The notes beneath the pieces are model-generated. The model did no database searches, was not told where the DNA came from, and worked only from the letters and a program-made list of their open reading frames with translations. 64,000 nt of DNA from Sorangium aterium (lineage in GTDB: Bacteria; Myxococcota_A; Polyangia; Polyangiales; Polyangiaceae), in NCBI RefSeq assembly GCF_028368935.1, contig NZ_JAQNDK010000004.1:682001-746000 (forward strand), in the 5' to 3' direction. This document shows positions 1-64,000 of the stretch, piece by piece. How positions within the stretch are numbered: position 1 is the first letter of the stretch; every line of letters begins with the position of its first letter. Made by a program: the position numbers and the translations under genes.

Positions 1-507
1 TGGTCGCTCGGCGCGATCCTGTACCGGCTCCTGACCGGGCGGCCGCCGTTCGAGGCGAGCTCGCTCGCCGATCTCGCGCCGCGCGTCGCGAGCGCGGCGC
101 CGGTGCTCCCGAGCGCGCTGCGGTCCGACATTCCCCCCGGCGTCGACCGCGTGCTCCTCTGCTGCCTCGAGAAGGACCCAGCGCGGCGGCCCGCGAGCGT
201 GGCCGAGCTGGCGATCGCGCTCGCCCCTCATGCGTCGGCGGAGGGCCAGGATCACGTGGAGCGGGCCGCGCGGCTCCTCGGCGCGACGCTCCCGTCGCGC
301 CCCCGCGCCTCGCTCCCGACGATCGGGCTCGGGCTCAGCGCGAGGCCGCGCCCGCCCGAGAGCGCTGGACCGAGCTCGGAGGCGGCCCCGGAGACCTTGC
401 GGCACGGCGCGCAGGACACGGGGCGCCACAGGGCGCGCATCGCGCTGATCGCCGCCGTCGCGTCGCTGCTCGCGATCCTCGGCGTGGCCGCGACGCAGCT
501 CAGGTGA
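1..507 (+). CDS. Ser/Thr protein kinase, C-terminal part (5' end outside window)
   Basis: The frame is open from base 1 and ends at TGA 505-507, so only the last 168 codons are present. The first residues (WSLGAILYRLLTGRPPF) are subdomain IX-X of a bacterial Hanks-type Ser/Thr kinase. A conserved C-lobe stretch follows (CLEKDPARRPASV, near residue 54), then a 60-residue Pro/Arg-rich juxtamembrane linker and one hydrophobic segment close to the C-terminus (IALIAAVASLLAILGVAA). Almost nothing lies beyond that helix, so it looks like a kinase anchored by a single C-terminal membrane segment without a sizeable extracellular sensor. The catalytic loop is outside the window, so activity cannot be judged. 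Confidence 0.9.
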   Translation, partial: WSLGAILYRLLTGRPPFEASSLADLAPRVASAAPVLPSALRSDIPPGVDRVLLCCLEKDPARRPASVAELAIALAPHASAEGQDHVERAARLLGATLPSRPRASLPTIGLGLSARPRPPESAGPSSEAAPETLRHGAQDTGRHRARIALIAAVASLLAILGVAATQLR

Positions 508-702
508 GCCGGCGCCGGCCGAGCCGCCGCGGGCGCAGGAGCACCGCCTCCGGCCCTCGCCGGAGAAGCGTCGTCACCGCGAGCGCGGCAGGATGGGAGA
601 AGCCGGAGAGCCGTCCTGTCTCTCACGGATGGGGCGCGGATCCTCGCGGCTGCGCCGAGAAACGTGACATCCGCGTAGACCGGCTGTCGTAGTATCCGCC
701 GC

Positions 703-1818
703 ATGCCGCATTCTCTCCCAAATTCCGGGGGTGGTCTCGCTCCGCCCGCGCGCATCGGCAAGGTCGCGTTCCTCGGGTATGGCCGCTTCGGTGCGGCGCT
801 CGGGTCGCTGCTCCGCGACGCGGGGATCTCGGTGCGCGCGTTCGACCCTTCTGCGGAGATCCGCGGCGCCGCGCGGGCCGCCTCGCTCCCGGAGCTCGTG
901 GACGGCGCGGACCTCGTCATCGTCGCCGTCCCGGTGCCAGCGGCGCGCGAGGCCCTCCTGTCGCTGCGGCCGCACCTCGCGCCGGGGCAGATCGTGGCCG
1001 ACGTGGGCAGCGTGAAGAGCGTGCCGGCGAGCGCCATGGCCGAGGTGCTCGGCGAGAGCCGGCCCTGGGTGGCGACGCACCCGCTGTTCGGTCCGGCGAG
1101 CCTCGCCCGCGGCGAGCGCCCGCTGCGCGTCGTCGTCTGCCCGAACCCTGCGCACCCGGACGCGGTGCGCCGCGTCGTCGCGCTGTTCGAGCGGATCGGC
1201 TGTCAGGTGCTGGAGCAGGCCCCGGAGGACCACGACCGCGTGATGGCCTTCACGCACGCGCTCGCGTTCTTCATCGCGAAGGGCATGATGGACGCGGGCG
1301 TGCCCGCCGGCGCGCCCTACGCGCCGCCCTCGTTCCAGGGGATCGCTCACACGATCGAGACGGTGCGCGTGGACGCGGGGCACCTGTTCGCCGCGCTGCA
1401 CCGCGAGAACCCCTTCGCGAGCGAGGCGCGCCGCCGCCTCATCGACGCGCTCGTCGCCGTCGATCGAAGCCTCGACGTGCCGACCAAGGACGCCGCGCCC
1501 GAGGACCTCGCCGCGCTCGCGATCCCCGATCTCGGCGCGCTCTCTCCCGAGCTCCGCGAGACGCGGGAGCTCATCGACGACCTGGATCTGGAGCTCGTCG
1601 GCCTGCTCGCGCGGAGGGCCGAGCTCGTCCAGCGCGCCGGGCGCGCCAAGGCCACGATCGGGGCGGCGGTCCGGGATCCGGTGCGCGAGGCGCGGCTGAT
1701 GGAGTCGCGCCGCCGCTGCGCCCAGGAGCTCGGCCTCGACCCCGACGGCGTCGCCGAGGTCTTCGAGGTGATCCTCCGGCACTCGCGCTCGCTCCAGGAG
1801 CGGCGCTCCGCCGTCTAG
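703..1818 (+). CDS. tyrA: Prephenate dehydrogenase with C-terminal chorismate mutase domain (TyrA-type, reversed order)
   Basis: The 371 aa protein begins with a Rossmann NAD(P) site (FLGYGRFG, residues 23-30), followed by GSVKS and THPLFGP, hallmarks of prephenate dehydrogenase. Residues about 284-365 match an AroQ-type chorismate mutase: an Arg-containing first helix (TRELIDDLD), LLARRAELV, then GRAK and RDPVREARLME, aligning with the active-site Arg, Lys, Asp and Glu region of the E. coli mutase domain. The protein would convert chorismate to prephenate and then to 4-hydroxyphenylpyruvate for tyrosine. In E. coli TyrA the mutase is N-terminal; here the order is inverted. No ACT domain is visible. 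The gene stands alone, with no other aromatic pathway gene beside it. Confidence 0.88.
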   Translation: MPHSLPNSGGGLAPPARIGKVAFLGYGRFGAALGSLLRDAGISVRAFDPSAEIRGAARAASLPELVDGADLVIVAVPVPAAREALLSLRPHLAPGQIVADVGSVKSVPASAMAEVLGESRPWVATHPLFGPASLARGERPLRVVVCPNPAHPDAVRRVVALFERIGCQVLEQAPEDHDRVMAFTHALAFFIAKGMMDAGVPAGAPYAPPSFQGIAHTIETVRVDAGHLFAALHRENPFASEARRRLIDALVAVDRSLDVPTKDAAPEDLAALAIPDLGALSPELRETRELIDDLDLELVGLLARRAELVQRAGRAKATIGAAVRDPVREARLMESRRRCAQELGLDPDGVAEVFEVILRHSRSLQERRSAV

Positions 1819-2533
1819 CGCGCGGAGCGCGGCGCAGGCGGCGGACTTTTCACCATCGGAACACTCGGCGCTCCGAGTGCGTCGAGCGGGTATCGCCAGA
1901 GGGTCGGGAGAGCGTCGCCACACCGCCCTCCGCGTCGCTCGCGTCGGCTTTCTTCGTCATCTCTCCGATTCTCGCGCTCTCTCTCGGCCTCTTCGAGGGA
2001 TGGCGCTCGGTGGCGCTATGAATTCCTCTTTTCACGCTGGCGTGCTCCGGTGTAGGGTTTGCGTGCGGGAATCATGCAGCGGCGTCAGGCGCCTCCTTGT
2101 GGATACTGCAGGCGAGCCCTGGGTCGCAGGTAAGACAGCGCCTCGATTACGATACGGGCTCGTCGGCGCAGCGCATGGAGGGCTGGAATGGATCTACGGA
2201 GCGGCCATGCCGGGGGGCCAAGCGTTCCGGGGCTGAGCGTCGCCGGCGTGCGAGCTGCGCGCCGGCGCCCCAGCGCAGGGCCGCCTGCGGGAAGGCCGTC
2301 CGGCGCCTGGGCGGTCGCCCCGGCGGGCGGGCGGGCTCACCCTCCGCCGTGGGCGTGGGCTGCATCCTCGCGACGACGTGGTTTCCACAAGCTTGCTCGC
2401 ACGGGGCGCTGGAGCGGGCTGGAGCGGACGCGGCAGACTCCGCCCGAAAGCGGTGGACACAGCCCCATTCCTGAGGATGCTGCGAGGCTGGCCGCGGCGC
2501 TGACAACGGAGCAGGGGGGCAAGGAGACGCGGG
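1819..2533. other. Intergenic stretch without a recognisable gene
   Basis: There are 715 bases between the TyrA-type gene and the hybrid kinase. Short open frames exist on both strands, but none has a convincing ribosome site or a recognisable motif. The promoter of the hybrid kinase presumably lies in the right part. No tRNA, repeat array or strong hairpin was seen. Confidence 0.5.
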
Positions 2534-4675
2534 ATGAGGGCAGAAGTAGGCAGAGTCAACATCCTGATCGTTGACGACAGGCCTGAGCAGCTCCTCTCCC
2601 TGGAGGCGGTCCTCGCGCCGCTCGGCGAGAACCTCGTCAAGGCGGCGTCCGGCCGGGAAGCGCTTCGCCATCTCCTTCAGGAGGAGTTCGCGGTCATCCT
2701 CCTCGACATCAAGATGCCTGAGATAGATGGGTTCGAGACGGCGACGCTCATCCGCAAGCGGAGGAGTACGCTGCACACGCCGATCATCTTCCTGACGGCG
2801 CACACCGAGCGCGTCTATGTGGAGCGCAGCTATTCGCTCGGAGCGGTCGATTACATCATGACCCCGTTCGCCCCCGAGGTCCTCCGCACCAAGGTGTCTG
2901 TCTTCGTCGATCTCTTCAAGAAGACACAGAAGATCAAGCTCCAGGCGGAGTCGCTGCGCGCGCACGCGGAGCAGCTCCAGCGGCTCAACCGCGCCGCGCT
3001 CAGGATCAACTCGGCCCTGTCGCTCGACGCCATGGTCGCGGCGATCACGGAGGCGGCCCGCGACGTCGGCGGCGCCCATCAGGCGATGACGCTCGTGAAG
3101 CTGGAGCGACCCGGTGAGCGGGCGCGGACCGCGGTGTCGCTCTCGGAGCGGTACACGACGTTCCAGAAGGAGGCGCCTCCGCCGATCGCCGGCAAGCTGT
3201 GCGCGCTCGTCTGCGCCAGGAACAGGCCTCTCCGTTTGACGCAGCGAGAGCTCTCGCTGCACCCGGAGTGGCTGGACAACGGCGGGCAGCGGCCGCCGCC
3301 GCGGGGGTACCTCGCGGTGCCCCTCACCGCGGCCGACGGCCAGAACATCGGGAGCATCCAGCTCTCGGATCGGCACGACGGCGAGTTCTCCGACGACGAC
3401 GAGACCGTCCTCGTGCAGCTCGCGCAGCTCGCTTCCATCGCCATCCAGAACTGCGTGCACGCCGAGGCGCGCGAGGCGAACCGCCTGAAGGACGAGTTCC
3501 TCGCCACGCTCTCCCACGAGCTGCGCAGCCCGCTCAACGCGATCCTCGGCTGGACGCACCTCCTGCGGTCCGAGCCGTTCGATGAGCAGCGGGTGTCCCA
3601 TGGGCTCGAGGTGATCGAGCGCAACGTGGCCGCGCAGACGAAGCTCATCGAGGATCTCCTCGACGTCTCGCGGGTCACGACGGGCAAGCTGAGCATCAGC
3701 GCCGCGCCGATGGCGCTCGCGCCCGTCGTGGAGACCGCCATCGACGCGATCCGCCCCGCCGCCGAGGCGAAGGGGCTCACGATCGACGTCTCGCTCGACC
3801 CCGGCATCGAGGTGAACGGCGACGCGGATCGGCTGCAGCAGGTCGTCTCGAACCTCACGTCCAACGCGCTCAAGTTCACGCGTCCCGGGGACCATATCCT
3901 CGTCTCCCTCCGGCGGGCCGGCGCGACGGCGGAGCTCACGGTGCGCGACACGGGGGAGGGCATCGCGCCGGATTTCCTCCCGCTCGTCTTCGAGCGCTTC
4001 CGCCAGGCCGACAGCACGAGCCGCAGGACGCACGCGGGCCTCGGCATCGGGCTGTCCCTTGTGCGCCATATCGTCGAGATCCACGGCGGCTCGGTCGTGG
4101 CCGACAGCCCTGGGTTGCACAAAGGATCGACGTTCGTGATCCGGCTCCCGCTCCTCGGGGTCGAGCCCAGCTCGCTCCCGACGCTGACGAGGGAGGGCCG
4201 GTCGCGCTCGCTCGTGTGCTCGGAGTCCGCGTCCAATCTCGGCGGGCTGCGCGTCCTGCTCGTCGAGGACGACGCGGACGCGAGGGAGCTCCTTCAGGAG
4301 GTGCTGTCCCAGCACCACGCCGAGGTGACGGCCGTGGCTTCGGCTCACGAGGCGCTCGCGGCGTTCTGCGTGGCTCTCCCGCACGTGCTCGTGAGTGATA
4401 TCGCCATGCCGGGCGAGGACGGCTATGAGCTCATCCGCGCCATCCGGCGGCGCCCGCCGCAGGCCGGCGGCGATCTGCCCGCGCTGGCCCTGACGGCCTA
4501 TGCTCGCAAGGAGGACCAGAAGCGCGCGCTCGACGCCGGCTTCCACATGCACGCCACGAAGCCGATCGAGCCCGCCGCCCTCGTGGCCGCCGTGGCCAGC
4601 CTCGCGGCCCGGGCCCGCGCCGGCGACCTCCCCTGCGCCCGGGACCGAGGATCGAGCGAGGAGATCAACCCGTGA
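2534..4675 (+). CDS. Hybrid sensor histidine kinase/response regulator (REC-GAF-HisKA-HATPase-REC)
   Basis: A 713 aa cytoplasmic protein with no membrane segment. An N-terminal receiver carries the acceptor Asp58 (LLDIKMPEIDG), followed by a short coiled coil near 130-150. A GAF-like domain spans about 155-310. HisKA has the phospho-His328 (SHELRSPLN), and the ATPase has N box SNLTSNALKFT (440-450), G1 DTGEGIAP (472-479) and G2 GLGIGL (502-507). A second receiver near 572-690 has Asp622 (SDIAMPGEDG). Receivers at both ends suggest the kinase is itself switched by an upstream kinase and passes phosphate to its C-terminal receiver. No output gene is adjacent, so the target pathway is unknown. 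All catalytic residues are intact. Confidence 0.93.
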   Translation: MRAEVGRVNILIVDDRPEQLLSLEAVLAPLGENLVKAASGREALRHLLQEEFAVILLDIKMPEIDGFETATLIRKRRSTLHTPIIFLTAHTERVYVERSYSLGAVDYIMTPFAPEVLRTKVSVFVDLFKKTQKIKLQAESLRAHAEQLQRLNRAALRINSALSLDAMVAAITEAARDVGGAHQAMTLVKLERPGERARTAVSLSERYTTFQKEAPPPIAGKLCALVCARNRPLRLTQRELSLHPEWLDNGGQRPPPRGYLAVPLTAADGQNIGSIQLSDRHDGEFSDDDETVLVQLAQLASIAIQNCVHAEAREANRLKDEFLATLSHELRSPLNAILGWTHLLRSEPFDEQRVSHGLEVIERNVAAQTKLIEDLLDVSRVTTGKLSISAAPMALAPVVETAIDAIRPAAEAKGLTIDVSLDPGIEVNGDADRLQQVVSNLTSNALKFTRPGDHILVSLRRAGATAELTVRDTGEGIAPDFLPLVFERFRQADSTSRRTHAGLGIGLSLVRHIVEIHGGSVVADSPGLHKGSTFVIRLPLLGVEPSSLPTLTREGRSRSLVCSESASNLGGLRVLLVEDDADARELLQEVLSQHHAEVTAVASAHEALAAFCVALPHVLVSDIAMPGEDGYELIRAIRRRPPQAGGDLPALALTAYARKEDQKRALDAGFHMHATKPIEPAALVAAVASLAARARAGDLPCARDRGSSEEINP

Positions 4676-5486
4676 GGATCGCGCGGAGACGAGGGTCCTC
4701 GGGCGCTCCATAGCGGGGTGATCGCCGCCGGTCGCTCGGCGAGCGAGGCGCCGTGCGGTGAGTGAGCGCCTGTGAGCTTCCTTGACCGGGGGCGTCTTCG
4801 CGTTATCTATCGCTCGCACATTCCACCTGAGCTCGCCCGCTCCCGCGGCCCGGCCCGTGAGCGATATCGGGTCTCTCCCCAGCGGCCTGCGCTCATGAGC
4901 AGGGACGAGGACCAAGGTCCGACGGGCATTGGGCCTGGGACTTGCAACTCATGAAGCGAACGTGTCCTCATGGCCAGACCGGGAGCCGACCCCCATCGGG
5001 GGCCAGACGTGTCGCGTCCACGCTGCAGTCGGGCTCTGTTCGCCTGTTGCGCGGCGACGGAGCCGCTCCTCCAGGTCGCTCACGCGAGCAGGCTTTGGCT
5101 CATGGGGCCCTCACCTCTGGAGGTCAATCCGCTATGGCGGAGGTGCTGTCAGGCACCGTCGTTCTTCACGCGCCACGTTCGCCCGCGCCCGCGTAGGCGA
5201 ATGTGCTTGACCGGTGGGCGTTCGCAGGGGGGCACCCACATGCAACGATGATGCAGTGAGACAAAAAGCTTGCGTAATCCAGTATGGTGGCCTATCGTCC
5301 ACCATAACGGAATCACCACGGAGTTGACACAGGGCCATCGCACGCGGCGTGCTCATAGCGCCTCTGGGGCGCACGTTTTGCGCGATTTTGCGTAGATTGA
5401 GTCGCTTGGCGGTGTGGAGCGGTGATCGGCGCGGGATTCTACCGAGTCATTCTTTGGGGGGGACAACCCAACGGAGAGAACGAACC
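4676..5486. other. Intergenic region, no gene seen; holds an operator-like palindrome
   Basis: This is 811 bases without a supported coding region; the overlapping short frames at 4.9-5.25 kb show no motif. From about 5240 the sequence is noticeably less GC-rich and contains the perfect inverted repeat 5283-5306 and a TTGACA box at 5324-5329. The right end therefore looks like the control region of the small lipoprotein gene that starts at 5487. Confidence 0.5.
5283..5306 (+). promoter_or_regulatory. Perfect 8-8-8 inverted repeat, possible operator
   Basis: TATGGTGG (5283-5290) and CCACCATA (5299-5306) are exact reverse complements separated by eight bases. It lies 17 bases before a TTGACA hexamer (5324-5329) and about 180 bases before the lipoprotein start. 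I see no well-spaced -10 box, so the promoter itself is uncertain. It could be a regulator site or a small RNA hairpin. Confidence 0.4.
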
Positions 5487-5798
5487 ATGAACGCTTCGAA
5501 GAGCATCTTTGCAAGCGCGCTGCTGCTAGGCGCGACCATGATGATGATCGGCGCCGGATGCGGCGATGACGAGGGGACCACCACCACCTCCTCCTCCACG
5601 ACGACGAGCTCGGCGACGACTGGCAGTGGCGGCGCGGGCGGCACCGGCGGCGCGGGCGGCACCGGCGGCGCGGGTGAGGGCGGCGCGGGCGGCGCGGGCG
5701 AGGGCGGCGCAGGTGGCGCCGGCGGCGCGGGCGAGGGTGGCGCCGGCGGCGCTGGCGGCAGTGGCGGCGCGGGTGAGGGCGGCGCGGGCGGCGCCTGA
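5487..5798 (+). CDS. Small Gly-rich repeat lipoprotein
   Basis: ATG 5487 is chosen because a purine-rich ribosome site (GGAGAGAA, about 5473-5480) precedes it and a signal peptide follows directly: MNASKSIFASALLLGA, then a lipobox-like IGAGC. The mature 80 or so residues are almost wholly low complexity: a Thr/Ser run, then tandem units of the type GGAGGTGGAG and GGAGEGGAG to the C-terminus. Such lipoproteins are frequent in Sorangium-type genomes as free spacers or as the N-terminal linker of larger surface proteins. Here the gene ends immediately after the linker, so it is either a minimal surface protein or the truncated front of a longer one. Position -3 of the lipobox is Gly, which is unusual. 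Confidence 0.7.
   Translation: MNASKSIFASALLLGATMMMIGAGCGDDEGTTTTSSSTTTSSATTGSGGAGGTGGAGGTGGAGEGGAGGAGEGGAGGAGGAGEGGAGGAGGSGGAGEGGAGGA
5632..5795 (+). repeat. In-frame GGC/GCG-rich tandem repeat coding for Gly-Ala units
   Basis: Short units of the form GGCGGCGCGGGC with GAGGGC or ACCGGC variants are repeated throughout the 3' half of the small lipoprotein gene. All length changes are multiples of three, so the frame is kept. The array is a likely hotspot for slippage and copy-number change. Confidence 0.8.
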
Positions 5799-6544
5799 GA
5801 CGAGCGCGTCGATAGCGCCTATCCCTCGCCGAGCCCGCGGTAAGGCGGGCGGGGGATAGGCTGTTGGAGCGCCACTCATCACCTCCCGTCCCCATGCGCC
5901 TTCGCGGCTGCATGGCTCGGTCTGGCTTTGTTCGGCGCTCTATCGTGATGCGCAGATTCGTGCGATGCTGGCTCAGCCGCCAGGCCGGCGCGAGGCGTAC
6001 GAACGTGCGCTGAAGCGAGCCGAACGACGCGGATGAGCCCGTAGCGTACGAAGATACGCCCCGCTCTGGGCTCGGGAATCACGGGTGGGCTCGAAGACGG
6101 AAGATGCTTTGTGTCTTCCCTCCGTCCCGTGGTGTCCCGAGCATTTTGATTTCAGAACATGTGCCCGTCGCGCCGGCCTCGAGAGGCTATGTGCTGGGCG
6201 GCGTCTGCGCTGCTGCCGCGCGCTCTACCGCGCTGCTGCGTGCCTTTCGCGCTGCAGCGTGCCTTGTTCGCACGACTGCGCTCCGCTTCGCGCTCGCACG
6301 CATCTCGGACGGAGCACTGGCGCGGACGCGTGCACGCTATGCATGTTTTGCGGCCCCTCTGGTGCCGACGTCATGGATTTTCCAGAGGAGATGTCCGATC
6401 CGCGATGTGAGCTTCGCCCACAGCGCCTCCTCAAAGCCGCGCCGAAGTCCTTCCCTTCCTGGCGGGGAATCCTTGCTGGGCGAGTTCCTGGCGGGGAATC
6501 CTGTCGGGCAGGACGAGCCCGGATAAAGACATGCTTGCGGGGGG
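5799..6544. other. Intergenic region without a supported gene
   Basis: This is 746 bases between the convergent lipoprotein gene and the TPR-GAF relic. Apart from the hairpin at 5817-5861, only short frames with no motifs or ribosome sites are seen. The base composition is more mixed than in the flanking genes (about 6100-6450 is Cys- and Arg-rich in every frame), consistent with non-coding or decayed sequence. Confidence 0.45.
5817..5861 (+). terminator. Hairpin after the Gly-rich lipoprotein gene
   Basis: A left arm of 14 bases at 5817-5830 pairs with 5848-5861 (GCCTATCCC with GGGGATAGGC, one G-U pair) around a 17-base loop. It begins 18 bases after the stop codon. There is no T-run, so it is a terminator-like stem of the kind seen in high-GC genomes rather than a canonical one. 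Confidence 0.55.
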
Positions 6545-9166
6545 CTAGCGCGCCTCGTGGCAGCGCCGCAGCTCGCTCGTGGGGCTAGCGTCGCGGTTGC
6601 AGGCGCGGAGCTCCTCGGTGAGGCGAGCGACCTCTTCGACGAGGGCCTCGTTGCAGCGACGGAGCTCGCGCGAGGTGCTCTGAGCGTCGCGATAGCGCAG
6701 CGCGTTGTGCACGGCTACCGCCGCCTGCGACGCGAGGAGGCCGCAGAGCTCGACCTGGCCGGCGCGGAACGCGCCAGCGTTCGCGCCGTTCTCCGCGTAG
6801 AGCACGCCCGTGAGGCGGCCCTGATGCGTCATGGCGAGGCACAGGATCGATCGAAGGCCGCCCTCGAGCAGGTAAGGGTCGTCCGCGAACCGCTCGTCCA
6901 TGGCCGCGCTGGCGAGGGCGACCGGCTGCTGTGTCAGGGCGACGTGCTGGACGACGCTGGCGGCGAGATCGGCGGCCTCGAGCGGCGTCGGAGGTCCGAC
7001 GCGGACCCCTCCGCGGTCGCCGTCGAGCTCGGCCTCGACGGTCAGCGCGCCGTCGCGCGCCAGGAGCAGCACGGCGCGCTGCGCCCCCGCGCTCTCGCTC
7101 AGGGCCCGGAGGAGCCGCTCGAAGAGGCGCTCCGGGACGAGCTCTCCGCAGATCGCGCGCGAGACGCGGAGGAGGGCGAACGCGTCGAGCGGCGTGGGGC
7201 GCTCCGTGCTCGCCGGGAGCGCGGACTCCGGCGGACGGCTCTGCTGCCCGAGGAGCGCGGCGCGCGCGACGAGGTGCGGGTATTTTCGCGACAGCTGTCG
7301 CGCTTTGGCCGCCGCGCCCCACCGCAGATAGCCCTCGTGGGCGTCGGCCATGTAGACGTGGGCGATCCTCTCCCTGCCGCTCGCCAGGTGGAACTTCGCG
7401 CAGAGCTCGCTGGCGAGCGCCTCGTCCCGGACGAAGCCGTTCACCTTCGCCGACTCGATCGCTTGATCGTAGAGCTTCATCGCCGCGAGCTCCTCGCCGG
7501 CGGCGCGCGCGGACTCCGCGCGGAGGAGGAGGTGTTTGTGACGGTAGTTGTCCGGGCACCGCTCGGCCCACTCCGAGAACCGATCCCGGTAGCTCGCCAC
7601 CGAGACGGTGCTCAGCTGCCGGCCGCGCGCCAGCGTGGGCGAGAGCAGCGTCAGGCAGGTGTAGAAGAACACCTCGGTCGCGAGGTGATCGTCGACGCCG
7701 CCCTGCATTTTCGCCTCGGCCAGCGAGCCCATCCGCAGCGCCCCCTCGTGGTCCTCGTTCAGGAAGCAGATCTGCTGCCGCAGCGCGTAGTGGACGCGCG
7801 CGGCGGCGCCGTATGCTGGCGCCGAGAGCTTCGCTTCATCCCCTGCGTCGTCGAGATCGCCGTGGCTGGGCGGGCGTGACGTGCCGGCGCGCGTCGCGTC
7901 CATCAGGTCGTCGAGCGCGCGGCGCACCCCGGCCAGCGCGAGGATGGCGAGCTCCTCCCGCGCGCGCCGCACGACCGAGAGAAACCCGTCGACCTCGGCC
8001 CGCACCGCCTCGCACTCGTCGCCGAGCCCGAATCGAACGAGCGCGGTGTGGACGCACGCCTGGGACAGGTAGGTGAGATCGCCCGTCCTGTGCCCCGCCT
8101 CGAGGGCGGCCTGGAAGAGATCGAGGCTCGAAAGGAGGTGATCGGTGAAGACGCTGATGTGGGCCCCGAGCACGACGCGCAGCCGGCAGGAGAGCTCGGG
8201 CTGTCCGGACCTCTCGTTCATCTCGATCGCGAGCTGCCCGAGCTCGTACGCCTCGTCGTAACGGCGGAGCACCCGCGCCGCGACCCAGGCGTAGGCCATG
8301 TAGCCGTACGAGGAAGCTCCGCCGTGGCCGCGCTCCAACGACAGGTTGACCTGCCTGGCCGCGATGAACGTGCAGAGCGGCGGGTTCACCGTCGCGGCGG
8401 GGAGCATGAGGGCCATGAGGAGCCGGAGCGCCGCGCGGGTCCGGGCGTCCGACGCCTCCGGCTCGTCGAGCAGATCCTTGAGCCGGCGCGTGCCGAGCGC
8501 GACGCGCGCGGCCGCGAGCTCTGCGTCCGCGGCCGCCTTGCGCCCCGGCCCGTCCTCGGGGAGGGGGACGCCGAGCATCGCGAGGGCCGTCTTTCCGAGC
8601 GCCACCGCCTCATCCAGCCGGCCCTGGGTGGTGTACACGGCGATGCGCAGCTCGTACGCCCTGGCCCGCTCGAGATCGGAGCGCGCCTCCGCGGCGAGCA
8701 CGTCGAGCAGCGACTCCGCGCGATCGAGCCGACCGCCGAGGTGCGCGCACTCGGCCGCCTCCGCATGCAGCGAGAAGGCAATCTCGTGGTCTCGCTTGAA
8801 GCTCCCGTCCGGCAGCGCCGCGATCCCGGCCTCGAAGAGATCGGCGGCCGCCGGGGTCGCGCCCCGCTCCCTCGCCTTGCGGCCCGCGGCGAGGTTCATC
8901 GCGGCGAGCGCCGCCCGCTCGCGCGGCTCTACGATCAAGGGCGCGCCGAGGTTCAGGTGGTGCGCGGCCTCGAAGAGCGCCTCGTCCGAGCGCTCGCGCT
9001 GCGATCGCGCCTCGGCCATGCGCCCGAGGCGCAGGTGGACCGCGCGCCGCTCCGCGTCAGGGAGGGCGGCGTAGGCGTCGATGTCGACCTTCAGCACCTG
9101 CGCACGCGGCGTGCGCTCGTCAGCGGGCTTGCAGAGCAACTTCATCGCCATCTCCGAGGCGATCAC
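6545..9166 (-). CDS. TPR-repeat/GAF protein, apparent relic of a trifunctional kinase-ATPase-histidine kinase
   Basis: An 873 aa protein on the minus strand. From about residue 30 (AYAALPDAERRAVHLRLGR) it matches the helical TPR-like region that follows the AAA ATPase domain in large myxobacterial and cyanobacterial Ser/Thr kinase-ATPase-histidine kinase fusions. Residues about 30-640 are tandem helical repeats. A GAF domain lies near 680-820 (LPERLFERLL-type entry, later LYAENGANAG, LLASQAAVAVHNA), and a short coiled coil ends the protein. The kinase and ATPase domains that should precede it, and the histidine kinase that should follow, are absent. The 29-residue N-terminus has no clear counterpart. 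It may be a stable partial protein or a decaying gene; the reading frame itself is intact. Confidence 0.75.
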   Translation of the reverse strand: MIASEMAMKLLCKPADERTPRAQVLKVDIDAYAALPDAERRAVHLRLGRMAEARSQRERSDEALFEAAHHLNLGAPLIVEPRERAALAAMNLAAGRKARERGATPAAADLFEAGIAALPDGSFKRDHEIAFSLHAEAAECAHLGGRLDRAESLLDVLAAEARSDLERARAYELRIAVYTTQGRLDEAVALGKTALAMLGVPLPEDGPGRKAAADAELAAARVALGTRRLKDLLDEPEASDARTRAALRLLMALMLPAATVNPPLCTFIAARQVNLSLERGHGGASSYGYMAYAWVAARVLRRYDEAYELGQLAIEMNERSGQPELSCRLRVVLGAHISVFTDHLLSSLDLFQAALEAGHRTGDLTYLSQACVHTALVRFGLGDECEAVRAEVDGFLSVVRRAREELAILALAGVRRALDDLMDATRAGTSRPPSHGDLDDAGDEAKLSAPAYGAAARVHYALRQQICFLNEDHEGALRMGSLAEAKMQGGVDDHLATEVFFYTCLTLLSPTLARGRQLSTVSVASYRDRFSEWAERCPDNYRHKHLLLRAESARAAGEELAAMKLYDQAIESAKVNGFVRDEALASELCAKFHLASGRERIAHVYMADAHEGYLRWGAAAKARQLSRKYPHLVARAALLGQQSRPPESALPASTERPTPLDAFALLRVSRAICGELVPERLFERLLRALSESAGAQRAVLLLARDGALTVEAELDGDRGGVRVGPPTPLEAADLAASVVQHVALTQQPVALASAAMDERFADDPYLLEGGLRSILCLAMTHQGRLTGVLYAENGANAGAFRAGQVELCGLLASQAAVAVHNALRYRDAQSTSRELRRCNEALVEEVARLTEELRACNRDASPTSELRRCHEAR

Positions 9167-9514
9167 GGGGCGCCGGCGGCGAGGGCGGGGCTGGCGCGGG
9201 GGGCCGCGCAGTCGCGCCTTCGCTCGCAGGGAGCTCCGTCGTGATCGTAGATGGGTAGGGGGTCATGGAGGGGCCGTCGCCCGTGGCTGCGGGCTCCTCC
9301 AGCGGGGATACGTCCGCCGGAGTCGGGTGGCAGCATCCTACCCTAAGTGGGCGCGGGTGCGCTACGGTGGTAGGCTCCCGTCTTCTCGTTCTGCGCGCGC
9401 GGCTAGCCACCCGCGGAGCCCGGAGGAGGGCGGCCTCAGGTCCGCGCGAGCGCCCCGCCCGCGGCTCGCGGCTTCGACGCCCGCCCCGGCGTCGGGGCTT
9501 CGCGCGCGAGCAGC

Positions 9515-9725
9515 CCGCCCCATCGCCTGCGCCTCGCCGGGGCCGGGCGGCGTTCAAGATGCCAGTCGCCCGCGCCTCGACGGCAGCGGCGAGCGACTCG
9601 GCCAGATCGCGTGCGTCGATGATCTGGATTCGGAACATGCGATGTCCATGGCGAGAGGCGCTCTATCCACCTCTGTCGACGCGAGCGGGCCAGTGCGTGA
9701 ATCGAACGTTCGCGCGGCCGGGGTC
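9515..9725 (-). pseudogene. Fragment of an SDR/NAD-dependent epimerase gene
   Basis: Reading the minus strand from 9725 gives RFTHWPARVDRGG, a stop at 9665-9663, then FRIQIIDARDLAES and EARATGILNA. This order is typical of the C-terminal half of extended SDR reductases (the YWPxRVxRGG, then VQxIDxRDLAEW, then GxFNAxGP pattern). After ILNA the match continues in another frame (GPGEAQAMGR). One in-frame stop and at least one frameshift in about 210 bases, with no N-terminal half nearby, mark it as a decayed remnant. The identification rests on family consensus recalled from knowledge, not on a search. Confidence 0.5.
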
Positions 9726-9833
9726 GAGTGGCCAGCTCTCCGGGGAGCGACGGTGTGGAGAGGACATGAAGCGGCTCTGCACGAGCGCGTCCTGCCCCGG
9801 ATGAGCCCGCATTCAGCGAGAAAAGTTTGGATT

Positions 9834-9858
9834 TTTCAACTTCGCGAGAAGCTTGAAA
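9834..9858 (+). promoter_or_regulatory. Hairpin upstream of the beta-propeller lipoprotein gene
   Basis: TTTCAA-CTTC (9834-9843) pairs with GAAG-C-TTGAAA (9848-9858) around GCGA, with one bulged C. It lies about 70 bases before ATG 9930 in the AT-richest part of the gap. It could be an operator or a 5'-leader structure; there is no T-run after it. Confidence 0.35.
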
Positions 9859-9929
9859 GGCGCGGGCCATGGTCCGCATCCTGCAATGTTTCCAGTGTGC
9901 CCGCGTCGAGGCGGGAGAGGAGATGCAGT

Positions 9930-11414
9930 ATGTGGTCTGTCTTGAGAGCACTGAGCGCCCTCTGCGGCGTCATCTGCTGTGGAGCCGGGTGTATGTCCTC
10001 GGAGGCTGCGGACGCTGTCGCGGAGGGCGAGCCGGGAGGCGACAGCGGTGGTGCAATGCGGGCGAACGCGGAGCACGGCCCGCCTCCCAGGATGTGCGAG
10101 ATGGGGGCAGTCGGCCCCGGGGGCGTGTGTCTGGGTGCCGCGGTCGCACCCGGCGGGCGGTCGGCCAGTGCGGCCGGGCTCGACGACGGCGAGCGGGCCG
10201 AGCGGGCGTGTCGGCAGAGATCGTTCAGCCGGCAGTATCCTGGCAAGGGCGCGACCCTGCGCGGCTTCACGATCGACGGCGCCGGCCGCGCGCTGCTCGC
10301 GGGCTCCTTCGAAGGGGAGCTGACCTTCGGCAGCACCCGGCTGCGGAGCGCGGGCGCGACGGACGCCTTCGTGGCCGAGCTCGACGCGTGCGGCGCTCCC
10401 CTCTGGAGCGAGCAATTCGGCGACGGCACGGCGCAGAGCGCCATCGACGTGGCCGCGAGCAGCGGGGGCCAGACGCTCGTGCTCGGCGATTTCGCCGGCA
10501 CGGTCCGCTTCGGCGCGCACCGGCTCACGGCGGCGTCGCCCTCGGGCGCGGACCTGTTCCTCGCGAAGCTCGGCCCGCGCGGCGCGGCGAGCTGGGCGGC
10601 GCAGATCTCCGCGGAGGAGGGCGCGATCCTGAGCGGCACGGCGCTCGCCGCCGATGGCCGCGGCGGCGCGCTCGTGCTCGGCAGGCTGGAGGGAGCCGCG
10701 AAGGTCGCCGGCGCGCGGATCGAGCGGCGAGCGATCGGCGCCTTCGTCGTCCGGCTCGACGCCTCGGGTCGCTTCGCGTGGGTCAGCTTGCCGCCGAGCG
10801 GCTCCGACAGCGACGAGATCGGCATCAAGGTCGACCGCGACGGGAACGCGATCCTCGCGAGCCAGGACGGGCGAGGCACGGCGACGTTCGTGACCAAGCT
10901 GGACCGGAACGGAGAGCTCGTGTGGCACAAGCGGTTCCGTGGCTCGCCGGACCAGCTCGAGGAGGCGTACGACCTCGCCGTGGATCCAGAAGGCGCCGCG
11001 TTGCTCTCCGGCAGCGGCGTCTTCGGCGAGCCCGATCTGCCGGGCGGCCCGCGGCCGTTCGTCGCCAAGATCGGCCCGGACGGCCGCGTGATCTGGGTGA
11101 AGCGCTTCGACGCGCGGAGCCCCCGCCGCGTCACCGCGAGCGGCGAGCGCGTGGTGCTGGCGGGCGACGCGCTGTGCGGGTCGGCGGGCGAGCCGGCGTC
11201 GTGCAGCGCGTGGGCGGCCGGGCTCAGCTCCAGCGGAGAGGAGCAGTGGACCCGGCGCATCGGCGCGGACGTCCACGTCTCCGGGCTGGAGATGGACCCG
11301 TGGGAGAGCCCGATGCTGGCCGGGTCCTTCCATGGCACGATGGCGCTCGGGGGCGAACGCCTCTCCAGCGACCAGGGCGCGCTCTTCCTGACCCGCCTGC
11401 CGGACCCGGGCTGA
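9930..11414 (+). CDS. Secreted beta-propeller (SBBP-type repeat) lipoprotein
   Basis: ATG 9930 is preferred over far-upstream starts because GGGAGAGGAG ends about 8 bases before it and a signal peptide follows (MWSVLRALSALCGVICCGAGC). Cysteines at the end of that segment provide a possible lipobox. The 494 aa product then shows repeated units with the pattern D-x-x-G-x-x-x-x-x-G-x-F-x-G and FVAKL-D-x-x-G-x-x-x-W (for example GAGRALLAGSFEG, DAFVAELDACGAPLW, FVTKLDRNGELVW, FVAKIGPDGRVIW). This is the SBBP beta-propeller repeat common in myxobacterial surface proteins. It is predicted to be anchored outside the cell; ligand unknown. No catalytic motif is visible. Confidence 0.8.
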   Translation: MWSVLRALSALCGVICCGAGCMSSEAADAVAEGEPGGDSGGAMRANAEHGPPPRMCEMGAVGPGGVCLGAAVAPGGRSASAAGLDDGERAERACRQRSFSRQYPGKGATLRGFTIDGAGRALLAGSFEGELTFGSTRLRSAGATDAFVAELDACGAPLWSEQFGDGTAQSAIDVAASSGGQTLVLGDFAGTVRFGAHRLTAASPSGADLFLAKLGPRGAASWAAQISAEEGAILSGTALAADGRGGALVLGRLEGAAKVAGARIERRAIGAFVVRLDASGRFAWVSLPPSGSDSDEIGIKVDRDGNAILASQDGRGTATFVTKLDRNGELVWHKRFRGSPDQLEEAYDLAVDPEGAALLSGSGVFGEPDLPGGPRPFVAKIGPDGRVIWVKRFDARSPRRVTASGERVVLAGDALCGSAGEPASCSAWAAGLSSSGEEQWTRRIGADVHVSGLEMDPWESPMLAGSFHGTMALGGERLSSDQGALFLTRLPDPG

Positions 11415-11492
11415 GGCGCGCGGGCGTTCGGTTCTCCCGAGAGATCGCCTGGAAAGAGCCTGGCTTCGGCGGAGGGCGCGGCGCGGTCCGGC

Positions 11493-11978
11493 TCACACGC
11501 CGAGCGCGCGGCGGATGGCGGCGACGATCTCCTCGGGGGTGCCGCTGATGTCGACGCGGATCGCGTCCTCGGGCGGCTCCAGCGCCGCGAGCTGCGTCGC
11601 GAGGAGGCCGGCGGGCATGAAGTGATCCTTGCGCGCCGAGAGGCGCGCGGCGATCAGCGCGGGATCGCCGGTCAGGTGCACGAGGCGCATCCGCGCGGGG
11701 TCGACGAGCAGCTGCGCGCGGTACGCCGCCTTGAGCGCCGAGCAGGCGATCACGGCGCCGCGCCCCTCGTCGAGGAGCTGGCGGATGCGCGCGGTGAGCG
11801 CTGCGATCCACGGCGCGCGGTCCCGATCGTCCAGCGGCTTGCCGGAGCGCATCTTCTCGATGTTGGCGGCGGGGTGGAAGTCGTCCGCGTCGACGAGCTC
11901 CCATCCGAGCTCGCGCGCAAGGCGCGCCCCGACCGTCGTCTTTCCGGCGCCGCTCACGCCCATCACGAGCACGATCAC
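11493..11978 (-). CDS. gntK: Gluconokinase (GntK family)
   Basis: A 161 aa protein, the usual length for the single-domain shikimate-kinase-like gluconokinase. A Walker A site lies at residues 7-15 (GVSGAGKTT). Family signatures follow: DADDFHP, NIEKMRSGKPLDDRDRAPWI, ACSALKAAYR and a LSARKDHFMP lid. It phosphorylates D-gluconate to 6-phosphogluconate for the pentose phosphate or Entner-Doudoroff route. No gluconate permease or GntR regulator is next to it. The gene converges with the beta-propeller gene and diverges from the serpin gene, with about 100 bases between the two starts. Confidence 0.93.
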   Translation of the reverse strand: MIVLVMGVSGAGKTTVGARLARELGWELVDADDFHPAANIEKMRSGKPLDDRDRAPWIAALTARIRQLLDEGRGAVIACSALKAAYRAQLLVDPARMRLVHLTGDPALIAARLSARKDHFMPAGLLATQLAALEPPEDAIRVDISGTPEEIVAAIRRALGV

Positions 11979-12077
11979 GGGCGCCGCGCCTCTCCGAGGG
12001 CTGTCTCTCGCGCTCTCCGCATGGCGGGATCCATCCTATCATGGGCGGTTCGGCACGCCCCCTGCTGCGCCGGGCGC

Positions 12078-13394
12078 ATGCGTAGTTCTCCGATCCCTGT
12101 GGTCCTGTTGCCATTTTCCCTCCTCTGCGCCGGTTGTTCCTCTGCCGGCGCAGAGCGGGAGCCGCAGCCCTCGCCGTCCGGGTGCGCCGATCCGGGCACC
12201 GCGGGCTGCGTCGTCGCCTCGGACAGGCAGCGGGCCCGCGCACCTCGGGTATCGGAGGCCGACGCCAGGGAGCTCGCCCTCGGCAACACGGCGTTCGCGC
12301 TCGAGCTCTACCGCCGGATCGGCGCCGCGCCGGGCAACCTCTTCTGTTCGCCGTACAGCGTGTCGAGCGCGCTGGCGATGGCGTACGCTGGCGCGCGCGG
12401 GGAAACGGCGGAGCAGATGGCGCGCGCGCTGCGCTTCACGCTGCCGCAAGCGCGGCTCCACCCGGCGTTCAACGCGCTCGATCTGGCGCTCGCGCGCCGC
12501 GGAGAGGGCGCCGACGGGCAGGACGGCAAGGGGTTCCGGCTCCACGTGGCCAACGCGATCTGGGGGCAGGTCGGCTCCGCGTTCGTGCCGTCGTTCCTCG
12601 ACGTGCTGGCGGAGAGCTACGGGGCCGGGCTGCATGTCGTCGACTTCGTCCAGGCGCCCGACGAGGCGCGGGGGATCATCAATGGCTGGGTGGCCGAGCG
12701 CACCGAGGACCGCATCGAGGACATCCTGCCCGAAGGCGCCCTCGGGCCCTCGACCCGGCTCGTGCTGACGAACGCCATCTACTTCAACGCTGCGTGGCAG
12801 TTTCCGTTCGAGGAGGAGGAGACGACCCCGGGGAGCTTCACGCTGGCGGACGGCTCCACGGTGTCCGTGCCGATGATGGCCAACCATGCGCAGGTCCGTT
12901 ATGGCGAGGGCGACGGCTACGAGGCGCTGGAGCTGCCCTACGACGGCGGCGAGCTGTCGATGGTGCTCGTGCTCCCGCCGGAGCTCGCGACCTTCGAGGC
13001 GGGGCTCGACCAGGCGCGGCTGGATGGCGTCCTCGCCTCCCTCGGATCGCGGAGCGTCACGATGACGCTGCCGAGGTTCAAGATCGTCTCGACCCTGGAT
13101 CTCGCCCCGCCGCTCGAGGATCTGGGGATGCCCGCCGCCTTCTCCGATGGCGCGGATTTTTCGGGGATCGACGGCCAGGGCGGCCTGTTCATCACCGATG
13201 TGCTCCACAAAGCGTTCGTCTCCGTGAACGAGGCGGGCACCGAGGCGGCGGCGGCGACGGCGGTGGTCATCGGCGAGACGTCGGCGCCCGAGCCTGCCAC
13301 CATCCGCTTCGACCGCCCGTTCCTCTTCGTCATCCGGGATCGCGCGACGAGCGCGATCCTGTTCGTCGGCCGCGTGGCCGACCCGTCCAGGTAG
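12078..13394 (+). CDS. Serpin (serine protease inhibitor) lipoprotein
   Basis: ATG 12078 gives a 438 aa protein with an N-terminal signal peptide and a clear lipobox (LLCAGC), so it should sit on the cell surface or outer membrane. The serpin fold is shown by NLFCSPYSVSSALAMAYAGA, LVLTNAIYFNAAWQFPF and the signature FDRPFLFVIRD near the end. The reactive-centre hinge (EAGTEAAAATAV) has the small-residue pattern of inhibitory serpins, where the loop inserts into sheet A. Counting from the hinge places P1-P1' at about Thr-Ser in GETSAPEP. A likely role is protection against the cell's own or a prey's secreted proteases. Serpins are patchily distributed in bacteria, so acquisition by transfer is possible. 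Confidence 0.93.
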   Translation: MRSSPIPVVLLPFSLLCAGCSSAGAEREPQPSPSGCADPGTAGCVVASDRQRARAPRVSEADARELALGNTAFALELYRRIGAAPGNLFCSPYSVSSALAMAYAGARGETAEQMARALRFTLPQARLHPAFNALDLALARRGEGADGQDGKGFRLHVANAIWGQVGSAFVPSFLDVLAESYGAGLHVVDFVQAPDEARGIINGWVAERTEDRIEDILPEGALGPSTRLVLTNAIYFNAAWQFPFEEEETTPGSFTLADGSTVSVPMMANHAQVRYGEGDGYEALELPYDGGELSMVLVLPPELATFEAGLDQARLDGVLASLGSRSVTMTLPRFKIVSTLDLAPPLEDLGMPAAFSDGADFSGIDGQGGLFITDVLHKAFVSVNEAGTEAAAATAVVIGETSAPEPATIRFDRPFLFVIRDRATSAILFVGRVADPSR

Positions 13395-13492
13395 GAGCGC
13401 CGGGCCCGGAAGAGCGAGGCGTCCTGCGACAGGCGTGGCGTCCTGTCCCATGGCGGCGCGTGCCTGCCGCGGTGCGCGCCGCGCGGGCCCTC

Positions 13493-14155
13493 TCAGTAGA
13501 GGCGGGGGACGAGCCGCGCGGACGTCCGGCGCGCGTAGTCGTCGTATTCCGGGAAGGTGTCGCGCAGCACGCGCTCCTCGTATCCCATGCGGATGATCTG
13601 CAGGATCATCTCGACCGTGTAGATCAGGATCGCGGCCATGGACGGATAGATCAAGATGATACCCGTCCCCTGGATCAAGGTGGCCAGATAGACCGGGTGG
13701 CGCACGAGCCGGTAGGGGCCGCCGGTGATGAGGCGTCGCGCCTCGGGCATGACGCTGAACGACTTGCCCAGCCACCCGATGCTGACCACGGCGAGCGCCA
13801 TTCCAGCGATGATGAGCAGCGTGCCCGCCGCTTGACGACCGGGCATCGGCGGGGCCTTGGGCAGCCATGCGATGCTCGCCGGCAGCAGGCCGGCGGCGAG
13901 CGCGGTGATGCGAGGTACGACGCCGCTCAGCTTGCGTACAGGGCGGAGGCGAACGAGCGTGAACGCCGCGACGAGCAGCAGGTAGGCCTCGGTGGCCACG
14001 AGCGATGCCACCGTCGTCCCGTACGTGAGCCCCCTGGGCCCGCTCCAGAGAAACAGGTGAGCATGGATATCGCGCCCGACGAACAGGGCGTTATAAAGCA
14101 TGAGGACGGCGAGCGGCAGCCGCATCGCGAGATCGTAGAGCACCGCGCCATTCAT
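13493..14155 (-). CDS. Isoprenylcysteine carboxyl methyltransferase-like membrane protein
   Basis: A 220 aa integral membrane protein with five or six hydrophobic segments. The C-terminal half carries the ICMT/phospholipid-methyltransferase signature: GPYRLVRHPVYLA, a long hydrophobic hairpin, then YEERVLRDTFPEYDDYARRT, the pattern that binds S-adenosylmethionine and closes the active site. Bacterial members methylate small or lipid substrates that are mostly unknown. The gene is followed on the same strand by no obvious partner. Its right neighbour, also on the minus strand, is a SemiSWEET gene 178 bases upstream. Confidence 0.82.
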   Translation of the reverse strand: MNGAVLYDLAMRLPLAVLMLYNALFVGRDIHAHLFLWSGPRGLTYGTTVASLVATEAYLLLVAAFTLVRLRPVRKLSGVVPRITALAAGLLPASIAWLPKAPPMPGRQAAGTLLIIAGMALAVVSIGWLGKSFSVMPEARRLITGGPYRLVRHPVYLATLIQGTGIILIYPSMAAILIYTVEMILQIIRMGYEERVLRDTFPEYDDYARRTSARLVPRLY

Positions 14156-14333
14156 TTGTATTCCCCCCTACTTCGCATCGTGAGAGGGGGCGCGAGCGAG
14201 GTCAAGCCAGCAGGGCTATTGCCGCGTCGGATCCATCATCCATCCACCGCGGGCGCAGCGCGCTTCGATGAGGGTGGGGCCGCGGGACGATCGCGGTCTG
14301 TCGAAGACAGCGCCTGCGAGAGAAGAGGAGAGT

Positions 14334-14594
14334 TCAGCCGTATCGGAGCTTGAGGAGGAACACGATGCCCGAGAGCACGAAGGTGATCGCGTTCGCGACG
14401 ACGATGGGCACGTCCTGCATGAGCAGGCCGTAAATGAGCCACAGGCCTACGCCGGTGACGAACGCCGCGTACATGCCGACGGAGATCGACCGTGTGTCGC
14501 GTGTGCGCACGGTGCGCAGCACCTGAGGAAGAAAGGAGACCGTGGTGAGGGTCGCCGCGACGAGCCCGAGAGCGGTCACTGCTTCTGGCTTCAT
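14334..14594 (-). CDS. SemiSWEET family sugar transporter
   Basis: An 86 aa protein with three predicted transmembrane helices, the exact size of bacterial SemiSWEETs, which work as homodimers. The PQ-loop motif is present in helix 1 (TVSFLPQVLRTVRTRDTRSIS), and a conserved Asn lies in helix 3 (VANAITFVLSG). Family members passively move mono- or disaccharides across the inner membrane. Nothing in the neighbourhood identifies the sugar. Confidence 0.9.
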   Translation of the reverse strand: MKPEAVTALGLVAATLTTVSFLPQVLRTVRTRDTRSISVGMYAAFVTGVGLWLIYGLLMQDVPIVVANAITFVLSGIVFLLKLRYG

Positions 14595-14754
14595 CTATCC
14601 TGTCGTGTCCCTTCGGTTCGCCCGTGATGCATAGGGAAGGCGTACCCGGAGAGACAGGGAGATAAGGATGTTTTGTCGACGCTTCCACGCTTCCACGCGC
14701 GGCGTCGACCCTCGGGAAGGCCGCGGCGCTCAGCCGGTCCGCCCGCCTGGGCGC

Positions 14755-16212
14755 TCACAGCGCCTCGACCATCCTCTCCACCGCATCGCTGATCTCTCGC
14801 TCGTCCAGCGCCGCGAACCCGAGCCGCAGGTAGGGGCGCTTCTTGCCGTCGAACGCGAACCGCCGCCCCGCCGAGAACGCCACCTTCCGCGCGAGCGCGC
14901 GCTCGGCCCAGGCGTCCGTGTCGATCGCGGCGTCCACCTTGGCCCACAGGGCCATGCCGCCTGCTGGCACGGCGAAGTCGAGCGCGTCGGGGAGCCGTGC
15001 GCGCAGCGACGCGACGAGCAGATCGCGCCGCGCCCGGTAGGCGCGGCGCGCGCGCTGCGCGTGGCGCTGCACCTCGCCGTCCTCGAGGAGCTCGGCGACG
15101 GCGCGCTCCACGGCGTGATCGCCTTGCCGGTCGACGAAGGTGCGGTGGAGGGAGAGCCGCTCGATCAGCGGCTCCGGGGCGACCACGAAGCCGATCCGGA
15201 GCCCGGGGGCGAGGATCTTCGACAAGGTGCCGATGTAGACGACGACGCCGGCCGTGTCCGCGCTGGCGAGCGGCAGCACCGGGCGGCCGTCGTAGTGGAA
15301 CTCGTGATCGTAGTCGTCCTCGAGGATCGCGATCCGGCGGGCCCGGCAGAGCTCGAGGAGCGCGATGCGCCTGCCGGGCGCGAGCACCGCGGTCGTGGGG
15401 TACTGGTGGTGCGGTGTGACGTAGACGGCGCGCAGGCGCTCTCGCTCGGCGAGCTCCGAGAGCGCGTCGACGGAGAGGCCCGCGGCGTCGACCGGCACCG
15501 GGAGGAGCCGCGCGCCGGCGAGGCGGAGCGCCTCCCACGCCGGGCGGTAGCCGTAGGACTCGACGGCGACCGCGTCGCCCGGCGCGATCAGGGCGCGCGA
15601 GACGAGGTCGAGCGCCATCTGGCTGCCGCGCGTGACGAGGACCGACTCCGGCCCGGCGGCGAGGCCGCGCACCGCCGAGAGCATCGCGGCGAGGGCGGCG
15701 CGGAGGCGCTCGTCGCCGCGCGGATCGGCGTAGTCGAGCAGCCGATTCGACCCGGCGTGCAGCGCGCGGCGGTAGGCGCGCGCGAGCGCCGCGGTCGGGA
15801 CGAGGCGCATGTCGGGGAGGCCGCCGGTCATGCGGAGCGTGCCGGGCGGGGGGATGTGCACGCGCCGGAGCGAGGTCGCGCCGAGGTCGAAGCCGAGCCG
15901 CGCCGGCACCTCTGCCCGCGCGGCGGCGCGCCGGGCGAAGCGGCGGGGCGACGGCGCCGGCAGCTCCGCCGAGACGAAGGTGCCGCGCGCGGCGCTGGCC
16001 TCGATCCAGCCCTCGGCGGCGAGCTCGCGGTACGCGGCGAGGACGGTGTTGCGATGGACCGACAGGGACCGCGCGAGCGCGCGGCTGCCCGGCAGCTCGG
16101 CGCCGGCGCGGAGCCGGCCGCGGCGGATGTCGTCGGCGAGGGCGCGCGCGATCTGCAGGAAGATCGGCTGTGGCGCGGTGGGATCGACGGCGAGGGCGAG
16201 CTCCCAGGGCAT
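14755..16212 (-). CDS. pdxR: MocR/PdxR-type GntR regulator with aminotransferase domain
   Basis: ATG at 16212 (minus) gives 485 aa. An N-terminal GntR winged helix is present (IARALADDIRRGRLRAGAELPGSR, then LSVHRNTVLAAYRELAAEGW). The rest is a fold-type-I PLP domain: YVTPHHQYPT, ILEDDYDHEFHY and the PLP lysine in IGTLSKILAPGLR. MocR regulators of this group sense PLP and usually control vitamin B6 genes. The divergent neighbour encodes a PPOX-type flavin protein fused to an acetyltransferase, which fits this regulator-target arrangement. Only 70 bases separate the two starts, so the operator is probably in that gap. The gene name reflects family membership, not proven function. Confidence 0.85.
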   Translation of the reverse strand: MPWELALAVDPTAPQPIFLQIARALADDIRRGRLRAGAELPGSRALARSLSVHRNTVLAAYRELAAEGWIEASAARGTFVSAELPAPSPRRFARRAAARAEVPARLGFDLGATSLRRVHIPPPGTLRMTGGLPDMRLVPTAALARAYRRALHAGSNRLLDYADPRGDERLRAALAAMLSAVRGLAAGPESVLVTRGSQMALDLVSRALIAPGDAVAVESYGYRPAWEALRLAGARLLPVPVDAAGLSVDALSELAERERLRAVYVTPHHQYPTTAVLAPGRRIALLELCRARRIAILEDDYDHEFHYDGRPVLPLASADTAGVVVYIGTLSKILAPGLRIGFVVAPEPLIERLSLHRTFVDRQGDHAVERAVAELLEDGEVQRHAQRARRAYRARRDLLVASLRARLPDALDFAVPAGGMALWAKVDAAIDTDAWAERALARKVAFSAGRRFAFDGKKRPYLRLGFAALDEREISDAVERMVEAL

Positions 16213-16282
16213 GCCAGCTGGTCTAGCAGAAAACGTCGAACCGGATCTTTCGGGAGTACCAGGTGCGCGGCAACCTGGGTCC
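16213..16282. promoter_or_regulatory. Divergent control region between MocR/PdxR and the PPOX-GNAT gene
   Basis: The 70-base gap has a less GC-rich core (AGCAGAAAACG, 16225-16235). CTGGT at 16218-16222 and ACCAG at 16258-16262 are inverted copies about 35 bases apart. MocR regulators often bind paired repeats in such gaps, so this is the likely operator. The exact boxes are a guess. Confidence 0.4.
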
Positions 16283-17338
16283 ATGCGCAGGGAGATTTTT
16301 CGCATGGAGAGGGCGGAGGCCGAGGCGTTCCTCGGGCTCGCGGAGGTGGTCCACCTGGCGTCGACGACGGCGGAGGGCGAGCCGGTCTTGAGGACGGTGC
16401 ACGGCGTCGTGCTCCGGGGCGCGATCGCGTTCCACGGCGCGCCCGTGGGCGAGAAGACCGAGGCCGTCGGCCGGCCCGCGGTGGTGTCGTGCGAGCAGGT
16501 CGTCGCGTCGATCCCGAGCTACTTCACCGATCCGGAGCGGGCGTGCCCGGCGACGACGCTCTACCGGAGCGCGCAGGCCCACGGGATGATCGAGCGCGTG
16601 GACGATCCGGACCACAAGGCCGAGGTGCTGGAGGCGCTGATGCAGAAGTACCAGCCCGAGGGCGGGTACACGCCGCTCGACGCGTCGAGCCCGCTCTACC
16701 GCAAGGCGATCGCCGGCATCCTCGTGCTCGCGGTCCCGCTGTCGCGGCTCGACGGCAAGGCGAAGCTCTCGCAGAACCGGACGCCCGAGGAGCGGGCGCG
16801 GATCCTCACGAAGCTCTGGGAGCGGGGTGCGCCGGGCGATCCCGCGGCGATCGAGCTGCTCCGCGCCGCTTGCCCGGACACGCCGGTGCCCGCGTTCCTG
16901 CAGGCGCCGGCGGGCTGCGTGCTCTCGTGCGCGCTCGGCCCGCGCGACGTGGCGGAGGCGGTCGATCTGCTGGAGGGCGGCTACTGGAACCAGGGCGTGC
17001 CGCGCGAGGCGATCGGCCGGGCGCAGCTCGGCTCGTCGGCGTGGGTGGGCGCGCGCGACGCGGCGGGCCGGCTCGTGGCGACGGCGCGGGCGATCAGCGA
17101 CGGGAGCAGGCGCGCGTGGGTGTACGACGTGATGGTCGCGCCCTCGCTGCGCGGCCGCGGCGTGGGCGAGGCGGTGGTGCGTCTGCTGCTCGGGCACCCG
17201 GCGGTCCGAGGCGTGAGCCATGTCCACCTGGGCACCCAGGACGCGCACACGTTCTACGCGAGGTTCGGGTTCCGCGACCGCGCGGAGCTGCCGCCGCGGC
17301 CGTTCACGTCGACGGAGATGCAGCTCATCCGTGCGTGA
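16283..17338 (+). CDS. PPOX-like flavin-binding domain fused to a GNAT acetyltransferase
   Basis: ATG 16283 gives a 351 aa protein. Residues about 5-185 resemble the FMN-binding pyridoxamine 5'-phosphate oxidase-like split barrel: VHLASTTAEGEPVLRTVHGV, then AFHGAPVGEKTEA and AVPLSRLDGKAKLSQNRT. Residues about 215-350 are a GNAT domain with the acetyl-CoA loop (VMVAPSLRGRGVGEAVV) and a typical end (FYARFGFRDR). Separate PPOX and GNAT proteins are common next to MocR genes; here they are one chain. A joint redox and acetyl-transfer role on a B6-like or amine substrate is inferred from the divergent MocR/PdxR gene only. Confidence 0.8.
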   Translation: MRREIFRMERAEAEAFLGLAEVVHLASTTAEGEPVLRTVHGVVLRGAIAFHGAPVGEKTEAVGRPAVVSCEQVVASIPSYFTDPERACPATTLYRSAQAHGMIERVDDPDHKAEVLEALMQKYQPEGGYTPLDASSPLYRKAIAGILVLAVPLSRLDGKAKLSQNRTPEERARILTKLWERGAPGDPAAIELLRAACPDTPVPAFLQAPAGCVLSCALGPRDVAEAVDLLEGGYWNQGVPREAIGRAQLGSSAWVGARDAAGRLVATARAISDGSRRAWVYDVMVAPSLRGRGVGEAVVRLLLGHPAVRGVSHVHLGTQDAHTFYARFGFRDRAELPPRPFTSTEMQLIRA

Positions 17339-17918
17339 AGCGGCGGCCAGGCGTCAACGCGGCGCGGCCGCGCCGCTGCACCGCGGCGGCCCGCGAGACA
17401 CACGGCACCTCCGACCCCGTTTTCGCCAGCGGAAGGCTAGTTCGCACCGATCGAGATGGCGTTGACCACCGAAGAAGGGTGTCCCCAAGAGATCCCAGAT
17501 GAATGCCTGATCCGCCGCTGAGCACGGCTCAACTTCTGGGGCGACGAGGCTCGAAGCGCCTCGATTCTCGACGGTTACGAAGGTGAACTAGATACGAGCA
17601 GGGGATACCGTTCGATCGTGGGCGCAAGGGGAGACAGCGTCGGGACTGGCCCTCTCGCCTGCACGAGCGACGATCCGCGCTACCTTGATGAGCTGCGTAT
17701 CTTGATTGGGGGCGTGCGGCCACGCCGTGGACTCGCTCGCCTCGTCGCGATTGCCGAGGAGTGGCCAGCCACCGTCGTCCTCGCCGGAGAGCCCCCTGAC
17801 CGGCGGTCCGAAGAGCAGAGGACCGGAGCACGCACCTCCCGCCATTGCGCTCGTGTGGACGCCCGCGCGAGATATGGCCGGCACAGCCGCGAAAGTTGCG
17901 GAAAGGCTGAGAACCCAG
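17339..17918. other. Intergenic region before tRNA-Arg, no gene seen
   Basis: This is 580 bases between the PPOX-GNAT gene and the tRNA. Short frames on both strands run into the tRNA and have no motifs. There is no integrase, direct repeat of the tRNA 3' end or other sign of an integrated element on this side. Confidence 0.5.
17359..17376 (+). terminator. Perfect 18-base GC palindrome after the PPOX-GNAT gene
   Basis: GCGGCGCGGCCGCGCCGC is its own reverse complement and begins 21 bases after the stop codon. In RNA it folds to a short, very stable stem with a four-base loop. There is no T-run, so termination is plausible but not certain. Confidence 0.4.
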
Positions 17919-17992
17919 CGCGCCACAGTGGATTCGAACCACTGGCCTTCGGCTCCGGAGGCCGACGCTCTATCCAGCTGAGCTAGTGGCGC
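17919..17992 (-). tRNA. tRNA-Arg (anticodon CCG)
   Basis: Read on the minus strand, the 74 nt fold as a complete cloverleaf: acceptor GCGCCAC with GTGGCGC, D arm GCTC-AGCTGGATA-GAGC, anticodon stem TCGGC/GCCGA around loop CTCCGGA (anticodon CCG, reading CGG), five-base variable loop and T arm AGTGG-TTCGAAT-CCACT. The discriminator is G and CCA is not encoded. CGG is a frequent Arg codon in this GC-rich genome. Confidence 0.97.
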
Positions 17993-18213
17993 ACTCTCGC
18001 GGGTTTCGCGAGGGGCCCCGAACCTACCCAAGACCTGGCTCTCGCGCAACCCCATTCCTGCACCTTCGCGCGCGTTGCTTCCCGCCGTCGTCGCCCACCG
18101 CTCGCCGAGGGCCCGCGCCAGCCGGGCGGCGCCGCCCGCCCGGCCGGCGGCGAGAGCCTCGCGCCATCCGCCAAAATTTGGCCACTGGCCCGTCTGTCCG
18201 GCATTCCCGGGGC

Positions 18214-19854
18214 ATGGATGCCCGACAGCGAAGCTCTGCGAGCCCGGCCCCGGCGCGCGGACCCCTCCCGCTCGCCCTGGCGGTCGCCGCCCTCGCCCTG
18301 CCGGTCCTGCCGGCCTGCAGCGGCGGGGAGAACGCCACGCCCGAGGGCATCATCAGCCTCTCCGCGGGCGCGGCCCAGAAGGCCGCCGAGAACGACCCCG
18401 CCACCCTGCCGCGCCCGGACGGGCTCCGCATCGGCGCCGTGCAGATGGTCGCGCCCATCTACGAGAAGGCGGACCGGCGCTCGGCCAAGCTCGGCTACCT
18501 CCGCGCGGGCGGGACGGCGCCCCGCGGGGAGAAGCCCGCCGCGTTCGACGACTGCCAGGGCGGCTACTACCGCGTGCTGCCCGCCGGGTACATGTGCGCG
18601 GACGGCGACGCCACGATCGACATGCAGCACCCGATCCTCCGGGCGCTCACGCGGCGGCCCGACCTGTCCAAGCCGATGCCGTACCCGTACGCCTTCGTCC
18701 GGGCCATCGCGCCGAACTACTACCGGATGCCGTCGACGAAGGAGCAGCTCCAGTACGAAATGAGCCTGGAGCGGCACCTCCGCAGCTACAAGAAGCTCAA
18801 GAAGAAGTGGGACGAGATCAAGGTCGGCGCCAACGACGTGCCGCTCGACGCGGCGGGCAACGCGGCCGCCGACCCGCCCGCAGAGCCGCCCGAGCTCGGC
18901 GACAGCGAGCTCTTCGGCGGCAACGGCGGCAACGGCGGCGACGAGATCCCGTGGTTCTTCAAGGGCGGGCGGCAGCTCCCGAACATCTCGTCGTTCAAGG
19001 TGCCGGGCTACGCGATCATCACCAACCGGATCGCGCGCAAGGCAGGGCTCGCCCTCATCGACACCTTCATGGGCGACGGCGGGCGGCGCTTCGCCATGAC
19101 CACCGACGCGCGGCTCGTGCCCACCTCGAAGCTCAAGCCCGCCCGCGGCTCCACGTTCCACGGCGTCGACATGACCAAGGGGTGGGAGCTGCCGCTCGCG
19201 TTCGTGCACCGGCAGGACGCGAAGCGCTACGACATCTCCGGCGGCGAGATGGAGAAGGCGGGCGAGCTGCCCTGGCACACCGCCGTGCAGCTCACGGGGC
19301 GCTCGAAGAAGGTCGGCGGCGCCCGCCTCGTCGAGGCGAAGGACGGGACGTGGGTGCGCGACTCCGACGTCGCCATCGCGGTCAAGCCCTCGGAGCTGCC
19401 GTCGTTCGCGCAGGGGACGGTGAAGTGGATCGACATCTCGATCCTGAGCCAGACGCTCATCCTCTACGAGGGCAAGAAGCCCGTGTACGCCACCGCGGCG
19501 GCGACGGGCCGCGACGGGCTCGGCGACCCCAAGAAGACCTTCTCGACCGTGCGGGGGACGTTCCGGATCCGCGACAAACACGTCACGACGACCATGGACG
19601 CGCACGAGGTCGACAACAAGTTCGAGCTCCGCGACGTGCCGTGGGTGCAGTACTTCGAGGCCGGCTACGCGATCCACGCGGCGCCGTGGCACGACGACTA
19701 CGGCAAGCCGCGCAGCCACGGGTGCATCAACCTGTCGCCGATCGACGCGCGCCGGGTGTTCCTCTGGACCGATCCCCCCGTGCCCGACGGGTGGCACGGG
19801 GTCAGCGCGGGGAAGGCCACGGGGGAAGGGACCATCGTCCACATCCATCCGTAG
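18214..19854 (+). CDS. L,D-transpeptidase (YkuD domain) lipoprotein
   Basis: ATG 18214 gives 546 aa with an N-terminal signal peptide ending in a lipobox-like LPAC, so it is probably periplasmic and lipid-anchored. The N-terminal two-thirds is unassigned; it includes an SH3-like stretch near residues 70-120 (APIYEKADRRSAKLGYLRAGG) and a charged linker near 190-245. The C-terminal catalytic domain (about 400-530) has the YkuD signature: HAAPWHDDYGKPRSHGCINL with nucleophile Cys504, followed by SPIDARRVF. Such enzymes form 3-3 peptidoglycan cross-links or attach lipoproteins to the wall. A hairpin repeat follows the stop codon directly. Confidence 0.9.
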   Translation: MDARQRSSASPAPARGPLPLALAVAALALPVLPACSGGENATPEGIISLSAGAAQKAAENDPATLPRPDGLRIGAVQMVAPIYEKADRRSAKLGYLRAGGTAPRGEKPAAFDDCQGGYYRVLPAGYMCADGDATIDMQHPILRALTRRPDLSKPMPYPYAFVRAIAPNYYRMPSTKEQLQYEMSLERHLRSYKKLKKKWDEIKVGANDVPLDAAGNAAADPPAEPPELGDSELFGGNGGNGGDEIPWFFKGGRQLPNISSFKVPGYAIITNRIARKAGLALIDTFMGDGGRRFAMTTDARLVPTSKLKPARGSTFHGVDMTKGWELPLAFVHRQDAKRYDISGGEMEKAGELPWHTAVQLTGRSKKVGGARLVEAKDGTWVRDSDVAIAVKPSELPSFAQGTVKWIDISILSQTLILYEGKKPVYATAAATGRDGLGDPKKTFSTVRGTFRIRDKHVTTTMDAHEVDNKFELRDVPWVQYFEAGYAIHAAPWHDDYGKPRSHGCINLSPIDARRVFLWTDPPVPDGWHGVSAGKATGEGTIVHIHP

Positions 19855-19867
19855 GCTGGCTCACCCG

Positions 19868-20002
<135 letters not shown>

Positions 20003-20046
20003 AGGGCGAAGCTTCGTTCACGCCTGCGCGGAGGAGGCGGCGGGGG

Positions 20047-22158
20047 TCAGTCCTCGTCGGCCTCGGCCTTGAAGCCGCTCTCCTTGATCACCTTGTCCTG
20101 CACCATCGGCGGGCAGACCTCCAGGTGCTCGACGTTCATCGTGAACGTGCCTTTGCCCTGGGTCATGCTCTTCAGCTTCGACTCGTACTCGAGCACCTCG
20201 GCGAGCGGGACGAACGCGTTCACGATCGTCTGGCTCTCGACCGAGTCCGTGCCGATGATCCTCCCGCGGCGGCTGTTGATGTCGCCGATGATGTCGCCCA
20301 TCGCGACGCTCGGCACCGTCACCGAGAGCCGCACGATGGGCTCGAGCAGCACCGGCGCGCACTGCGCGGCGGCCGCCTTGAAGGCCTTGCTGCCCGCCAT
20401 CTGGAACGCCGCGTCCGAGGAGTCGACGTCGTGGTACTTGCCGTCGAAGAGCCGCACCTTGACGTCGATCATCGGGTAGCCGGCCAGGACGCCCTTCGAC
20501 ATCGACTTGACGATGCCCTTCTCGACCGAGGGGATGAACTGCCGCGGCACGACGCCGCCCACGACCGCGTCCTCGAAGACGAAGCCGCCGCCACGCGGCA
20601 AAGGCTCCATGTCGATGTAGCAGACGCCGAACTGGCCATGTCCGCCGGTCTGCTTCTTGTGCTTGCCCTCGATGTTCGTGGCCTTCTTCGAGATCGTCTC
20701 CTTGTAGGCGATGTGCGGCGGGCCGAGCCGACAGTCGACCCCGACGCGCCGGCGGATGCGCTCCACCGTGATCTCCAGGTGCAGGGCGCCGAGGCCCGAG
20801 ACGACGAGCTCGCGGGTCGACGCGTCCTGGTGCACGCTGAGCCCCGGGTCCTCCTCGGTCAGCCGGTAGAGCGCGTTGCCGACCTTGTCCTCGCCGCCCT
20901 TGGCATCGAACCGCACGCCGCGCGAGAAGAGGGCCGGCGGCAGCTCCGGCGCGGAGAGCAGGAACGCGTGCTTCTCGTCCGAGAGCGTGTGCCCGCTCAG
21001 CGTGGCCTTCAGCTTGTGCAGCGCCACGATGTCCCCGGCGCGCGCCTCGTCCACCTGCTTGTGGTCCTTGCCGACCACGCTGTGGATCTTGCCGAGCCGC
21101 TCCGAGCCGCCCGTGCTCGCGTTGAGCATCGTGGCGTCGGGCCGGAGCACGCCGGAGAGCACGCGCACGAACGAGGTGCGGCCGGCGTGCGGATCGATCG
21201 AGGTCTTGAAGACGAACGCCGCCGCCGGGGCCTCCGCCGACGACGGCCGCTCCGCGGCCTGCGGCGCGGCGCCGGGCTTGCCGCTCGGGACGACGCCGCT
21301 CCAGGCCGGGTGCTCGGTCGGCGGCGGCACGAGCTCGACGATGCCGTCGAGCAGCGCGGCGACGCCGCTCGGGCGGACCCCGGAGGCGAAATAGACCGGG
21401 ATCAGCGTCCCCCGGCGGACCGCGGCGCGGAGCCCTTGGTCGAGCTCCTCCTGCGTGAGATCTCCCTCGGTCAGGTACCGCTCGGTGAGCTCGTCGTCGC
21501 TGCCGGCGACGTCGTCGACGAGCTTCCCCCGGGCCTTCTCGACGGCGCCCGCGGCGTCGGCCGGCACGGGAGAGCCCGCGGCCGCGGCGGGCGCCTCGGG
21601 CTTGTCGAGCCAGGCCTTCTTCGTCCGGATCGCGACGACCCCCCGGTGCTGGAGCCCCTCGCCGACGCGCTCCTCCATCACCGCGAGCGGCGCCTTGAGG
21701 CGCGCGCGGACCTCGGCGAGCACCTCGTCGGGGCGGGCGTTCTCGGCGTCGACCTTCGTCACGACGATCATGCACGGCAGCTTTGCGTCCCTCACCCAGC
21801 CGAAGACGCGCTCGGTGATCGGCTGCACGCCGTCCTTGCCGCTCACGACGAGGATGGCCGCGTCGACCGCCGCGAGGGCGAGCCGCGTCTCGGCGAGGAA
21901 GCTCCCCTCGCCCGGCGTGTCGACGAGGTTGACCTTCTTCCCCGCCCAGGAGAGGTGCGCGACGCTCGCCTCGAACGAGCAAACGTGCTCTTTTTCCTCG
22001 GCGGTCTCGTCGAGGACACTCGACTTGTCGTCCACCTTGCCGAGCTTGGCCGTCGCCTTGGCGACGTACAGCATGGCCTCGGCAAGCGATGTCTTCCCAG
22101 CCCCCTTGTGTCCGATGATTGCAACGTTCCTGATGTCCCCTGCCTCAGTCGTTGTCAT
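20047..22158 (-). CDS. Elongation factor G-like GTPase (EF-G paralogue)
   Basis: The 703 aa product is close to the usual EF-G length, with GTPase, domain II and domains III-V recognisable (domain IV/V stretches KKQTGGHGQFGVCYI, MGDIIGDINSRRGRI, VPLAEVLEYESKLKSMTQGKG). It is not the housekeeping EF-G: the P-loop is GHKGAGKT (16-23) instead of AHIDAGKT, G3 is DTPGEG (80-85) with Glu84 where the catalytic His stands, and G4 is TKVD (134-137) instead of NKxD. The switch-I region is divergent too. This matches the EF-G2/EF-G-like group, whose members bind GTP but show weak or no ribosome-stimulated hydrolysis where tested. It stands alone, not in an str operon. Confidence 0.9.
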   Translation of the reverse strand: MTTTEAGDIRNVAIIGHKGAGKTSLAEAMLYVAKATAKLGKVDDKSSVLDETAEEKEHVCSFEASVAHLSWAGKKVNLVDTPGEGSFLAETRLALAAVDAAILVVSGKDGVQPITERVFGWVRDAKLPCMIVVTKVDAENARPDEVLAEVRARLKAPLAVMEERVGEGLQHRGVVAIRTKKAWLDKPEAPAAAAGSPVPADAAGAVEKARGKLVDDVAGSDDELTERYLTEGDLTQEELDQGLRAAVRRGTLIPVYFASGVRPSGVAALLDGIVELVPPPTEHPAWSGVVPSGKPGAAPQAAERPSSAEAPAAAFVFKTSIDPHAGRTSFVRVLSGVLRPDATMLNASTGGSERLGKIHSVVGKDHKQVDEARAGDIVALHKLKATLSGHTLSDEKHAFLLSAPELPPALFSRGVRFDAKGGEDKVGNALYRLTEEDPGLSVHQDASTRELVVSGLGALHLEITVERIRRRVGVDCRLGPPHIAYKETISKKATNIEGKHKKQTGGHGQFGVCYIDMEPLPRGGGFVFEDAVVGGVVPRQFIPSVEKGIVKSMSKGVLAGYPMIDVKVRLFDGKYHDVDSSDAAFQMAGSKAFKAAAAQCAPVLLEPIVRLSVTVPSVAMGDIIGDINSRRGRIIGTDSVESQTIVNAFVPLAEVLEYESKLKSMTQGKGTFTMNVEHLEVCPPMVQDKVIKESGFKAEADED

Positions 22159-22362
22159 CCCTCGTTCGTACCAATCCCCGTCGAGATCGAGAAGGCCGGC
22201 ACGCGATTTTTGCGGCGCTTTCCTCGAGGCAGGAGGTCAGCGAAGCCGGGCAGCGCGTCGCTCACCCGAGCTCTGCCGCGACGCGCTGCGGCGTGCTCCG
22301 GTGATTTGCGCTTGTCCGGCGCTGCCTGAGTGGAGCGCTCGCCCGGGAGCTCGGCGCACGAA

Positions 22363-22710
22363 ATGAGCACTCTCCGCCTCGCACTCCAGATGGTCCTCGG
22401 TATCGCGCTGCCGTTCGTGCTGCAGCGCTGGGACCGACGGCGGCTCACGCCCGAGCAGCGGGAAGCTTGCTGGAACGGAGCGACCTGGGGCGCGGCCCTC
22501 TATGCGTTCGGCCCGCTGTCCATGCTCGGGTGGTGCTGGGTCACGCGCGGCGTCCAGCACGGGCGGCCGGGGGCGCGTGGAACACGCGGAACAGCGCGCT
22601 TCCGCGCGCTGAAGGCGCTCGGGCTCGGCGCGGCGTCCGCCGTAGCGCTCGTCCTGATCCTGAGCGGCGTCGATTATCTGGTCGCGCTCGCATTGGGGCT
22701 CCCGCCGTGA
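22363..22710 (+). CDS. Small membrane protein of unknown function
   Basis: A 115 aa product with two hydrophobic segments, one starting near residue 33 (ATWGAALYAFGPLSMLGWCWV) and one near the C-terminus (ALGLGAASAVALVLILSGVDYLVALALGL), joined by a basic loop. The first 20 residues (LRLALQMVLGIALPFVL) may form a third. I do not recognise the family. A GTG 33 bases upstream would add 11 residues; ATG 22363 is preferred because hydrophobic sequence starts right after it. It is divergent from the EF-G-like gene with about 200 bases between. Confidence 0.6.
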   Translation: MSTLRLALQMVLGIALPFVLQRWDRRRLTPEQREACWNGATWGAALYAFGPLSMLGWCWVTRGVQHGRPGARGTRGTARFRALKALGLGAASAVALVLILSGVDYLVALALGLPP

Positions 22711-22813
22711 GCTGCGTGGGTGGCACATGAAACGCATGGGGGCGGTGTCGATGGCTCGATGGCGCATGACAGGTGCCGCTGATGCCGCTCATGGAGAGGG
22801 CTGCAGGCCGGCC

Positions 22814-22833
22814 GGCCGGCCAGCTGGCCGGCC
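22814..22833 (+). repeat. Perfect 20-base palindrome in a GGCC-repeat cluster
   Basis: GGCCGGCCAGCTGGCCGGCC equals its own reverse complement and sits inside a longer run of GGCC/CCAGC units (22806-22841). It lies between a small membrane protein gene and a kinase gene on the same strand, about 100 bases after the first stop codon. It may act as a terminator stem. Confidence 0.6.
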
Positions 22834-22992
22834 AGCCAGCTGCTCCAAAATGCGTGAAGAACGGACATTTTCGTGCGCGGGTGTCACTAGACGACACGTC
22901 ATGGACGCGATAGCAGCACTCTGAGTCTGCTATTCAGGGGACAGGCTTTTACTCTGTCCGCGGAGCTCGCGGACACACACCGAGGCAGTGCG

Positions 22993-25011
22993 TTGACGTC
23001 GCTGAAGCCCAGAGGAGAGGATCGCGCGGCTGCGCGGGAGCGGACCGACGCGTGGACCGACGCTGAACGTGCGCCTCGGGCGGCCGAGGGCGGCCCGAGG
23101 TGGCAGGAGATCGTCGCCGGCAGGTACGCGGTGGAGACCCGGATCGGCGCCGGCGGCGTGGGCGTCGTCCAGCTCGCCACCGATCGCCTGTCGGGCCAGC
23201 GCGTCGCGCTCAAGCGCGTCGATCCGAGGCTCGTCGAGAACAGGCACGCCGTCGATCGGCTGCTCCGCGGCGCCCGCGCCGCGCGCGCGCTCAAGGGCAG
23301 GTACGTCGCGCGGATCCTCGACGTCGGGGTCGAAGGTGGCGCGCCGTTCGTGGTCAGCGAGTACCTGGAGGGCTCCGACGTCACGAGCTACCTGCGGCGC
23401 CGCGGGCCGATCCGGGTCAGGGAGGCGGTGAAGTACCTCCTGCAGATCTGCGAGGCGGTCGCCGAGGCGCACGGCCTCGGGATCCTCCACCGGGACATCA
23501 AGCCCGAGAACCTCTTTCTCAGCTTCGGCGACGGCGCCCCGAGCGTGAAGGTCCTCGACTTCGGGGTGTCGGCCGTCGCGTGCGGCGTCGAGAGCGAGGG
23601 GCCGAACGCCGCCTCGGGCGCCATGCGGACATCGCTGCTCTTCATGGCGCCGGAGCAGATGCGCTCGGCGGGCGGCATCGACGAGCGCGCCGACATCTGG
23701 TCGATCGGCGCGGTCGCCTACGCGCTGCTCTGCGGGGCGAGCCCGTTCGATGCGCCGACCGAGCTCGAGATCTGCACCAAGGTCCTGACCGAGCCGCCCG
23801 CGCCCTTTCCGGCGGGCGTCGAGCCCCCGGAGCTGCGGGCGCTCCTGCTGCGCTGCCTCGCCAAGGACCCCGAGGCGCGCCCCCCGGACGTCGCGAAGCT
23901 CGCGTTCGCGCTCGCGCGCTTCGGGGGCGAGGGCGCGGAGGACGCGGCCGAGCGCGTGTGGGAGGCGCTCCGGGCGGACGAGACCGTCCGCATGGCGACG
24001 CCTGCCCCGGCGCCGGTGGAGGACGAGTGGGAGGCCGACACGCTGGCGGACCTGCCGAGGATGTCGCCCGACGATCTCTTGAGCGACCTCGAGACGACGG
24101 CCAAGTGGGAAGCTCCCGGAGGCCCCCGTCTGTCCGACGTCACGCTGGTGTCGCACGCGGGAGCGGCGTGGGACGGCGGCGATCAGCTCCGGGCGAGCCG
24201 CACTCCGCCCCCGCCGGTCCTGACGGTGAAACCGCCGGAGCGCCGCTCCGATCCCCAGGCGAGCGGGCCAGTGCAGCGGCCGACTGCCGAGGACACGCCG
24301 GTTCCGCTCGGCCGCAAGGTCGTGCACCGCGTCAGCGATGGTGCGGCGCCTCGCGTCACGCCGGGGCTCACGGCGCGCGCGCAGGCCGAGACCGATGCGG
24401 AGCGGCTCACGGTGGTGCGCCGGGGGCCGTCGCCGTGGCCCCGGCGGCTCGCGATCGCGTTCGCGCTGTTCGGGATGCTCGCGGGCATCGGCGGCGTGTG
24501 GCTCGTGCAGATGCGCACGCTCGACGGGGGTGGGAGCGCGCTTCCCGCGGCGAAGGGGCTGGCGAAGCGCGCGGTCCAGGAGGCGCGCTCGTCGGTGGTG
24601 GCAGGGCGGCCGAGCGCGGCCGTCCCTGCGGCGCCCGAGCCCTCGCCCGAGCTCCCGGCGGCCGAGCCCCCCGAGGCCGAGCTGATTCCCGCGAGCGCCG
24701 CGGGCCCCGACAGCGAGGCGCCGCGGGTGGCGCAAGCGCGGGGGGCCCGGCTCGACGCGCGGCGCCCCGAGGTCATCTACGACGAGGTCGAGCGCGAGCG
24801 GCGCCGGCGGCGCGAGAAGCTCGAGCGCGAGCGGGCGTGGCGCGATGCGACCACCCGCGCGCGGCAAGAGCGCGACGCGTCCCGGCGCGAGCCGCCGCGG
24901 CCCGAGGAGGGCGCGCGTGAGCCGGCGCAGCCCGCCGAGGGCGTGCGCGAGCCGCAGCAGCCCGCGGAGGGCGACGGCGCGCAGCGACCCCAGGCGGGCG
25001 ACGGCGGGTGA
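22993..25011 (+). CDS. Membrane-anchored Ser/Thr protein kinase
   Basis: TTG 22993 has GAGG seven bases before it and is taken as the start (672 aa). The kinase domain covers about residues 45-310: glycine loop IGAGGVGVV (51-59), Lys74 in VALKRV, HRDIKPEN with Asp168, DFG with Asp189, and APEQ. All key residues are present, so it should be active. An acidic and then Pro-rich linker precedes a single transmembrane helix (about 485-505, LAIAFALFGMLAGIGGVWLV). The C-terminal 165 residues lie outside the membrane and end in a strongly charged Arg/Glu coiled coil and Pro-Ala-Glu repeats (EPAQPAEGVREPQQPAEG). That extracytoplasmic part resembles no known sensor domain. Confidence 0.92.
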   Translation: MTSLKPRGEDRAAARERTDAWTDAERAPRAAEGGPRWQEIVAGRYAVETRIGAGGVGVVQLATDRLSGQRVALKRVDPRLVENRHAVDRLLRGARAARALKGRYVARILDVGVEGGAPFVVSEYLEGSDVTSYLRRRGPIRVREAVKYLLQICEAVAEAHGLGILHRDIKPENLFLSFGDGAPSVKVLDFGVSAVACGVESEGPNAASGAMRTSLLFMAPEQMRSAGGIDERADIWSIGAVAYALLCGASPFDAPTELEICTKVLTEPPAPFPAGVEPPELRALLLRCLAKDPEARPPDVAKLAFALARFGGEGAEDAAERVWEALRADETVRMATPAPAPVEDEWEADTLADLPRMSPDDLLSDLETTAKWEAPGGPRLSDVTLVSHAGAAWDGGDQLRASRTPPPPVLTVKPPERRSDPQASGPVQRPTAEDTPVPLGRKVVHRVSDGAAPRVTPGLTARAQAETDAERLTVVRRGPSPWPRRLAIAFALFGMLAGIGGVWLVQMRTLDGGGSALPAAKGLAKRAVQEARSSVVAGRPSAAVPAAPEPSPELPAAEPPEAELIPASAAGPDSEAPRVAQARGARLDARRPEVIYDEVERERRRRREKLERERAWRDATTRARQERDASRREPPRPEEGAREPAQPAEGVREPQQPAEGDGAQRPQAGDGG

Positions 25012-25063
25012 CGTCCGCGGCCCGGCGGTCTGCCTGCCTGGTATAAGGCGGCCCGTGCCAGGG

Positions 25064-26329
25064 ATGAGTCGAGGAGGTTGCGCGCTCGCCCGCGCGGCGT
25101 GCGCCGCGCTCGCCGTGTCGGCGGCGGTCGGTGCGCCTGTGCGCCCTGCGAGCGCCGCGCCGCGGGTCGCGCAGCAGGCGCCGCGGGTCGCGCCGGAGCA
25201 CCTGCCGTACGGCGCGGAGGGGTGGGCCGTGTCGGGCTGGGGCGGCGTGCGCGGCGTGACGATCGGGCCGATCGAGAACCTGCGGCACCCGGGCCGCGGC
25301 TACGGCACCGCGGCGAGCGGGCGGGCGATGGATGAGGCGGTGGCCATGGGCGCGACCTGGGTCAGCCTGACGCCGTTCGGCCGCGTGGGGGACGGCAAGG
25401 GCACGGGCGTCGATCTCGTCTTCGAGGCGCCGTTCGAGGAGAACCGGCGCAACGTGCTCGCGGCGATCGCGCAGGCGCACGCGCGCGGGCTCAAGGTGCT
25501 GCTCGTCCCGCACCTCTGGGTCGAGAGCGGCGAGTGGCGGGCCCTGATCGATCCCGGGGACGACGCCGGCTGGGCGCGCTGGGCCGAGTCGTACCGCCGG
25601 TTCCTGCTCACGTGGGCCGCGGTCGCGCGCGAGGGAGGCGCGGAGATGCTCAGCGTGGGCGTCGAGCTGCGGAGCTGGGTGACGACGCCGCGGGCGGCGA
25701 GCTTCCTGCCGATCATCGAGGCGGTGCGCCGCGTGTACCCGGGGCTGCTCACCTACTCGGCGAACTGGGACGACGTCGAGCACACGCTGATCTTCGACGC
25801 GCTCGACCTCATCGGCATCAACGCGTTCTACCCGCTGGCGGAGCGGGAGGGCGCGTCGTTCGAGGAGCTCTTGCGCGGGGGGCGCAAGGTGGCGGCCGGG
25901 GTGGACGCCGTGGCGCGCGCGTGGGGCAAGCCGATCCTGCTGACGGAGATCGGCTACACCACGCGGCGCGATCCCGCCGTGCGCCCGTGGGAGTGGCCCG
26001 ATCGCATGAAGGACGTGGTGGTCGATCAGCGCTCGCAGGCCGAGGCCTACGCCGCGGTGATCGCGCCGTTCCTCGACGCACGCACGTGCGCCGGGTTCTT
26101 CGTCTGGCGGCTCTACGCCGATCCGGACGACGTCTCGCAAGAGGCCGAGTGGGGCTTCTCGCCGAGGGGCAAGCTCGCGGAGCTCGTGCTGCGCGACGCC
26201 TTCGCCGCCCGCTGGGCCGCCGACGGCCCCCGGCTGCCGGGCGACGCGCTCGGCAGGCACCGCGCGCGCACCCCGGGGCTCTTCGGATGGGAGCTCGATC
26301 CCGACGAGCCCGGGAGCCTGTTCCCGTAG
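25064..26329 (+). CDS. Secreted TIM-barrel glycoside hydrolase (GH113-like)
   Basis: ATG 25064 starts a signal peptide (CALARAACAALAVSAAVGAPV, ending near PASA), giving 421 aa. The mature part reads as a (beta/alpha)8 barrel: GVTIGPIENLRHPG, MGATWVSLTPFGRV, HARGLKVLLVPHLWV. Two strand-end glutamates stand where retaining enzymes of clan A have theirs: SVGVELRSW (acid/base candidate) and ILLTEIGYTT (nucleophile candidate), with GFFVWRLYADPDD after them. The pattern is closest to GH113 (beta-mannanase-like) proteins; the substrate is not certain. The gene follows the Ser/Thr kinase by 52 bases on the same strand. Confidence 0.75.
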   Translation: MSRGGCALARAACAALAVSAAVGAPVRPASAAPRVAQQAPRVAPEHLPYGAEGWAVSGWGGVRGVTIGPIENLRHPGRGYGTAASGRAMDEAVAMGATWVSLTPFGRVGDGKGTGVDLVFEAPFEENRRNVLAAIAQAHARGLKVLLVPHLWVESGEWRALIDPGDDAGWARWAESYRRFLLTWAAVAREGGAEMLSVGVELRSWVTTPRAASFLPIIEAVRRVYPGLLTYSANWDDVEHTLIFDALDLIGINAFYPLAEREGASFEELLRGGRKVAAGVDAVARAWGKPILLTEIGYTTRRDPAVRPWEWPDRMKDVVVDQRSQAEAYAAVIAPFLDARTCAGFFVWRLYADPDDVSQEAEWGFSPRGKLAELVLRDAFAARWAADGPRLPGDALGRHRARTPGLFGWELDPDEPGSLFP

Positions 26330-26416
26330 CTGGGCAATCCGGAGCTCCCGGGCCTGCCCGGGAGGCGGCCGGACCCGGGCGCTGCGGCTCCCGTCGAGGC
26401 TGCGCCGCGCGCAGCC

Positions 26417-27133
26417 TCAGGCGTGCGCGCTTTCCAGGCCCTTCAGGCTCGACAGCGCCGCCTGCGCGATGGCCATCTGTCGCTCGAGCTCCGCGGGCGA
26501 CGCCGGGGTCTCCAGGATCAGCGCCGCGTCGTCAGGGACGTGGGCGGCGATCCGCTGGAACGCGTGCGCCGCGCCCTGGCTCAGGGCGTCGTGGCGGCTC
26601 CCCGCGTTCACCTCGCTCACGTGGAGCTGCTTCAGGCGTGTCCTGTGCTCCCGTACGAGGAAATGGGCCTCGGTCATCGTGCGATCGACCTGGTGCGCAT
26701 GGCCGATATCGAAGCAGAACGACGCGTCCGGCAGCGCGTCGAAGAAGGGCCCGAGCTCCTCCACGGTGCGGCCCGTCCGCTTTCGCTTATCCATGTTCTC
26801 GAGCGCGAGGAAGCCGCCGAGCTGCCGGAAGGTGCCGAGATCATGGACGGTGTCGGGGTGGAGGACGATGAGCCATCCCAGCGCGGCCACCTCCGCCATG
26901 GCGTCGGCGACGGCGCGCTCCTCCGCCGCGTCGAAGCGGCTCGGAGCGTGGAACGAGACGTAGTCGTACCGCGACAGGTCGAGCGAGCCGAGGAGCCGGA
27001 GCAGCGGCTTGAGCTCCGAGATCCGCAGCGCGGAGAGCTCCACGGCGGTCGCCGAGCTCCCTTCGAGCATCGAGAGCGCCCGCTCGACGTCGCTGAGGGC
27101 GAGCGCCCCTGTCGAGTAGCCCACGGGTCGCAT
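26417..27133 (-). CDS. TIM-barrel metal-dependent protein, AP endonuclease 2/sugar isomerase-like
   Basis: A 238 aa single-domain protein with the ligand pattern of the xylose isomerase-like/AP endonuclease family 2 barrel: Glu in AVELSALRI, His in SFHAPSR, His in VLHPDTV, Glu in LALENMDKR, Asp-x-x-His in CFDIGHAH, His in KQLHVSEVN and Glu in LILETPAS. Members are sugar-phosphate isomerases or epimerases, or DNA-repair nucleases; the substrate here is unknown. Its start codon shares one base with the stop of the nucleotidyltransferase gene (TGATG at 27131-27135), so the two are translationally coupled and probably work together. Confidence 0.78.
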   Translation of the reverse strand: MRPVGYSTGALALSDVERALSMLEGSSATAVELSALRISELKPLLRLLGSLDLSRYDYVSFHAPSRFDAAEERAVADAMAEVAALGWLIVLHPDTVHDLGTFRQLGGFLALENMDKRKRTGRTVEELGPFFDALPDASFCFDIGHAHQVDRTMTEAHFLVREHRTRLKQLHVSEVNAGSRHDALSQGAAHAFQRIAAHVPDDAALILETPASPAELERQMAIAQAALSSLKGLESAHA

Positions 27134-28215
27134 CAGAACACCCCATAGGTCTGGAGGAGCTTGCGGAGCTCCTCGTCTTCCTTGAAGAAGAGCCGGTCGA
27201 GTCCGCCCTGGAACTCACGCCCGATGTCCCGCACCCGCTTGAAGGTCGGGTCGCTGCCCAGCTGATCGTCCAGCGGCAGCTGCTTCAGCCGGCCGCGCTC
27301 CTCTTCGTTCGAGAGGAGCGCGAGGAAAGCGTCGTAGCTGTCGAACAGCGTGCGCGCCGTCTCCGCGGAGATCGAGGGCCGGAGCAGCACCTCGGCCAGG
27401 CTCTCCAGGGGCGTCACCCGGATGCGCTCTCGCAGGAAGCGCACGAGCGCCGGCGTCGAGAGCCGCTCGCCGTCGTCGGTCAACGTCGTCCGATCCTTGC
27501 AGAACAGCTCGAAGCCGAAGCAGGTGAGGAGCCCGCTCACGAAGATGAGCTTCCGCGACATCCTGAGCTTCGCGTTGCGGAGCGCCCAGCCCGAGCTGCG
27601 CTCCCGCTGCTTGTAGACGAAATCGACGGCGACCGTGCGCCAGTACCGGACGATGTCGTTCAGGAGGAACATCGGGAGGATCTCGCGCTTGCTGCCGTAG
27701 CGCAGCCCGCGGTCGTCTTCCACGTACCGTGAGAGCACGAGCCTGAGCACCCGCTCGTGGGCGTCCGGCTGGCCGATCGCGAGCGACTCGAGGAGCAGCA
27801 GGATGCGCTGGGTCGTGTTCTTGTTCGTGTCCTCCTGCCCGCCGATCTGGTGGAGGATCGGGTGGCTGAAGGCCACGTTGCCGAACACGCCCGTCGGGCC
27901 CGGCTCATGGAACTTCGCTTCCTTCAGGATCCTCGTGATGGCCTGGGCCTGGCTGAAATGCCCCTCGTCGGCCTGACCGTCGATGAGCAGCGTCCAGTCG
28001 AGATCGCTGCCGGTGGTGTACTCGCCCCGCGCCAGCGAGCCGAAGACGACCACGCTCGTGTCGCACGGGATCTGCTCGCGGAGCAGCGCCGCGAGCCGCG
28101 CCCGGGTCTCCGCCGAGAGCCGCGCGGCCGCCTCGATGCTCGGCCACGATCGGCCCGTCTTCTCGCCGATCCGCTCGATGGCGCTCCGCGGCGCCGCGCC
28201 TTCATCGTTCGTCAT
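27133..28215 (-). CDS. DNA polymerase beta-type nucleotidyltransferase, unknown substrate
   Basis: ATG 28215 is preferred (GAGGG eight bases before it); an upstream GTG would add three residues. The 360 aa product opens with a minimal nucleotidyltransferase site: FGSLARGEYTTGSDLDW, with Gly-Ser at 59-60 and the metal-binding Asp71-x-Asp73. The remaining 270 residues are helical (for example PMFLLNDIVRYWRTVAVDF, LRNAKLRMSRKLIFVSGL) and match no family I recognise. Such enzymes transfer NMP groups to proteins, RNA or small molecules. The middle position in a trio with a kinase-fold protein upstream and a metal-dependent TIM barrel downstream, the latter overlapping by one base, suggests a shared substrate. 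Confidence 0.75.
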   Translation of the reverse strand: MTNDEGAAPRSAIERIGEKTGRSWPSIEAAARLSAETRARLAALLREQIPCDTSVVVFGSLARGEYTTGSDLDWTLLIDGQADEGHFSQAQAITRILKEAKFHEPGPTGVFGNVAFSHPILHQIGGQEDTNKNTTQRILLLLESLAIGQPDAHERVLRLVLSRYVEDDRGLRYGSKREILPMFLLNDIVRYWRTVAVDFVYKQRERSSGWALRNAKLRMSRKLIFVSGLLTCFGFELFCKDRTTLTDDGERLSTPALVRFLRERIRVTPLESLAEVLLRPSISAETARTLFDSYDAFLALLSNEEERGRLKQLPLDDQLGSDPTFKRVRDIGREFQGGLDRLFFKEDEELRKLLQTYGVF

Positions 28216-28294
28216 CGATCGCACCCTCGATCGCGGGAGCCGTTCATTGAGCGCATCGCATCAGAGCGCGCCGCGGCGCACCGCGTTGCGCGCC

Positions 28295-29191
28295 TCACGC
28301 CCCGCCGTCGCCGGGGAGCGCGAGCCCGAACCACCGGTTCACGAGGTCATGGTGCTCCTCGAGGCGGTCGCGGTAGCGGGGGGTGCCCTCGAGCGCGGCC
28401 CGCTCGAAATCGACCCAGTACAGGGCGCCCGTCTTCTCGCCGACGAGCACGTTCCCGAGCTTGACGTCGAGCGGCGCGACGCCGCGAGCGTTCATCGCCC
28501 GGACGATCTCCTCGATCCGGCCGCGGTAGGCCTCTCCTCCGCGGCTCGCGAACGCCTCGATCTCTCGCCGATCGCGGTCTGGATCGAACAGCTGGCCGAG
28601 CGGCGCGAGGTCGATGTCGAGCACCTTCTCCCCGCGCTCGGCGACCTGATGTTGCAGCGTCCGTCCGCGCACGTAGTCGAGGTAAAGGGTGCGCGTGGCG
28701 AGGCTGAGATCGCGAATCCTCGGGACGTTGGGGAGGTCGCGAAGGCGGAAGAGCGAGGCTGCTTCGTTGTAGAAGAAGAGACCCAGCAGGGCGAAGAGGT
28801 GGGCCTGGAGCGGCGCGTTCTGCGGCTGGCCGATGAAGCGCTTGCGGACGCAGACGTAGCCGTTGCGCAGCACGACGTGCAGCCGGTAGCGCAGGCGCGG
28901 CATCTTCTCGCTGCGCCGGTTGAAGAAGGCCACGTCGGCCGGGTGGACCGCGAAGGCGAAGCCGTCCTGATCGAGCTCCGCGAGCACCCTGTCCCCCGGG
29001 CCGAGCTCGGCGACCGATGGGATCTCGCTCGGGGTCACGGCGTCGGGCACGGGGAGCGGGTTCTCGGCGAGCCGGCGCGCAAGGAGCGCTCTGACCGTCT
29101 CGAGCCGCACGGCGAGCAGCCTCGTCGCGGCGTCCATGCCGGGCACGCGGCGCATGCCTTCGTCAAGGGCGCGCCGAAGCTCAGGGTTCAT
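28295..29191 (-). CDS. Kinase-fold protein, distantly related to RIO/Kdo kinases
   Basis: A 298 aa protein with a divergent protein-kinase fold. A candidate ATP lysine lies in GYVCVRKRF and an alpha-C Glu in FFYNEAAS. The catalytic loop reads VAPLDVKLGNVLV (Asp, Lys and Asn kept, His-Arg replaced by Pro-Leu), and the metal site is WVDFER (Asp kept, DFG to DFE). This is the layout of RIO-, Kdo- and InaA-type kinases, which phosphorylate sugars, lipids or proteins. It is the first gene of the minus-strand trio, 79 bases before the nucleotidyltransferase, and diverges from a glycosyltransferase pair. A role in glycan or lipid modification is an inference from that context. Confidence 0.7.
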   Translation of the reverse strand: MNPELRRALDEGMRRVPGMDAATRLLAVRLETVRALLARRLAENPLPVPDAVTPSEIPSVAELGPGDRVLAELDQDGFAFAVHPADVAFFNRRSEKMPRLRYRLHVVLRNGYVCVRKRFIGQPQNAPLQAHLFALLGLFFYNEAASLFRLRDLPNVPRIRDLSLATRTLYLDYVRGRTLQHQVAERGEKVLDIDLAPLGQLFDPDRDRREIEAFASRGGEAYRGRIEEIVRAMNARGVAPLDVKLGNVLVGEKTGALYWVDFERAALEGTPRYRDRLEEHHDLVNRWFGLALPGDGGA

Positions 29192-29278
29192 GCCCGTCTA
29201 GTAGCCGCTTCCGCTCGGCAAATCAAAAGGTGAGGTGACGGCGAGGCGAGGTGGTACGCTGATCCAGCGACCTTGGGC

Positions 29279-29357
29279 GCGCGTCGATGAACGTTGGCGT
29301 GCGTCGGCGAGCGTGGACGAACGTGGACGCGCGTCGACGAACGTGGACGCGCGCCAG
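29279..29357 (+). repeat. Imperfect tandem repeat (GCGTCGAYGAACGTGGACGC-type) upstream of glycosyltransferase genes
   Basis: Units of about 12-20 bases built from GAACGTGGACGC and GCGTCGACGA follow one another four or five times in the divergent gap between the kinase-fold gene and the first glycosyltransferase. The AACGTGG core recalls the arms of the hairpin repeats at 19868 and 31785. It is not obviously coding. Confidence 0.6.
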
Positions 29358-29462
29358 ACGCCAAGACCGCCGGCGTGCCGGGTGGGCGTTTGGCAGCGCG
29401 TGGGGTGATGGTGGGTGCGGTTTGCGCTTCAACAGGAGACCCGATTCGGGTAGCAAGCCTTC

Positions 29463-30542
29463 ATGGGGAATTCGACGCTGCGGATCGTCCATGTCGTGAG
29501 CAGCCTGAACGGCGGAGGCATGGAGCATTTCGTGCTGCGCCTCGCCGAGGCGCAGCGGCGCCACGGCCACGACGCCTCCATCCTCGCGCTGCGCGGCGGT
29601 CCGCTGGCGGAGCTGGCGCGGCAGCGGACGCTGCCGACCACGGTGCTGGGCGGGCGTCTCCCCAAGCGGCTCGCGCACGCGGCCCTCTCCTTCGGGCGCT
29701 CCCGGCCGCACGTCGTCCACGCGCACAACCCCACTGCGCTCCACTACGCCACGATCGGCAAGCTCCTTACGCGCGCGCGGCTCGTCTTCACCGATCACGC
29801 CCAGACCCGCGGGATCATCCGCGTTCCGTCGCGCTTCGAGTGGCGTGAAACGGACGCTGTCGTCGGCTGTTCGCAGGACACGGCAAACAAGAGCGGCGCG
29901 GTCGGCGTGGCCAGCAACATCTCTGTCATTCACAACGGGATCGACATCACCCCGGCCAAGCGGACGCGCGACGAGGTGCGCGCCGAGCTCGGCCTTGGCC
30001 CGGACGTGTTCGTCGGCATCATGCCCGCCGCGTTCCATCCGGTGAAGGCGCACGACGTGCTGCTCCGGGCGCTCGCGCGGCTCCGGGAGCGGGGCGTCGC
30101 GGTCACGGTGCTCGTCGTCGGCGACGGCGACGAGCGCGATCGCATCCACGGGCTCGCGAGGGAGCTCGGGGTCCACGGCGCCGAGGCGCGCTTCCTCGGC
30201 TTCCGCAAGGACGTGCCCGATCTGCTCGTCGCCGCCGATTTCTTCACGCTGCCCTCGCGCGACGAGGGGCTGCCGCTCGCCGTCCTCGAGGCCATGGCGC
30301 GCGGCCTCCCTGTCGTGGTGACGCCGGTCGGCGGGGTCCCGGAGGTGGTGCGGCACGAGGAGCACGGCCTGATCGTCCCCGTGGACGGGCACGACGCCCT
30401 CGCGGACGCGATCGAGCGGCTCGCGAGCGATCCCGCGCTGGGGCGGCGGCTCGGCGAGGCGGGGCACGTCCGGGTGCGCGACGACTTCTCGTTCGAGAAG
30501 ATGACGCGCAAATACGAGCAACTCTATTTCCGCCTCACGTGA
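29463..30542 (+). CDS. GT4 family glycosyltransferase
   Basis: The 359 aa protein has the two-Rossmann GT-B fold of family GT4. The N-terminal acceptor half has VVSSLNGGGMEHFVLRLAEA and VVHAHNPTALHY. The C-terminal donor half has GIMPAAFHPVKAHDVLLRA, VVGDGDERD, DFFTLPSRDEGLPLAVLEAMA (the E-x7-E motif) and PVVVTPVGGVPEVV. It should add a sugar from a nucleotide donor to a lipid-linked or surface glycan at the inner face of the membrane. No signal or membrane segment is present. A second GT4 gene starts 14 bases after the stop, so the two form an operon. Confidence 0.93.
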   Translation: MGNSTLRIVHVVSSLNGGGMEHFVLRLAEAQRRHGHDASILALRGGPLAELARQRTLPTTVLGGRLPKRLAHAALSFGRSRPHVVHAHNPTALHYATIGKLLTRARLVFTDHAQTRGIIRVPSRFEWRETDAVVGCSQDTANKSGAVGVASNISVIHNGIDITPAKRTRDEVRAELGLGPDVFVGIMPAAFHPVKAHDVLLRALARLRERGVAVTVLVVGDGDERDRIHGLARELGVHGAEARFLGFRKDVPDLLVAADFFTLPSRDEGLPLAVLEAMARGLPVVVTPVGGVPEVVRHEEHGLIVPVDGHDALADAIERLASDPALGRRLGEAGHVRVRDDFSFEKMTRKYEQLYFRLT

Positions 30543-30556
30543 CAGGCGAGCGCGCG

Positions 30557-31750
30557 ATGAAGGTACTGGTCTTCACCCATCATTACCCTTCCACGCGGCT
30601 GCCGACGATGGCGCCGTACAGCTATCACACGTACAGGGCGCTCGCGCGCCGCTGCGAGCTCCGGCTCGTGGCCCCGATCCCCTGGTGGACGCGCGCGCGC
30701 GGGGCGTCACGGGAGCTCTTCGGCGGCACGCGCGAGGCGCACACCGGCATCGACGCGCTGTTCCCCACGTACTGGTCGATCCCGGGGCTGCCGAGCCTGC
30801 ACGCGCAGGCGCTCCGCGCATCGCTCCGGCGCACGATGGCGGGGCTGCGGCGCGAGTTCCCGTACGACGCGATCCTGGCCGCGTGGGCCTATCCCGACAC
30901 CGTCGCCGCGGAGGCGTTCGCGCGGGAGGCGGGGGTGCCTGTCGTCACGACGGTGCTCGGCAGCGACATCAACGAGCAGCCGAGGAACGCCGCGCTGCGG
31001 GCCCAGATCGCGCCGGCGCTCCAGCGCTGCGCCCGGGTGGTCGCGGTGAGCGGGGCGCTCGGAGAGCGCCTGGTCGAGCTCGGGGTGCCGCGGGAGCGCG
31101 TCGTGGTGCAGCACAACGCGGTCGATGGCGCGCGGTTCGCGATCCGGGATCGGGCCGAGCCGCGGCGGCGCTTCGGCGTCCCGGCGGACGCGAAGGTGGT
31201 GCTGTACGCCGGTTATCACGTGCCCGAGAAGGGCGTGGACGTCCTCGTGGACGCGATGGCGCACCTCGACCGGGCGGGCCGCCGCGACATTCACCTGATG
31301 ATGGTGGGCGGTGGCGAGCTGCTCGAGCCGCTGCGCGCGAAGGTGAGCGCGCTCGGCCTGGGCGATCGCGTGCGGCTGTTCGGCTGGGCGCTGCCCGTCG
31401 AGATCCCGGACTACATGGCCGCGTGCGACGTGTTCTGCCTGCCGAGCCGCCGCGAGGGCTGCCCGAACGTCGTCCTGGAGGCGCTCGCCTCGGGCCGCCC
31501 CGTCGTCGGAACCCGTGTCGGCGGAGTGCCGGAGCTCGTCCGCGAAGGGCACGGGGGCAATGGCCTCCTCGTCCCTCCCGGCGATCCCGGGGCGCTCGGG
31601 GCCGCGTTGACGCGAGCGATGGACACGGCATGGGAGCCGGAGGCCCTGCGGGGCAGCGTGGGGGCTCTGTCATGGGACGTCGTGGGGGAGCGCTATCACG
31701 CGCTCCTGAAAGAGGTCCTCAGCGAACAGAGCGGTCGCGGGCCGGGCTGA
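30557..31750 (+). CDS. GT4 family glycosyltransferase (TuaC-like)
   Basis: ATG 30557 is chosen over the overlapping GTG 30539 because AGGCGAG lies six bases before it; 397 aa. The start (MKVLVFTHHYPSTRLPTMAPY) and DAILAAWAYPDTVAAEAFA resemble TuaC-type transferases of cell-wall polysaccharides. The donor half is clear: VVLYAGYHVPEKGVDVL, MMVGGGELLEPL, CDVFCLPSRREGCPNVVLEAL (E-x7-E) and VVGTRVGGVPELV. It probably acts after the preceding GT4 enzyme on the same glycan. Its stop codon is followed by hairpin repeat copy 2. Confidence 0.92.
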   Translation: MKVLVFTHHYPSTRLPTMAPYSYHTYRALARRCELRLVAPIPWWTRARGASRELFGGTREAHTGIDALFPTYWSIPGLPSLHAQALRASLRRTMAGLRREFPYDAILAAWAYPDTVAAEAFAREAGVPVVTTVLGSDINEQPRNAALRAQIAPALQRCARVVAVSGALGERLVELGVPRERVVVQHNAVDGARFAIRDRAEPRRRFGVPADAKVVLYAGYHVPEKGVDVLVDAMAHLDRAGRRDIHLMMVGGGELLEPLRAKVSALGLGDRVRLFGWALPVEIPDYMAACDVFCLPSRREGCPNVVLEALASGRPVVGTRVGGVPELVREGHGGNGLLVPPGDPGALGAALTRAMDTAWEPEALRGSVGALSWDVVGERYHALLKEVLSEQSGRGPG

Positions 31751-31784
31751 GGCGCTGTCAGCTGCCCGATCCGCGCGACGGACA

Positions 31785-31991
31785 CCAACGTGAACGTGAA
31801 CGTGAACGTGAACGTGAACGTGAACGTGAACGTGAACGTGAACGTGGTCGTGGTCGTGGTCGTTCACGGCCTACCGTTGACGACCACGACCACGACCACG
31901 TTCACGTTCACGACCACGTAAACGTTCACGACCACGACCACGACCACGTAAACGTTCACGACCACGTAAACGTTCGGATGTAGGAGAACGC
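31785..31991 (+). repeat. Hairpin repeat element, copy 2 (expanded AACGTG array)
   Basis: Ten perfect AACGTG units (31787-31846) run into GTCGTG units. A 30-base arm 31834-31863 pairs perfectly with 31880-31909 around TCACGGCCTACCGTTG, nearly the same loop as copy 1. Three further right-arm units built on ACGTAAACGTTCACGACC follow, and the element ends with the same flank (GTAAACGTTCGGA to GTAGGAGAACGC). It lies between two converging genes, as copy 1 does, and occupies most of the 308-base gap 31751-32058; the rest shows nothing else. Confidence 0.9.
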
Positions 31992-32058
31992 GGCGCGAAG
32001 CGTGGTTAACGCTATGCGCCTCGGGCCTACGGTGTTGTCGGAGGGGGGACTGGTCGCG

Positions 32059-33192
32059 TCAGCTCGCGCAGGGCGGCGGCTTCAGGCGGTGATCCCTGTA
32101 GTCACCGGGATTGCCCGTCTTTCCCTCGAGCGCGGCGATCGCGATATTGTACATCTCCCGCGCGGTCACGTAGTGGAGCACCCACTCCTTGCCATCGTTG
32201 TAACGGGTGGTGAGCTCCCGGTGCAGCGCGTGGCCCCCGGCGCCGAGCAGCGACTCCGCCTGTTCCTCGGGCGCGCCGTGCGTGTAGACCTTGACGAACA
32301 CCCACTCGGGCCTCCCCTCGACGTGGATGTTCTGATCCACCCACGTCTTCACCCGGTCCGGCGTCGGCGGATCGACCGCCTGGAGCGCGCCGTACTCCAT
32401 CCGCATCCGCACCCGGCTCCCCCGGCGTGTCAGCGCGAGCGCGAGCGGGCCCTCGATCATCAGGATCCTGTCCTCCAGCACCTCGCCGACCTTGGCCCGC
32501 GCCCCCACGGCGTGGGCGCTCCGGCGCGCCAGGTTGCCCGTCGGCCAGTAGATCTGGTTCACGATGGAGTGCTGCGACTCGTCGGGTGCCGACGGGAACG
32601 TGTAGTCGGCATAGCAGCCCGTCTCGAAGAGGAGCGGGAGCTCCGCGTCGACTCCGCAGTTCCGCGAGTCCCGCCCGGAGTTCGCCAGGCACCAGTTGCC
32701 GTGGATGAACCCGTAACGCATGCGCCCGTCCGGGTCGCGCGAGAAATGCCCGTGCTTCCCCAGGATGTCCAGGTACCTGAGGATGTCCGCGCGCAGGTTC
32801 TCCTCCGTGTCGTTGTGGTGGTGCAGGTGCAGCTCCACCTCGCCGAAGCCGCTGCGCGTGAGGTCCGCCAGCGCGTCGAGCCACCCGGGCGTGTACTGCT
32901 CCCCCGGAAAGAAGAAGCTGTGACGCGGGTGCCGGCCGTCCGCGTCGCGGTACGCGCCGGCCATCTCGGGATACCCCTTCGACCACGCCCTCACCCGCGC
33001 GTCGCCGACCTCCGGTGTGGCGTTCTCCCACCCTGGCTCCCAGTGATCGCAGACCGCGAAGAGCAGGTGCCGCGGACCGAGCGGACGCGGAGCACGGGCG
33101 TTCTCGATCCTCTGCCGGGCGTAGCCGCCGAGCCAGTTGTGGAGGTTCTTGTTCTTGAGATACTGGAGCTTCGCCTGGAGTGTTCCGATCAT
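32059..33192 (-). CDS. Polysaccharide deacetylase-like protein
   Basis: A 377 aa protein without a signal peptide. Motifs recall the NodB/carbohydrate esterase 4 fold in divergent form: AVCDHWEPGW (possible metal Asp/His), a HLHHHNDT block in place of the H-x3-H motif, and FIHGNWCLANSG and WVFVKVYTHG as later strand ends. I know similar proteins as uncharacterised deacetylase-like genes in polysaccharide loci. It converges on the two glycosyltransferase genes across hairpin repeat copy 2. That supports, but does not prove, a role in trimming or modifying the glycan they make. Confidence 0.6.
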   Translation of the reverse strand: MIGTLQAKLQYLKNKNLHNWLGGYARQRIENARAPRPLGPRHLLFAVCDHWEPGWENATPEVGDARVRAWSKGYPEMAGAYRDADGRHPRHSFFFPGEQYTPGWLDALADLTRSGFGEVELHLHHHNDTEENLRADILRYLDILGKHGHFSRDPDGRMRYGFIHGNWCLANSGRDSRNCGVDAELPLLFETGCYADYTFPSAPDESQHSIVNQIYWPTGNLARRSAHAVGARAKVGEVLEDRILMIEGPLALALTRRGSRVRMRMEYGALQAVDPPTPDRVKTWVDQNIHVEGRPEWVFVKVYTHGAPEEQAESLLGAGGHALHRELTTRYNDGKEWVLHYVTAREMYNIAIAALEGKTGNPGDYRDHRLKPPPCAS

Positions 33193-33812
33193 GTGCTCTC
33201 TCGACCGCGACGCGTTGGACCGGCGGCCGCCGCGGAGGAACGGATACTAACCTGGCCCCCCCGGGCGTAGCCATAGCCGCCTCGGGGCCGCGCAGCGATC
33301 AGGATCACGTCGCGGTCTCACGCGACGTCGCGCGGAGCGCGGCCCACCTGCCTCCCGGACGGCGCGCGTAAGGCAGGGCCCGCGCCGCGATCGTGCTCGC
33401 CACGTTCGTCCCCCGTGAGGCGCGCGCGACGCCGTCCTCGTCCCGCAAGCTGCGAGCGCACACGGCCCGCCCGCCCCCACGGCAAGGGATGCGCAGAGGC
33501 CATGGAAGCTCGAGCACACCCCCAGCAGAGCCCGAGCGGCCGTCCCGTACAGCCTCCGTACAGCGAACCCGTACGGTATGCATCGTGTCTTCAATTTTTG
33601 CATCTGGCTGTTCGTTGCGCTACCCCGCCTTGCCGAGCGAGGATGGGCTGTGAGGGGGACAAATCGCCCCACCTGTGGCGGTTTGTGCCGCCCAGTCTGT
33701 CAGCCGAGCACCCACCGTTGTGTCTACGGTGAGCATCCGCACCGGAGCCGCGCTGGCACGACGCCTGCTCTGGGGGGTGCGGACCGCAGCCATCACTGAT
33801 AAGGAGCCAGGC
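33193..33812. other. Intergenic region without a recognised gene
   Basis: There are 620 bases between the deacetylase-like gene (leftward) and the small gene at 33813. No frame on either strand shows a motif or a good ribosome site. A less GC-rich patch (33575-33610, ATGCATCGTGTCTTCAATTT) may hold a promoter for the small gene and GlgX. Confidence 0.45.
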
Positions 33813-34064
33813 ATGATGTCGACCACGATGACGCCGAGCGAAGAGATGGTCTCCCTCCCGCGGAGGGCCTCCCTCGAGTCACCAGCTTCCATGACCGAGG
33901 CGTGCGAGCTAGCCCGGCGGCTCGTGGACATGATCGAGCGCCTCAGGATGTGCACCCCGGAGGGGGATGAGGCGCAGGCGCTCCGCATTGCGGAGGGGAT
34001 GGCACGGAGCGTCGCGGATATCGTGACCGACGCCATGGGCAGCCGGCGCCCTCACGTCGCCTAG
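33813..34064 (+). CDS. Small hypothetical protein (83 aa)
   Basis: Not recognised. It is accepted as a gene because a near-perfect ribosome site (AAGGAG, 33801-33806) stands six bases before ATG 33813. The product starts MMSTTMTPSEEMVSL and forms two predicted amphipathic helices (TEACELARRLVDMIERLRM and ALRIAEGMARSVADIVTDAM), which could make a helical hairpin or dimer. No membrane segment or signal peptide. It lies 78 bases before GlgX on the same strand and may be cotranscribed with it. Confidence 0.6.
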   Translation: MMSTTMTPSEEMVSLPRRASLESPASMTEACELARRLVDMIERLRMCTPEGDEAQALRIAEGMARSVADIVTDAMGSRRPHVA

Positions 34065-34142
34065 CCGCGCAAACACGCCGGCCGGGGCGCCGAGGCCCGA
34101 GGGGGTGCCGCCCCAGCCGTGGATCGCGAAACCGAGACCAGC

Positions 34143-36272
34143 ATGAGCCACAAGCGCAAAGGATTGCGCCCGGGGGATCCGTACCCGCTGGGCGCGACAT
34201 GGGACGGTATTGGAACGCAGTTCGCCCTCTTTTCGGAGAACGCCGAGGCGGTGGATCTGTGCCTCGTCGACGATGAGGGGAACGAGCAACGCCTGCCGAT
34301 GCGTCACCGCACCTCCCTCGTCTGGCACGTCTACGTGCCGGAGGTCGGGCCCGGGCAGAAATACGCGTATCGCGTGCACGGCCCGTGGGCGCCGGAGCGG
34401 GGGTTGCGCTTCAACCCGCGGGTGCGCCTGCTCGATCCGTACGCGAAGGCGCTCGCCTCGCGGGTCCAGTGGGACGCGGGCGCGTTCGCCCACCGGAGCG
34501 GCGAGCCCGACGGCGACCTCGCCATGGCCGAGGGGGAGGCGCTCGGCGCCCCGCTCGGCGTCGTCATCGACCCGTCCTTCGACTGGGGCGGGGACCGGCG
34601 CCCGTACGTGCCGTTCCACCGCAGCGTCATCTACGAGGCGCACGTCCGCGGCCTGACGATGCAACACCCGGAGATCCCCGAGGAGCTCCGCGGGACCTAC
34701 CTTGGCATCGCCCACCCGGCCATCATCGGATACCTGCGGTATCTCGGCATCACGGCCATCGAGCTCCTGCCCGTGCACGCCTTCGTGCACGAGAAATTCC
34801 TGCTCGACAAGGGGCTCCGGAACTACTGGGGATACCACTCGATAGGCTTCTTCGCGCCGGACGTCGGGTACCGCGCAGGCGCCGAGGTGGCGTCGGAGGT
34901 GCGTCAGTTCAAGGAGATGGTGAAGGCGCTCCACGCCGCCGGCATCGAGGTCATCCTCGATGTCGTCTACAACCACACGGCGGAGGGCAACCACCTGGGC
35001 CCGACGCTGAGCCTGCGCGGCATCGACAACCCGACCTACTACCGCCTCGTCCCTGGCAACGAGCGCTACTATTTCGACTACACGGGCACGGGGAACACCC
35101 TCAACGTGCGTCACCCGCAGACGCTCCAGCTGATCATGGACTCCTTGCGGTACTGGGTCCTCGAGATGCACGTGGACGGGTTCCGCTTCGACCTCGCGGC
35201 GGCGCTGGCGCGCGGCCTCCACGACGTCGACCAGCTCTCGAGCTTCTTCACGATCATCCACCAGGACCCGGTGCTCAGCCAGGTGAAGCTCATCGCCGAG
35301 CCCTGGGACGTGGGCCCCGGCGGCTACCAGGTGGGCAATTTCCCGGTGCGCTGGGCGGAGTGGAACGGCCGTTATCGGGACACGCTGCGGGACTTCTGGC
35401 GGGGCTCCGGCGGCATCGCCTCCGATCTCGGGTTCCGGATCACGGGGAGCAGCGACCTCTACGAGAACAGCGGGCGCAAGCCGTACACGAGCATCAACTT
35501 CGTCACGGCCCACGACGGCTTCACCCTGGCGGATCTCGTCTCCTACAACGAGAAGCACAACGAGGCGAACGGGGAGGGGGGCTGCGACGGCGCCGACGAC
35601 AACCGCTCGTGGAACTGCGGCGTCGAGGGGCCGACCGACGACCCCGAGATCCTGAAGCTGCGGGCGCGGCAGGCGCGGAACATCATGGCGTCGCTCCTGT
35701 TCTCGCAGGGGACTCCGATGATCCTCCACGGCGATGAGCGGGGGCGCACGCAGGAGGGGAACAACAACGGCTACTGCCAGGACAGCCCGCTCACGTGGCA
35801 GCCGTGGGGCTGGGACGAATCGTCGCGCGCGCTGCTGGAGTTCACGCGCAAATGCCTCCGCATCCGGCACGAGCACCCAGCGCTCAGGCGCTCGATCTTC
35901 TTCAAGGGGCGCCCGATCCGCGGCGGCAAGACCTACGATATCCAGTGGTACCGCCCGGACGGGGAGCTCATGACCGACGAGGACTGGTCGAACCCGTTCA
36001 CGCAGTGCGTCGGCGTGTTCCTGTCGGGAGAGGGGCTCGACGACGTGGACGAGGCGGGCGATCGGCTGGTCGACGACGACTTCGTCCTGCTGCTCAACGC
36101 GTCGCCGTGCGACCTGGGCTTCCTCCTCCCCTTCGCCGACGATGCCAGGCCGTGGCAGCTCCTCGTGGACACCCACGACGACGCCGCGGTCGAGACGCGG
36201 AGGGGCGGGGAAGAGACGGCGCTGACGTCGCGCTCGCTCAAGCTCTTCCTCCGGAGCAGGCGAGGCGCCTAG
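34143..36272 (+). CDS. glgX: Glycogen debranching enzyme GlgX
   Basis: ATG 34143 gives 709 aa, the normal GlgX/isoamylase length. An N-terminal CBM48-type sandwich (residues about 10-120) precedes the GH13 barrel. Region I is [10 protein letters not shown], region [11 protein letters not shown] (nucleophile Asp), region [12 protein letters not shown] (acid/base Glu) and region [12 protein letters not shown] (Asp). The enzyme removes short alpha-1,6 branches from phosphorylase-limit glycogen. No other glycogen gene is adjacent. It converges with the Eis-like gene, leaving only 10 bases between the stop codons. Confidence 0.96.
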
Positions 36273-36282
36273 TGCGGGGCGC

Positions 36283-37605
36283 TCAGAACGCGTTGAAGGT
36301 GCCGAGGAAGAGGGGGGGGCCGGCGAACGCGGCGTCGAGGAGGGCGGCCGCCTTGGCGCTGCCCACCACGAAGCCCTGGCCCAGGAGATCGCGCGCCGAG
36401 GCGGCGCCGAAATAGATCTGCGTGAGCCGCTCGATGGAGAGCGAGAGGCGGTCTCCCGCCGTGCTGCCGGGCGCCGTCTGGACGCCGCGCGCCGCGAAGG
36501 TGACGTCGAAGGCGCGCGGCGCGTCCGTGAACACGGGGTCCTCGACGTCGACGCCGATGGCGCCGCGGACGCCGTGCTTCCGCGGCGACGGGTGCAGCGC
36601 GAGCGCGGCGGCGACGTCGACGATGCGCCCCATCGCGCCCGCCGCCGTCAGGCCGAGGACGCTGCGCCGCTGCGCCGTGTGCGCGGGCGGGCACAGGCCG
36701 GCGGGGTGCCGGGCCGCCGTCTCGTACACGATCGGCTCGTCGCGGATGCCGGGCTCGTCGAGCAGCGGCGCGCCCTGGCCGCGCGGGAGCGTCAGCTCCA
36801 CGACCTCGTACTGATCGCCGAGCGCGCCGAGGAAGCCGATGAGCCCCCGGTAAGCGCCCGGCGTCGGCGCGTGGAGCTCGCGGACGACCAGCTGCTGGGC
36901 GCCGTAGGCGCCGCCCTCCGGGACGTCGAAGAACAGGTAGCCGGCGATCGCCTTGGAGCCCGGATCCACGTAGACGGCGCCGCTCGGAGAGCGCTTGAAG
37001 ACGCGCACGTCCCACCAGTAGTCGCTCCGCTTCAGCTGCCCCGTCGTGTCGGCCCGCGCGACGTCGTAGGCCTGCTTGATGAGCGGCTCGTCCCGCGGGC
37101 GGGAGAAGGCCCGCACGTGGCGGCGCAGCACCGAGTCCGGGAGCCGATCGGGCGAGGTGCGCACGACGTCGCGGAGCTCGCAGACGCCGAAGCCGAACCT
37201 CCGGTAGAACGAGAGCCGGAAAGGGTGGAGCAGGGTGAGCGCCTCGCCCCGGCGGCGCATGCGGCGGAGGCTCTCGCGGACGAGCCGATCCGCGATGCCC
37301 CGGCGGCGGAACTCCGGGAGCACCGCCACGGACGAGAGGCCCTGGAACGGCACGTCCGCGCCCGCGAAGCTCATCGTCAGGTCGAGCGAGGCGACGTACC
37401 CGACGAGCTGGCCGTCGGTCTCCGCGACGATCACGTTGTCGAGGGCGAGGTGCGCGTGCTCGGTGAAATACCGCAGCCACGCCTCTGGATCACCCGCCTG
37501 GAACGCGCGGTAGGCGACCGTCGCGAGGGTGCCCTCCTCGCCCTTGCGGGCGCTGCGAAACACGAGCTCATGGTTGGAACGGCTCGGGGTGCGGGCGCGG
37601 GCCAT
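36283..37605 (-). CDS. Eis-like N-acetyltransferase (GNAT plus sterol-carrier-like domain)
   Basis: ATG 37605 gives 440 aa. The N-terminal GNAT domain has the acetyl-CoA loop (SSVAVLPEFRRRGIADRLV) and FYRRFGFGVCE. A second GNAT-like region follows, and the C-terminal 110 residues resemble the SCP2-like domain ending in a conserved Phe (GTFNAF), as in Mycobacterium Eis, where the terminal carboxylate takes part in catalysis. Eis enzymes acetylate aminoglycosides, peptides or other polyamines. The start lies five bases after the stop of the upstream Ser/Thr kinase gene on the same strand, so the two are translationally coupled. This suggests the kinase acts on it or in the same pathway. Confidence 0.85.
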   Translation of the reverse strand: MARARTPSRSNHELVFRSARKGEEGTLATVAYRAFQAGDPEAWLRYFTEHAHLALDNVIVAETDGQLVGYVASLDLTMSFAGADVPFQGLSSVAVLPEFRRRGIADRLVRESLRRMRRRGEALTLLHPFRLSFYRRFGFGVCELRDVVRTSPDRLPDSVLRRHVRAFSRPRDEPLIKQAYDVARADTTGQLKRSDYWWDVRVFKRSPSGAVYVDPGSKAIAGYLFFDVPEGGAYGAQQLVVRELHAPTPGAYRGLIGFLGALGDQYEVVELTLPRGQGAPLLDEPGIRDEPIVYETAARHPAGLCPPAHTAQRRSVLGLTAAGAMGRIVDVAAALALHPSPRKHGVRGAIGVDVEDPVFTDAPRAFDVTFAARGVQTAPGSTAGDRLSLSIERLTQIYFGAASARDLLGQGFVVGSAKAAALLDAAFAGPPLFLGTFNAF

Positions 37606-37610
37606 GCCGG

Positions 37611-38498
37611 TCAATCTACCTTGGGAGGCGCGCTCCCTGGGCCCGGCGGCCCGGCGGCGGCCCGGCGGAGCGCTTCGGACATCTCCTCGGCCGATCCGAA
37701 GCGGCCGGACGGCTCACGGGCAAGCGCCTTGACGAACCACGCGTCGAGGGCAGGCGTGATCTCGGCGCAACGCTGGCTCGGAGGCGAGAAGGTGCCGATC
37801 CGGATGGCGCCGAGGAGGGCCTCGATCCCCTTCTGCTCGAACGGCGGCGCGCCGGTGAGCGCGTGGTAGGCCATGACGCCCACGGACCAGAGATCCGAGC
37901 GGCCGTCGACCAGCTTCGGGTTGAAGAACTGCTCCGGGCTCATATAAACGAGGCTGCCGACCACCGCGCCCGTGTTCGTCAGCGTGGTCCCATCCGGGTC
38001 GACATCCCCCCTGGCGACCCCGAAATCGAGCAGCTTGACGCAGGTGCCTCCGTCGGTGTCGGCGAGGAAGACGTGCTGTGGCGTGATGTCCCGGTGAATG
38101 ATGCCGAGCTTGTGCGCGGCGGTGAGCCCCGCGCAGAGCTGCGAGACGAGGGCGAGTGTCTCCTCCAGGGGGAGGCGCCCGGCGCGCGCTAGCAGGTCGG
38201 ACAGCTCCTCGCCCCGCAGCAGCTCCATCACGATGTACGAGAGGCCGTTGGCGGCGACGCCGTGCTCGTACACCTCGGCCACGTGGGGGCTCTTGATCCT
38301 CGTCATGAGCGCGCCTTCGCGGTGGAACCGGGCGACCGCGGTCGCATCGGTCGCGAGCGACGCAGAGATGAACTTGACGGCGACCTCCTTGCCGAGCCCG
38401 AGGTGATGCGCCGTCCAGATGCTGCCGACGCCTCCCATCCGGAGGAGGCTGTCGAGCGTCAGGTGCGGCGCTACGTGGGATCCAGGCTCAAGCCGCAT
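37611..38498 (-). CDS. Soluble Ser/Thr kinase-like protein with altered catalytic loop
   Basis: A 295 aa kinase domain with no transmembrane segment. The glycine loop is RMGGVGSIW (20-28), the ATP lysine Lys42 (VAVKFI), DFG has Asp158, and MSPEQF is present. The catalytic loop reads HRDITPQH (135-142) instead of HRDxKPxN. Thr139 replaces the conserved Lys; Ser or Thr there is seen in many myxobacterial kinases. His142 replaces the metal-binding Asn, which is much rarer. Activity is therefore doubtful, and a scaffold or pseudokinase role is possible. It is coupled to the Eis-like acetyltransferase gene five bases downstream and follows the Rieske gene by 73 bases. Confidence 0.85.
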   Translation of the reverse strand: MRLEPGSHVAPHLTLDSLLRMGGVGSIWTAHHLGLGKEVAVKFISASLATDATAVARFHREGALMTRIKSPHVAEVYEHGVAANGLSYIVMELLRGEELSDLLARAGRLPLEETLALVSQLCAGLTAAHKLGIIHRDITPQHVFLADTDGGTCVKLLDFGVARGDVDPDGTTLTNTGAVVGSLVYMSPEQFFNPKLVDGRSDLWSVGVMAYHALTGAPPFEQKGIEALLGAIRIGTFSPPSQRCAEITPALDAWFVKALAREPSGRFGSAEEMSEALRRAAAGPPGPGSAPPKVD

Positions 38499-38571
38499 AG
38501 ACAGTCAGTATGAATGATGCTCGCACCAGTGCACGTTTCTCCGGTCTCCGTCCGCCGGGCGGGCGGCCCGC

Positions 38572-40356
38572 TCAATACAGCCCGTCGGGTGGCCGCCCAT
38601 CGGACATGAACTTCTTGGCCACAGCCGCGATCCGGCGCGCGGAGAGCTCCCGCCGGACGGGGACGACGTGGGTGAGCAGCGCCGCGAGGTACGCGCCGTC
38701 GGGCCGAGGATCGGACGACTCGAGCCGCTCCAGCGCCTCGAGCGTCTTCACGGCGTGCGCCGTGAAAATGGGCCTCACCGCGGCGTCGAACGCGGCGAAG
38801 GGGGCGAGCTCGGCGAACGCGCGCCGGCGACCCGCGGCGTCGAGCTCCCGCGCGATCGCGAGCGCCGCGCCGACGTCGCGCGCCTCCACCGCCTGGAGCA
38901 GCCCGCCGCCTCGCGCGCGGGTAGCAGCAGTCGTAGCGGACGCCTGCGGCGCGGCGGCGTCCGCTTTGCGGAGCTTGCCGACGAAGCCGGCCGCGAGCAC
39001 CGCGAGCTGCGCGGCCTCGCGCGGGAGGGCCTCGCGCCCGAGCGCCGCCGCCGCCTCCGCGAAGGTGACGGCGTGGGTGACGTCGAGCACCCCGACCTCG
39101 GCGTCGAGGCGCGCTTCCCAGGCCGAGTCGAAGCGCGCGAGGCGGACGGCGGCGGCGTGGCCGATCGCGCCGAGCAGCGCGAGCGGCCCGGCGCCGCGCG
39201 CGAGCCAGCGCACCGTCGCCTCGACGGCCGGCTGCTCTCCTGCGAGCACCTCGGCCTCGAAGGCGGCGCGCTCCGCGCCCTCGAGCGGCGCGGCGTCCGG
39301 GCGCGTGGCCGCCGCGGCGCCGTCGGGGCCGGGCAGGGCCAGATCGGCGAGGCGCGCGAGCGCGGCGCGCGTGGCGGTGAAGGGGGGCAGGCTCGTGTCG
39401 GCGGTCGCCCAGGCGAGCTGCACCGTGGAGGCGGCGAGGACCTCGTCGGCGGCGGACGAGAACCGCTCGGCCAGCTCGAGCGCCTTCGAGAGGAAGATGG
39501 CGCCGTGCCCGTAGTCGTACAGGTGCTGCGCGACGAAGGGCATGAGCGCGCGGCGCGCGCCGGCCGTGCCGCGGATCTCGACGAGCTCGCGCATCCGCGC
39601 CTCGGCCTCGTCGCGGCGCTCCGCCGCGAGCGCCTCGCTCACCTTCGTCGGCTCGTCGAGCTCGAAGTCGGCGATGCGCGCGAGGGGCGAGCGGGCCCCC
39701 ACCTTGCCGTGGCCCTTGCCGCGGGGGCCTAGCCGGGTCGACGCCTCGCCGATCGCGTGGGCGGCGACCACGAACGCTTCCTCGGCGGGGATCCTGCCGC
39801 GCTCGACCCAGGCGCAGAGGTCCGCGAGCAGGGCGAGGCCGTGATCGAAGCCGTACTCGGCGCGCTCCGCCCCGTCCCTGGCGAGCACCTCGAACGCGAG
39901 GTGCAGGCTGCCGAGGCCGGTCTCCCCCCGGTGGAGCCCGAGCGCGCCCAGCCGGAGGCCCTCGCGCAGGGCGCGCGCCGGCTCGTCGCGCACGACGGCC
40001 TCCCGCAGGCCGGCGACGAGGCGCCGCACCTCGGCCGCGGTGTCGACGGCCCGGTTGAGCTGTACGCGCCCGTCGTCGATGCGGGTGGCGTAGCGCCGCA
40101 CGGGCTCGCCGCCGAACGTGCAGGCGCCCGAGGCGAGCTCGAACTTCCAGTTGTGCCACGCGCAGGTCAGCACGCCGTCGCGCAGCGCGCCCTGCGAGAG
40201 CGGGTAACCCTGGTGCGGGCAGCGATCGTCGAGCGCGTGGACCTCGCCGCCCCGGAGGACGCAGGCGAAGCGCCGCCCCGCGTCGTCCTTGCGCAGCACG
40301 GGCACCTCCGCCGAAAATTCGGAGAGGGGGCCCAGATCGATCCAGTCCGACTTCAT
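38572..40356 (-). CDS. Rieske [2Fe-2S] domain fused to a large helical domain
   Basis: ATG 40356 gives 594 aa. Residues 1-105 are a Rieske ferredoxin-like domain with both cluster motifs: CPHQG (Cys46, His48) and CAWHNW (Cys65, His68). The remaining 485 residues are Ala/Arg-rich and helical, with repeated pairs of helices and conserved-looking His residues (EVLARDGAERAEYGFDHGLALL, VVAAHAIGEAS, FVAQHLYDYGHGAIF, THAVTFAEAAAAL). The C-terminal part is not a ring-hydroxylase domain and I do not recognise it. Scattered histidines could bind a metal, which would make this a self-sufficient oxidoreductase, but that is speculation. RtcB lies 145 bases upstream on the same strand. Confidence 0.75.
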   Translation of the reverse strand: MKSDWIDLGPLSEFSAEVPVLRKDDAGRRFACVLRGGEVHALDDRCPHQGYPLSQGALRDGVLTCAWHNWKFELASGACTFGGEPVRRYATRIDDGRVQLNRAVDTAAEVRRLVAGLREAVVRDEPARALREGLRLGALGLHRGETGLGSLHLAFEVLARDGAERAEYGFDHGLALLADLCAWVERGRIPAEEAFVVAAHAIGEASTRLGPRGKGHGKVGARSPLARIADFELDEPTKVSEALAAERRDEAEARMRELVEIRGTAGARRALMPFVAQHLYDYGHGAIFLSKALELAERFSSAADEVLAASTVQLAWATADTSLPPFTATRAALARLADLALPGPDGAAAATRPDAAPLEGAERAAFEAEVLAGEQPAVEATVRWLARGAGPLALLGAIGHAAAVRLARFDSAWEARLDAEVGVLDVTHAVTFAEAAAALGREALPREAAQLAVLAAGFVGKLRKADAAAPQASATTAATRARGGGLLQAVEARDVGAALAIARELDAAGRRRAFAELAPFAAFDAAVRPIFTAHAVKTLEALERLESSDPRPDGAYLAALLTHVVPVRRELSARRIAAVAKKFMSDGRPPDGLY

Positions 40357-40501
40357 GGCTTCTCCGCGCGGCGGTGCGCGCCGCGGTGGGTACGCGGCGC
40401 GCGTCGTGAACGCGACGTGCATCGTAGCCGAGAGCGGGGCGGGGAGGGGCCGCGAACGGGGCCGCCGCGAAAAGTTCCCTGTCCGGACCCGCGCCGGTCG
40501 T

Positions 40502-41668
40502 TCACCCCTTCACGCAGAGGACCTGCCGGAGCTCGGCGACGATCTCCACGAGATCGCGCTGGTCTTCCATGACGCGCTCGATCGGCTTGTAGGCGGAGGG
40601 GATCTCGTCGAGGACGCCACCATCCTTGCGGCACTCGACCCCGGCCGTCTGCGCGGCCAGATCGCCGACCGTGAAGCGCCGCTTCGCCTCGCCGCGGCTC
40701 ATCCTGCGCCCCGCGCCGTGCGAGGCGCTCTCGAACGCCTCGGGGTTGCCGAGGCCGCGGACGATGTACGAGCGCGTGCCCATCGAGCCGGGGATGATGC
40801 CGAGCTCGCCCTTGCCTGCTCGGATCGCGCCTTTGCGCGTCACCAGCACCTCTTCGCCGAAATGACACTCTTCTGCCACGTAATTGTGATGGCAGTAGAT
40901 GGCGTCCTGGATCGCGAGCTCGGGGAAGTGCCGGCGGAGGACGCCCTCGGCGAGGTGGAACATGGCCTCGCGGTTCGTCCGCGCGTACCGCTGCGCCCAG
41001 AAGAGGTCGTGCCGGTAGGCCTTCATCTCCGGGGTGCCGGCGAGGAACACCGCGAGATCGCGATCGGGCAGGTCGCGGTTGTGGGCGAGCTTCTTCGCCG
41101 TGGCGATGTGGATCTCGGCGAGCTCCTTGCCGATGTTGCGAGAGCCGGAGTGGAGCATCAGCCACACGTCGCCGTCCGTGTCGAGGCAGAGCTCGATGAA
41201 GTGGTTGCCGCCCCCCAGCGTGCCGAGCTGACAGCGCGCCCGCGCGAACAGCCCCTGGACCTTCGGGCTCAGGCTCGCGAACTCGTCCCAGAGCGGGAGG
41301 CGCTCGAACCCCTCCGGCGGGGCGTCGTGGGCGGCGAACCCGACGGGGATCGCCCGCTCGATGTCGCTGCGGATCCGCCGGAGGTCGTCGGGCAGATCGG
41401 CCGCGGTGAGGTTCGTGCGGAGCGCGCCCATCCCGCAGCCGATGTCGACGCCGACGGCGGCCGGCGCGACCGCGTCCCGCATCGCGATGACCGAGCCGAC
41501 GGTCGCGCCCTTGCCGAAGTGGACGTCGGGCATGGCGGCGACGTGGTGGAACACCCAGGGCAGGGCGCTGATGTTCCGCAGCTGCTCCAGCGCGATCGAC
41601 TCGACCTCGTCCGGCCGGGTCCACAGCTTGATGTCCACGTTCTTGCCCTTGATCTGCGCGGGTCCCAT
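40502..41668 (-). CDS. rtcB: RNA-splicing ligase RtcB
   Basis: ATG 41668 gives 388 aa, within the range of shorter bacterial RtcB proteins. Metal and guanylate-site motifs are complete: MPDVHFGKGATVGSVIA, VGVDIGCGMGALRT (metal Cys), LGTLGGGNHFIEL, LHSGSRNIGK, IYCHHNY, SMGTRSYIV and the guanylated His in SHGAGRRMSR. RtcB joins 2',3'-cyclic-phosphate or 3'-phosphate RNA ends to 5'-OH ends using GTP and Mn, for tRNA splicing or RNA repair. No RtcA, archease or RtcR is next to it. Confidence 0.95.
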   Translation of the reverse strand: MGPAQIKGKNVDIKLWTRPDEVESIALEQLRNISALPWVFHHVAAMPDVHFGKGATVGSVIAMRDAVAPAAVGVDIGCGMGALRTNLTAADLPDDLRRIRSDIERAIPVGFAAHDAPPEGFERLPLWDEFASLSPKVQGLFARARCQLGTLGGGNHFIELCLDTDGDVWLMLHSGSRNIGKELAEIHIATAKKLAHNRDLPDRDLAVFLAGTPEMKAYRHDLFWAQRYARTNREAMFHLAEGVLRRHFPELAIQDAIYCHHNYVAEECHFGEEVLVTRKGAIRAGKGELGIIPGSMGTRSYIVRGLGNPEAFESASHGAGRRMSRGEAKRRFTVGDLAAQTAGVECRKDGGVLDEIPSAYKPIERVMEDQRDLVEIVAELRQVLCVKG

Positions 41669-41836
41669 GCGGGCAGAATAGCGCGGGGCGCATGCAGGCG
41701 AATAGCGAGGGCGCATGCGGCCGAATCGCGAGGCGCGCGTGCGGGCGCATCGCGAGGCGCGCGGCTACCCCGTTCGGCCTTGCGGGACCTCTGGGTTCTT
41801 GATACGCGTCGAATCGCCGCTTCGGGGTCCTTGTCC

Positions 41837-43750
41837 ATGCCGTCTGCTCGCGTGCTCTCCATCGCAACCCTGGCGGCCTTCGCCGCTCTGTCGTGTGGGG
41901 TCACGAGCGGTTGTGACGGCCGCAAGCCGAGCGAGGACCCCGCGGCCGGGAAGCTCGCCGCTGCACCTTCCGCGACGGCCAGCGCCGCGGAAGGTGCGGA
42001 AGGTGGACAGCGCGCCCTTCCCCCGGGCGACGACCGCTTCGCGGCCCAGATCGCGGCGAACCTGCCCCGGGTGCCCGACCCGGTGATCCAGCCGCCGGAG
42101 AACGGGGGCGCGGGCGCCGAGCTCGACAACGGCGCCTTCCGCGATCGCGCCGTCGCCTTCGTCCGTCAGGTGGCGGCGGGCGGTGACAAGGTGACGTGCG
42201 ATCTCGCCCTCTCGTCCAAACGCCCCTTCCGCGCCGTCGTGATGGGCTTTCGGGAGGGGAAGCAGATCGCCCGCGGGGAGGCGTCGGACGCGGGGCTCTG
42301 CGTCGCGCTGAAGGACGCCGCGCGCAGGGCCGTGGCCGCGGCGGGCGGCGCGCGCGAGGCGCTCGCGGGCGCGCGGCTGGTCGTGGAGCTGCCGGCTCAT
42401 CACGAGTCGATGGTGGAGAGCGTCGAGCGCCCGGGGAAGGGCGTCGAGCTCGTCGAGGGGCTCGTGCCGGTCCGCGCCCTCGACAAGGCCCTCCTCGCGC
42501 GGCGCATCGAGGACGGCAAAGGCTATCTCTTGCGCGTCATCGATCCGCGGCACAAGGGGGTTCACAAGTACTACCACGCCCCCGCGGACCGGTTCGAGCG
42601 CGAGTTGCACACGATCTACACCGCGTCTACGGCGCTGACGCTGCTCAAGCTGCACGCCTACAAGCCCGACGAGCGCCTGCTCCGCCTGGCGACGGAGGCC
42701 GCCGGCTTCATGATGGGCATGCAGAGCCGCGAGGCGCGCGATCGCACGGCCGGCGGCTTCTTCTACGCGTTCGACCTGGAGCGCGAGCGGCCCGAGCGCC
42801 GGCTGGTCGTCGGCACGGCGTCGAAGTCGATCTTCACGCTCCTCGAGCTCCACGGCGTCACGAAGGACAAGAGGTACCTCGAGTCCGCCGTGCTCGCGGC
42901 CGAGTGGCTGATCTCGATGCAGCGGCCGGACGGCAGCGTGCGCTCGGCCCTGATCGGGCAGGAGGGCGGAGCGTGGAAGGTCCAGGGCAAAGACTCGACG
43001 CTCTACACGGGGCAGGTCCTCTCCGCCCTGTCGCGCACCTACCGGGCCACGAAGAACAAGAAGTACCTCGACGCCGCGGCCCGGACCGCGGACTACCTGC
43101 TCGCCAGGATCGCAGAGAAAGGGTGTTTCCTCGGCGACGACTACAGGAAGCCCAACCCGATCTCGAGCTCGTGGGCGGTCCAGTCGCTCCTCGACTTCGC
43201 CAAGGCCGGCGGCGACCAGCGCGTCGAGCAGACCGTCTTCCGCTGCGCCGACGACCTCGTGAAGCGGCAGTGGCGCAGGCCCGAGGACGCCTACCGCTAC
43301 GGCCGCTGGCAGCGGTCGCTGTCGAGCAGCGGGAGCGGCTGGCTCGCCGAGGTGATGTCGGAGGTGTACCACCACTGCCGGAAGAAGGGCACCGAGGGCT
43401 GCGATCGGTACAAGGATGCGGTGGTCGCCGCGATCCGGTTGCTCTTGCAGTACACGTACGGTCCGGAGAGCTCGTTCGTTGTGAAGAACCCGCAGGCGGC
43501 CGCCGGCGGGGTGTTCTGGAGCGTCAGGGATCGCTACGTGCGCACCGACTCGGTGTGCCACGCGATGAACGCGTACCTCAACATGATAGGCGAGCTCGGC
43601 GACGGCCCGCTGCTCACGCTGCCCGAGCGGCCCCTCGCCGAGCGGATGGCGCTCTCCGCGGAGGCGGCGGGCGCGGGGCTCCCCGAGGACGAGGGCGAGG
43701 AGGCCGCCGCGGGGCAGTCCGGGCCGAAGGGCGACGACGCGGACGACTGA
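41837..43750 (+). CDS. Lipoprotein with alpha/alpha-barrel (six-hairpin-like) domain
   Basis: ATG 41837 starts a signal peptide with lipobox ALSC; 637 aa. After an Ala/Glu-rich spacer (residues about 35-75), residues 80-215 form an unassigned domain. Residues about 220-600 are regular helical hairpins with Gly-, Trp- and Tyr-rich turns: YTASTALTLLKLHAYKPDERLL, AAEWLISMQRPDGSV, AARTADYLLARIAEKGCFL, SSSWAVQSLLDFAKAGGD. This is the pattern of (alpha/alpha)6 barrels such as six-hairpin glycosidases and C5-epimerase-like proteins. No catalytic residue can be named from sequence alone. It probably faces the periplasm or outside and acts on a polysaccharide. It is divergent from RtcB. Confidence 0.72.
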   Translation: MPSARVLSIATLAAFAALSCGVTSGCDGRKPSEDPAAGKLAAAPSATASAAEGAEGGQRALPPGDDRFAAQIAANLPRVPDPVIQPPENGGAGAELDNGAFRDRAVAFVRQVAAGGDKVTCDLALSSKRPFRAVVMGFREGKQIARGEASDAGLCVALKDAARRAVAAAGGAREALAGARLVVELPAHHESMVESVERPGKGVELVEGLVPVRALDKALLARRIEDGKGYLLRVIDPRHKGVHKYYHAPADRFERELHTIYTASTALTLLKLHAYKPDERLLRLATEAAGFMMGMQSREARDRTAGGFFYAFDLERERPERRLVVGTASKSIFTLLELHGVTKDKRYLESAVLAAEWLISMQRPDGSVRSALIGQEGGAWKVQGKDSTLYTGQVLSALSRTYRATKNKKYLDAAARTADYLLARIAEKGCFLGDDYRKPNPISSSWAVQSLLDFAKAGGDQRVEQTVFRCADDLVKRQWRRPEDAYRYGRWQRSLSSSGSGWLAEVMSEVYHHCRKKGTEGCDRYKDAVVAAIRLLLQYTYGPESSFVVKNPQAAAGGVFWSVRDRYVRTDSVCHAMNAYLNMIGELGDGPLLTLPERPLAERMALSAEAAGAGLPEDEGEEAAAGQSGPKGDDADD

Positions 43751-43927
43751 AGAGAGCGCGCGCAGACGGGGATGGCGTCGCCGGAGGGCGCGCGGCCGCG
43801 GCCCGGCGTCGCTTCGCCGAGCGGGGCGCCCGAGAGCCGGAGAGCCGGCGGACCGCGCCTTCGGCGCGATCGAGAGGCGAGAGCACAGTGGCATGGATGA
43901 TTTGACGTTGTTCCAGGAGAACCGCGC

Positions 43928-44317
43928 ATGGCTCAGGTGAAGATCTACGGAATCAAGGAGAAGCTCAATCCGGTGAAGGAGGCCCTGTCGAGGGTGATCC
44001 ACGCCTGCGTCATGGAGGCGCTGCAGATGCCGCAGGACAAGCGGGCGCATCGCTTCTTCCCGATGGAGAGCGAGGACATGCTGGCGCCGGGCGGGCGCAC
44101 AGACGCCTATACGATCATCGAGATATCGATGATCACCGGGCGCAGCGTGGAGACGAAGAAGAAGCTCGTGCGGCTGCTGTTCGACAAGATCCGGGATGAG
44201 GTGGGGATCGACCACCAGGACATCGAGATATGCATCTCGGAGTCGCCGCCCCACGACTGGGGGTTTCGCGGGATGCACGGCGACGAGGTCAAGCTGAACT
44301 ACAAGATCAACCTCTAG
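43928..44317 (+). CDS. Tautomerase family protein lacking the catalytic N-terminal Pro
   Basis: A 129 aa protein with the body of the tautomerase_2 (MIF/4-OT superfamily) fold: VKIYGIKEKLNPVKEALSRV, AHRFFPMESEDM, YTIIEISMITGRSVETKKKL and DWGFRGMHGDE. A ribosome site (AGGAGA) lies eight bases before ATG 43928. Relatives begin Met-Pro, and after Met removal Pro1 is the catalytic base. Here codon 2 is GCT (Ala), one base away from CCT. The protein should be unable to carry out normal Pro1 chemistry, although the rest of the site looks preserved. It follows the alpha/alpha-barrel gene by 177 bases. Confidence 0.88.
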   Translation: MAQVKIYGIKEKLNPVKEALSRVIHACVMEALQMPQDKRAHRFFPMESEDMLAPGGRTDAYTIIEISMITGRSVETKKKLVRLLFDKIRDEVGIDHQDIEICISESPPHDWGFRGMHGDEVKLNYKINL

Positions 44318-44381
44318 GTCCGGGCGCTCGCGGGCTTCCCCGCGCGGCAGCGCGGGCCGGGCGCCGGTGCGGATCCGGCGG

Positions 44382-45218
44382 TCAGCGGGGCAGCACGGCC
44401 ACGATGCGCAGCGGCCCGCCGGAGCCGGCGCGGATCTTCATCGGGAGCGCGATGACGAGCGCGCCCCGCGGAGGCAGCGACTCCATCGAGGCGACGTTCT
44501 CGAACGCGGGGATATCCGCCCCGAGCAGCACCCGATGGGTGATGAAATCCTTCGACGGGCCGTTGTCGATGCTCGCCGTATCGATGCCGACCGCGCCCAC
44601 GTTCCGCGCGACGAGCGCCCGCGCGGCGTCCTCGCCGATGCCGGGGAAGTGCAGCGCCTCGGCGTGGCCAGGTCGATCGTCGCCGAGATACCTCTTCTTG
44701 TCAGGCCAGCGCGCGCCCCAGCCCGTCCGGATCAGCACGATGGTGCGCGGCTCGATGGCGCCGTGCGCCCGCTCGAACGCCTCGATGTCCGCCAGGTTCA
44801 CGAGGTAGTCGCTGTCCCTGGCCGCGGCGGCCGACACGTCCACCACCACCGCGGGGCCGACGAGGCGCGACAGGGGCACGGCGTCTGCGGTCGTTTTGCC
44901 CTCGGCGAAGTGGATGGGCGCGTCGAGGTGCGTGCCGCCATGCTCCGGCGCGCAGAGCGTGTATGCGGAGTAGAAGTAGCCGCCCTCGGTCTTGCCGTGG
45001 TGCACCGTCTCGTGGGCAAAGCCGGTCGTCGCCGTGGGCCAGTAAATGGTCTTGTCGTCGAAGGGATAGGTCAGGTCGACGAGCCGCGCGCCCTCGGGCA
45101 GGCGGACGGCGCTCGCGCCGGCGCCGGCAGAGGTGTCGCCCCGCGCTCCGGCCTGCTCCGCCGCGCAGCCCGCCGAGTGCGCGGCGAGCAAGATAACCGT
45201 CGAGATCAACGTTCGCAT
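44382..45218 (-). CDS. Cyclase/kynurenine formamidase-like lipoprotein
   Basis: A 278 aa protein with a lipoprotein signal (LLAAHSAGC). The mature part is a PF04199 cyclase-type metal hydrolase: VDLTYPFDDKTIYWP, the metal motif HGGTHLDAPIHF, IVLIRTGWG and GIDTASID. Members include kynurenine formamidase, polyketide cyclase and isatin hydrolase. Export and lipid anchoring put its substrate outside the cytoplasm. It lies 112 bases downstream of the luciferase-like monooxygenase gene on the same strand and may be cotranscribed with it. Confidence 0.9.
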   Translation of the reverse strand: MRTLISTVILLAAHSAGCAAEQAGARGDTSAGAGASAVRLPEGARLVDLTYPFDDKTIYWPTATTGFAHETVHHGKTEGGYFYSAYTLCAPEHGGTHLDAPIHFAEGKTTADAVPLSRLVGPAVVVDVSAAAARDSDYLVNLADIEAFERAHGAIEPRTIVLIRTGWGARWPDKKRYLGDDRPGHAEALHFPGIGEDAARALVARNVGAVGIDTASIDNGPSKDFITHRVLLGADIPAFENVASMESLPPRGALVIALPMKIRAGSGGPLRIVAVLPR

Positions 45219-45330
45219 CGAGCCCCTCCTGGCCGGCCATGCTACCGGCCGCGTGAGATGATCCTGTCACCGGCCTCGCGCCGGGGCATCGATCCTGACC
45301 TCGCTCGCCGGTCCGTCGCCTGACGCGCGT

Positions 45331-46707
45331 TCAGCGCGCCGGCGCGGCGGCGGCGACCTGGTCGCCGGCCGCTCGGCGGGCCGCGAACCGGTTCTCCGGC
45401 CGGGGGAGCCCGTAGTGGTCCCGCAGCGTCGTGCCCTCGTACTCCGTACGGAACAGGCCGCGCCGCTGCAGGATGGGCACCACGTGCTCCGCGAACGCCT
45501 CCAGGCCGGAGGGGAGCAGCGGCGGCATCACGTTGAAGCCGTCCGCTGCCCCCTGCGTGAACCACTCCTCGATCGTCTCCGCCACCTGCTCCGGTGTACC
45601 GGTGAACGTGCGGTGTCCGCGGCCGCCCCCGAGGCGCGAGAGCAGCTGCCGCACGGTGAGGTTCTCCCGTCGCGCGAGGTCGGTGACGAGCGCGAAGCGG
45701 CTCTGCATCCCCCGCACCGCCGTCACGTCGACGACGGGAGGAAGCGGCCTGTCCAGGTCCGATTCCGTCAGCTCGACGCCGATCAGGCCGGACAGCTGCT
45801 TCAGGCCGTAGGCGGGCACCTGGAGCTCGGCCAGCTCGTTCTCGCGCCGGCGGGCCTCCTCCTCGGTGCCGCCCAGGACTGGCACGATCCCCGGGAGGAT
45901 CTTCACGAGCGCCGGCCTCCGTCCATACGCGGCGACCCTCCGCTTGAGGTCCGCGTAGAACGCCTGCCCCTCGGCCAGCGTCTGCTGCGCGGTGAACACC
46001 GCCTCGGCGTACTGGGCGGCGAACTCCCTGCCGTCCTCCGAGGAGCCGGCCTGGACGAGGAGCGGGTGACCCTGCGGCGTGCGCGGCACGTTGAGCGGAC
46101 CGCGCACGCGGAAGAACCGGCCCTCATGGTCGATGCGGTGGATCTTGTCGCCGTCCGCGAAGCGCCCTTTTTCCCTGTCGCCGATCAGGAAGTCGTCTTC
46201 CCAGCTGTCCCACAGCTGGAGGCACACGTCGACGAACTCGGCCGCGCGCTCGTACCGGTGCCGGTGCTCCGGCACCTCGTCCAGCCCGAAGTTCTGGGCC
46301 GCGTCGCTGCCCGCGGTGGTGACGATGTTCCACCCGGCGCGGCCCCCGCTGATGTGGTCTATCGTGGCGAAGCGGCGGGCCAGGTTGTAAGGCTCGTTGT
46401 AGGTGGTCGAGGCCGTCGCCACGAGCCCGATCCGCTCGGTCACCACGGCCAACGCCGGCAGCAGCGCCGTCGGGTCGAGCCGACCCACGGGCCGGTACCG
46501 GATGTCGCCCTGCAGCGCCGGGCCGTCGCCGAAGAAGATCGAGTCGAACTTCGCCCGCTCGGCGACGCGGGCGAGGTGCTGGTAGTGCGCCACGTCCCAC
46601 GTGCCGGTCAGGTTGCTCTCCGGGTACCGCCACGCCGACTCGTGGTGTCCTATCGTCATCAGGAACGCGTTGAGGTGCAGCTTGCCGGGTCGGTGGGGCA
46701 CGGTCAC
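45331..46707 (-). CDS. FMN-dependent monooxygenase of the NtaA/SnaA/DszA (luciferase-like) family
   Basis: GTG 46707 is taken as start because AAGGAG stands six bases before it; 458 aa. The bacterial-luciferase-like barrel is clear: AFLMTIGHHESAWRYPES, FDSIFFGDGPAL, ATASTTYNEPYNLARRFATIDH, SGGRAGWNIVTTAGSDAAQNFG and HPLLVQAGSSEDGREFAA. This subgroup uses FMNH2 from a separate reductase to oxidise chelators, sulfones or heterocycles; no reductase is adjacent. Upstream on the same strand is a TetR regulator, and beyond it a divergent FAD monooxygenase, so this is probably part of a regulated xenobiotic or secondary-metabolite oxidation locus. Confidence 0.92.
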   Translation of the reverse strand: MTVPHRPGKLHLNAFLMTIGHHESAWRYPESNLTGTWDVAHYQHLARVAERAKFDSIFFGDGPALQGDIRYRPVGRLDPTALLPALAVVTERIGLVATASTTYNEPYNLARRFATIDHISGGRAGWNIVTTAGSDAAQNFGLDEVPEHRHRYERAAEFVDVCLQLWDSWEDDFLIGDREKGRFADGDKIHRIDHEGRFFRVRGPLNVPRTPQGHPLLVQAGSSEDGREFAAQYAEAVFTAQQTLAEGQAFYADLKRRVAAYGRRPALVKILPGIVPVLGGTEEEARRRENELAELQVPAYGLKQLSGLIGVELTESDLDRPLPPVVDVTAVRGMQSRFALVTDLARRENLTVRQLLSRLGGGRGHRTFTGTPEQVAETIEEWFTQGAADGFNVMPPLLPSGLEAFAEHVVPILQRRGLFRTEYEGTTLRDHYGLPRPENRFAARRAAGDQVAAAAPAR

Positions 46708-46987
46708 GGGATACTCCTTCTCAAGCTCGGGGGCGCGCGGGCGGCTTGATGGAGGGGCGGCCGACGGCGCGATGCATGAAGCGGCGGACGGCGGGCGATA
46801 GGCAACTCCAATGCCGCCGCTCCGCTCGGCGTATGGCGGCGGCCGCGGGTCGGCGCGCCCGCTGGCAGGACGCGTGGAGCTTCGATGCGCACGGAACGCT
46901 GCTGGTGCGCTGCTGCGGCAGCAGCAACCGGTGGCGATCCGCTGCTCCCGGAGCACCCGACAGGCCGGCCATCCCCGCCGGCGGCGG

Positions 46988-47692
46988 TCAGCCGCTCCGG
47001 CGGGGCGCCCGCTTCTTGGCTCCGGCGCGCGGCGAGCTCCTGGACTCGCTCGGTCGCGGCGCCGCTTCGAGCTCCGCTTCAAGTCCCTTGAGGATGAGCT
47101 CCAGCCCGTACCGGAACCGCGCGTCCGTGTCGGCGCTCAGGAGGTGCGGGAGCGCCGCCGCGAGGTGCGGGTAAGCTCCTCGCTCCACCGCCTCGCGGAA
47201 GAGCGCTGGATCGGCCTTGCCGCGGTCCGCTCCCGGGCGGACCACCAGGGCCTGCTCCTCGAGGGCGAAGCCGATCACGTAGTACACGATCGACCAGCAC
47301 CCCCACGCCGCGGCGCGCGGGGAGAGACCGGCGTCGCTCAGCGCGCCGATCAGCACCTCCGAGACCCGCAGCGTGTTGTCCTGCGCGACGTAGGTCCCCG
47401 CGAACACCCGCGCCCCGTCGCGGTGCGCGAGGAGCGCCCGGCGGAGCCGCTCGCCCATGTCCGCCGCGCGCTCCATCCCCGAGAGCGCTACCGGCACGCT
47501 CTCCGCGCAGCCCGCCAGCATGGCCTCCGCCATCGCGTCGAGCAGCTCCTCCTTGTTCTTGATGTGCCAGTAGAGCGTCGCCGCCTGGACCTCCAGCTCC
47601 TGCCCGAGCCGGCGCATCGTCAGCGCATCGAGCCCGACGTCGTTCAGGAGACGCAGCGCCGTCGCGACGACCTGCTCACGTCGTAGCCGCAT
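46988..47692 (-). CDS. TetR family repressor
   Basis: ATG 47692 gives 234 aa. The N-terminal helix-turn-helix is typical (VVATALRLLNDVGLDALTMRRL, then LEVQAATLYWHIKNKEELLDAMA). The C-terminal domain resembles the TetR/ActII class that senses drugs. It diverges from an FAD monooxygenase gene. A perfect palindrome in the 105-base gap is the likely operator for both. The luciferase-like monooxygenase gene lies 280 bases downstream on the same strand; that gap holds nothing recognisable. Confidence 0.92.
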   Translation of the reverse strand: MRLRREQVVATALRLLNDVGLDALTMRRLGQELEVQAATLYWHIKNKEELLDAMAEAMLAGCAESVPVALSGMERAADMGERLRRALLAHRDGARVFAGTYVAQDNTLRVSEVLIGALSDAGLSPRAAAWGCWSIVYYVIGFALEEQALVVRPGADRGKADPALFREAVERGAYPHLAAALPHLLSADTDARFRYGLELILKGLEAELEAAPRPSESRSSPRAGAKKRAPRRSG

Positions 47693-47759
47693 CGCCGGTC
47701 CTTCCCTCGTTCGTACCCGGAAGTCGAAGCACGGCCTTGACTCTAACATCGTTCAATTT

Positions 47760-47778
47760 ACTCTAACGTTGTTAGAGT
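47760..47778 (+). promoter_or_regulatory. Palindromic operator between the TetR gene and the FAD monooxygenase
   Basis: ACTCTAAC-GTT-GTTAGAGT (47760-47778) is a perfect inverted repeat with a three-base centre. A second partial site, GACTCTAACATCGTT, starts 22 bases to its left (47739). The region is much less GC-rich than its surroundings. It resembles TetR operators in size and symmetry and lies 20 bases before the monooxygenase start. Confidence 0.75.
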
Positions 47779-47797
47779 CGGGGGCGTGGAGGTTTCA

Positions 47798-49303
47798 ATG
47801 TCGGTGCAAAATGATGTCGTGGTGGTTGGCGGTGGTCCGGTAGGGATGTTGCTGGCTTCGGAGCTCGCGCTCGCGAAGGTCCGGGTCCGCGTGCTGGAGC
47901 AGCGGCGGACGCGCACCGAGCAATCGCGCGCGCTCACGGTGCACCCGAGGAGCCTGGAGATCCTCGATCAGCGCGGGATCGTGGACCGCTTCCAGCGCCG
48001 GGGTGTGCCGATGCCGGCAGGGCACTTCGCGTGGCTCGACACCTCGCTCGACTTCTCGCGCCTCGACACGCGGCACCCGTACACGCTGTGGCTGGCCCAG
48101 GCCCAGACGGAGGCGCTCCTGGAGGAGCGGGCCCGGGAGCTGGGCGCCGAGATCCAGCGCGGTTATTCGGTCGTCGAGGTCACGGAGAGCGAAGGCGAGG
48201 TCGCCTTGCGGGTCGAAGGCCCCGAGGGGCAGGTCGAGGAGCGCGCGCGTTACGTGGTGGGGTGCGACGGAGCGAGGAGCGCCGTGCGGCGCTCGAGCGG
48301 CATCGGGTTTCCGGGCACGGAGACGACAGTGACGGCCATCCTGGGCGATGTGGAGCTCGACGAGCCTCCGGCCAGGCCGTTCAGGCACACGTGCTCGCGC
48401 GGCTCCGTGCTGGCGGCCCCGCTTCCACCCGGCGATCACGAGGGCGTCTATCGCTTCGTCGTGTTCGACCCGGAGCGGGCTCATGTGCCCACGTCCGAGC
48501 CGGTCACGCTCGGGGAGCTCGAGAGCGGCGTCGCGAGGATCGTCGGGAGGGGCTTCGGGATGCGCGATCCGCGGTGGCTGTCGCGCTTCGGCAATGCGAC
48601 GCGGGTCGCCGAGCGGTACCGGCGTGGGCGGGTCCTGCTCGCGGGCGACGCGGCGCACATCCACTTTCCCGCCGGCGGCCAGGGGCTCAACGTCGGACTG
48701 CAAGACGCGATGAACCTCGGATGGAAGCTCGCTGCCGAGGTGAACGGCTGGGCGCCGCCCCGCCTCCTGGACAGCTATCATGACGAGCGCCACCCCGTGG
48801 GCCTGGCCGTGGGGCGCAACACGGAGGTTCAAACGAAGCTCGGCGACGTCTCGGAGGCGGGGCTGGCGCTCCGAAAGATGATGAGCGACTTGCTCGCCAT
48901 GGAGCCCGTCAATCGGCGGATCTCCGAGCTCGTGAGCGCGCTGGATGTCGCGTATCCGCCCGGCGACACGGCGGCGGCCCACCCCTGGGTCGGCAGGCGG
49001 GCGCCCGATCGCGCGCTCGTGACGGACCGCGGCGCCGCGCGGCTGTACGAGCTGCTCCCCACGGGCCGGTTCGTCCTGCTCGACCTCACCGGTGCGGTCG
49101 ATCTCCGGGAGGCAGGCGCGGCGTGGAGCGATCGCGTCGACGTCGTCCGCGCGACGGCCGCGCCGGAGAGCGATCTCGCCGCCCTCGATGCGCTCCTGGT
49201 GAGGCCGGACGGGCACGTCGCGTGGGCGAGCGACGCCGCCCGACGGGCGACGTGCCTCGCCGATCTGAGGGGCGCGCTCGAGTCCTGGTGCGGGCCCGCG
49301 TGA
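47798..49303 (+). CDS. FAD-dependent aromatic (class A) monooxygenase
   Basis: ATG 47798 has GGAGG six bases before it, so it is preferred to GTG 47786; 501 aa. The three class A flavoprotein motifs are present: VVGGGPVGMLLASELA (FAD), VVGCDGARSAVRRSSGI (DG motif) and LLAGDAAHIHFPAGGQGLN (GD motif). The C-terminal 130 residues form the thioredoxin-like cap found in the phenol hydroxylase/rifampicin monooxygenase branch. It hydroxylates an aromatic compound with NAD(P)H and oxygen. Divergence from a TetR gene across a palindrome suggests induction by its substrate, as in antibiotic-modifying or detoxifying enzymes. Confidence 0.92.
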   Translation: MSVQNDVVVVGGGPVGMLLASELALAKVRVRVLEQRRTRTEQSRALTVHPRSLEILDQRGIVDRFQRRGVPMPAGHFAWLDTSLDFSRLDTRHPYTLWLAQAQTEALLEERARELGAEIQRGYSVVEVTESEGEVALRVEGPEGQVEERARYVVGCDGARSAVRRSSGIGFPGTETTVTAILGDVELDEPPARPFRHTCSRGSVLAAPLPPGDHEGVYRFVVFDPERAHVPTSEPVTLGELESGVARIVGRGFGMRDPRWLSRFGNATRVAERYRRGRVLLAGDAAHIHFPAGGQGLNVGLQDAMNLGWKLAAEVNGWAPPRLLDSYHDERHPVGLAVGRNTEVQTKLGDVSEAGLALRKMMSDLLAMEPVNRRISELVSALDVAYPPGDTAAAHPWVGRRAPDRALVTDRGAARLYELLPTGRFVLLDLTGAVDLREAGAAWSDRVDVVRATAAPESDLAALDALLVRPDGHVAWASDAARRATCLADLRGALESWCGPA

Positions 49304-49578
49304 GGCCGCGAGGGCGCGCTCACACCTTCGGAAGAGGTGGAGAAGGTGGCGCACCGACGCCCGTTCGCGCGTTCAGCCCGCACGCTCCTGGATTCGGTCT
49401 GGCGCGCCCCGACGCGAAGCGCTAGCGTCTGGCCAGGGTGCGCAGGGGCGCCCTCCCCGCCGGAAAGAAGCCTTTCACCCTGCGACGCGACGACCGCGAG
49501 TCACCTCGCACCGTCATGACCACGTCGACATCCTCGGGCCGAGGGAGCGGGTAGCGGCCGATTCGAGAGGAGACGTCC

Positions 49579-50121
49579 ATGATGGATCCCGTTCGCGAGC
49601 TGAAGACCCGCGCTGAGCTGCTGCACAAGCAGCTCGCGTCGAACGACGTCAAGGCGCTTTTGCGCCTGCGCGCGCTGCCCGAGCTCGGGCGCGCCGACGA
49701 GGCCGCGCTCGCCGCGGCCGTCGCCGGCATCCGCCGGAAGCACTGCCTCGCGGTGGTCGCGCGCGAGTGCGGCTTCTCGAGCTGGGAGCGCGCGCGCCTC
49801 GCCCTCGCGGGAGAGCCCGGAGCGCCCGAGCTCGGGACGCTGCTCTACGGCCGGGATGGCGGCGTGCTGCACCACTGGTTCGCGACCTACGAGGAGGCGC
49901 GCGCCCACGTCGAGGCGCTGCCGGAGGCGTCGCCCGGCTATCTCCTCGCGTACAAACACCACTTCTTCGTCGCCGATCGCGCGTTCGTCGCGTCGCTCGG
50001 GCTCGATCCCGACGACCCGGACTGGCAGGCGATCGGGTGGGACTGGGCACGGCCTGCCGATGTCGCCGCGCGGAGCCGCCTCTACGCAAAGCGGCTCGCC
50101 TCGATGCGGGGGTGGGCATGA
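49579..50121 (+). CDS. Hypothetical protein coupled to a phosphotransferase
   Basis: A 180 aa protein that I cannot assign. A helical N-terminal part holds RRKHCLAVVARECGFSSWERARLAL, the H-x-x-A-R-E-x-G-F-x-S-W motif that also occurs at the ends of many ankyrin-like and small uncharacterised bacterial proteins. A C-terminal part is rich in aromatic residues (LLYGRDGGVLHHWFATYEEA, LAYKHHFFVADRAF, WQAIGWDWARP). Start 49579 has a purine-rich ribosome site; ATG 49582 is equally possible. Its TGA overlaps the ATG of the next gene (ATGA), so the two are coupled. Confidence 0.75.
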   Translation: MMDPVRELKTRAELLHKQLASNDVKALLRLRALPELGRADEAALAAAVAGIRRKHCLAVVARECGFSSWERARLALAGEPGAPELGTLLYGRDGGVLHHWFATYEEARAHVEALPEASPGYLLAYKHHFFVADRAFVASLGLDPDDPDWQAIGWDWARPADVAARSRLYAKRLASMRGWA

Positions 50122-51077
50122 GCGCCCCGGAGCTGCACCCGGACGTCACCGCCGCGCTCGAGGCCGCGTTCCCGGGGCGCCCGGTCCAGGACGTGACCTC
50201 GCTCTCCGGCGGGTTCTCCGGCGCCGCGCTGATCGCGTTCGTCGTCGACGGCGCGCCCTACGTCGCGAAGCGCTTCGCGCTCGATCCGAGCGATCCGGAG
50301 CGCGCCGCGCGCGAGAGCGCGTGCATGCGCGTCGCGTCCGAGCGCGGCGTCGCGCCGCGCCTGCACCACGCGGACGCGCGGACGGGCGTGACGATCATGG
50401 ACCGCATCGCGGGGACGCCGCTCCGCCCGACGAGCGATCCGATGCAGATCGAGCGGGTCGCGGCGGCGTTGCGGCGGCTCCACGACGGTCCGCCGTTCCC
50501 GCGCGGCCCGTCGCGCATGGACTTCCTGCGCTTTCTCGACGCGCAGTGCGCCGCGCTCGCAGGCGTGGGCCTGCCAGCCGAGCTCGTGCGCACCATCGCC
50601 GAGCTGGAGCGTGTGAGCGCGCCCCACGCGCACGCGGCCGCGTGTCATCGCGACCTCAACCCGAACAACGTGCTCGTGGCGGCCGAGCGCGTGTACTTCG
50701 TCGACTGGACCCACGCGGGCGCGGGAGATCCGTTCATCGATCTCGCGCAGCTCGGGGTCTTTGCGTACCCGCGGCCTGAGCAGCGGGAGGCGCTGCTCGA
50801 GGCGTACCTCGGGAGGCCCGCGAACGACGGCGAGCGCGAGCGAGCGCGCCTGGCGCGCGCCATCGCCCTCGCCTTCTACGCTGCGAGCTTCTTCTTCGGG
50901 GCTGCGCGCCTCGGCGGGCCGCCTCCCGAAGACGACGTGTCCCGCCCGCTCGCCGAGGTCCTCGCCGCGTTCGGCGCCGCGCCGGAGCGAACGCACCCCG
51001 GCGTCGTCGCCGCCGCCTTCCTGCGCGAGGTGCGGCGGGAAGCCCGGGCGCTCGACGTCCTGCGCGGCTTGCCATGA
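50118..51077 (+). CDS. Aminoglycoside phosphotransferase (APH)/choline kinase family protein
   Basis: The start overlaps the preceding stop by four bases (ATGA); 319 aa. The APH fold is shown by the N-lobe VTSLSGGFSGAALIAFVVDGAPYVAKRF (ATP lysine in AKRF), the Brenner motif ACHRDLNPNNVLV (catalytic Asp and metal Asn) and YFVDWTHAGAGDPFIDLAQ (metal Asp). Substrates of this broad family range from choline and sugars to antibiotics and cannot be read from sequence. Strong coupling to the hypothetical gene upstream suggests a joint role. A hairpin with a T-rich tail ends the unit at about 51250. Confidence 0.87.
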   Translation: MSAPELHPDVTAALEAAFPGRPVQDVTSLSGGFSGAALIAFVVDGAPYVAKRFALDPSDPERAARESACMRVASERGVAPRLHHADARTGVTIMDRIAGTPLRPTSDPMQIERVAAALRRLHDGPPFPRGPSRMDFLRFLDAQCAALAGVGLPAELVRTIAELERVSAPHAHAAACHRDLNPNNVLVAAERVYFVDWTHAGAGDPFIDLAQLGVFAYPRPEQREALLEAYLGRPANDGERERARLARAIALAFYAASFFFGAARLGGPPPEDDVSRPLAEVLAAFGAAPERTHPGVVAAAFLREVRREARALDVLRGLP

Positions 51078-51443
51078 CGCCACGCTGGAGGCCTGGGGCG
51101 CGAGCCCGCGGCAAGGATCGCGACCCACCTCGATGATCTCCAGCGAGCTCAGCGGGCGGCGTGACGTTGCCAGTCGGGACGCGACCGGGCGGCTGTGCAG
51201 AACGACAGCAGCACATTCAGGGAGACTCGGGGTCCCCCTGTGGGGACTCCTTGTCTTTCTCGGTGAAGTCCTCTCGAGCGGCCTGAGCCCGAGGTGCGCG
51301 GCAAGCGCGCGCTGGCGCTGAAGGAACCATGACATTTCTACGTTCGCGCCAACCAGGGCTGGCAGTGAGGCAAGGTCCGTTGGGCGGAGGTGCGCGGGAT
51401 TGCGATGATTGCGCCCGGTGGTTCGCGCAGATAGCGTGGGTGC
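51078..51443. other. Intergenic region with a terminator, no gene seen
   Basis: This is 366 bases between the phosphotransferase and the duplicated-domain gene. Apart from the terminator at 51229-51261, nothing coding is supported. The promoter for the next gene is probably in 51300-51440 but has no clear boxes. Confidence 0.45.
51229..51261 (+). terminator. Rho-independent-like terminator after the phosphotransferase gene
   Basis: GGGGTCCCC (51229-51237) pairs with GGGGACTCC (51242-51250), nine pairs including one G-U, around a CTGT loop. It is followed by TTGTCTTTCTC. It is the only hairpin with a T-rich tail seen in the window and lies about 150 bases after the stop codon. Confidence 0.7.
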
Positions 51444-52472
51444 ATGGGGAGCTGGGAGAAGGTCCAGGCCGCGGCCGCGACGCTCGGCCTCGCCGCACGG
51501 GACCGCGAGGCGAGGGGCCTCGTGGCGGGGCGCCTCGTCTCCGTGGAGATCAGCTGGACCCAACGGCAAGCGCACGTCCTCGTCCACGGCTGGCTCCAGC
51601 CGCCCCTCGATCTCGGCCTCGAGATGCACCGTCGGGACGTGGCGCTGGGGTTCGTGAACGCGGTCGCGACCGGCAGCGACGATCTCGACAGCGAGTTCTC
51701 GATCGCGGCTGACGATCCCTCCCGGACAGGGGATCTCTTCACCGTGGCGCTCCGAGAGCACCTCGTCGCGCTGCACCGCGCGTCCTACGACGTCCGGATC
51801 CACGATGGCGGCTGTACGCTCTCCGAGCCGTACAGCTTCGGCATGGACGAGGCGTGGATCGTGCGCGCCGCCCACAGCGCCGCGCAGATCGTCGAGCTCC
51901 TCGACGGCGCGCGCGCTGGCCTCCGCGCCGCCGCGTCGCTCGCCGGACACGCCGAGGCGCTCCGCGCGCTCGCCGCGGCGCGCGGCCTCGCCTTCGCGAG
52001 CGCGCCGCTCTCAGTCACGGGCCGCATCGAGGGGGGCCCGATCGAGATCGGCTCGGAGCGCGCGGCGCGCGATCGCCACCGGGTCATCGCGCGGGCGAGC
52101 TTCGAGACCGAGCTCGGCCTTGGCCTCGCCGTCCGGCGTGAACGGCTCCTCGACGGCCTCGTCACGATGCTGGGCGGGCAGGACATCGTCGTTGACGACG
52201 AGGCGTTCGATCGTCGCTTCCTCGTGCGCGTGGATCCGCGGCAGACCGACCGAGCCCCCGAGCTGCTCGACCCTGGCGCCCGTAGGGCCCTCCTCGCCCT
52301 CGACGATCGCGCTGGCCCCGTCGCCATCGACGATCGCGGCGTGACCGTGGGACCGATCGCCTCCTCGATCGCGCCGGAGACGATGGTGTGGGCCATCGAC
52401 ACGCTCGACGAGGTGCGCGCAAGGGTCCAGCGCAACCTCCTGCGCGGCACCGGGGGCGGGCCCTACCGCTAG
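51444..52472 (+). CDS. Hypothetical protein with an internal duplication
   Basis: A 342 aa cytoplasmic protein of unknown family. Its halves resemble each other. LDLGLEMHRRDVALGF... SEFSIAADDPSRTGDLFT... REHLVALHRASYDVRIHD in residues about 50-125 parallels LGLGLAVRRERLLDGL... RRFLVRVDPRQTDRAPELL... RRALLALDDRAGPVAIDD in residues about 215-310. Each unit has a beta-strand pair, an acidic loop with D-D/E-x-F, and a helix ending in L-x-A-L. The units are too diverged for nucleotide identity, so the duplication is old. It has no signal peptide, membrane segment or catalytic motif that I can name. Confidence 0.7.
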   Translation: MGSWEKVQAAAATLGLAARDREARGLVAGRLVSVEISWTQRQAHVLVHGWLQPPLDLGLEMHRRDVALGFVNAVATGSDDLDSEFSIAADDPSRTGDLFTVALREHLVALHRASYDVRIHDGGCTLSEPYSFGMDEAWIVRAAHSAAQIVELLDGARAGLRAAASLAGHAEALRALAAARGLAFASAPLSVTGRIEGGPIEIGSERAARDRHRVIARASFETELGLGLAVRRERLLDGLVTMLGGQDIVVDDEAFDRRFLVRVDPRQTDRAPELLDPGARRALLALDDRAGPVAIDDRGVTVGPIASSIAPETMVWAIDTLDEVRARVQRNLLRGTGGGPYR

Positions 52473-52708
52473 CGATGGTCAGGCGCGGGGCGCACGCCGT
52501 GATCCGGTGCGCCCAAAGCCAGCACGGCAGGCGCGGCGGTCGCCGTCCTCGACGACGCGCAGGGCGCATTGCGAGTACGCATCTCGATTTCTCTCTCCGG
52601 ATCATCGCCCGCGCCAGGGCCTGTTTGCCGCGATTTGCTGTGCCTGCCTCGGGACCGACGGCCTCCGCGTGAACTGCAGAGTCCGCCATTTGCGTGGAGG
52701 AGCCGTGC

Positions 52709-52738
52709 TTGACGCCGTGAGCGGCAGGTCTGCATAAT
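52709..52738 (+). promoter_or_regulatory. Sigma-70-type promoter of the DUF1428 gene
   Basis: TTGACG (52709-52714) and CATAAT (52733-52738, preceded by TG) are separated by 18 bases. The expected transcription start, six to eight bases after the -10 box, falls at 52744-52746, on or next to the A of the start codon 52746. The mRNA may thus be leaderless. Confidence 0.65.
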
Positions 52739-52745
52739 CGCGCCC

Positions 52746-53111
52746 ATGAGCTACATCGACGGCTTTGTCACTCCTGTGCCCACGGACAAAAAGGCAGCTT
52801 ATCGCGAGGCCTGCGTGAAGGCCGCGGAGGTCTTCAAGGAGTATGGTGCGACGCGCGTCGTCGAGTGCTGGGGCGACGACGTGCCCGACGGCAAGATCAC
52901 CGACTTCAAGGGCGCGGTGAAGGCCGAGGCAGGCGAGACCATCGTGTTCTCCTGGATCGTGTGGCCATCGAAGGAGGTGCGCGACCAGGCGGGCGCGAAG
53001 ATGAAGGACGACCCGCGCATGCAGATGACGGAGAATCCACCTTTCGACCCCAAGCGCATGATCTGGGGCGGGTTCGCTGTCCTCTTCGACTCGAGCGGAG
53101 AGGAGCGTTAG
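52746..53111 (+). CDS. DUF1428 family protein
   Basis: A 121 aa protein with the family start (MSYIDGFVTPVPTDKKAAY) and core (ECWGDDVPDGKITDFKGAV, FSWIVWPSKEVRDQA, FDPKRMIWGGFAVL). It belongs to the dimeric alpha/beta-barrel fold. DUF1428 proteins are widespread but have no established function; an old link to 4.5S RNA in names is not reliable. No Shine-Dalgarno sequence precedes the start, in agreement with a leaderless transcript. A broken VOC-type gene follows directly. Confidence 0.92.
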   Translation: MSYIDGFVTPVPTDKKAAYREACVKAAEVFKEYGATRVVECWGDDVPDGKITDFKGAVKAEAGETIVFSWIVWPSKEVRDQAGAKMKDDPRMQMTENPPFDPKRMIWGGFAVLFDSSGEER

Positions 53112-53240
53112 GCGAGCACAAGGGCCAACGAGATCACGCCGCACCTCTGGTATGCGGAGGCGGCCCGGTTCCCCGAGGCGATGCTCAACATGGGGGACCT
53201 GGACAGCACCGGCTTCAAGGCCGCGCACGAAGCGCGCTGA
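53112..53240 (+). pseudogene. Collapsed VOC/PhnB-like gene
   Basis: Right after the DUF1428 stop, one frame reads ANEITPHLWYAEAA, the usual start of PhnB-like vicinal-oxygen-chelate proteins, and then jumps to AMLNMGDLDSTGFKAAHEAR and TGA, the usual end (AMLxMxKLDIAALxxA). About 100 central codons are missing, and the expected ATG before ANE is AGG (53121-53123). It appears to be an internal-deletion remnant. The assignment is from remembered family consensus. Confidence 0.55.
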
Positions 53241-53403
53241 ACGCTGGCGCAGGGCGCCCCGCTTGATCCCCCGCACGAGCACGAGCGGCCGGCCTCGACG
53301 GCTGCAACCTTGTCTCACCCCTCGGTAGCGCACGCGTGTGCCGGTCGAGCGCCACGTACCGCGCTTCTTTGATATACAGACCAGGACGGAACCGAGGGTA
53401 CGG

Positions 53404-54300
53404 ATGAACGGTGATGTGGATTACACGGCTGTCGTTGCCGAGAACCAGCAGCTGAAGCAGCGCATCCGGGAGCTGGAGGAGGCCGAGGAGGCGCGGGATA
53501 GCCTCGAGGCGGCGCTGCGCCAGAGCGAGGAGCATGCGCGCGTCTTTGTCACCTACAGCCCGGCTGCGGTGGCCATGTTCGATAACGACATGCGCTACAT
53601 CCTGGCCAGTCACCGCTGGCGGGAAGATTTCGGCATGAAGGAGCGGGATATCATCGGCCGGTGCCATTACGATCTCTTCCCCGAGATCCCCGAGCACTGG
53701 AGGGCGATCCACCGGCGCTGCCTCGCAGGAGCCACGGAATCGAATGATGAGGAGCCCTTCCCGCGGGCCGACGGGAGCGTCGACTGGGTGCGCTGGAAGA
53801 TCTTTCCCTGGTACAAGTCGATCGGCGAGATCGGCGGGATCATGCTGTTCACGGAGGTGATCACCGACCGGAAGCGGCTCGAGGATACGCTCCGGCTTCA
53901 GGCGAGGACGCTCCTGGAGCTGTCGACGCCCATCGTTCCCATCAGCCAGGGCGTCCTCGTGCTGCCGCTCGTGGGCGTGCTGGACGCGGCGCGGGCGCAG
54001 CAGATGATGGAGAACCTGCTGAGCAAGGTGGTCGAGCGGCAGGCGCGGGTGGCGATCATCGACGTCACCGGCGTGCCGCACATCGACACGGCCTCGGCGA
54101 GCGCCCTCCTGCAGGTGGCGCGGGCGGTCCGGCTGCTCGGGGCGCAGGTCGTCCTGACGGGGATCCGGCCGGAGGTGTCCCAGGCCATCGTCCACCTCGA
54201 CATCGATCTCGCCGGCATCATGACCCGCCGCGACCTGCAGAGCGCGATCTCGTTCGCGACCGGGATGAGCCTGGCATCCGCGTCGCCGTCCAAGCCATGA
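53404..54300 (+). CDS. PAS-STAS protein (RsbR-like stressosome component)
   Basis: ATG 53404 has GAGGG about six bases before it and is preferred to GTG 53338; 298 aa. A short N-terminal coiled coil (VAENQQLKQRIRELEEAEEA) leads to a PAS domain (about 45-165; YSPAAVAMFDNDMRYILASHRW, GRCHYDLFPEIPEHW, VRWKIFPWY). A C-terminal STAS domain follows (about 190-290; VPISQGVLVLPLVGVLDAARA and IIDVTGVPHIDTASASALLQVARA), with Thr residues where RsbR proteins are phosphorylated. RsbR-type proteins scaffold the stressosome and are usually next to RsbS/RsbT genes, which are absent here. The PAS domain suggests a small-molecule or light/redox input. Confidence 0.87.
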   Translation: MNGDVDYTAVVAENQQLKQRIRELEEAEEARDSLEAALRQSEEHARVFVTYSPAAVAMFDNDMRYILASHRWREDFGMKERDIIGRCHYDLFPEIPEHWRAIHRRCLAGATESNDEEPFPRADGSVDWVRWKIFPWYKSIGEIGGIMLFTEVITDRKRLEDTLRLQARTLLELSTPIVPISQGVLVLPLVGVLDAARAQQMMENLLSKVVERQARVAIIDVTGVPHIDTASASALLQVARAVRLLGAQVVLTGIRPEVSQAIVHLDIDLAGIMTRRDLQSAISFATGMSLASASPSKP

Positions 54301-55087
54301 CGCACCTTGCCCGAGGGCTGCTGCTGCAGAAGCACCCGGGCAGCACCCGCCTGCTGCTCCAGCAGCACGGGGTTGTCTGATATAACGGATCCACGTCTTT
54401 TGAAGCGGACATAAGCCTGGTACGCCGCATGCAGAATGCAGAACGCAACCCGCAGCGGCGCAACGAGCGTCGAGCTTCTTTCCTGACAGAGTGCGCGGCG
54501 TGTGCCGCGCGCGGCCAGTTTCCTTCGCTGCCGGGAGGCGTCGGGGCCATCGAGCCCTCTCTGAATTCTCCCCCGGGGCGGCGCGCTGGAGCGCGAGCGC
54601 GCGGTCACAAGGCCGAGCGCATCTGCGGTGCTTCCGCCCGACCTGCTCTGCTGGCCACGGTGAAGGCTTGGTCCGCGCAATGCAATGCGTCAGGACGAGT
54701 GTTGACCTGAAGAGAGCCATGAAAGATCCAGTGATCGCGCCCCGCGCGGTCTCATCCATTCTCGTGAGCACGATCCTGACGAACGCCCTCCCGGGCGCGC
54801 CAGGCGTCGTGTGGCGTCGACTCGCGACGCGCTCCGAGCTCTGCGCGCAGGCGCTCTCCTGGCGCTCGCAGCGGCTCGCGCCCCGCCGGATCGGCGCTGA
54901 CGTCGAGCGATGGACCGCCACGCGCTGTAGGGGCGCCGCGCTCGCGGCGCTCTAGCTCGAAGGCCTCTCACATTCTCAGCACAGGAGCGGGCGCCTGGTC
55001 GGCGCGCGGCCTCGTGCGCCCTGGGCGCGGCTGCCCGGCGCCGATGGCCGCCGCGTGACCGCGCGATCGCGCCATGGAGTCATCGTC
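54301..55087. other. Intergenic region before the amidohydrolase operon
   Basis: This is 787 bases with no firmly supported gene. A 78-codon frame at 54720-54955 (MKDPVIAPRAV...) has only a weak AGAGAG site and no motif, so I do not call it. The left end has short CTGCTG/CAGCAG hairpins and an AT-rich GATATAACGGAT (54379-54390) that could be a promoter. The promoter of the operon starting at 55088 must be somewhere here. Confidence 0.45.
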
Positions 55088-56617
55088 ATGAGCGTCTCAT
55101 CCTCTCACCTCTCGCTGAAAGACGGCAAGAAGACCTCTCGCTCGCGGGTGGTGCGCGACAAGCTCGATTACCCGGTGATCGACACCGATCTGCACACGAT
55201 CGAGTTCGCCCCGATCCTCGAGGATTACATCGCGAAGTACGGCGGCGCGAAGTCCGTCGACGAGTTCCGCGACGCGATCAACCGGGGCTTCGGCTACCTG
55301 AGCAACGAGTGGTACGAGCTCACGCCCGAGCAGCGCGCGGCGCAGCGCTCGGTCCGCCCGCCGTGGTGGGCGCTGCCGACGAAGAACACCCTCGATCTCG
55401 CCACGGTGTCGCTGCCCAGCCTGCTGCACGAGCGGCTCGGCGAGTCGGGGACGGACTACGCGGTTCTTTTCCCGAACGTCTCCACGTTCGCCACCCACGT
55501 CGGCAAGGAGGATCTGCGCCGGGTGCTCATCCGCGCGGTCAATGCCTATCACGCCGACGTGTACCGGCCGTACGCCGACCGCCTCACGCCTGTCGCGGCC
55601 ATCCCGCTGCACACGCCGCAGGAGGGCGTCGAAGAGCTCGAGTTCGCCGTGCGTGAGCTCGGCCTCAAGGTCGCCCTCATCCCGGGCAACCTCCGGCGGC
55701 CGATCCGGTCGGTGGCCGAGAAGTACCCGTCGCGGCACCACCCGGACGTCGCGCGGCACGCGAACTGGCTCGACACGTTCGGCGTGGACAGCGAGCACAA
55801 CTACGACCCGTTCTGGGCCAAGGCGGTCGAGCTCAGGACGGTGCTGACCACCCACTCCGCCGGGATGGGGTGGACCAGCCGCAGCTCGGTCTCGAGCTAC
55901 ATGTACAATCACATCGGCCACTTCGCCTCCGCCTCCGAGGCGCTCGCGAAGTCGCTCTTCTTCAGCGGCGTGACCCGCCGGTTCCCCGATCTCCGCGTCG
56001 GCTTCCTCGAGGGAGGGGCGGCGTGGGGCGCGACGCTGTTCGCGGATCTGGTGGGACACTGGGAGAAGCGCAACGGCAGGGCGGTCCAGAACTACAACCC
56101 CGATCTGATCGACGCGAAGCTGCTGTACGCGCTGTACCAGCAGTACGGCGGAGAGGAGGTCGCGGCGCGGCTCGGCGACATCAACGCTGTCCTCGGCGGG
56201 GCGCTCGGCGTCTCGAACAACTCGCGGAGGCAGCCGCAGGACGCGGGCGCGCTCGACGACTTCGCGGCGGCGGGCATCGAGCGGATCGAGGACATCCGGG
56301 ACCGGTACGTGCCGAACTTCTACTTCGGCTCGGAGGCGGACGACCCCACGATCGCGTACGCGTTCAACACGAAGGTCAACCCGCTCGGCGTGCAGCTCAA
56401 CGCCTTCTGGGCGTCGGACAGCGGCCACTGGGACGTGCCGGATCTGACCGAGGTCCTCGCGGACACCTGGAGCCTCGTCGAGCGCGGGGCGCTCACGGAG
56501 GCGAACTTCCGCGATCTCGTGTTCACCCATCCCTACAACTTCTTTGCCGGCAAGAACCCCGGCTTCTTCGCCGGGACCGCGGTCGAGCAGAAGCTGCGGA
56601 AGAGCAAGGCGGCCTGA
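55088..56617 (+). CDS. Amidohydrolase (amidohydrolase_2 family)
   Basis: ATG 55088 gives a 509 aa cytoplasmic protein. N-terminal VIDTDLHTIEF stands for the D-x-D-x-H-x-x-E metal motif of the amidohydrolase_2 branch that includes aromatic decarboxylases. Further strand-end residues are LFPNVSTFATH, AAIPLHTPQ, LTTHSAGMGW (His) and VGFLEGGAAW. The final motif is FYFGSEADDPT instead of the usual GSDYPH. Relatives cut or decarboxylate cyclic or aromatic acids. It is the first gene of a run with a porin, an ABC importer and a sigma-54 activator, so it probably processes the imported compound. Confidence 0.87.
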   Translation: MSVSSSHLSLKDGKKTSRSRVVRDKLDYPVIDTDLHTIEFAPILEDYIAKYGGAKSVDEFRDAINRGFGYLSNEWYELTPEQRAAQRSVRPPWWALPTKNTLDLATVSLPSLLHERLGESGTDYAVLFPNVSTFATHVGKEDLRRVLIRAVNAYHADVYRPYADRLTPVAAIPLHTPQEGVEELEFAVRELGLKVALIPGNLRRPIRSVAEKYPSRHHPDVARHANWLDTFGVDSEHNYDPFWAKAVELRTVLTTHSAGMGWTSRSSVSSYMYNHIGHFASASEALAKSLFFSGVTRRFPDLRVGFLEGGAAWGATLFADLVGHWEKRNGRAVQNYNPDLIDAKLLYALYQQYGGEEVAARLGDINAVLGGALGVSNNSRRQPQDAGALDDFAAAGIERIEDIRDRYVPNFYFGSEADDPTIAYAFNTKVNPLGVQLNAFWASDSGHWDVPDLTEVLADTWSLVERGALTEANFRDLVFTHPYNFFAGKNPGFFAGTAVEQKLRKSKAA

Positions 56618-56698
56618 ACGTGGAGCGCCGGGGCGGGGCGACGGAAGCGGCCCCGCCCGACGGTAACTGTGAATCAACGAACCCCTCTGGATCCATTC

Positions 56699-58288
56699 AT
56701 GCGTTTGCTCGACCGCTCAAGAACCGCCCTCTCATCGATCCTCGCGACGACGACCATCGTCCTTTGCGTGACGCAGGCGAGTGCGCAGAACCCGCCCGGC
56801 AGAACCCAGGGTGAGCGTCCTGTACCTGCGCCCGGTGGTGCGGCCCCCGCGCCTGCCGGCGTGGCCCCCGGCGCCGCGGCGCCTGTGCCCGCTGGCGCGG
56901 CGCCTGCGCCTGCTGGCGCGGCTCCGACGCCCGCGGGCGCGACGCCTGCTGGCGCGGCCCCCGCCGCGCCGGGCGCCGCGGCCGCCGCCCCGGCTGCTCC
57001 CGGCGCGCCGCCCCCCGGCACCCCGCCCGCGGGCGACGCGGCCGCGGAGGCCTTCGTCGAGCCCGATCCCAACGCCGTCACGCGCGACGACCTGCAAGGG
57101 CTCGTCACCGACCTCGAGAACTTCAAGTTCCAGTGGCAGCGAGAGCGCGACCTCCACACCGCCCTCTCGACCCGCTCCCTCCTCGTCGGCGGCGTCATCC
57201 AGGCGCGCATCGGATGGACGGAGCAGCCGGTGAACACGGCGACCTCGAACGATCGCAAGGTGACGTTCGACACGGGCGCCGCGACCCTCACGTTCAATGG
57301 CATCCTCTACAAGGACTACGAGGAAGGCCGCAACCTGACCTACTCGGTGCGCTTCGGCGCCTCGCCCCAGCAGGCGAGCAACAACAGCTTCCTCAACCTG
57401 CTGGACGCGCAGCTGGCGTACTCCGTGCTCCCCACCCTCGCCCCCGAGGACTGGGTCCTTCAGGTCACCCTGGGCCAGCAGCTCCTGCCGTTCGGGCTGG
57501 AGGTCCCCGCGAGCGAGGAGCTGAAGCCGGTGATCACCAACGCGCAGTTCACGACGAAGCTCGGGCTGAACCGGCGCGACCTCGGGCTCATCGTCCGCGG
57601 CGACATCCTGCCGCAGGTGGACTACGGCTACAACTACCGGGCGCCCATCCTCGCCTACGCGATCGGCATCGTCAACGGGAGCGGGCCGAACACGACCGAC
57701 GACAACAGCGAGAAGGACATCATCGGCCGCCTCGCGTTCACCGTGCCGTCCGACTACAACTCCATCCTCCGCCAGATCACGCTCGGCGGGAGCGCGTACA
57801 TCGGCTGGCAGAACACGTTCCTCAAGGACGAGAAGAAGACGCTGTCCGGAAAGGGCGTCAAGCGCCGCTTCGGCGGCGATATCTACTACAACCACTATCC
57901 GATCGGCGTCACCTACGAGTTCATCTACGGCCAGGACGACGCGACGCTCGGGACGACGGCAGAGGACCCTCGGAAGACGAGGCAAACCAGCCTGTCGCAC
58001 GTGGCGACCTTCTTCTACAACTGGGGCGAGCAGTTCCTGAGGGGCTACCGCAACCAGGGCCGCTACGACGACTGGTGGCCGAAGACCTACCAGCCGTTCC
58101 TCCGCGTCGACCTCTTCGACCCGAGCACCGAGGTGAAAGAGAACCGGGTCGACGTCTACACGCTCGGCTTCAACGTCTTCTTCGCGGAGACGACGAAGTT
58201 CCAGCTCAACCTCAACCGTCGAGACGACCGCACGAGCACAGAGGGGGCCACGCACGAAATCCTAGCCCAGCTCCAAGGCGGCTTCTGA
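56699..58288 (+). CDS. Outer-membrane porin (OprP/OprO-like) with Pro-Ala linker
   Basis: ATG 56699 starts a cleavable signal peptide (LATTTIVLCVTQASAQ); an upstream GTG 56669 is possible. 529 aa. After cleavage comes a low-complexity linker (residues about 40-115; repeats of APAGAAP), then a short coiled segment (QGLVTDLENFKFQWQRERDL) and a beta-barrel: alternating aromatic strands such as GVIQARIGW, ATLTFNGILYKDYEEG, LTYSVRFGA, and the C-terminal Phe of outer-membrane proteins. PYGLE-type text LLPFGLEVPASEELKPV is typical of phosphate-selective-porin-like channels. It should let the substrate of the ABC importer cross the outer membrane. Confidence 0.83.
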   Translation: MRLLDRSRTALSSILATTTIVLCVTQASAQNPPGRTQGERPVPAPGGAAPAPAGVAPGAAAPVPAGAAPAPAGAAPTPAGATPAGAAPAAPGAAAAAPAAPGAPPPGTPPAGDAAAEAFVEPDPNAVTRDDLQGLVTDLENFKFQWQRERDLHTALSTRSLLVGGVIQARIGWTEQPVNTATSNDRKVTFDTGAATLTFNGILYKDYEEGRNLTYSVRFGASPQQASNNSFLNLLDAQLAYSVLPTLAPEDWVLQVTLGQQLLPFGLEVPASEELKPVITNAQFTTKLGLNRRDLGLIVRGDILPQVDYGYNYRAPILAYAIGIVNGSGPNTTDDNSEKDIIGRLAFTVPSDYNSILRQITLGGSAYIGWQNTFLKDEKKTLSGKGVKRRFGGDIYYNHYPIGVTYEFIYGQDDATLGTTAEDPRKTRQTSLSHVATFFYNWGEQFLRGYRNQGRYDDWWPKTYQPFLRVDLFDPSTEVKENRVDVYTLGFNVFFAETTKFQLNLNRRDDRTSTEGATHEILAQLQGGF

Positions 58289-58290
58289 GG

Positions 58291-58413
58291 AGCGATGCTC
58301 GCCCGCTTCGGATACGGGCCCACCTCGACGTCTTCGGTGCTCGGCGTACCGGAGTACGCCTGCGCGCCGAAGACGCCGATCTGGGCCCGTCTCCTGTGCG
58401 GGCGAGCATCGCT
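58291..58413 (+). repeat. 123-base imperfect inverted repeat between porin and binding-protein genes
   Basis: Both ends carry AGCGATGCTCGCCCGC and its complement (58291-58306 and 58398-58413). Inside, ACGGGCCCA, GTCTTCGG and GGCGTAC each have a matching complement at the right distance, converging on GGCGTACCGGAGTACGCC. It begins three bases after the porin stop and ends 37 bases before the binding-protein start. It would form a very stable branched or interrupted hairpin. Confidence 0.88.
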
Positions 58414-58449
58414 CGGCGACGCGTGGCAATGAATTCAGTGAGGAAAAAT

Positions 58450-59532
58450 ATGAGACGAGCTTTGATTTTTGTGCAGATGTTGGTGGCGGCGATTTTGACG
58501 TTGTCTGCGCATGTGGCGCGGGCGGACGCGCCTAGCGTCATCCGGGTGGCGTTCGCGGGGGTGGGGATCGGGAACCGGCCGTTCGTCGGCGGTAGCAGCT
58601 TGAGCGTGGTGCACGCGCGGGGGCTCCTGGAGGAGGAGTTCAAGAAGGACAACATCAAGATCGAGTGGTCCTTCTTCAAGGGCGCCGGGCCCGCCGTCAA
58701 CGAGGCGTACGCGAACCACCTGCTCGATTTCGCGCTCCAGGGAGACCTGCCGTCGAGCATCGGGAGGGCAGGGGGGCTCAAGACGAAGCTCCTCGCGGGG
58801 GTGTCGACGAGGCAGCACACCTACCTGGCCGTCCCGGCGGACTCGTCGATCGCGTCGCTCGCGGACCTCAAGGGGAAGAAGGTCGCCCTCTTCAAGGGCA
58901 CGAACCTGCAGCTCGCCGTCAACAAGATCCTCGCGGGCAGCGGCTTGTCGGAGCGCGATCTCCGGATCCTCAACATGGACTCCGCGACCGCGAAGGCGGC
59001 GCTGGCGACCAGGGACATCGACGCCGCCTTCGGCGGATACGACCTCCTCACGCTCCAGGATCAAGGGGTCGCCAAGATCGTCTACTCGACGAAGAACGAC
59101 TCGCCGGCCTACCTGCGGCACGCCCACCTGATCGTCACCGAGGACTTCGCGAACAAGTATCCGGACATCACGAAGCGCGTCGTCAAGGTCGTCGTGCAGG
59201 CCGCCCACTGGATCGCGCAGAACGAGGCCAACCCGGCGCCGATCTACCAGCTCTGGTCCAAGTCGGGGGTGCCGTACTCGAACTTCAAGGCGGACCAGAC
59301 GGGCGACTCGCTCAAGGTGCGCGCGAGCCCCCTGTTCGATGAATACCTGATCTCCCGCTACAAGGCGGCCGTCGTCGACGCGAAGCGGTTCGGCCTGATC
59401 AGGAACACGTTCGACGTCGACTCCTGGATCGATCTGCGGTTCCTGAACGCGGCGCTGAAGGAGCTGAACCTCGAGGGCTACTGGCCCGAGTTCGACGTGA
59501 ACGGGAAGGTCAAGCACCCCGGGAGGTCATGA
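58450..59532 (+). CDS. ABC transporter substrate-binding protein (SsuA/NMT1-like)
   Basis: ATG 58450 has GAGG 6-7 bases before it and starts a signal peptide (ALIFVQMLVAAILTLSAHVARADA); ATG 58429 is an alternative. 360 aa. The type II periplasmic binding fold of the nitrate/sulfonate/taurine group is visible: FAGVGIGNRPFVGG, KGAGPAVNEAYANHLLDFAL, SLADLKGKKVALFKGTNLQLAV, DIDAAFGGYDLLTL. These proteins bind anionic small molecules such as alkanesulfonates, nitrate or aromatic acids. The porin and amidohydrolase upstream argue for an organic acid rather than nitrate. Confidence 0.9.
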   Translation: MRRALIFVQMLVAAILTLSAHVARADAPSVIRVAFAGVGIGNRPFVGGSSLSVVHARGLLEEEFKKDNIKIEWSFFKGAGPAVNEAYANHLLDFALQGDLPSSIGRAGGLKTKLLAGVSTRQHTYLAVPADSSIASLADLKGKKVALFKGTNLQLAVNKILAGSGLSERDLRILNMDSATAKAALATRDIDAAFGGYDLLTLQDQGVAKIVYSTKNDSPAYLRHAHLIVTEDFANKYPDITKRVVKVVVQAAHWIAQNEANPAPIYQLWSKSGVPYSNFKADQTGDSLKVRASPLFDEYLISRYKAAVVDAKRFGLIRNTFDVDSWIDLRFLNAALKELNLEGYWPEFDVNGKVKHPGRS

Positions 59533-59599
59533 GAGGAGCGCGCGGCGAAGGGGCCCAGCGCAGGGCAGGGCGGAACGCCACGAGAGAAAGGCAACCAAG

Positions 59600-60460
59600 A
59601 TGACGCAGCAGGGAATTCAAGAAAGCCAGACCCAGGCCGCCTACAAGCTCGAGGCGCCCGACGTGGCGCTGCCCGCGGGCCGCGCCTCCCGGCTCCTGTC
59701 GCGGCGGGTGGGCAACGTCGCCGTGGGGCTCGTCTTCCCGGCGGCGCTCCTCCTCGCGTGGAGCTACGCCTCGCAGCGCGAGCTGATCCCGGCGCAGATC
59801 CTGCCGGCGCCAGGGCTCGTCCTGCAGACGCTGACCGAGCTCGCGAGCTCGGGCGATCTGCACACGAACATCGCCGTCAGCCTCGGCCGCGTCCTCGGCG
59901 GCTTCGCCGCGGGCGGCGCGGCGGGCCTCGCGCTCGGCATCGCCATGGGGCTCTCGCGGCGGATCGAGGAGCACGTCCACCCGCTCTTCAAGGCGCTCTC
60001 GCAGGTCCCCGCCCTCGCGTGGCTTCCGCTGGTCATGATGGTGGCGGGGATCGGCGAGTCGCTCAAGCTGATCCTCATCGCGCAGGCGAGCCTCATCCCG
60101 GTGGCGATCAACACGTTCCAGGGCATCAAGAACGTGCCGAGATCGTACATCGAGGTGGCCCGGGTCTTCCGGTTCAGCCATGCTCAGCTGCTCCGGAAGG
60201 TCGTGCTCCCCGCCGCGGTGCCGTCCATCGCCGTCGGCATCCGTTACGGCCTGACGCAAGCGTGGCTGTCGCTCGTCACGGTCGAGCTCCTGGCGTCCTC
60301 CGAGGGCGTCGGATTCCTGATCGTCTGGGGCCGCCAGCTGTTCCAGCTCGACGTGGTGCTCGCGGCGATCCTCGTCGTGGGGATCGTCGGGCTCGTGCTC
60401 GACAAGGGGCTCGAGGCGATCGAGGCCCGCCTCCTCCGCTGGCGGCGGGCGGCCCTGTAA
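59600..60460 (+). CDS. ABC transporter permease (SsuC-like), first of two
   Basis: A 286 aa membrane protein with about six hydrophobic segments. The EAA loop that contacts the ATPase is present (EVARVFRFSHAQLLRKVVLPAAVPSI), as are ALAWLPLVMMVAGIGES and ILPAPGLVLQTL, typical of the nitrate/sulfonate/taurine permease group. Most SsuC-type systems use a homodimer; here a second, different permease gene follows after 32 bases, so this importer probably has a heterodimeric channel. Confidence 0.92.
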   Translation: MTQQGIQESQTQAAYKLEAPDVALPAGRASRLLSRRVGNVAVGLVFPAALLLAWSYASQRELIPAQILPAPGLVLQTLTELASSGDLHTNIAVSLGRVLGGFAAGGAAGLALGIAMGLSRRIEEHVHPLFKALSQVPALAWLPLVMMVAGIGESLKLILIAQASLIPVAINTFQGIKNVPRSYIEVARVFRFSHAQLLRKVVLPAAVPSIAVGIRYGLTQAWLSLVTVELLASSEGVGFLIVWGRQLFQLDVVLAAILVVGIVGLVLDKGLEAIEARLLRWRRAAL

Positions 60461-60492
60461 CATCTCACCGGAACCTTACCGGAGATCGAACG

Positions 60493-61275
60493 ATGAGCGC
60501 CATCACCCATGCTCTGATCCAGCCGCGGCTGCGGCGCGGCCTGGTCCTGCCCGTCCTGCTGTTCGTCGCGTGGCTCGTGGTCTGCCGCTACGAGCTCGCC
60601 AACACCCGCATCCTGGTGCCGCCGCTCGCGGTCTGGGAGGCCGCGAGGGCGCTTCATGAGAGCGGCGAGCTCTGGGGCCACCTGAGCGCCAGCCTCGTCC
60701 GGGATCTCCTTGGGCTCGCGCTGGGCGTCGTGGCGGGCGGCGCCGTCGGCGGCCTCCTCGCCGTCTCGCGCTCCGCCGACAAGCTGTTCTCACCGAGCTT
60801 CCACGCCGCGAAGCAGGTCGCGCTGTTCGCGTGGATCCCGCTCATGTCGGTGTGGCTCGGCGTCGGCGAGCAGGCGAAGGTCGCCTTCATCGCGCTCTCC
60901 GCCTTCTACCCGGTCGTCGTGAACACCTATGAAGGCGTGCGGAGCGTCGGTGTCGAGCACATCGAGGTGGCGCGGGTGCTCCGCTTCTCGCGGTGGCAGA
61001 TCCTCCGCAAGGTCATCCTGCCGTCCGCCGCGCCGTCGCTCTTCGCGGGCGTGCACCAGGGGCTCATCTACGCGTGGCTCGGCACGCTCGGGGCCGAGTA
61101 CCTGCTCGAGCCCGCCCCCGGGATCGGCAGCTTGATGGTGGACGGGCGCGAGCGCTTCGCCATGGATGTCGTGCTGGTCGGGCTCATCGTGTCCGGCCTC
61201 GTGGGCTTCGGCCTGAACGCGCTGGCCAAGGCGGCGGAAGACCGCCTGTTGCGATGGCGTGTCCGCGGCGTGTGA
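60493..61275 (+). CDS. ABC transporter permease (SsuC-like), second of two
   Basis: A 260 aa membrane protein homologous in layout to the preceding gene: ILVPPLAVWEAARAL, VALFAWIPLMSVWLGVGEQAK, and the EAA loop EVARVLRFSRWQILRKVILPSAAPSL. It lacks the longer N-terminal tail of its partner. The pair presumably arose by duplication and forms a heterodimer. A short in-frame AACGT-repeat starts immediately after the stop codon. Confidence 0.92.
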   Translation: MSAITHALIQPRLRRGLVLPVLLFVAWLVVCRYELANTRILVPPLAVWEAARALHESGELWGHLSASLVRDLLGLALGVVAGGAVGGLLAVSRSADKLFSPSFHAAKQVALFAWIPLMSVWLGVGEQAKVAFIALSAFYPVVVNTYEGVRSVGVEHIEVARVLRFSRWQILRKVILPSAAPSLFAGVHQGLIYAWLGTLGAEYLLEPAPGIGSLMVDGRERFAMDVVLVGLIVSGLVGFGLNALAKAAEDRLLRWRVRGV

Positions 61276-61332
61276 ACGTGGTCAACGTCGTCAACGTCTT
61301 CAACGTTTGATTCCGTCTGCTTCGTCTGCTTC
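61276..61332 (+). repeat. 9-base tandem repeats in the permease-ATPase gap
   Basis: Units AACGTGGTC, AACGTCGTC and AACGTCTTC follow in a row, then two CGTCTGCTT units lead to the GAGGAGG-type ribosome site of the ATPase gene. The AACGTGGTC core recalls the hairpin repeats at 19868 and 31785, but the paired right arm and conserved flank are missing. Confidence 0.6.
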
Positions 61333-61344
61333 GAGGAGGAACTC

Positions 61345-62100
61345 ATGGGCTCGCCTGGAGTCATCAACATTCGCGACGTCAGCAAGAAGTACGTGGTCAA
61401 GGACAAGCCGCTGGAGGTCCTCCGCGGGATCGGCCTGACCATTCACCCCGGCGAGTTCATCAGCGTCGTGGGCACGAGCGGTTGCGGGAAGTCGACGCTC
61501 CTCCGGCTCCTCGTCGGGCTGGACGGCGACTACGAGGGCGACATCCTCGTCGGCGGCGCGCGCGTCGAGGGGACGAGCCTCGATCGGGGCATCGTCTTCC
61601 AGGAGCACCGGCTCTTCCCCTGGCTCACCATCGAGCAGAACGTCGCGCTCGGGCTCGAGAGCTCGGCGTGGACGCAGGCCGACAAGGCCCGCGCTGTCGA
61701 CGAGCACCTCGAGCTCGTGGGCCTGTCGGCGTTCAAGCGGGCCTACCCGCACCAGCTCTCCGGCGGGATGGCCCAGCGGGCGGCGATCGCGCGAGGGCTC
61801 GTCAACCGGCCGGGCATCCTGCTGCTCGACGAGCCGTTCGGCGCGCTCGACGCGCTGACCCGCGCGAAGCTGCAGCAGGAGCTCCAGCGCATCTGGCAGG
61901 AGGAGCAGATCACGATGATCCTCGTCACGCACGACGTCGAGGAGGCCGTGTTCCTCGGCGATCGCGTCGTCGTGCTCGAACCGCGGCCCGGGAGGATCAA
62001 GCGCGTCGTCCCCGTCAGCGCGCCGCGCCCGAGGTCCCGCACCGACCACGAGATCAAGGCCCTCGTCGACGAGGTGCGCGGCTATCTCCTCGAGGCGTAG
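61345..62100 (+). CDS. ABC transporter ATPase (SsuB-like)
   Basis: A 251 aa nucleotide-binding subunit with all motifs: Walker A GTSGCGKST, Q-loop VFQEHRLFPWL, signature LSGGMAQRAAIARGL, Walker B ILLLDEPFGALDAL and H-loop LVTHDVEEA. PFGALDALTR is typical of the nitrate/sulfonate/taurine group. A strong ribosome site (GAGGAGG-like, about 61333-61339) precedes the start. It powers the importer made with the two permeases and the binding protein upstream. Confidence 0.95.
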   Translation: MGSPGVINIRDVSKKYVVKDKPLEVLRGIGLTIHPGEFISVVGTSGCGKSTLLRLLVGLDGDYEGDILVGGARVEGTSLDRGIVFQEHRLFPWLTIEQNVALGLESSAWTQADKARAVDEHLELVGLSAFKRAYPHQLSGGMAQRAAIARGLVNRPGILLLDEPFGALDALTRAKLQQELQRIWQEEQITMILVTHDVEEAVFLGDRVVVLEPRPGRIKRVVPVSAPRPRSRTDHEIKALVDEVRGYLLEA

Positions 62101-62163
62101 CGCGACGGATCGAGGCGCAGCGTGACGGAAGGCCAGAAGCCATCCGAGACAACCGGTGGGGTC

Positions 62164-62187
62164 GCGCCAGAGAAAGATCTCTGGCGC
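62164..62187 (+). terminator. Perfect hairpin after the ABC operon, just upstream of the activator promoter
   Basis: GCGCCAGAGA (62164-62173) and TCTCTGGCGC (62178-62187) form a ten-pair stem around AAGA... loop bases 62174-62177. It is 63 bases after the ATPase stop and 17 bases before a TATAAT box. There is no T-run. It could end the operon transcript, serve as an operator for the activator gene, or both. Confidence 0.55.
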
Positions 62188-62204
62188 ATGGCAGGTGCAT
62201 CCGT

Positions 62205-62210
62205 TATAAT
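62205..62210 (+). promoter_or_regulatory. TATAAT -10 box before the sigma-54 activator gene
   Basis: An exact TATAAT stands at 62205-62210, 36 bases before the gene's start codon, in an otherwise GC-rich region. No good TTGACA lies at the right distance. The hairpin 62164-62187 occupies the -35 area, so a regulator could control access there. Confidence 0.5.
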
Positions 62211-62229
62211 GGATGAACCGTCCGCTATC

Positions 62230-62250
62230 ATGGTGAGTGAAGCCCGATGA
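62230..62250 (+). other. Possible six-codon leader ORF overlapping the activator start
   Basis: ATG 62230 opens a frame MVSEAR that stops at TGA 62248-62250, overlapping the activator ATG 62247 as ATGA. The activator lacks a clear ribosome site of its own, so its translation may depend on the short frame. This may also be chance. Confidence 0.25.
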
Positions 62251-63416
62251 CGATGCCATTGCTCACGCTTCCCAACACGAGCTCGTTGGCCCTTTCCGTG
62301 CGCGCCAAGGCGCTTGTCTTCGAGGATCCGCGCTCGCAGGCGATCCTCGAGCGGATCCGGCAGCTCTCCCCGAGCGACGCGACGTTGCTCGTGACGGGGG
62401 AGACCGGCACGGGCAAGGAGATCGTGGCCCGTCACATCCACACGCTGAGCCACCGGCGGGGGCGGCCCTTCGTGGCGGTCAACTGCGGCGCCTGGTCGGA
62501 GTCCCTCGTCGAGAGCGAGCTGTTCGGCCACGAGAAGGGCGCCTTCACGGGGGCGACGACCTCGAAGGCCGGGTGGTTCGAGGCCGCGGACGGCGGAACG
62601 CTGTTCCTCGACGAGATCGGGGATCTGTCGCTGCCGCTCCAGGTCAAGCTGCTCCGCGTGCTGCAGGAGCGCGAGGTGGTGCGGCTCGGCTCGCGCCAGC
62701 CGATCCCGATCGACGTGCGGCTCATCGCGGCGACCAACGTGAACCTGGAGGAGGCGGTGATCGCGCGGAAGTTCCGCGAGGATCTCTTCTACCGGCTCAA
62801 CGTGGCGACGCTGTCGCTCCCGCCGCTGCGCGAGCGGCCGGGCGACATCCTCCCGCTGGCGCGCTACTTCATCGAGCTCTACACGCACCGGCTCGGCTCG
62901 GGGCCGGCCGTGCTCACGGCGGAGGCGACGGCGCGGCTCCTCGGGCACCCTTGGCCCGGGAACATCCGGGAGCTCGAGAACGCGATGCACCACGCGCTCC
63001 TTGTCTGCAAAGGCCAGGAGATCACCCCGGCGGATCTGCGCCTGACGGCGCTCCAGCCGAAGGCGGGGGCGAGCATTCCTCCGCCGGAGCAGGGGGCGAC
63101 GGACGCGGTGTCCCAGGTGAGGCCGACGCCGCAGGCGACGGCGCTGGAGGGCGCGCTGCTCGCGCTGTTCGAGCAGAACCTGCCGAACCTGCACGAGCAG
63201 ATCGAGGAGACGATCATCCGGACGGCGTACCGCTACTGCGATCGCAACCAGCTCCAGACGGCGAGGCTGCTCGGCATCAGCAGGAACATCGTGCGCGCGC
63301 GGCTCGCGCAGTTCGGAGAGCTGGCGCGCTACCGGGCGTCGCGCGGCGGGGCGGCGGCCGCGGCGTTCGGGCGAGGAGAGGCGAGCTCCGCGTCGCGCGC
63401 CCCGGGGACGACCTGA
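62247..63416 (+). CDS. Sigma-54-dependent activator without a sensory domain
   Basis: A 389 aa protein consisting of an AAA+ domain and a Fis-type helix-turn-helix. Walker A is GETGTGKE, the sigma-54 contact loop GAFTGA is intact, Walker B is [12 protein letters not shown], the arginine-finger region is [18 protein letters not shown], and the HTH lies near the end ([19 protein letters not shown]). Only about 30 residues precede the ATPase, so there is no receiver, GAF or PAS input; activity may be set by expression level or by a partner protein. Its place after the amidohydrolase-porin-ABC genes suggests it drives that operon from a sigma-54 promoter. Confidence 0.92.
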
Positions 63417-63497
63417 GCGGGCGCTGGGCGAGCGCGTCAGGTCGGCTGTGCGGGGTGCGGCGGGCGCGGTGAGGCGAGCGATGCCGGCGGGGGCGGC

Positions 63498-64000
63498 TCA
63501 GGAGCGCGATGGGGAGGTCGGCCGGGGGCGACCTGGCGTGCGGGGGCGAGCCCTCGCGGCCGGGGTTTTGATCCCGAGGGCCTCTCGCACCGTCGTGGCC
63601 GTGGCCGCCTGCGCGATCCACCGATCGAGCTTCGCCGTGTCGGCGCAGGCCCGGATGCGCGCCTCTTCGTCCTGCAAGGGGGAGAGCCCGCGCGCCCGCA
63701 GCAGCGTGATCAGCGCGTCTTGACGGCCCTTGGCCTCGCCCTCGGCCCGGCCCTCGGCCCGGCCCTTGGCCTCGCCCTCGGCCCGGCCCTTCTTCCGCCC
63801 CTGCGCTTCGAGGAAAAGGCGGAGCTTCCGGGCAGCGGGTGTCTCCGGGATCTTGTCGGGGTTCATCGAGGCCTCCCTGAGGAGCTCCAGCATTCGCTCG
63901 CTGAGCACGGAGAGGATCGCACGCTGCTGGGCCCGTCGCAACGCGCGCGGGAGCCGCTCGGTCAGCTCGAACGCGCGCTCGACGACGGCGCGCGCCCCAG
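63498..64000 (-). CDS. C-terminal part of an Rpn-like/transposase-associated protein (5' end outside window)
   Basis: The minus-strand frame is open to the window edge; 167 codons are visible. The text RAILSVLSERMLELLREASMNPDKIP leads into a charged repeat (RAEGEAKG units, about residues 52-72 from ATG 63941) and a helical end (LITLLRARGLSPLQDEEARIRACADTAKLDRW). This C-terminal layout is common in myxobacterial and cyanobacterial Rpn-type PD-(D/E)XK nuclease/putative transposase proteins, whose catalytic N-terminus would lie beyond base 64000. A Pro/Arg-rich tail ends the protein. Without the N-terminus the assignment is tentative. Confidence 0.55.
   Translation of the reverse strand, partial: GARAVVERAFELTERLPRALRRAQQRAILSVLSERMLELLREASMNPDKIPETPAARKLRLFLEAQGRKKGRAEGEAKGRAEGRAEGEAKGRQDALITLLRARGLSPLQDEEARIRACADTAKLDRWIAQAATATTVREALGIKTPAARARPRTPGRPRPTSPSRS

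Follow-up and report, generated by a model that had tools for sequence, protein, structure and literature searches.

What is a giant palindrome doing between the genes of an uptake operon? This question is raised by a locus of Sorangium aterium in a stretch of 64,000 nucleotides, here called the window (C4:682001-746000 of G000, its own genome of 13.47 Mb). The initial annotation had described a 123-base inverted repeat at 58291-58413, lying between a porin gene and ABC genes, and both statements hold with refined boundaries. The repeat spans 58290..58414 on the + strand, with 51-nt arms (58290-58340 and 58364-58414) that are 84% complementary and a spacer of 23 nt. Its predicted RNA fold reaches -106 kcal/mol, compared with -59.6 +/- 4.0 for 200 dinucleotide shuffles, none of which was equally stable (z-score = -11.7). 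Fold and pair counts define a 17-nt outer stem with its 5' arm at 58290..58306 and its 3' arm at 58398..58414 (both +), and the apex holds a module, GTGCTCRGCGYAC-NNNN-GTRCGCYTSCGCGC (58337..58367, +; G000:C4:740337-740367), identified by a module search as the part common to other genera. The upstream gene (56669..58288, +; 539 aa, start possibly further in) belongs to the Porin_O_P family and ends with a TGA at 58286..58288 (+), where the element is docked. The downstream gene (58450..59532, +) encodes an NMT1-like ABC substrate-binding protein, with its ATG at 58450 and GAGG at 58440, and is followed by permease and ATPase genes. The element, and with it the 5' arm of the outer stem, starts 1 nt past the porin TGA and ends 35 nt before the NMT1-like ATG. 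Positions 58415..58425 (+) may be the beginning, shortened here, of the 3' tail of many copies (GCGACGC...), to which the likeness is weak. Rfam returned only two microRNA matches on the element, far below gathering score.

A genome search, proposed in the initial annotation as the way to find a second copy, revealed dozens of them in G000. The DNA search gave 187 first-look candidates, the best 40 of which were scored and correspond to 40 places (47 rows, 7 being the reverse strand of an already listed place). Allowing at most 3 mismatches, a 29-nt core occurs at 58 sites in G000 and its reversed-pattern control at none. The element is present in all six genus genomes searched, a 38-nt pattern found 113 stretches in a named genome collection (among the 80 matches listed, all are Sorangium), and 16 of 98 family genomes match at E <= 0.001, with strong matches only in the six same-genus genomes. 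The copy set comprises 162 non-overlapping matches, 44 in G000 and 118 in the 113 named stretches, and includes 156 near-full copies (42 and 114, respectively), the window element being one. Copies were chosen by sequence and not by position: G000 contributed its best 40 and a few others, and the remainder came via the 38-nt pattern. This choice partly accounts for the near-invariance seen in the core's right half. In 22 stretches of 20 kb taken from G000 at round coordinates, one near-full and one split copy were found. As in miniature inverted-repeat elements (MITEs), coding capacity is lacking: the element is 125 nt long, and the two split copies studied contain other elements. At locus L237 (G003:C1:1138567-1138903) we observed a tandem array of three units (period 105 nt), one element copy followed by two without the left foot.

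The palindrome is thus one copy of a dispersed Sorangium element, and this lineage acquired it directly after the porin stop codon. Gene-end orthologs of the window locus were found in 3 of the 5 other genus genomes (90-92% identity), with none found in G003 and G005, and because all three lack the element, we place its insertion behind the porin stop. In these orthologs a native stop, TGA or TAG, occupies the corresponding position, and the ribosome site and the conserved ATG of the next gene are kept. At L018, where 5 of 5 orthologs lack the element, comparison of the filled site, CGCTA-element-TAATGG, with the nearest ortholog, CGCTAATCGG, shows a TA duplication. A target-site duplication, which the initial annotation had suggested looking for, is therefore seen at this one site, and none is seen at the window site. 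All 5 orthologs of L040 are empty and its TGA is native, while 2 of 3 orthologs of L034 are empty and the third retains a 15-nt foot. The gene docked at L034 is shorter than its orthologs, which implies that the element provides its stop codon. In G002 (L203), the L034 ortholog is followed by a 15-nt remnant, TAGAGCGGCGGTCAC, which apparently forms its stop, at another codon than in L034. A profile search of the ortholog loci for the window, L018, L040 and L034 detected the element in these four own loci and in no ortholog locus. L033, L077 and L123 have one empty ortholog each; the L033 and L077 genes are ~3 and ~5 codons shorter than one ortholog each, and the L123 copy stands behind no stop codon. 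Among the matches listed, some sites are filled in at least two species, and empty orthologous sites together with sites common to several species indicate that the element is both moving and retained. The near-identical dispersed copies and the filled versus empty sites support an earlier guess that the palindrome is a miniature mobile element.

The position behind a stop codon is general. Using a simple codon-usage gene caller written for the analysis, 149 of the 156 near-full copies have a called upstream gene, on the same strand in 139, and in 127 of the 149 the stop codon of that gene lies on the same strand, no more than 6 nt from where the element begins. None of the near-full copies falls within a called gene, although genes cut short by an insertion are scored as docked, because the caller closes the reading frame at the element's own TAG. 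The main registers are TAG at -1, its G being the first element base (63 copies), and TGA at -2, its GA being the first two (34 copies). Stops within 8 nt of the element are TAG in 73, TGA in 56 and TAA in 1, against TGA in 346, TAG in 106 and TAA in 22 background genes. Where the neighbouring genes are co-directional, sense copies outnumber antisense ones by 48 to 7. A far end (CCGCTCTA, at most 1 mismatch) can be recognised in 25 copies, and in 9 of them its CTA is the stop of a convergent gene. Stems of this sort are rare at ordinary gene ends: among 313 serving as control, an exact 9-bp stem starts from offset -2 in 2 and from -1 in 1; over offsets -6 to +6 the sum is 26 stem cases, in which one end can count several times, and such stems are commoner from +10. 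The TGA-class foot is identical to TGAGCG, the stop context at 37 of the 313 G000 gene ends, and this context may contribute to the TGA class; no hairpin rule was seen at ordinary TGAGCG gene ends of G000. A family scan of 34 of the 35 G000 upstream proteins, leaving aside the long one of L012 and 95 from other Sorangium loci, found no family common to more than 2 of the 34, and docking involves many unrelated genes, not the window operon alone.

Additionally, the module extends beyond the genus. With at most 2 mismatches it was found in 11 of the 108 family genomes, belonging to 5 of 48 genera, and the control gave 0; the four genera besides Sorangium have giant hairpins that retain just the apical module. 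The Sorangium element belongs to this wider Polyangiaceae set of giant hairpins with a common apical module, which lie mostly in gene sense with a stop codon at or inside the stem foot. Of the weak-match loci in other genera, 15 of 18 are giant hairpins; L231, L235 and L236 were rejected as family members, being chance matches with no module hairpin. The 34 module sites of other genera mostly form hairpins of 118-145 nt, a few folds being longer and three sites being interrupted by a contig end. All 31 sites with a called upstream gene have it on the same strand, with the stop inside or flush with the fold in 28 of 31; L233, L242 and L245 (the last interrupted by a contig end) have no stop in or at the fold. 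The module stem covaries, as AACGTAC/GTACGTT, GCCGTAC/GTACGGC and GGCGTAC/GTACGCC. The docked gene of L232 is DnaK (Pfam HSP70), and those of L234 and L244 are, judged by their termini, presumably groES and rpsS. In G083 (L252), two elements lie between the members of one convergent gene pair, and each gene has one of the two docked on it in sense.

The imperfections of the stems bear on which strand folds. Across 142 distinct Sorangium rows, Watson-Crick pairs make up 94.8% of the outer helix, compared with 84.8% (maximum 85.8%) for shuffled 3' columns, a shuffle that ignores the kinship of rows. Leaving out the fixed T.G column (49/77), the Sorangium deviations on the sense strand comprise 92 A.C and 19 G.U cells, spread over 23 and 12 columns, respectively, with three columns making up 59 of the 92 A.C cells. 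A first unfiltered count, made on free arm alignments with internal loops included, gave A.C 172 versus G.U 157 for Sorangium and 66 versus 24 for other genera. Isolated mismatches in distinct contexts of other genera are A.C in 23 and G.U in 4 (p = 0.0003, a value that is too small because one context is found in three genera and some are common to related copies). The strand-bias events are partly common by descent. Sites that are A.C on the sense strand are G.U or G.T on the antisense strand, and the antisense strand is predicted to be the more stable one by RNA folding (137 of 156 Sorangium and 24 of 31 other-genera copies) as well as with DNA parameters (130 of 156 and 27 of 31). Counting against antisense folding, the invariant T.G pair of the module forms an ordinary wobble in sense RNA and leaves a C.A mismatch when the antisense strand folds. 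The excess of A.C over G.U on the sense strand argues against fine selection on a sense mRNA hairpin, for which we find no support, and so bears on the two other guesses of the initial annotation, a possible mRNA stabiliser or partial terminator. The imperfections suggest that the antisense strand is the one handled.

Two interrupted copies were considered as ends of an autonomous parent and rejected, as each hairpin had itself received an insertion. In L055 (4088-5669), a transposase gene of Tn5 type, 461 aa long and flanked by CTCAGGAT-like ends, landed in the element apex. In L110 (4384-6540), a group II intron (Rfam group-II-D1D4-3, with RT and maturase domains) lies antisense inside the copy, 5 nt past the apical stem. 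Group IIC-attC introns sit in attC bottom strands, in the orientation seen in L110, according to part of one report (PMC7923331). The L110 intron, which is group II by Rfam and domains and may be class C, is an independent hint of antisense folding. Two families were searched for a partner enzyme without finding one: Y1 transposase (PF01797) has no match in G000, with 5 of 14 control genomes positive, and none of the 3 DDE_3 loci in the genome has element-like ends.

With moderate confidence, we read the element as a non-autonomous, MITE-like mobile element whose folded antisense strand serves as enzyme substrate, similar to attC in behaviour without being attC. A putative trans-acting enzyme would spread the copies by recognising the folded antisense (bottom) strand through its shape and the apical module. 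The arms would then need to match, and the stem letters would be free to drift or to be re-copied. Copies may be tolerated or kept at places where they end a gene, which would be the reason for docking; insertion lengthens the spacer between the genes, and in places the element itself provides the stop codon. A more specific version, which we regard as speculative and on balance quite improbable, is a Polyangiaceae single-stranded DNA element that is read by shape on the antisense strand, behaves like attC outside integrons, docks on stops and has the gene end copied into its arm at some sites.

A process of this last kind could also act by itself, with template switching during replication copying one arm into the other, and sometimes the gene end too, so that pairing would persist with no selection; we take this to be possible, if on the unlikely side. 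In other-genera elements, the 3' arm matches the end of its own gene (9 coding nt and the stop) at 7.86 of 12 positions, above the 7.11 for the ends of other genes (0/5000 permutations), and a match of at least 10/12 occurs at 6 of 28 usable sites versus 7 of 756 controls. At groES, 30 loci were compared and 16 gene ends parsed, and G029 is the only genome with the element, by profile and module. There the 3' arm carries an inverted copy (11/12) of GTTCTGGAGAAG, the conserved C-terminal VLEK codons; at this point other genomes encode VLEK, VIEK, VLDK or similar. The excess is weak for the 9 coding nt alone (reached by 66/5000 permutations) and absent in 127 Sorangium copies. Strand-symmetric copying also predicts no bias of A.C over G.U, and it leaves the dispersal, the sense orientation, the stop docking and the conserved module unexplained. 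Such copying is compatible with a mobile element whose antisense strand is folded, and the two can coexist.

That same bias weighs on an unlikely RNA-level alternative, in which a sense hairpin at stop codons tunes how stable the upstream mRNA is or how well it is translated, and terminating ribosomes open the hairpin's foot, as for ERIC elements. The sense orientation at stop codons is what it expects, and the tolerance of A.C above G.U on the sense strand is the opposite. Stop-proximal ERICs are said to prefer one orientation and to duplicate TA, as De Gregorio reportedly described in 2005. Sections of two reviews place ERIC at Yersinia gene 3' ends, with an orientation-dependent effect and an RNase E site (PMC10969869, PMC2229807). 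A classic TA-duplicating MITE of the IS630/Tc1 type, which we hold to be rather improbable, would dock because coding DNA has few TA or CTAG sites apart from those at TAG stops. The TA flanks on both sides at L018 agree with it, and C precedes the left TA in 45 of 69 copies versus 18 of 58 ordinary TAG stops (Fisher p = 0.00017), with G after the right TA in 15 of 25; the flanking bases fit a CTAG preference. In 504 kb, CTAG occurs 76 times in intergenic sequence, 19 times at stops and 18 times in genes (TA 1254, 77 and 3262, respectively), so that stops account for ~20% of the CTAG sites outside genes, yet TAG is the stop in 61 of 69 TAGAGC copies. These counts contradict a TA or CTAG preference as the sole cause of docking, although the flanking bases support a CTAG preference as such. 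Further, this type of element leaves the orientation unexplained, the TGA class has no TA at the left foot, and 0 of 3 DDE_3 loci carry element ends. Least probable by far is an immobile bidirectional terminator or insulator between convergent genes. Same-strand copies do face a convergent gene in 24 of 37 cases in G000 and 65 of 100 elsewhere, compared with 124 of 326 background gene 3' ends (from pair counts), but empty orthologous sites demonstrate insertion, the window sequence has no U-run 3' of the stem as a Rho-independent terminator would, and about a third of copies, the window's included, lie between co-directional genes.

Among known systems, ERIC (or IRU), a 127-bp enterobacterial palindromic MITE, resembles the element in size, palindrome, dispersal, mobility, proximity to genes and an orientation-dependent effect at the 3' end, as far as the partial descriptions go. 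By its published description it differs from the present set, in which the stop codon mostly lies at or in the stem foot, other genera retain just the module, the mismatch bias is antisense and, within the genomes examined, the element is found only in Polyangiaceae. Excerpts on attC (PMC7923331, PMC8946536) describe little sequence conservation, a conserved imperfect palindrome at the gene 3' end, strand-specific bottom-strand folding and group IIC introns inserted in opposite orientation. The present element parallels these features, with a group II intron at L110 and with bottom-strand folding favoured by predicted energies and mismatch types only. The attC core pair RYYYAAC/GTTRRRY is fully present in 0 of 154 Sorangium and 0 of 31 other-genera copies, and these stand singly and dispersed behind resident genes, whereas attC sites form cassette arrays. 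REP sequences, associated with RAYT, are likewise dispersed extragenic palindromes, which one source in part describes as clustering at coding-region 3' ends (PMC1590033), but another in part gives them 20-40 bp (PMC3733652), and G000 has no Y1_Tnp match. RUP and Correia MITEs share a size of about 100-150 bp, and RUP targets TA in the portion consulted of one review (PMC2229807); the present element differs in its stop-codon docking and has no partner IS among the DDE_3 loci. By analogy, the closest model for the size and habit of the element appears to be ERIC, and that for the logic of its structure attC. In the literature covered, which lay mostly outside subscription journals, we recognised no description of this element, its docking rule or its cross-genus structure.

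Bacterial MITEs are mainly intergenic in the part of a review that treats them (PMC10969869). Base-phased docking on the stops of unrelated genes calls for a mechanism that targets gene ends or for selection at translation stops, and the gene-specific arms of some genera and the strand-biased imperfections belong to the pattern that needs explanation. The more than 150 natural copies form a set for separating RNA-level from DNA-level functions of the hairpin. Giant hairpins on the stops of groES-like (L234), rpsS-like (L244) and dnaK (L232) genes could affect core operons of these Polyangiaceae. If the reading as a single-stranded DNA element that copies gene ends were true, each copy would be tailored to its gene, including groES-, rpsS- and dnaK-like genes.
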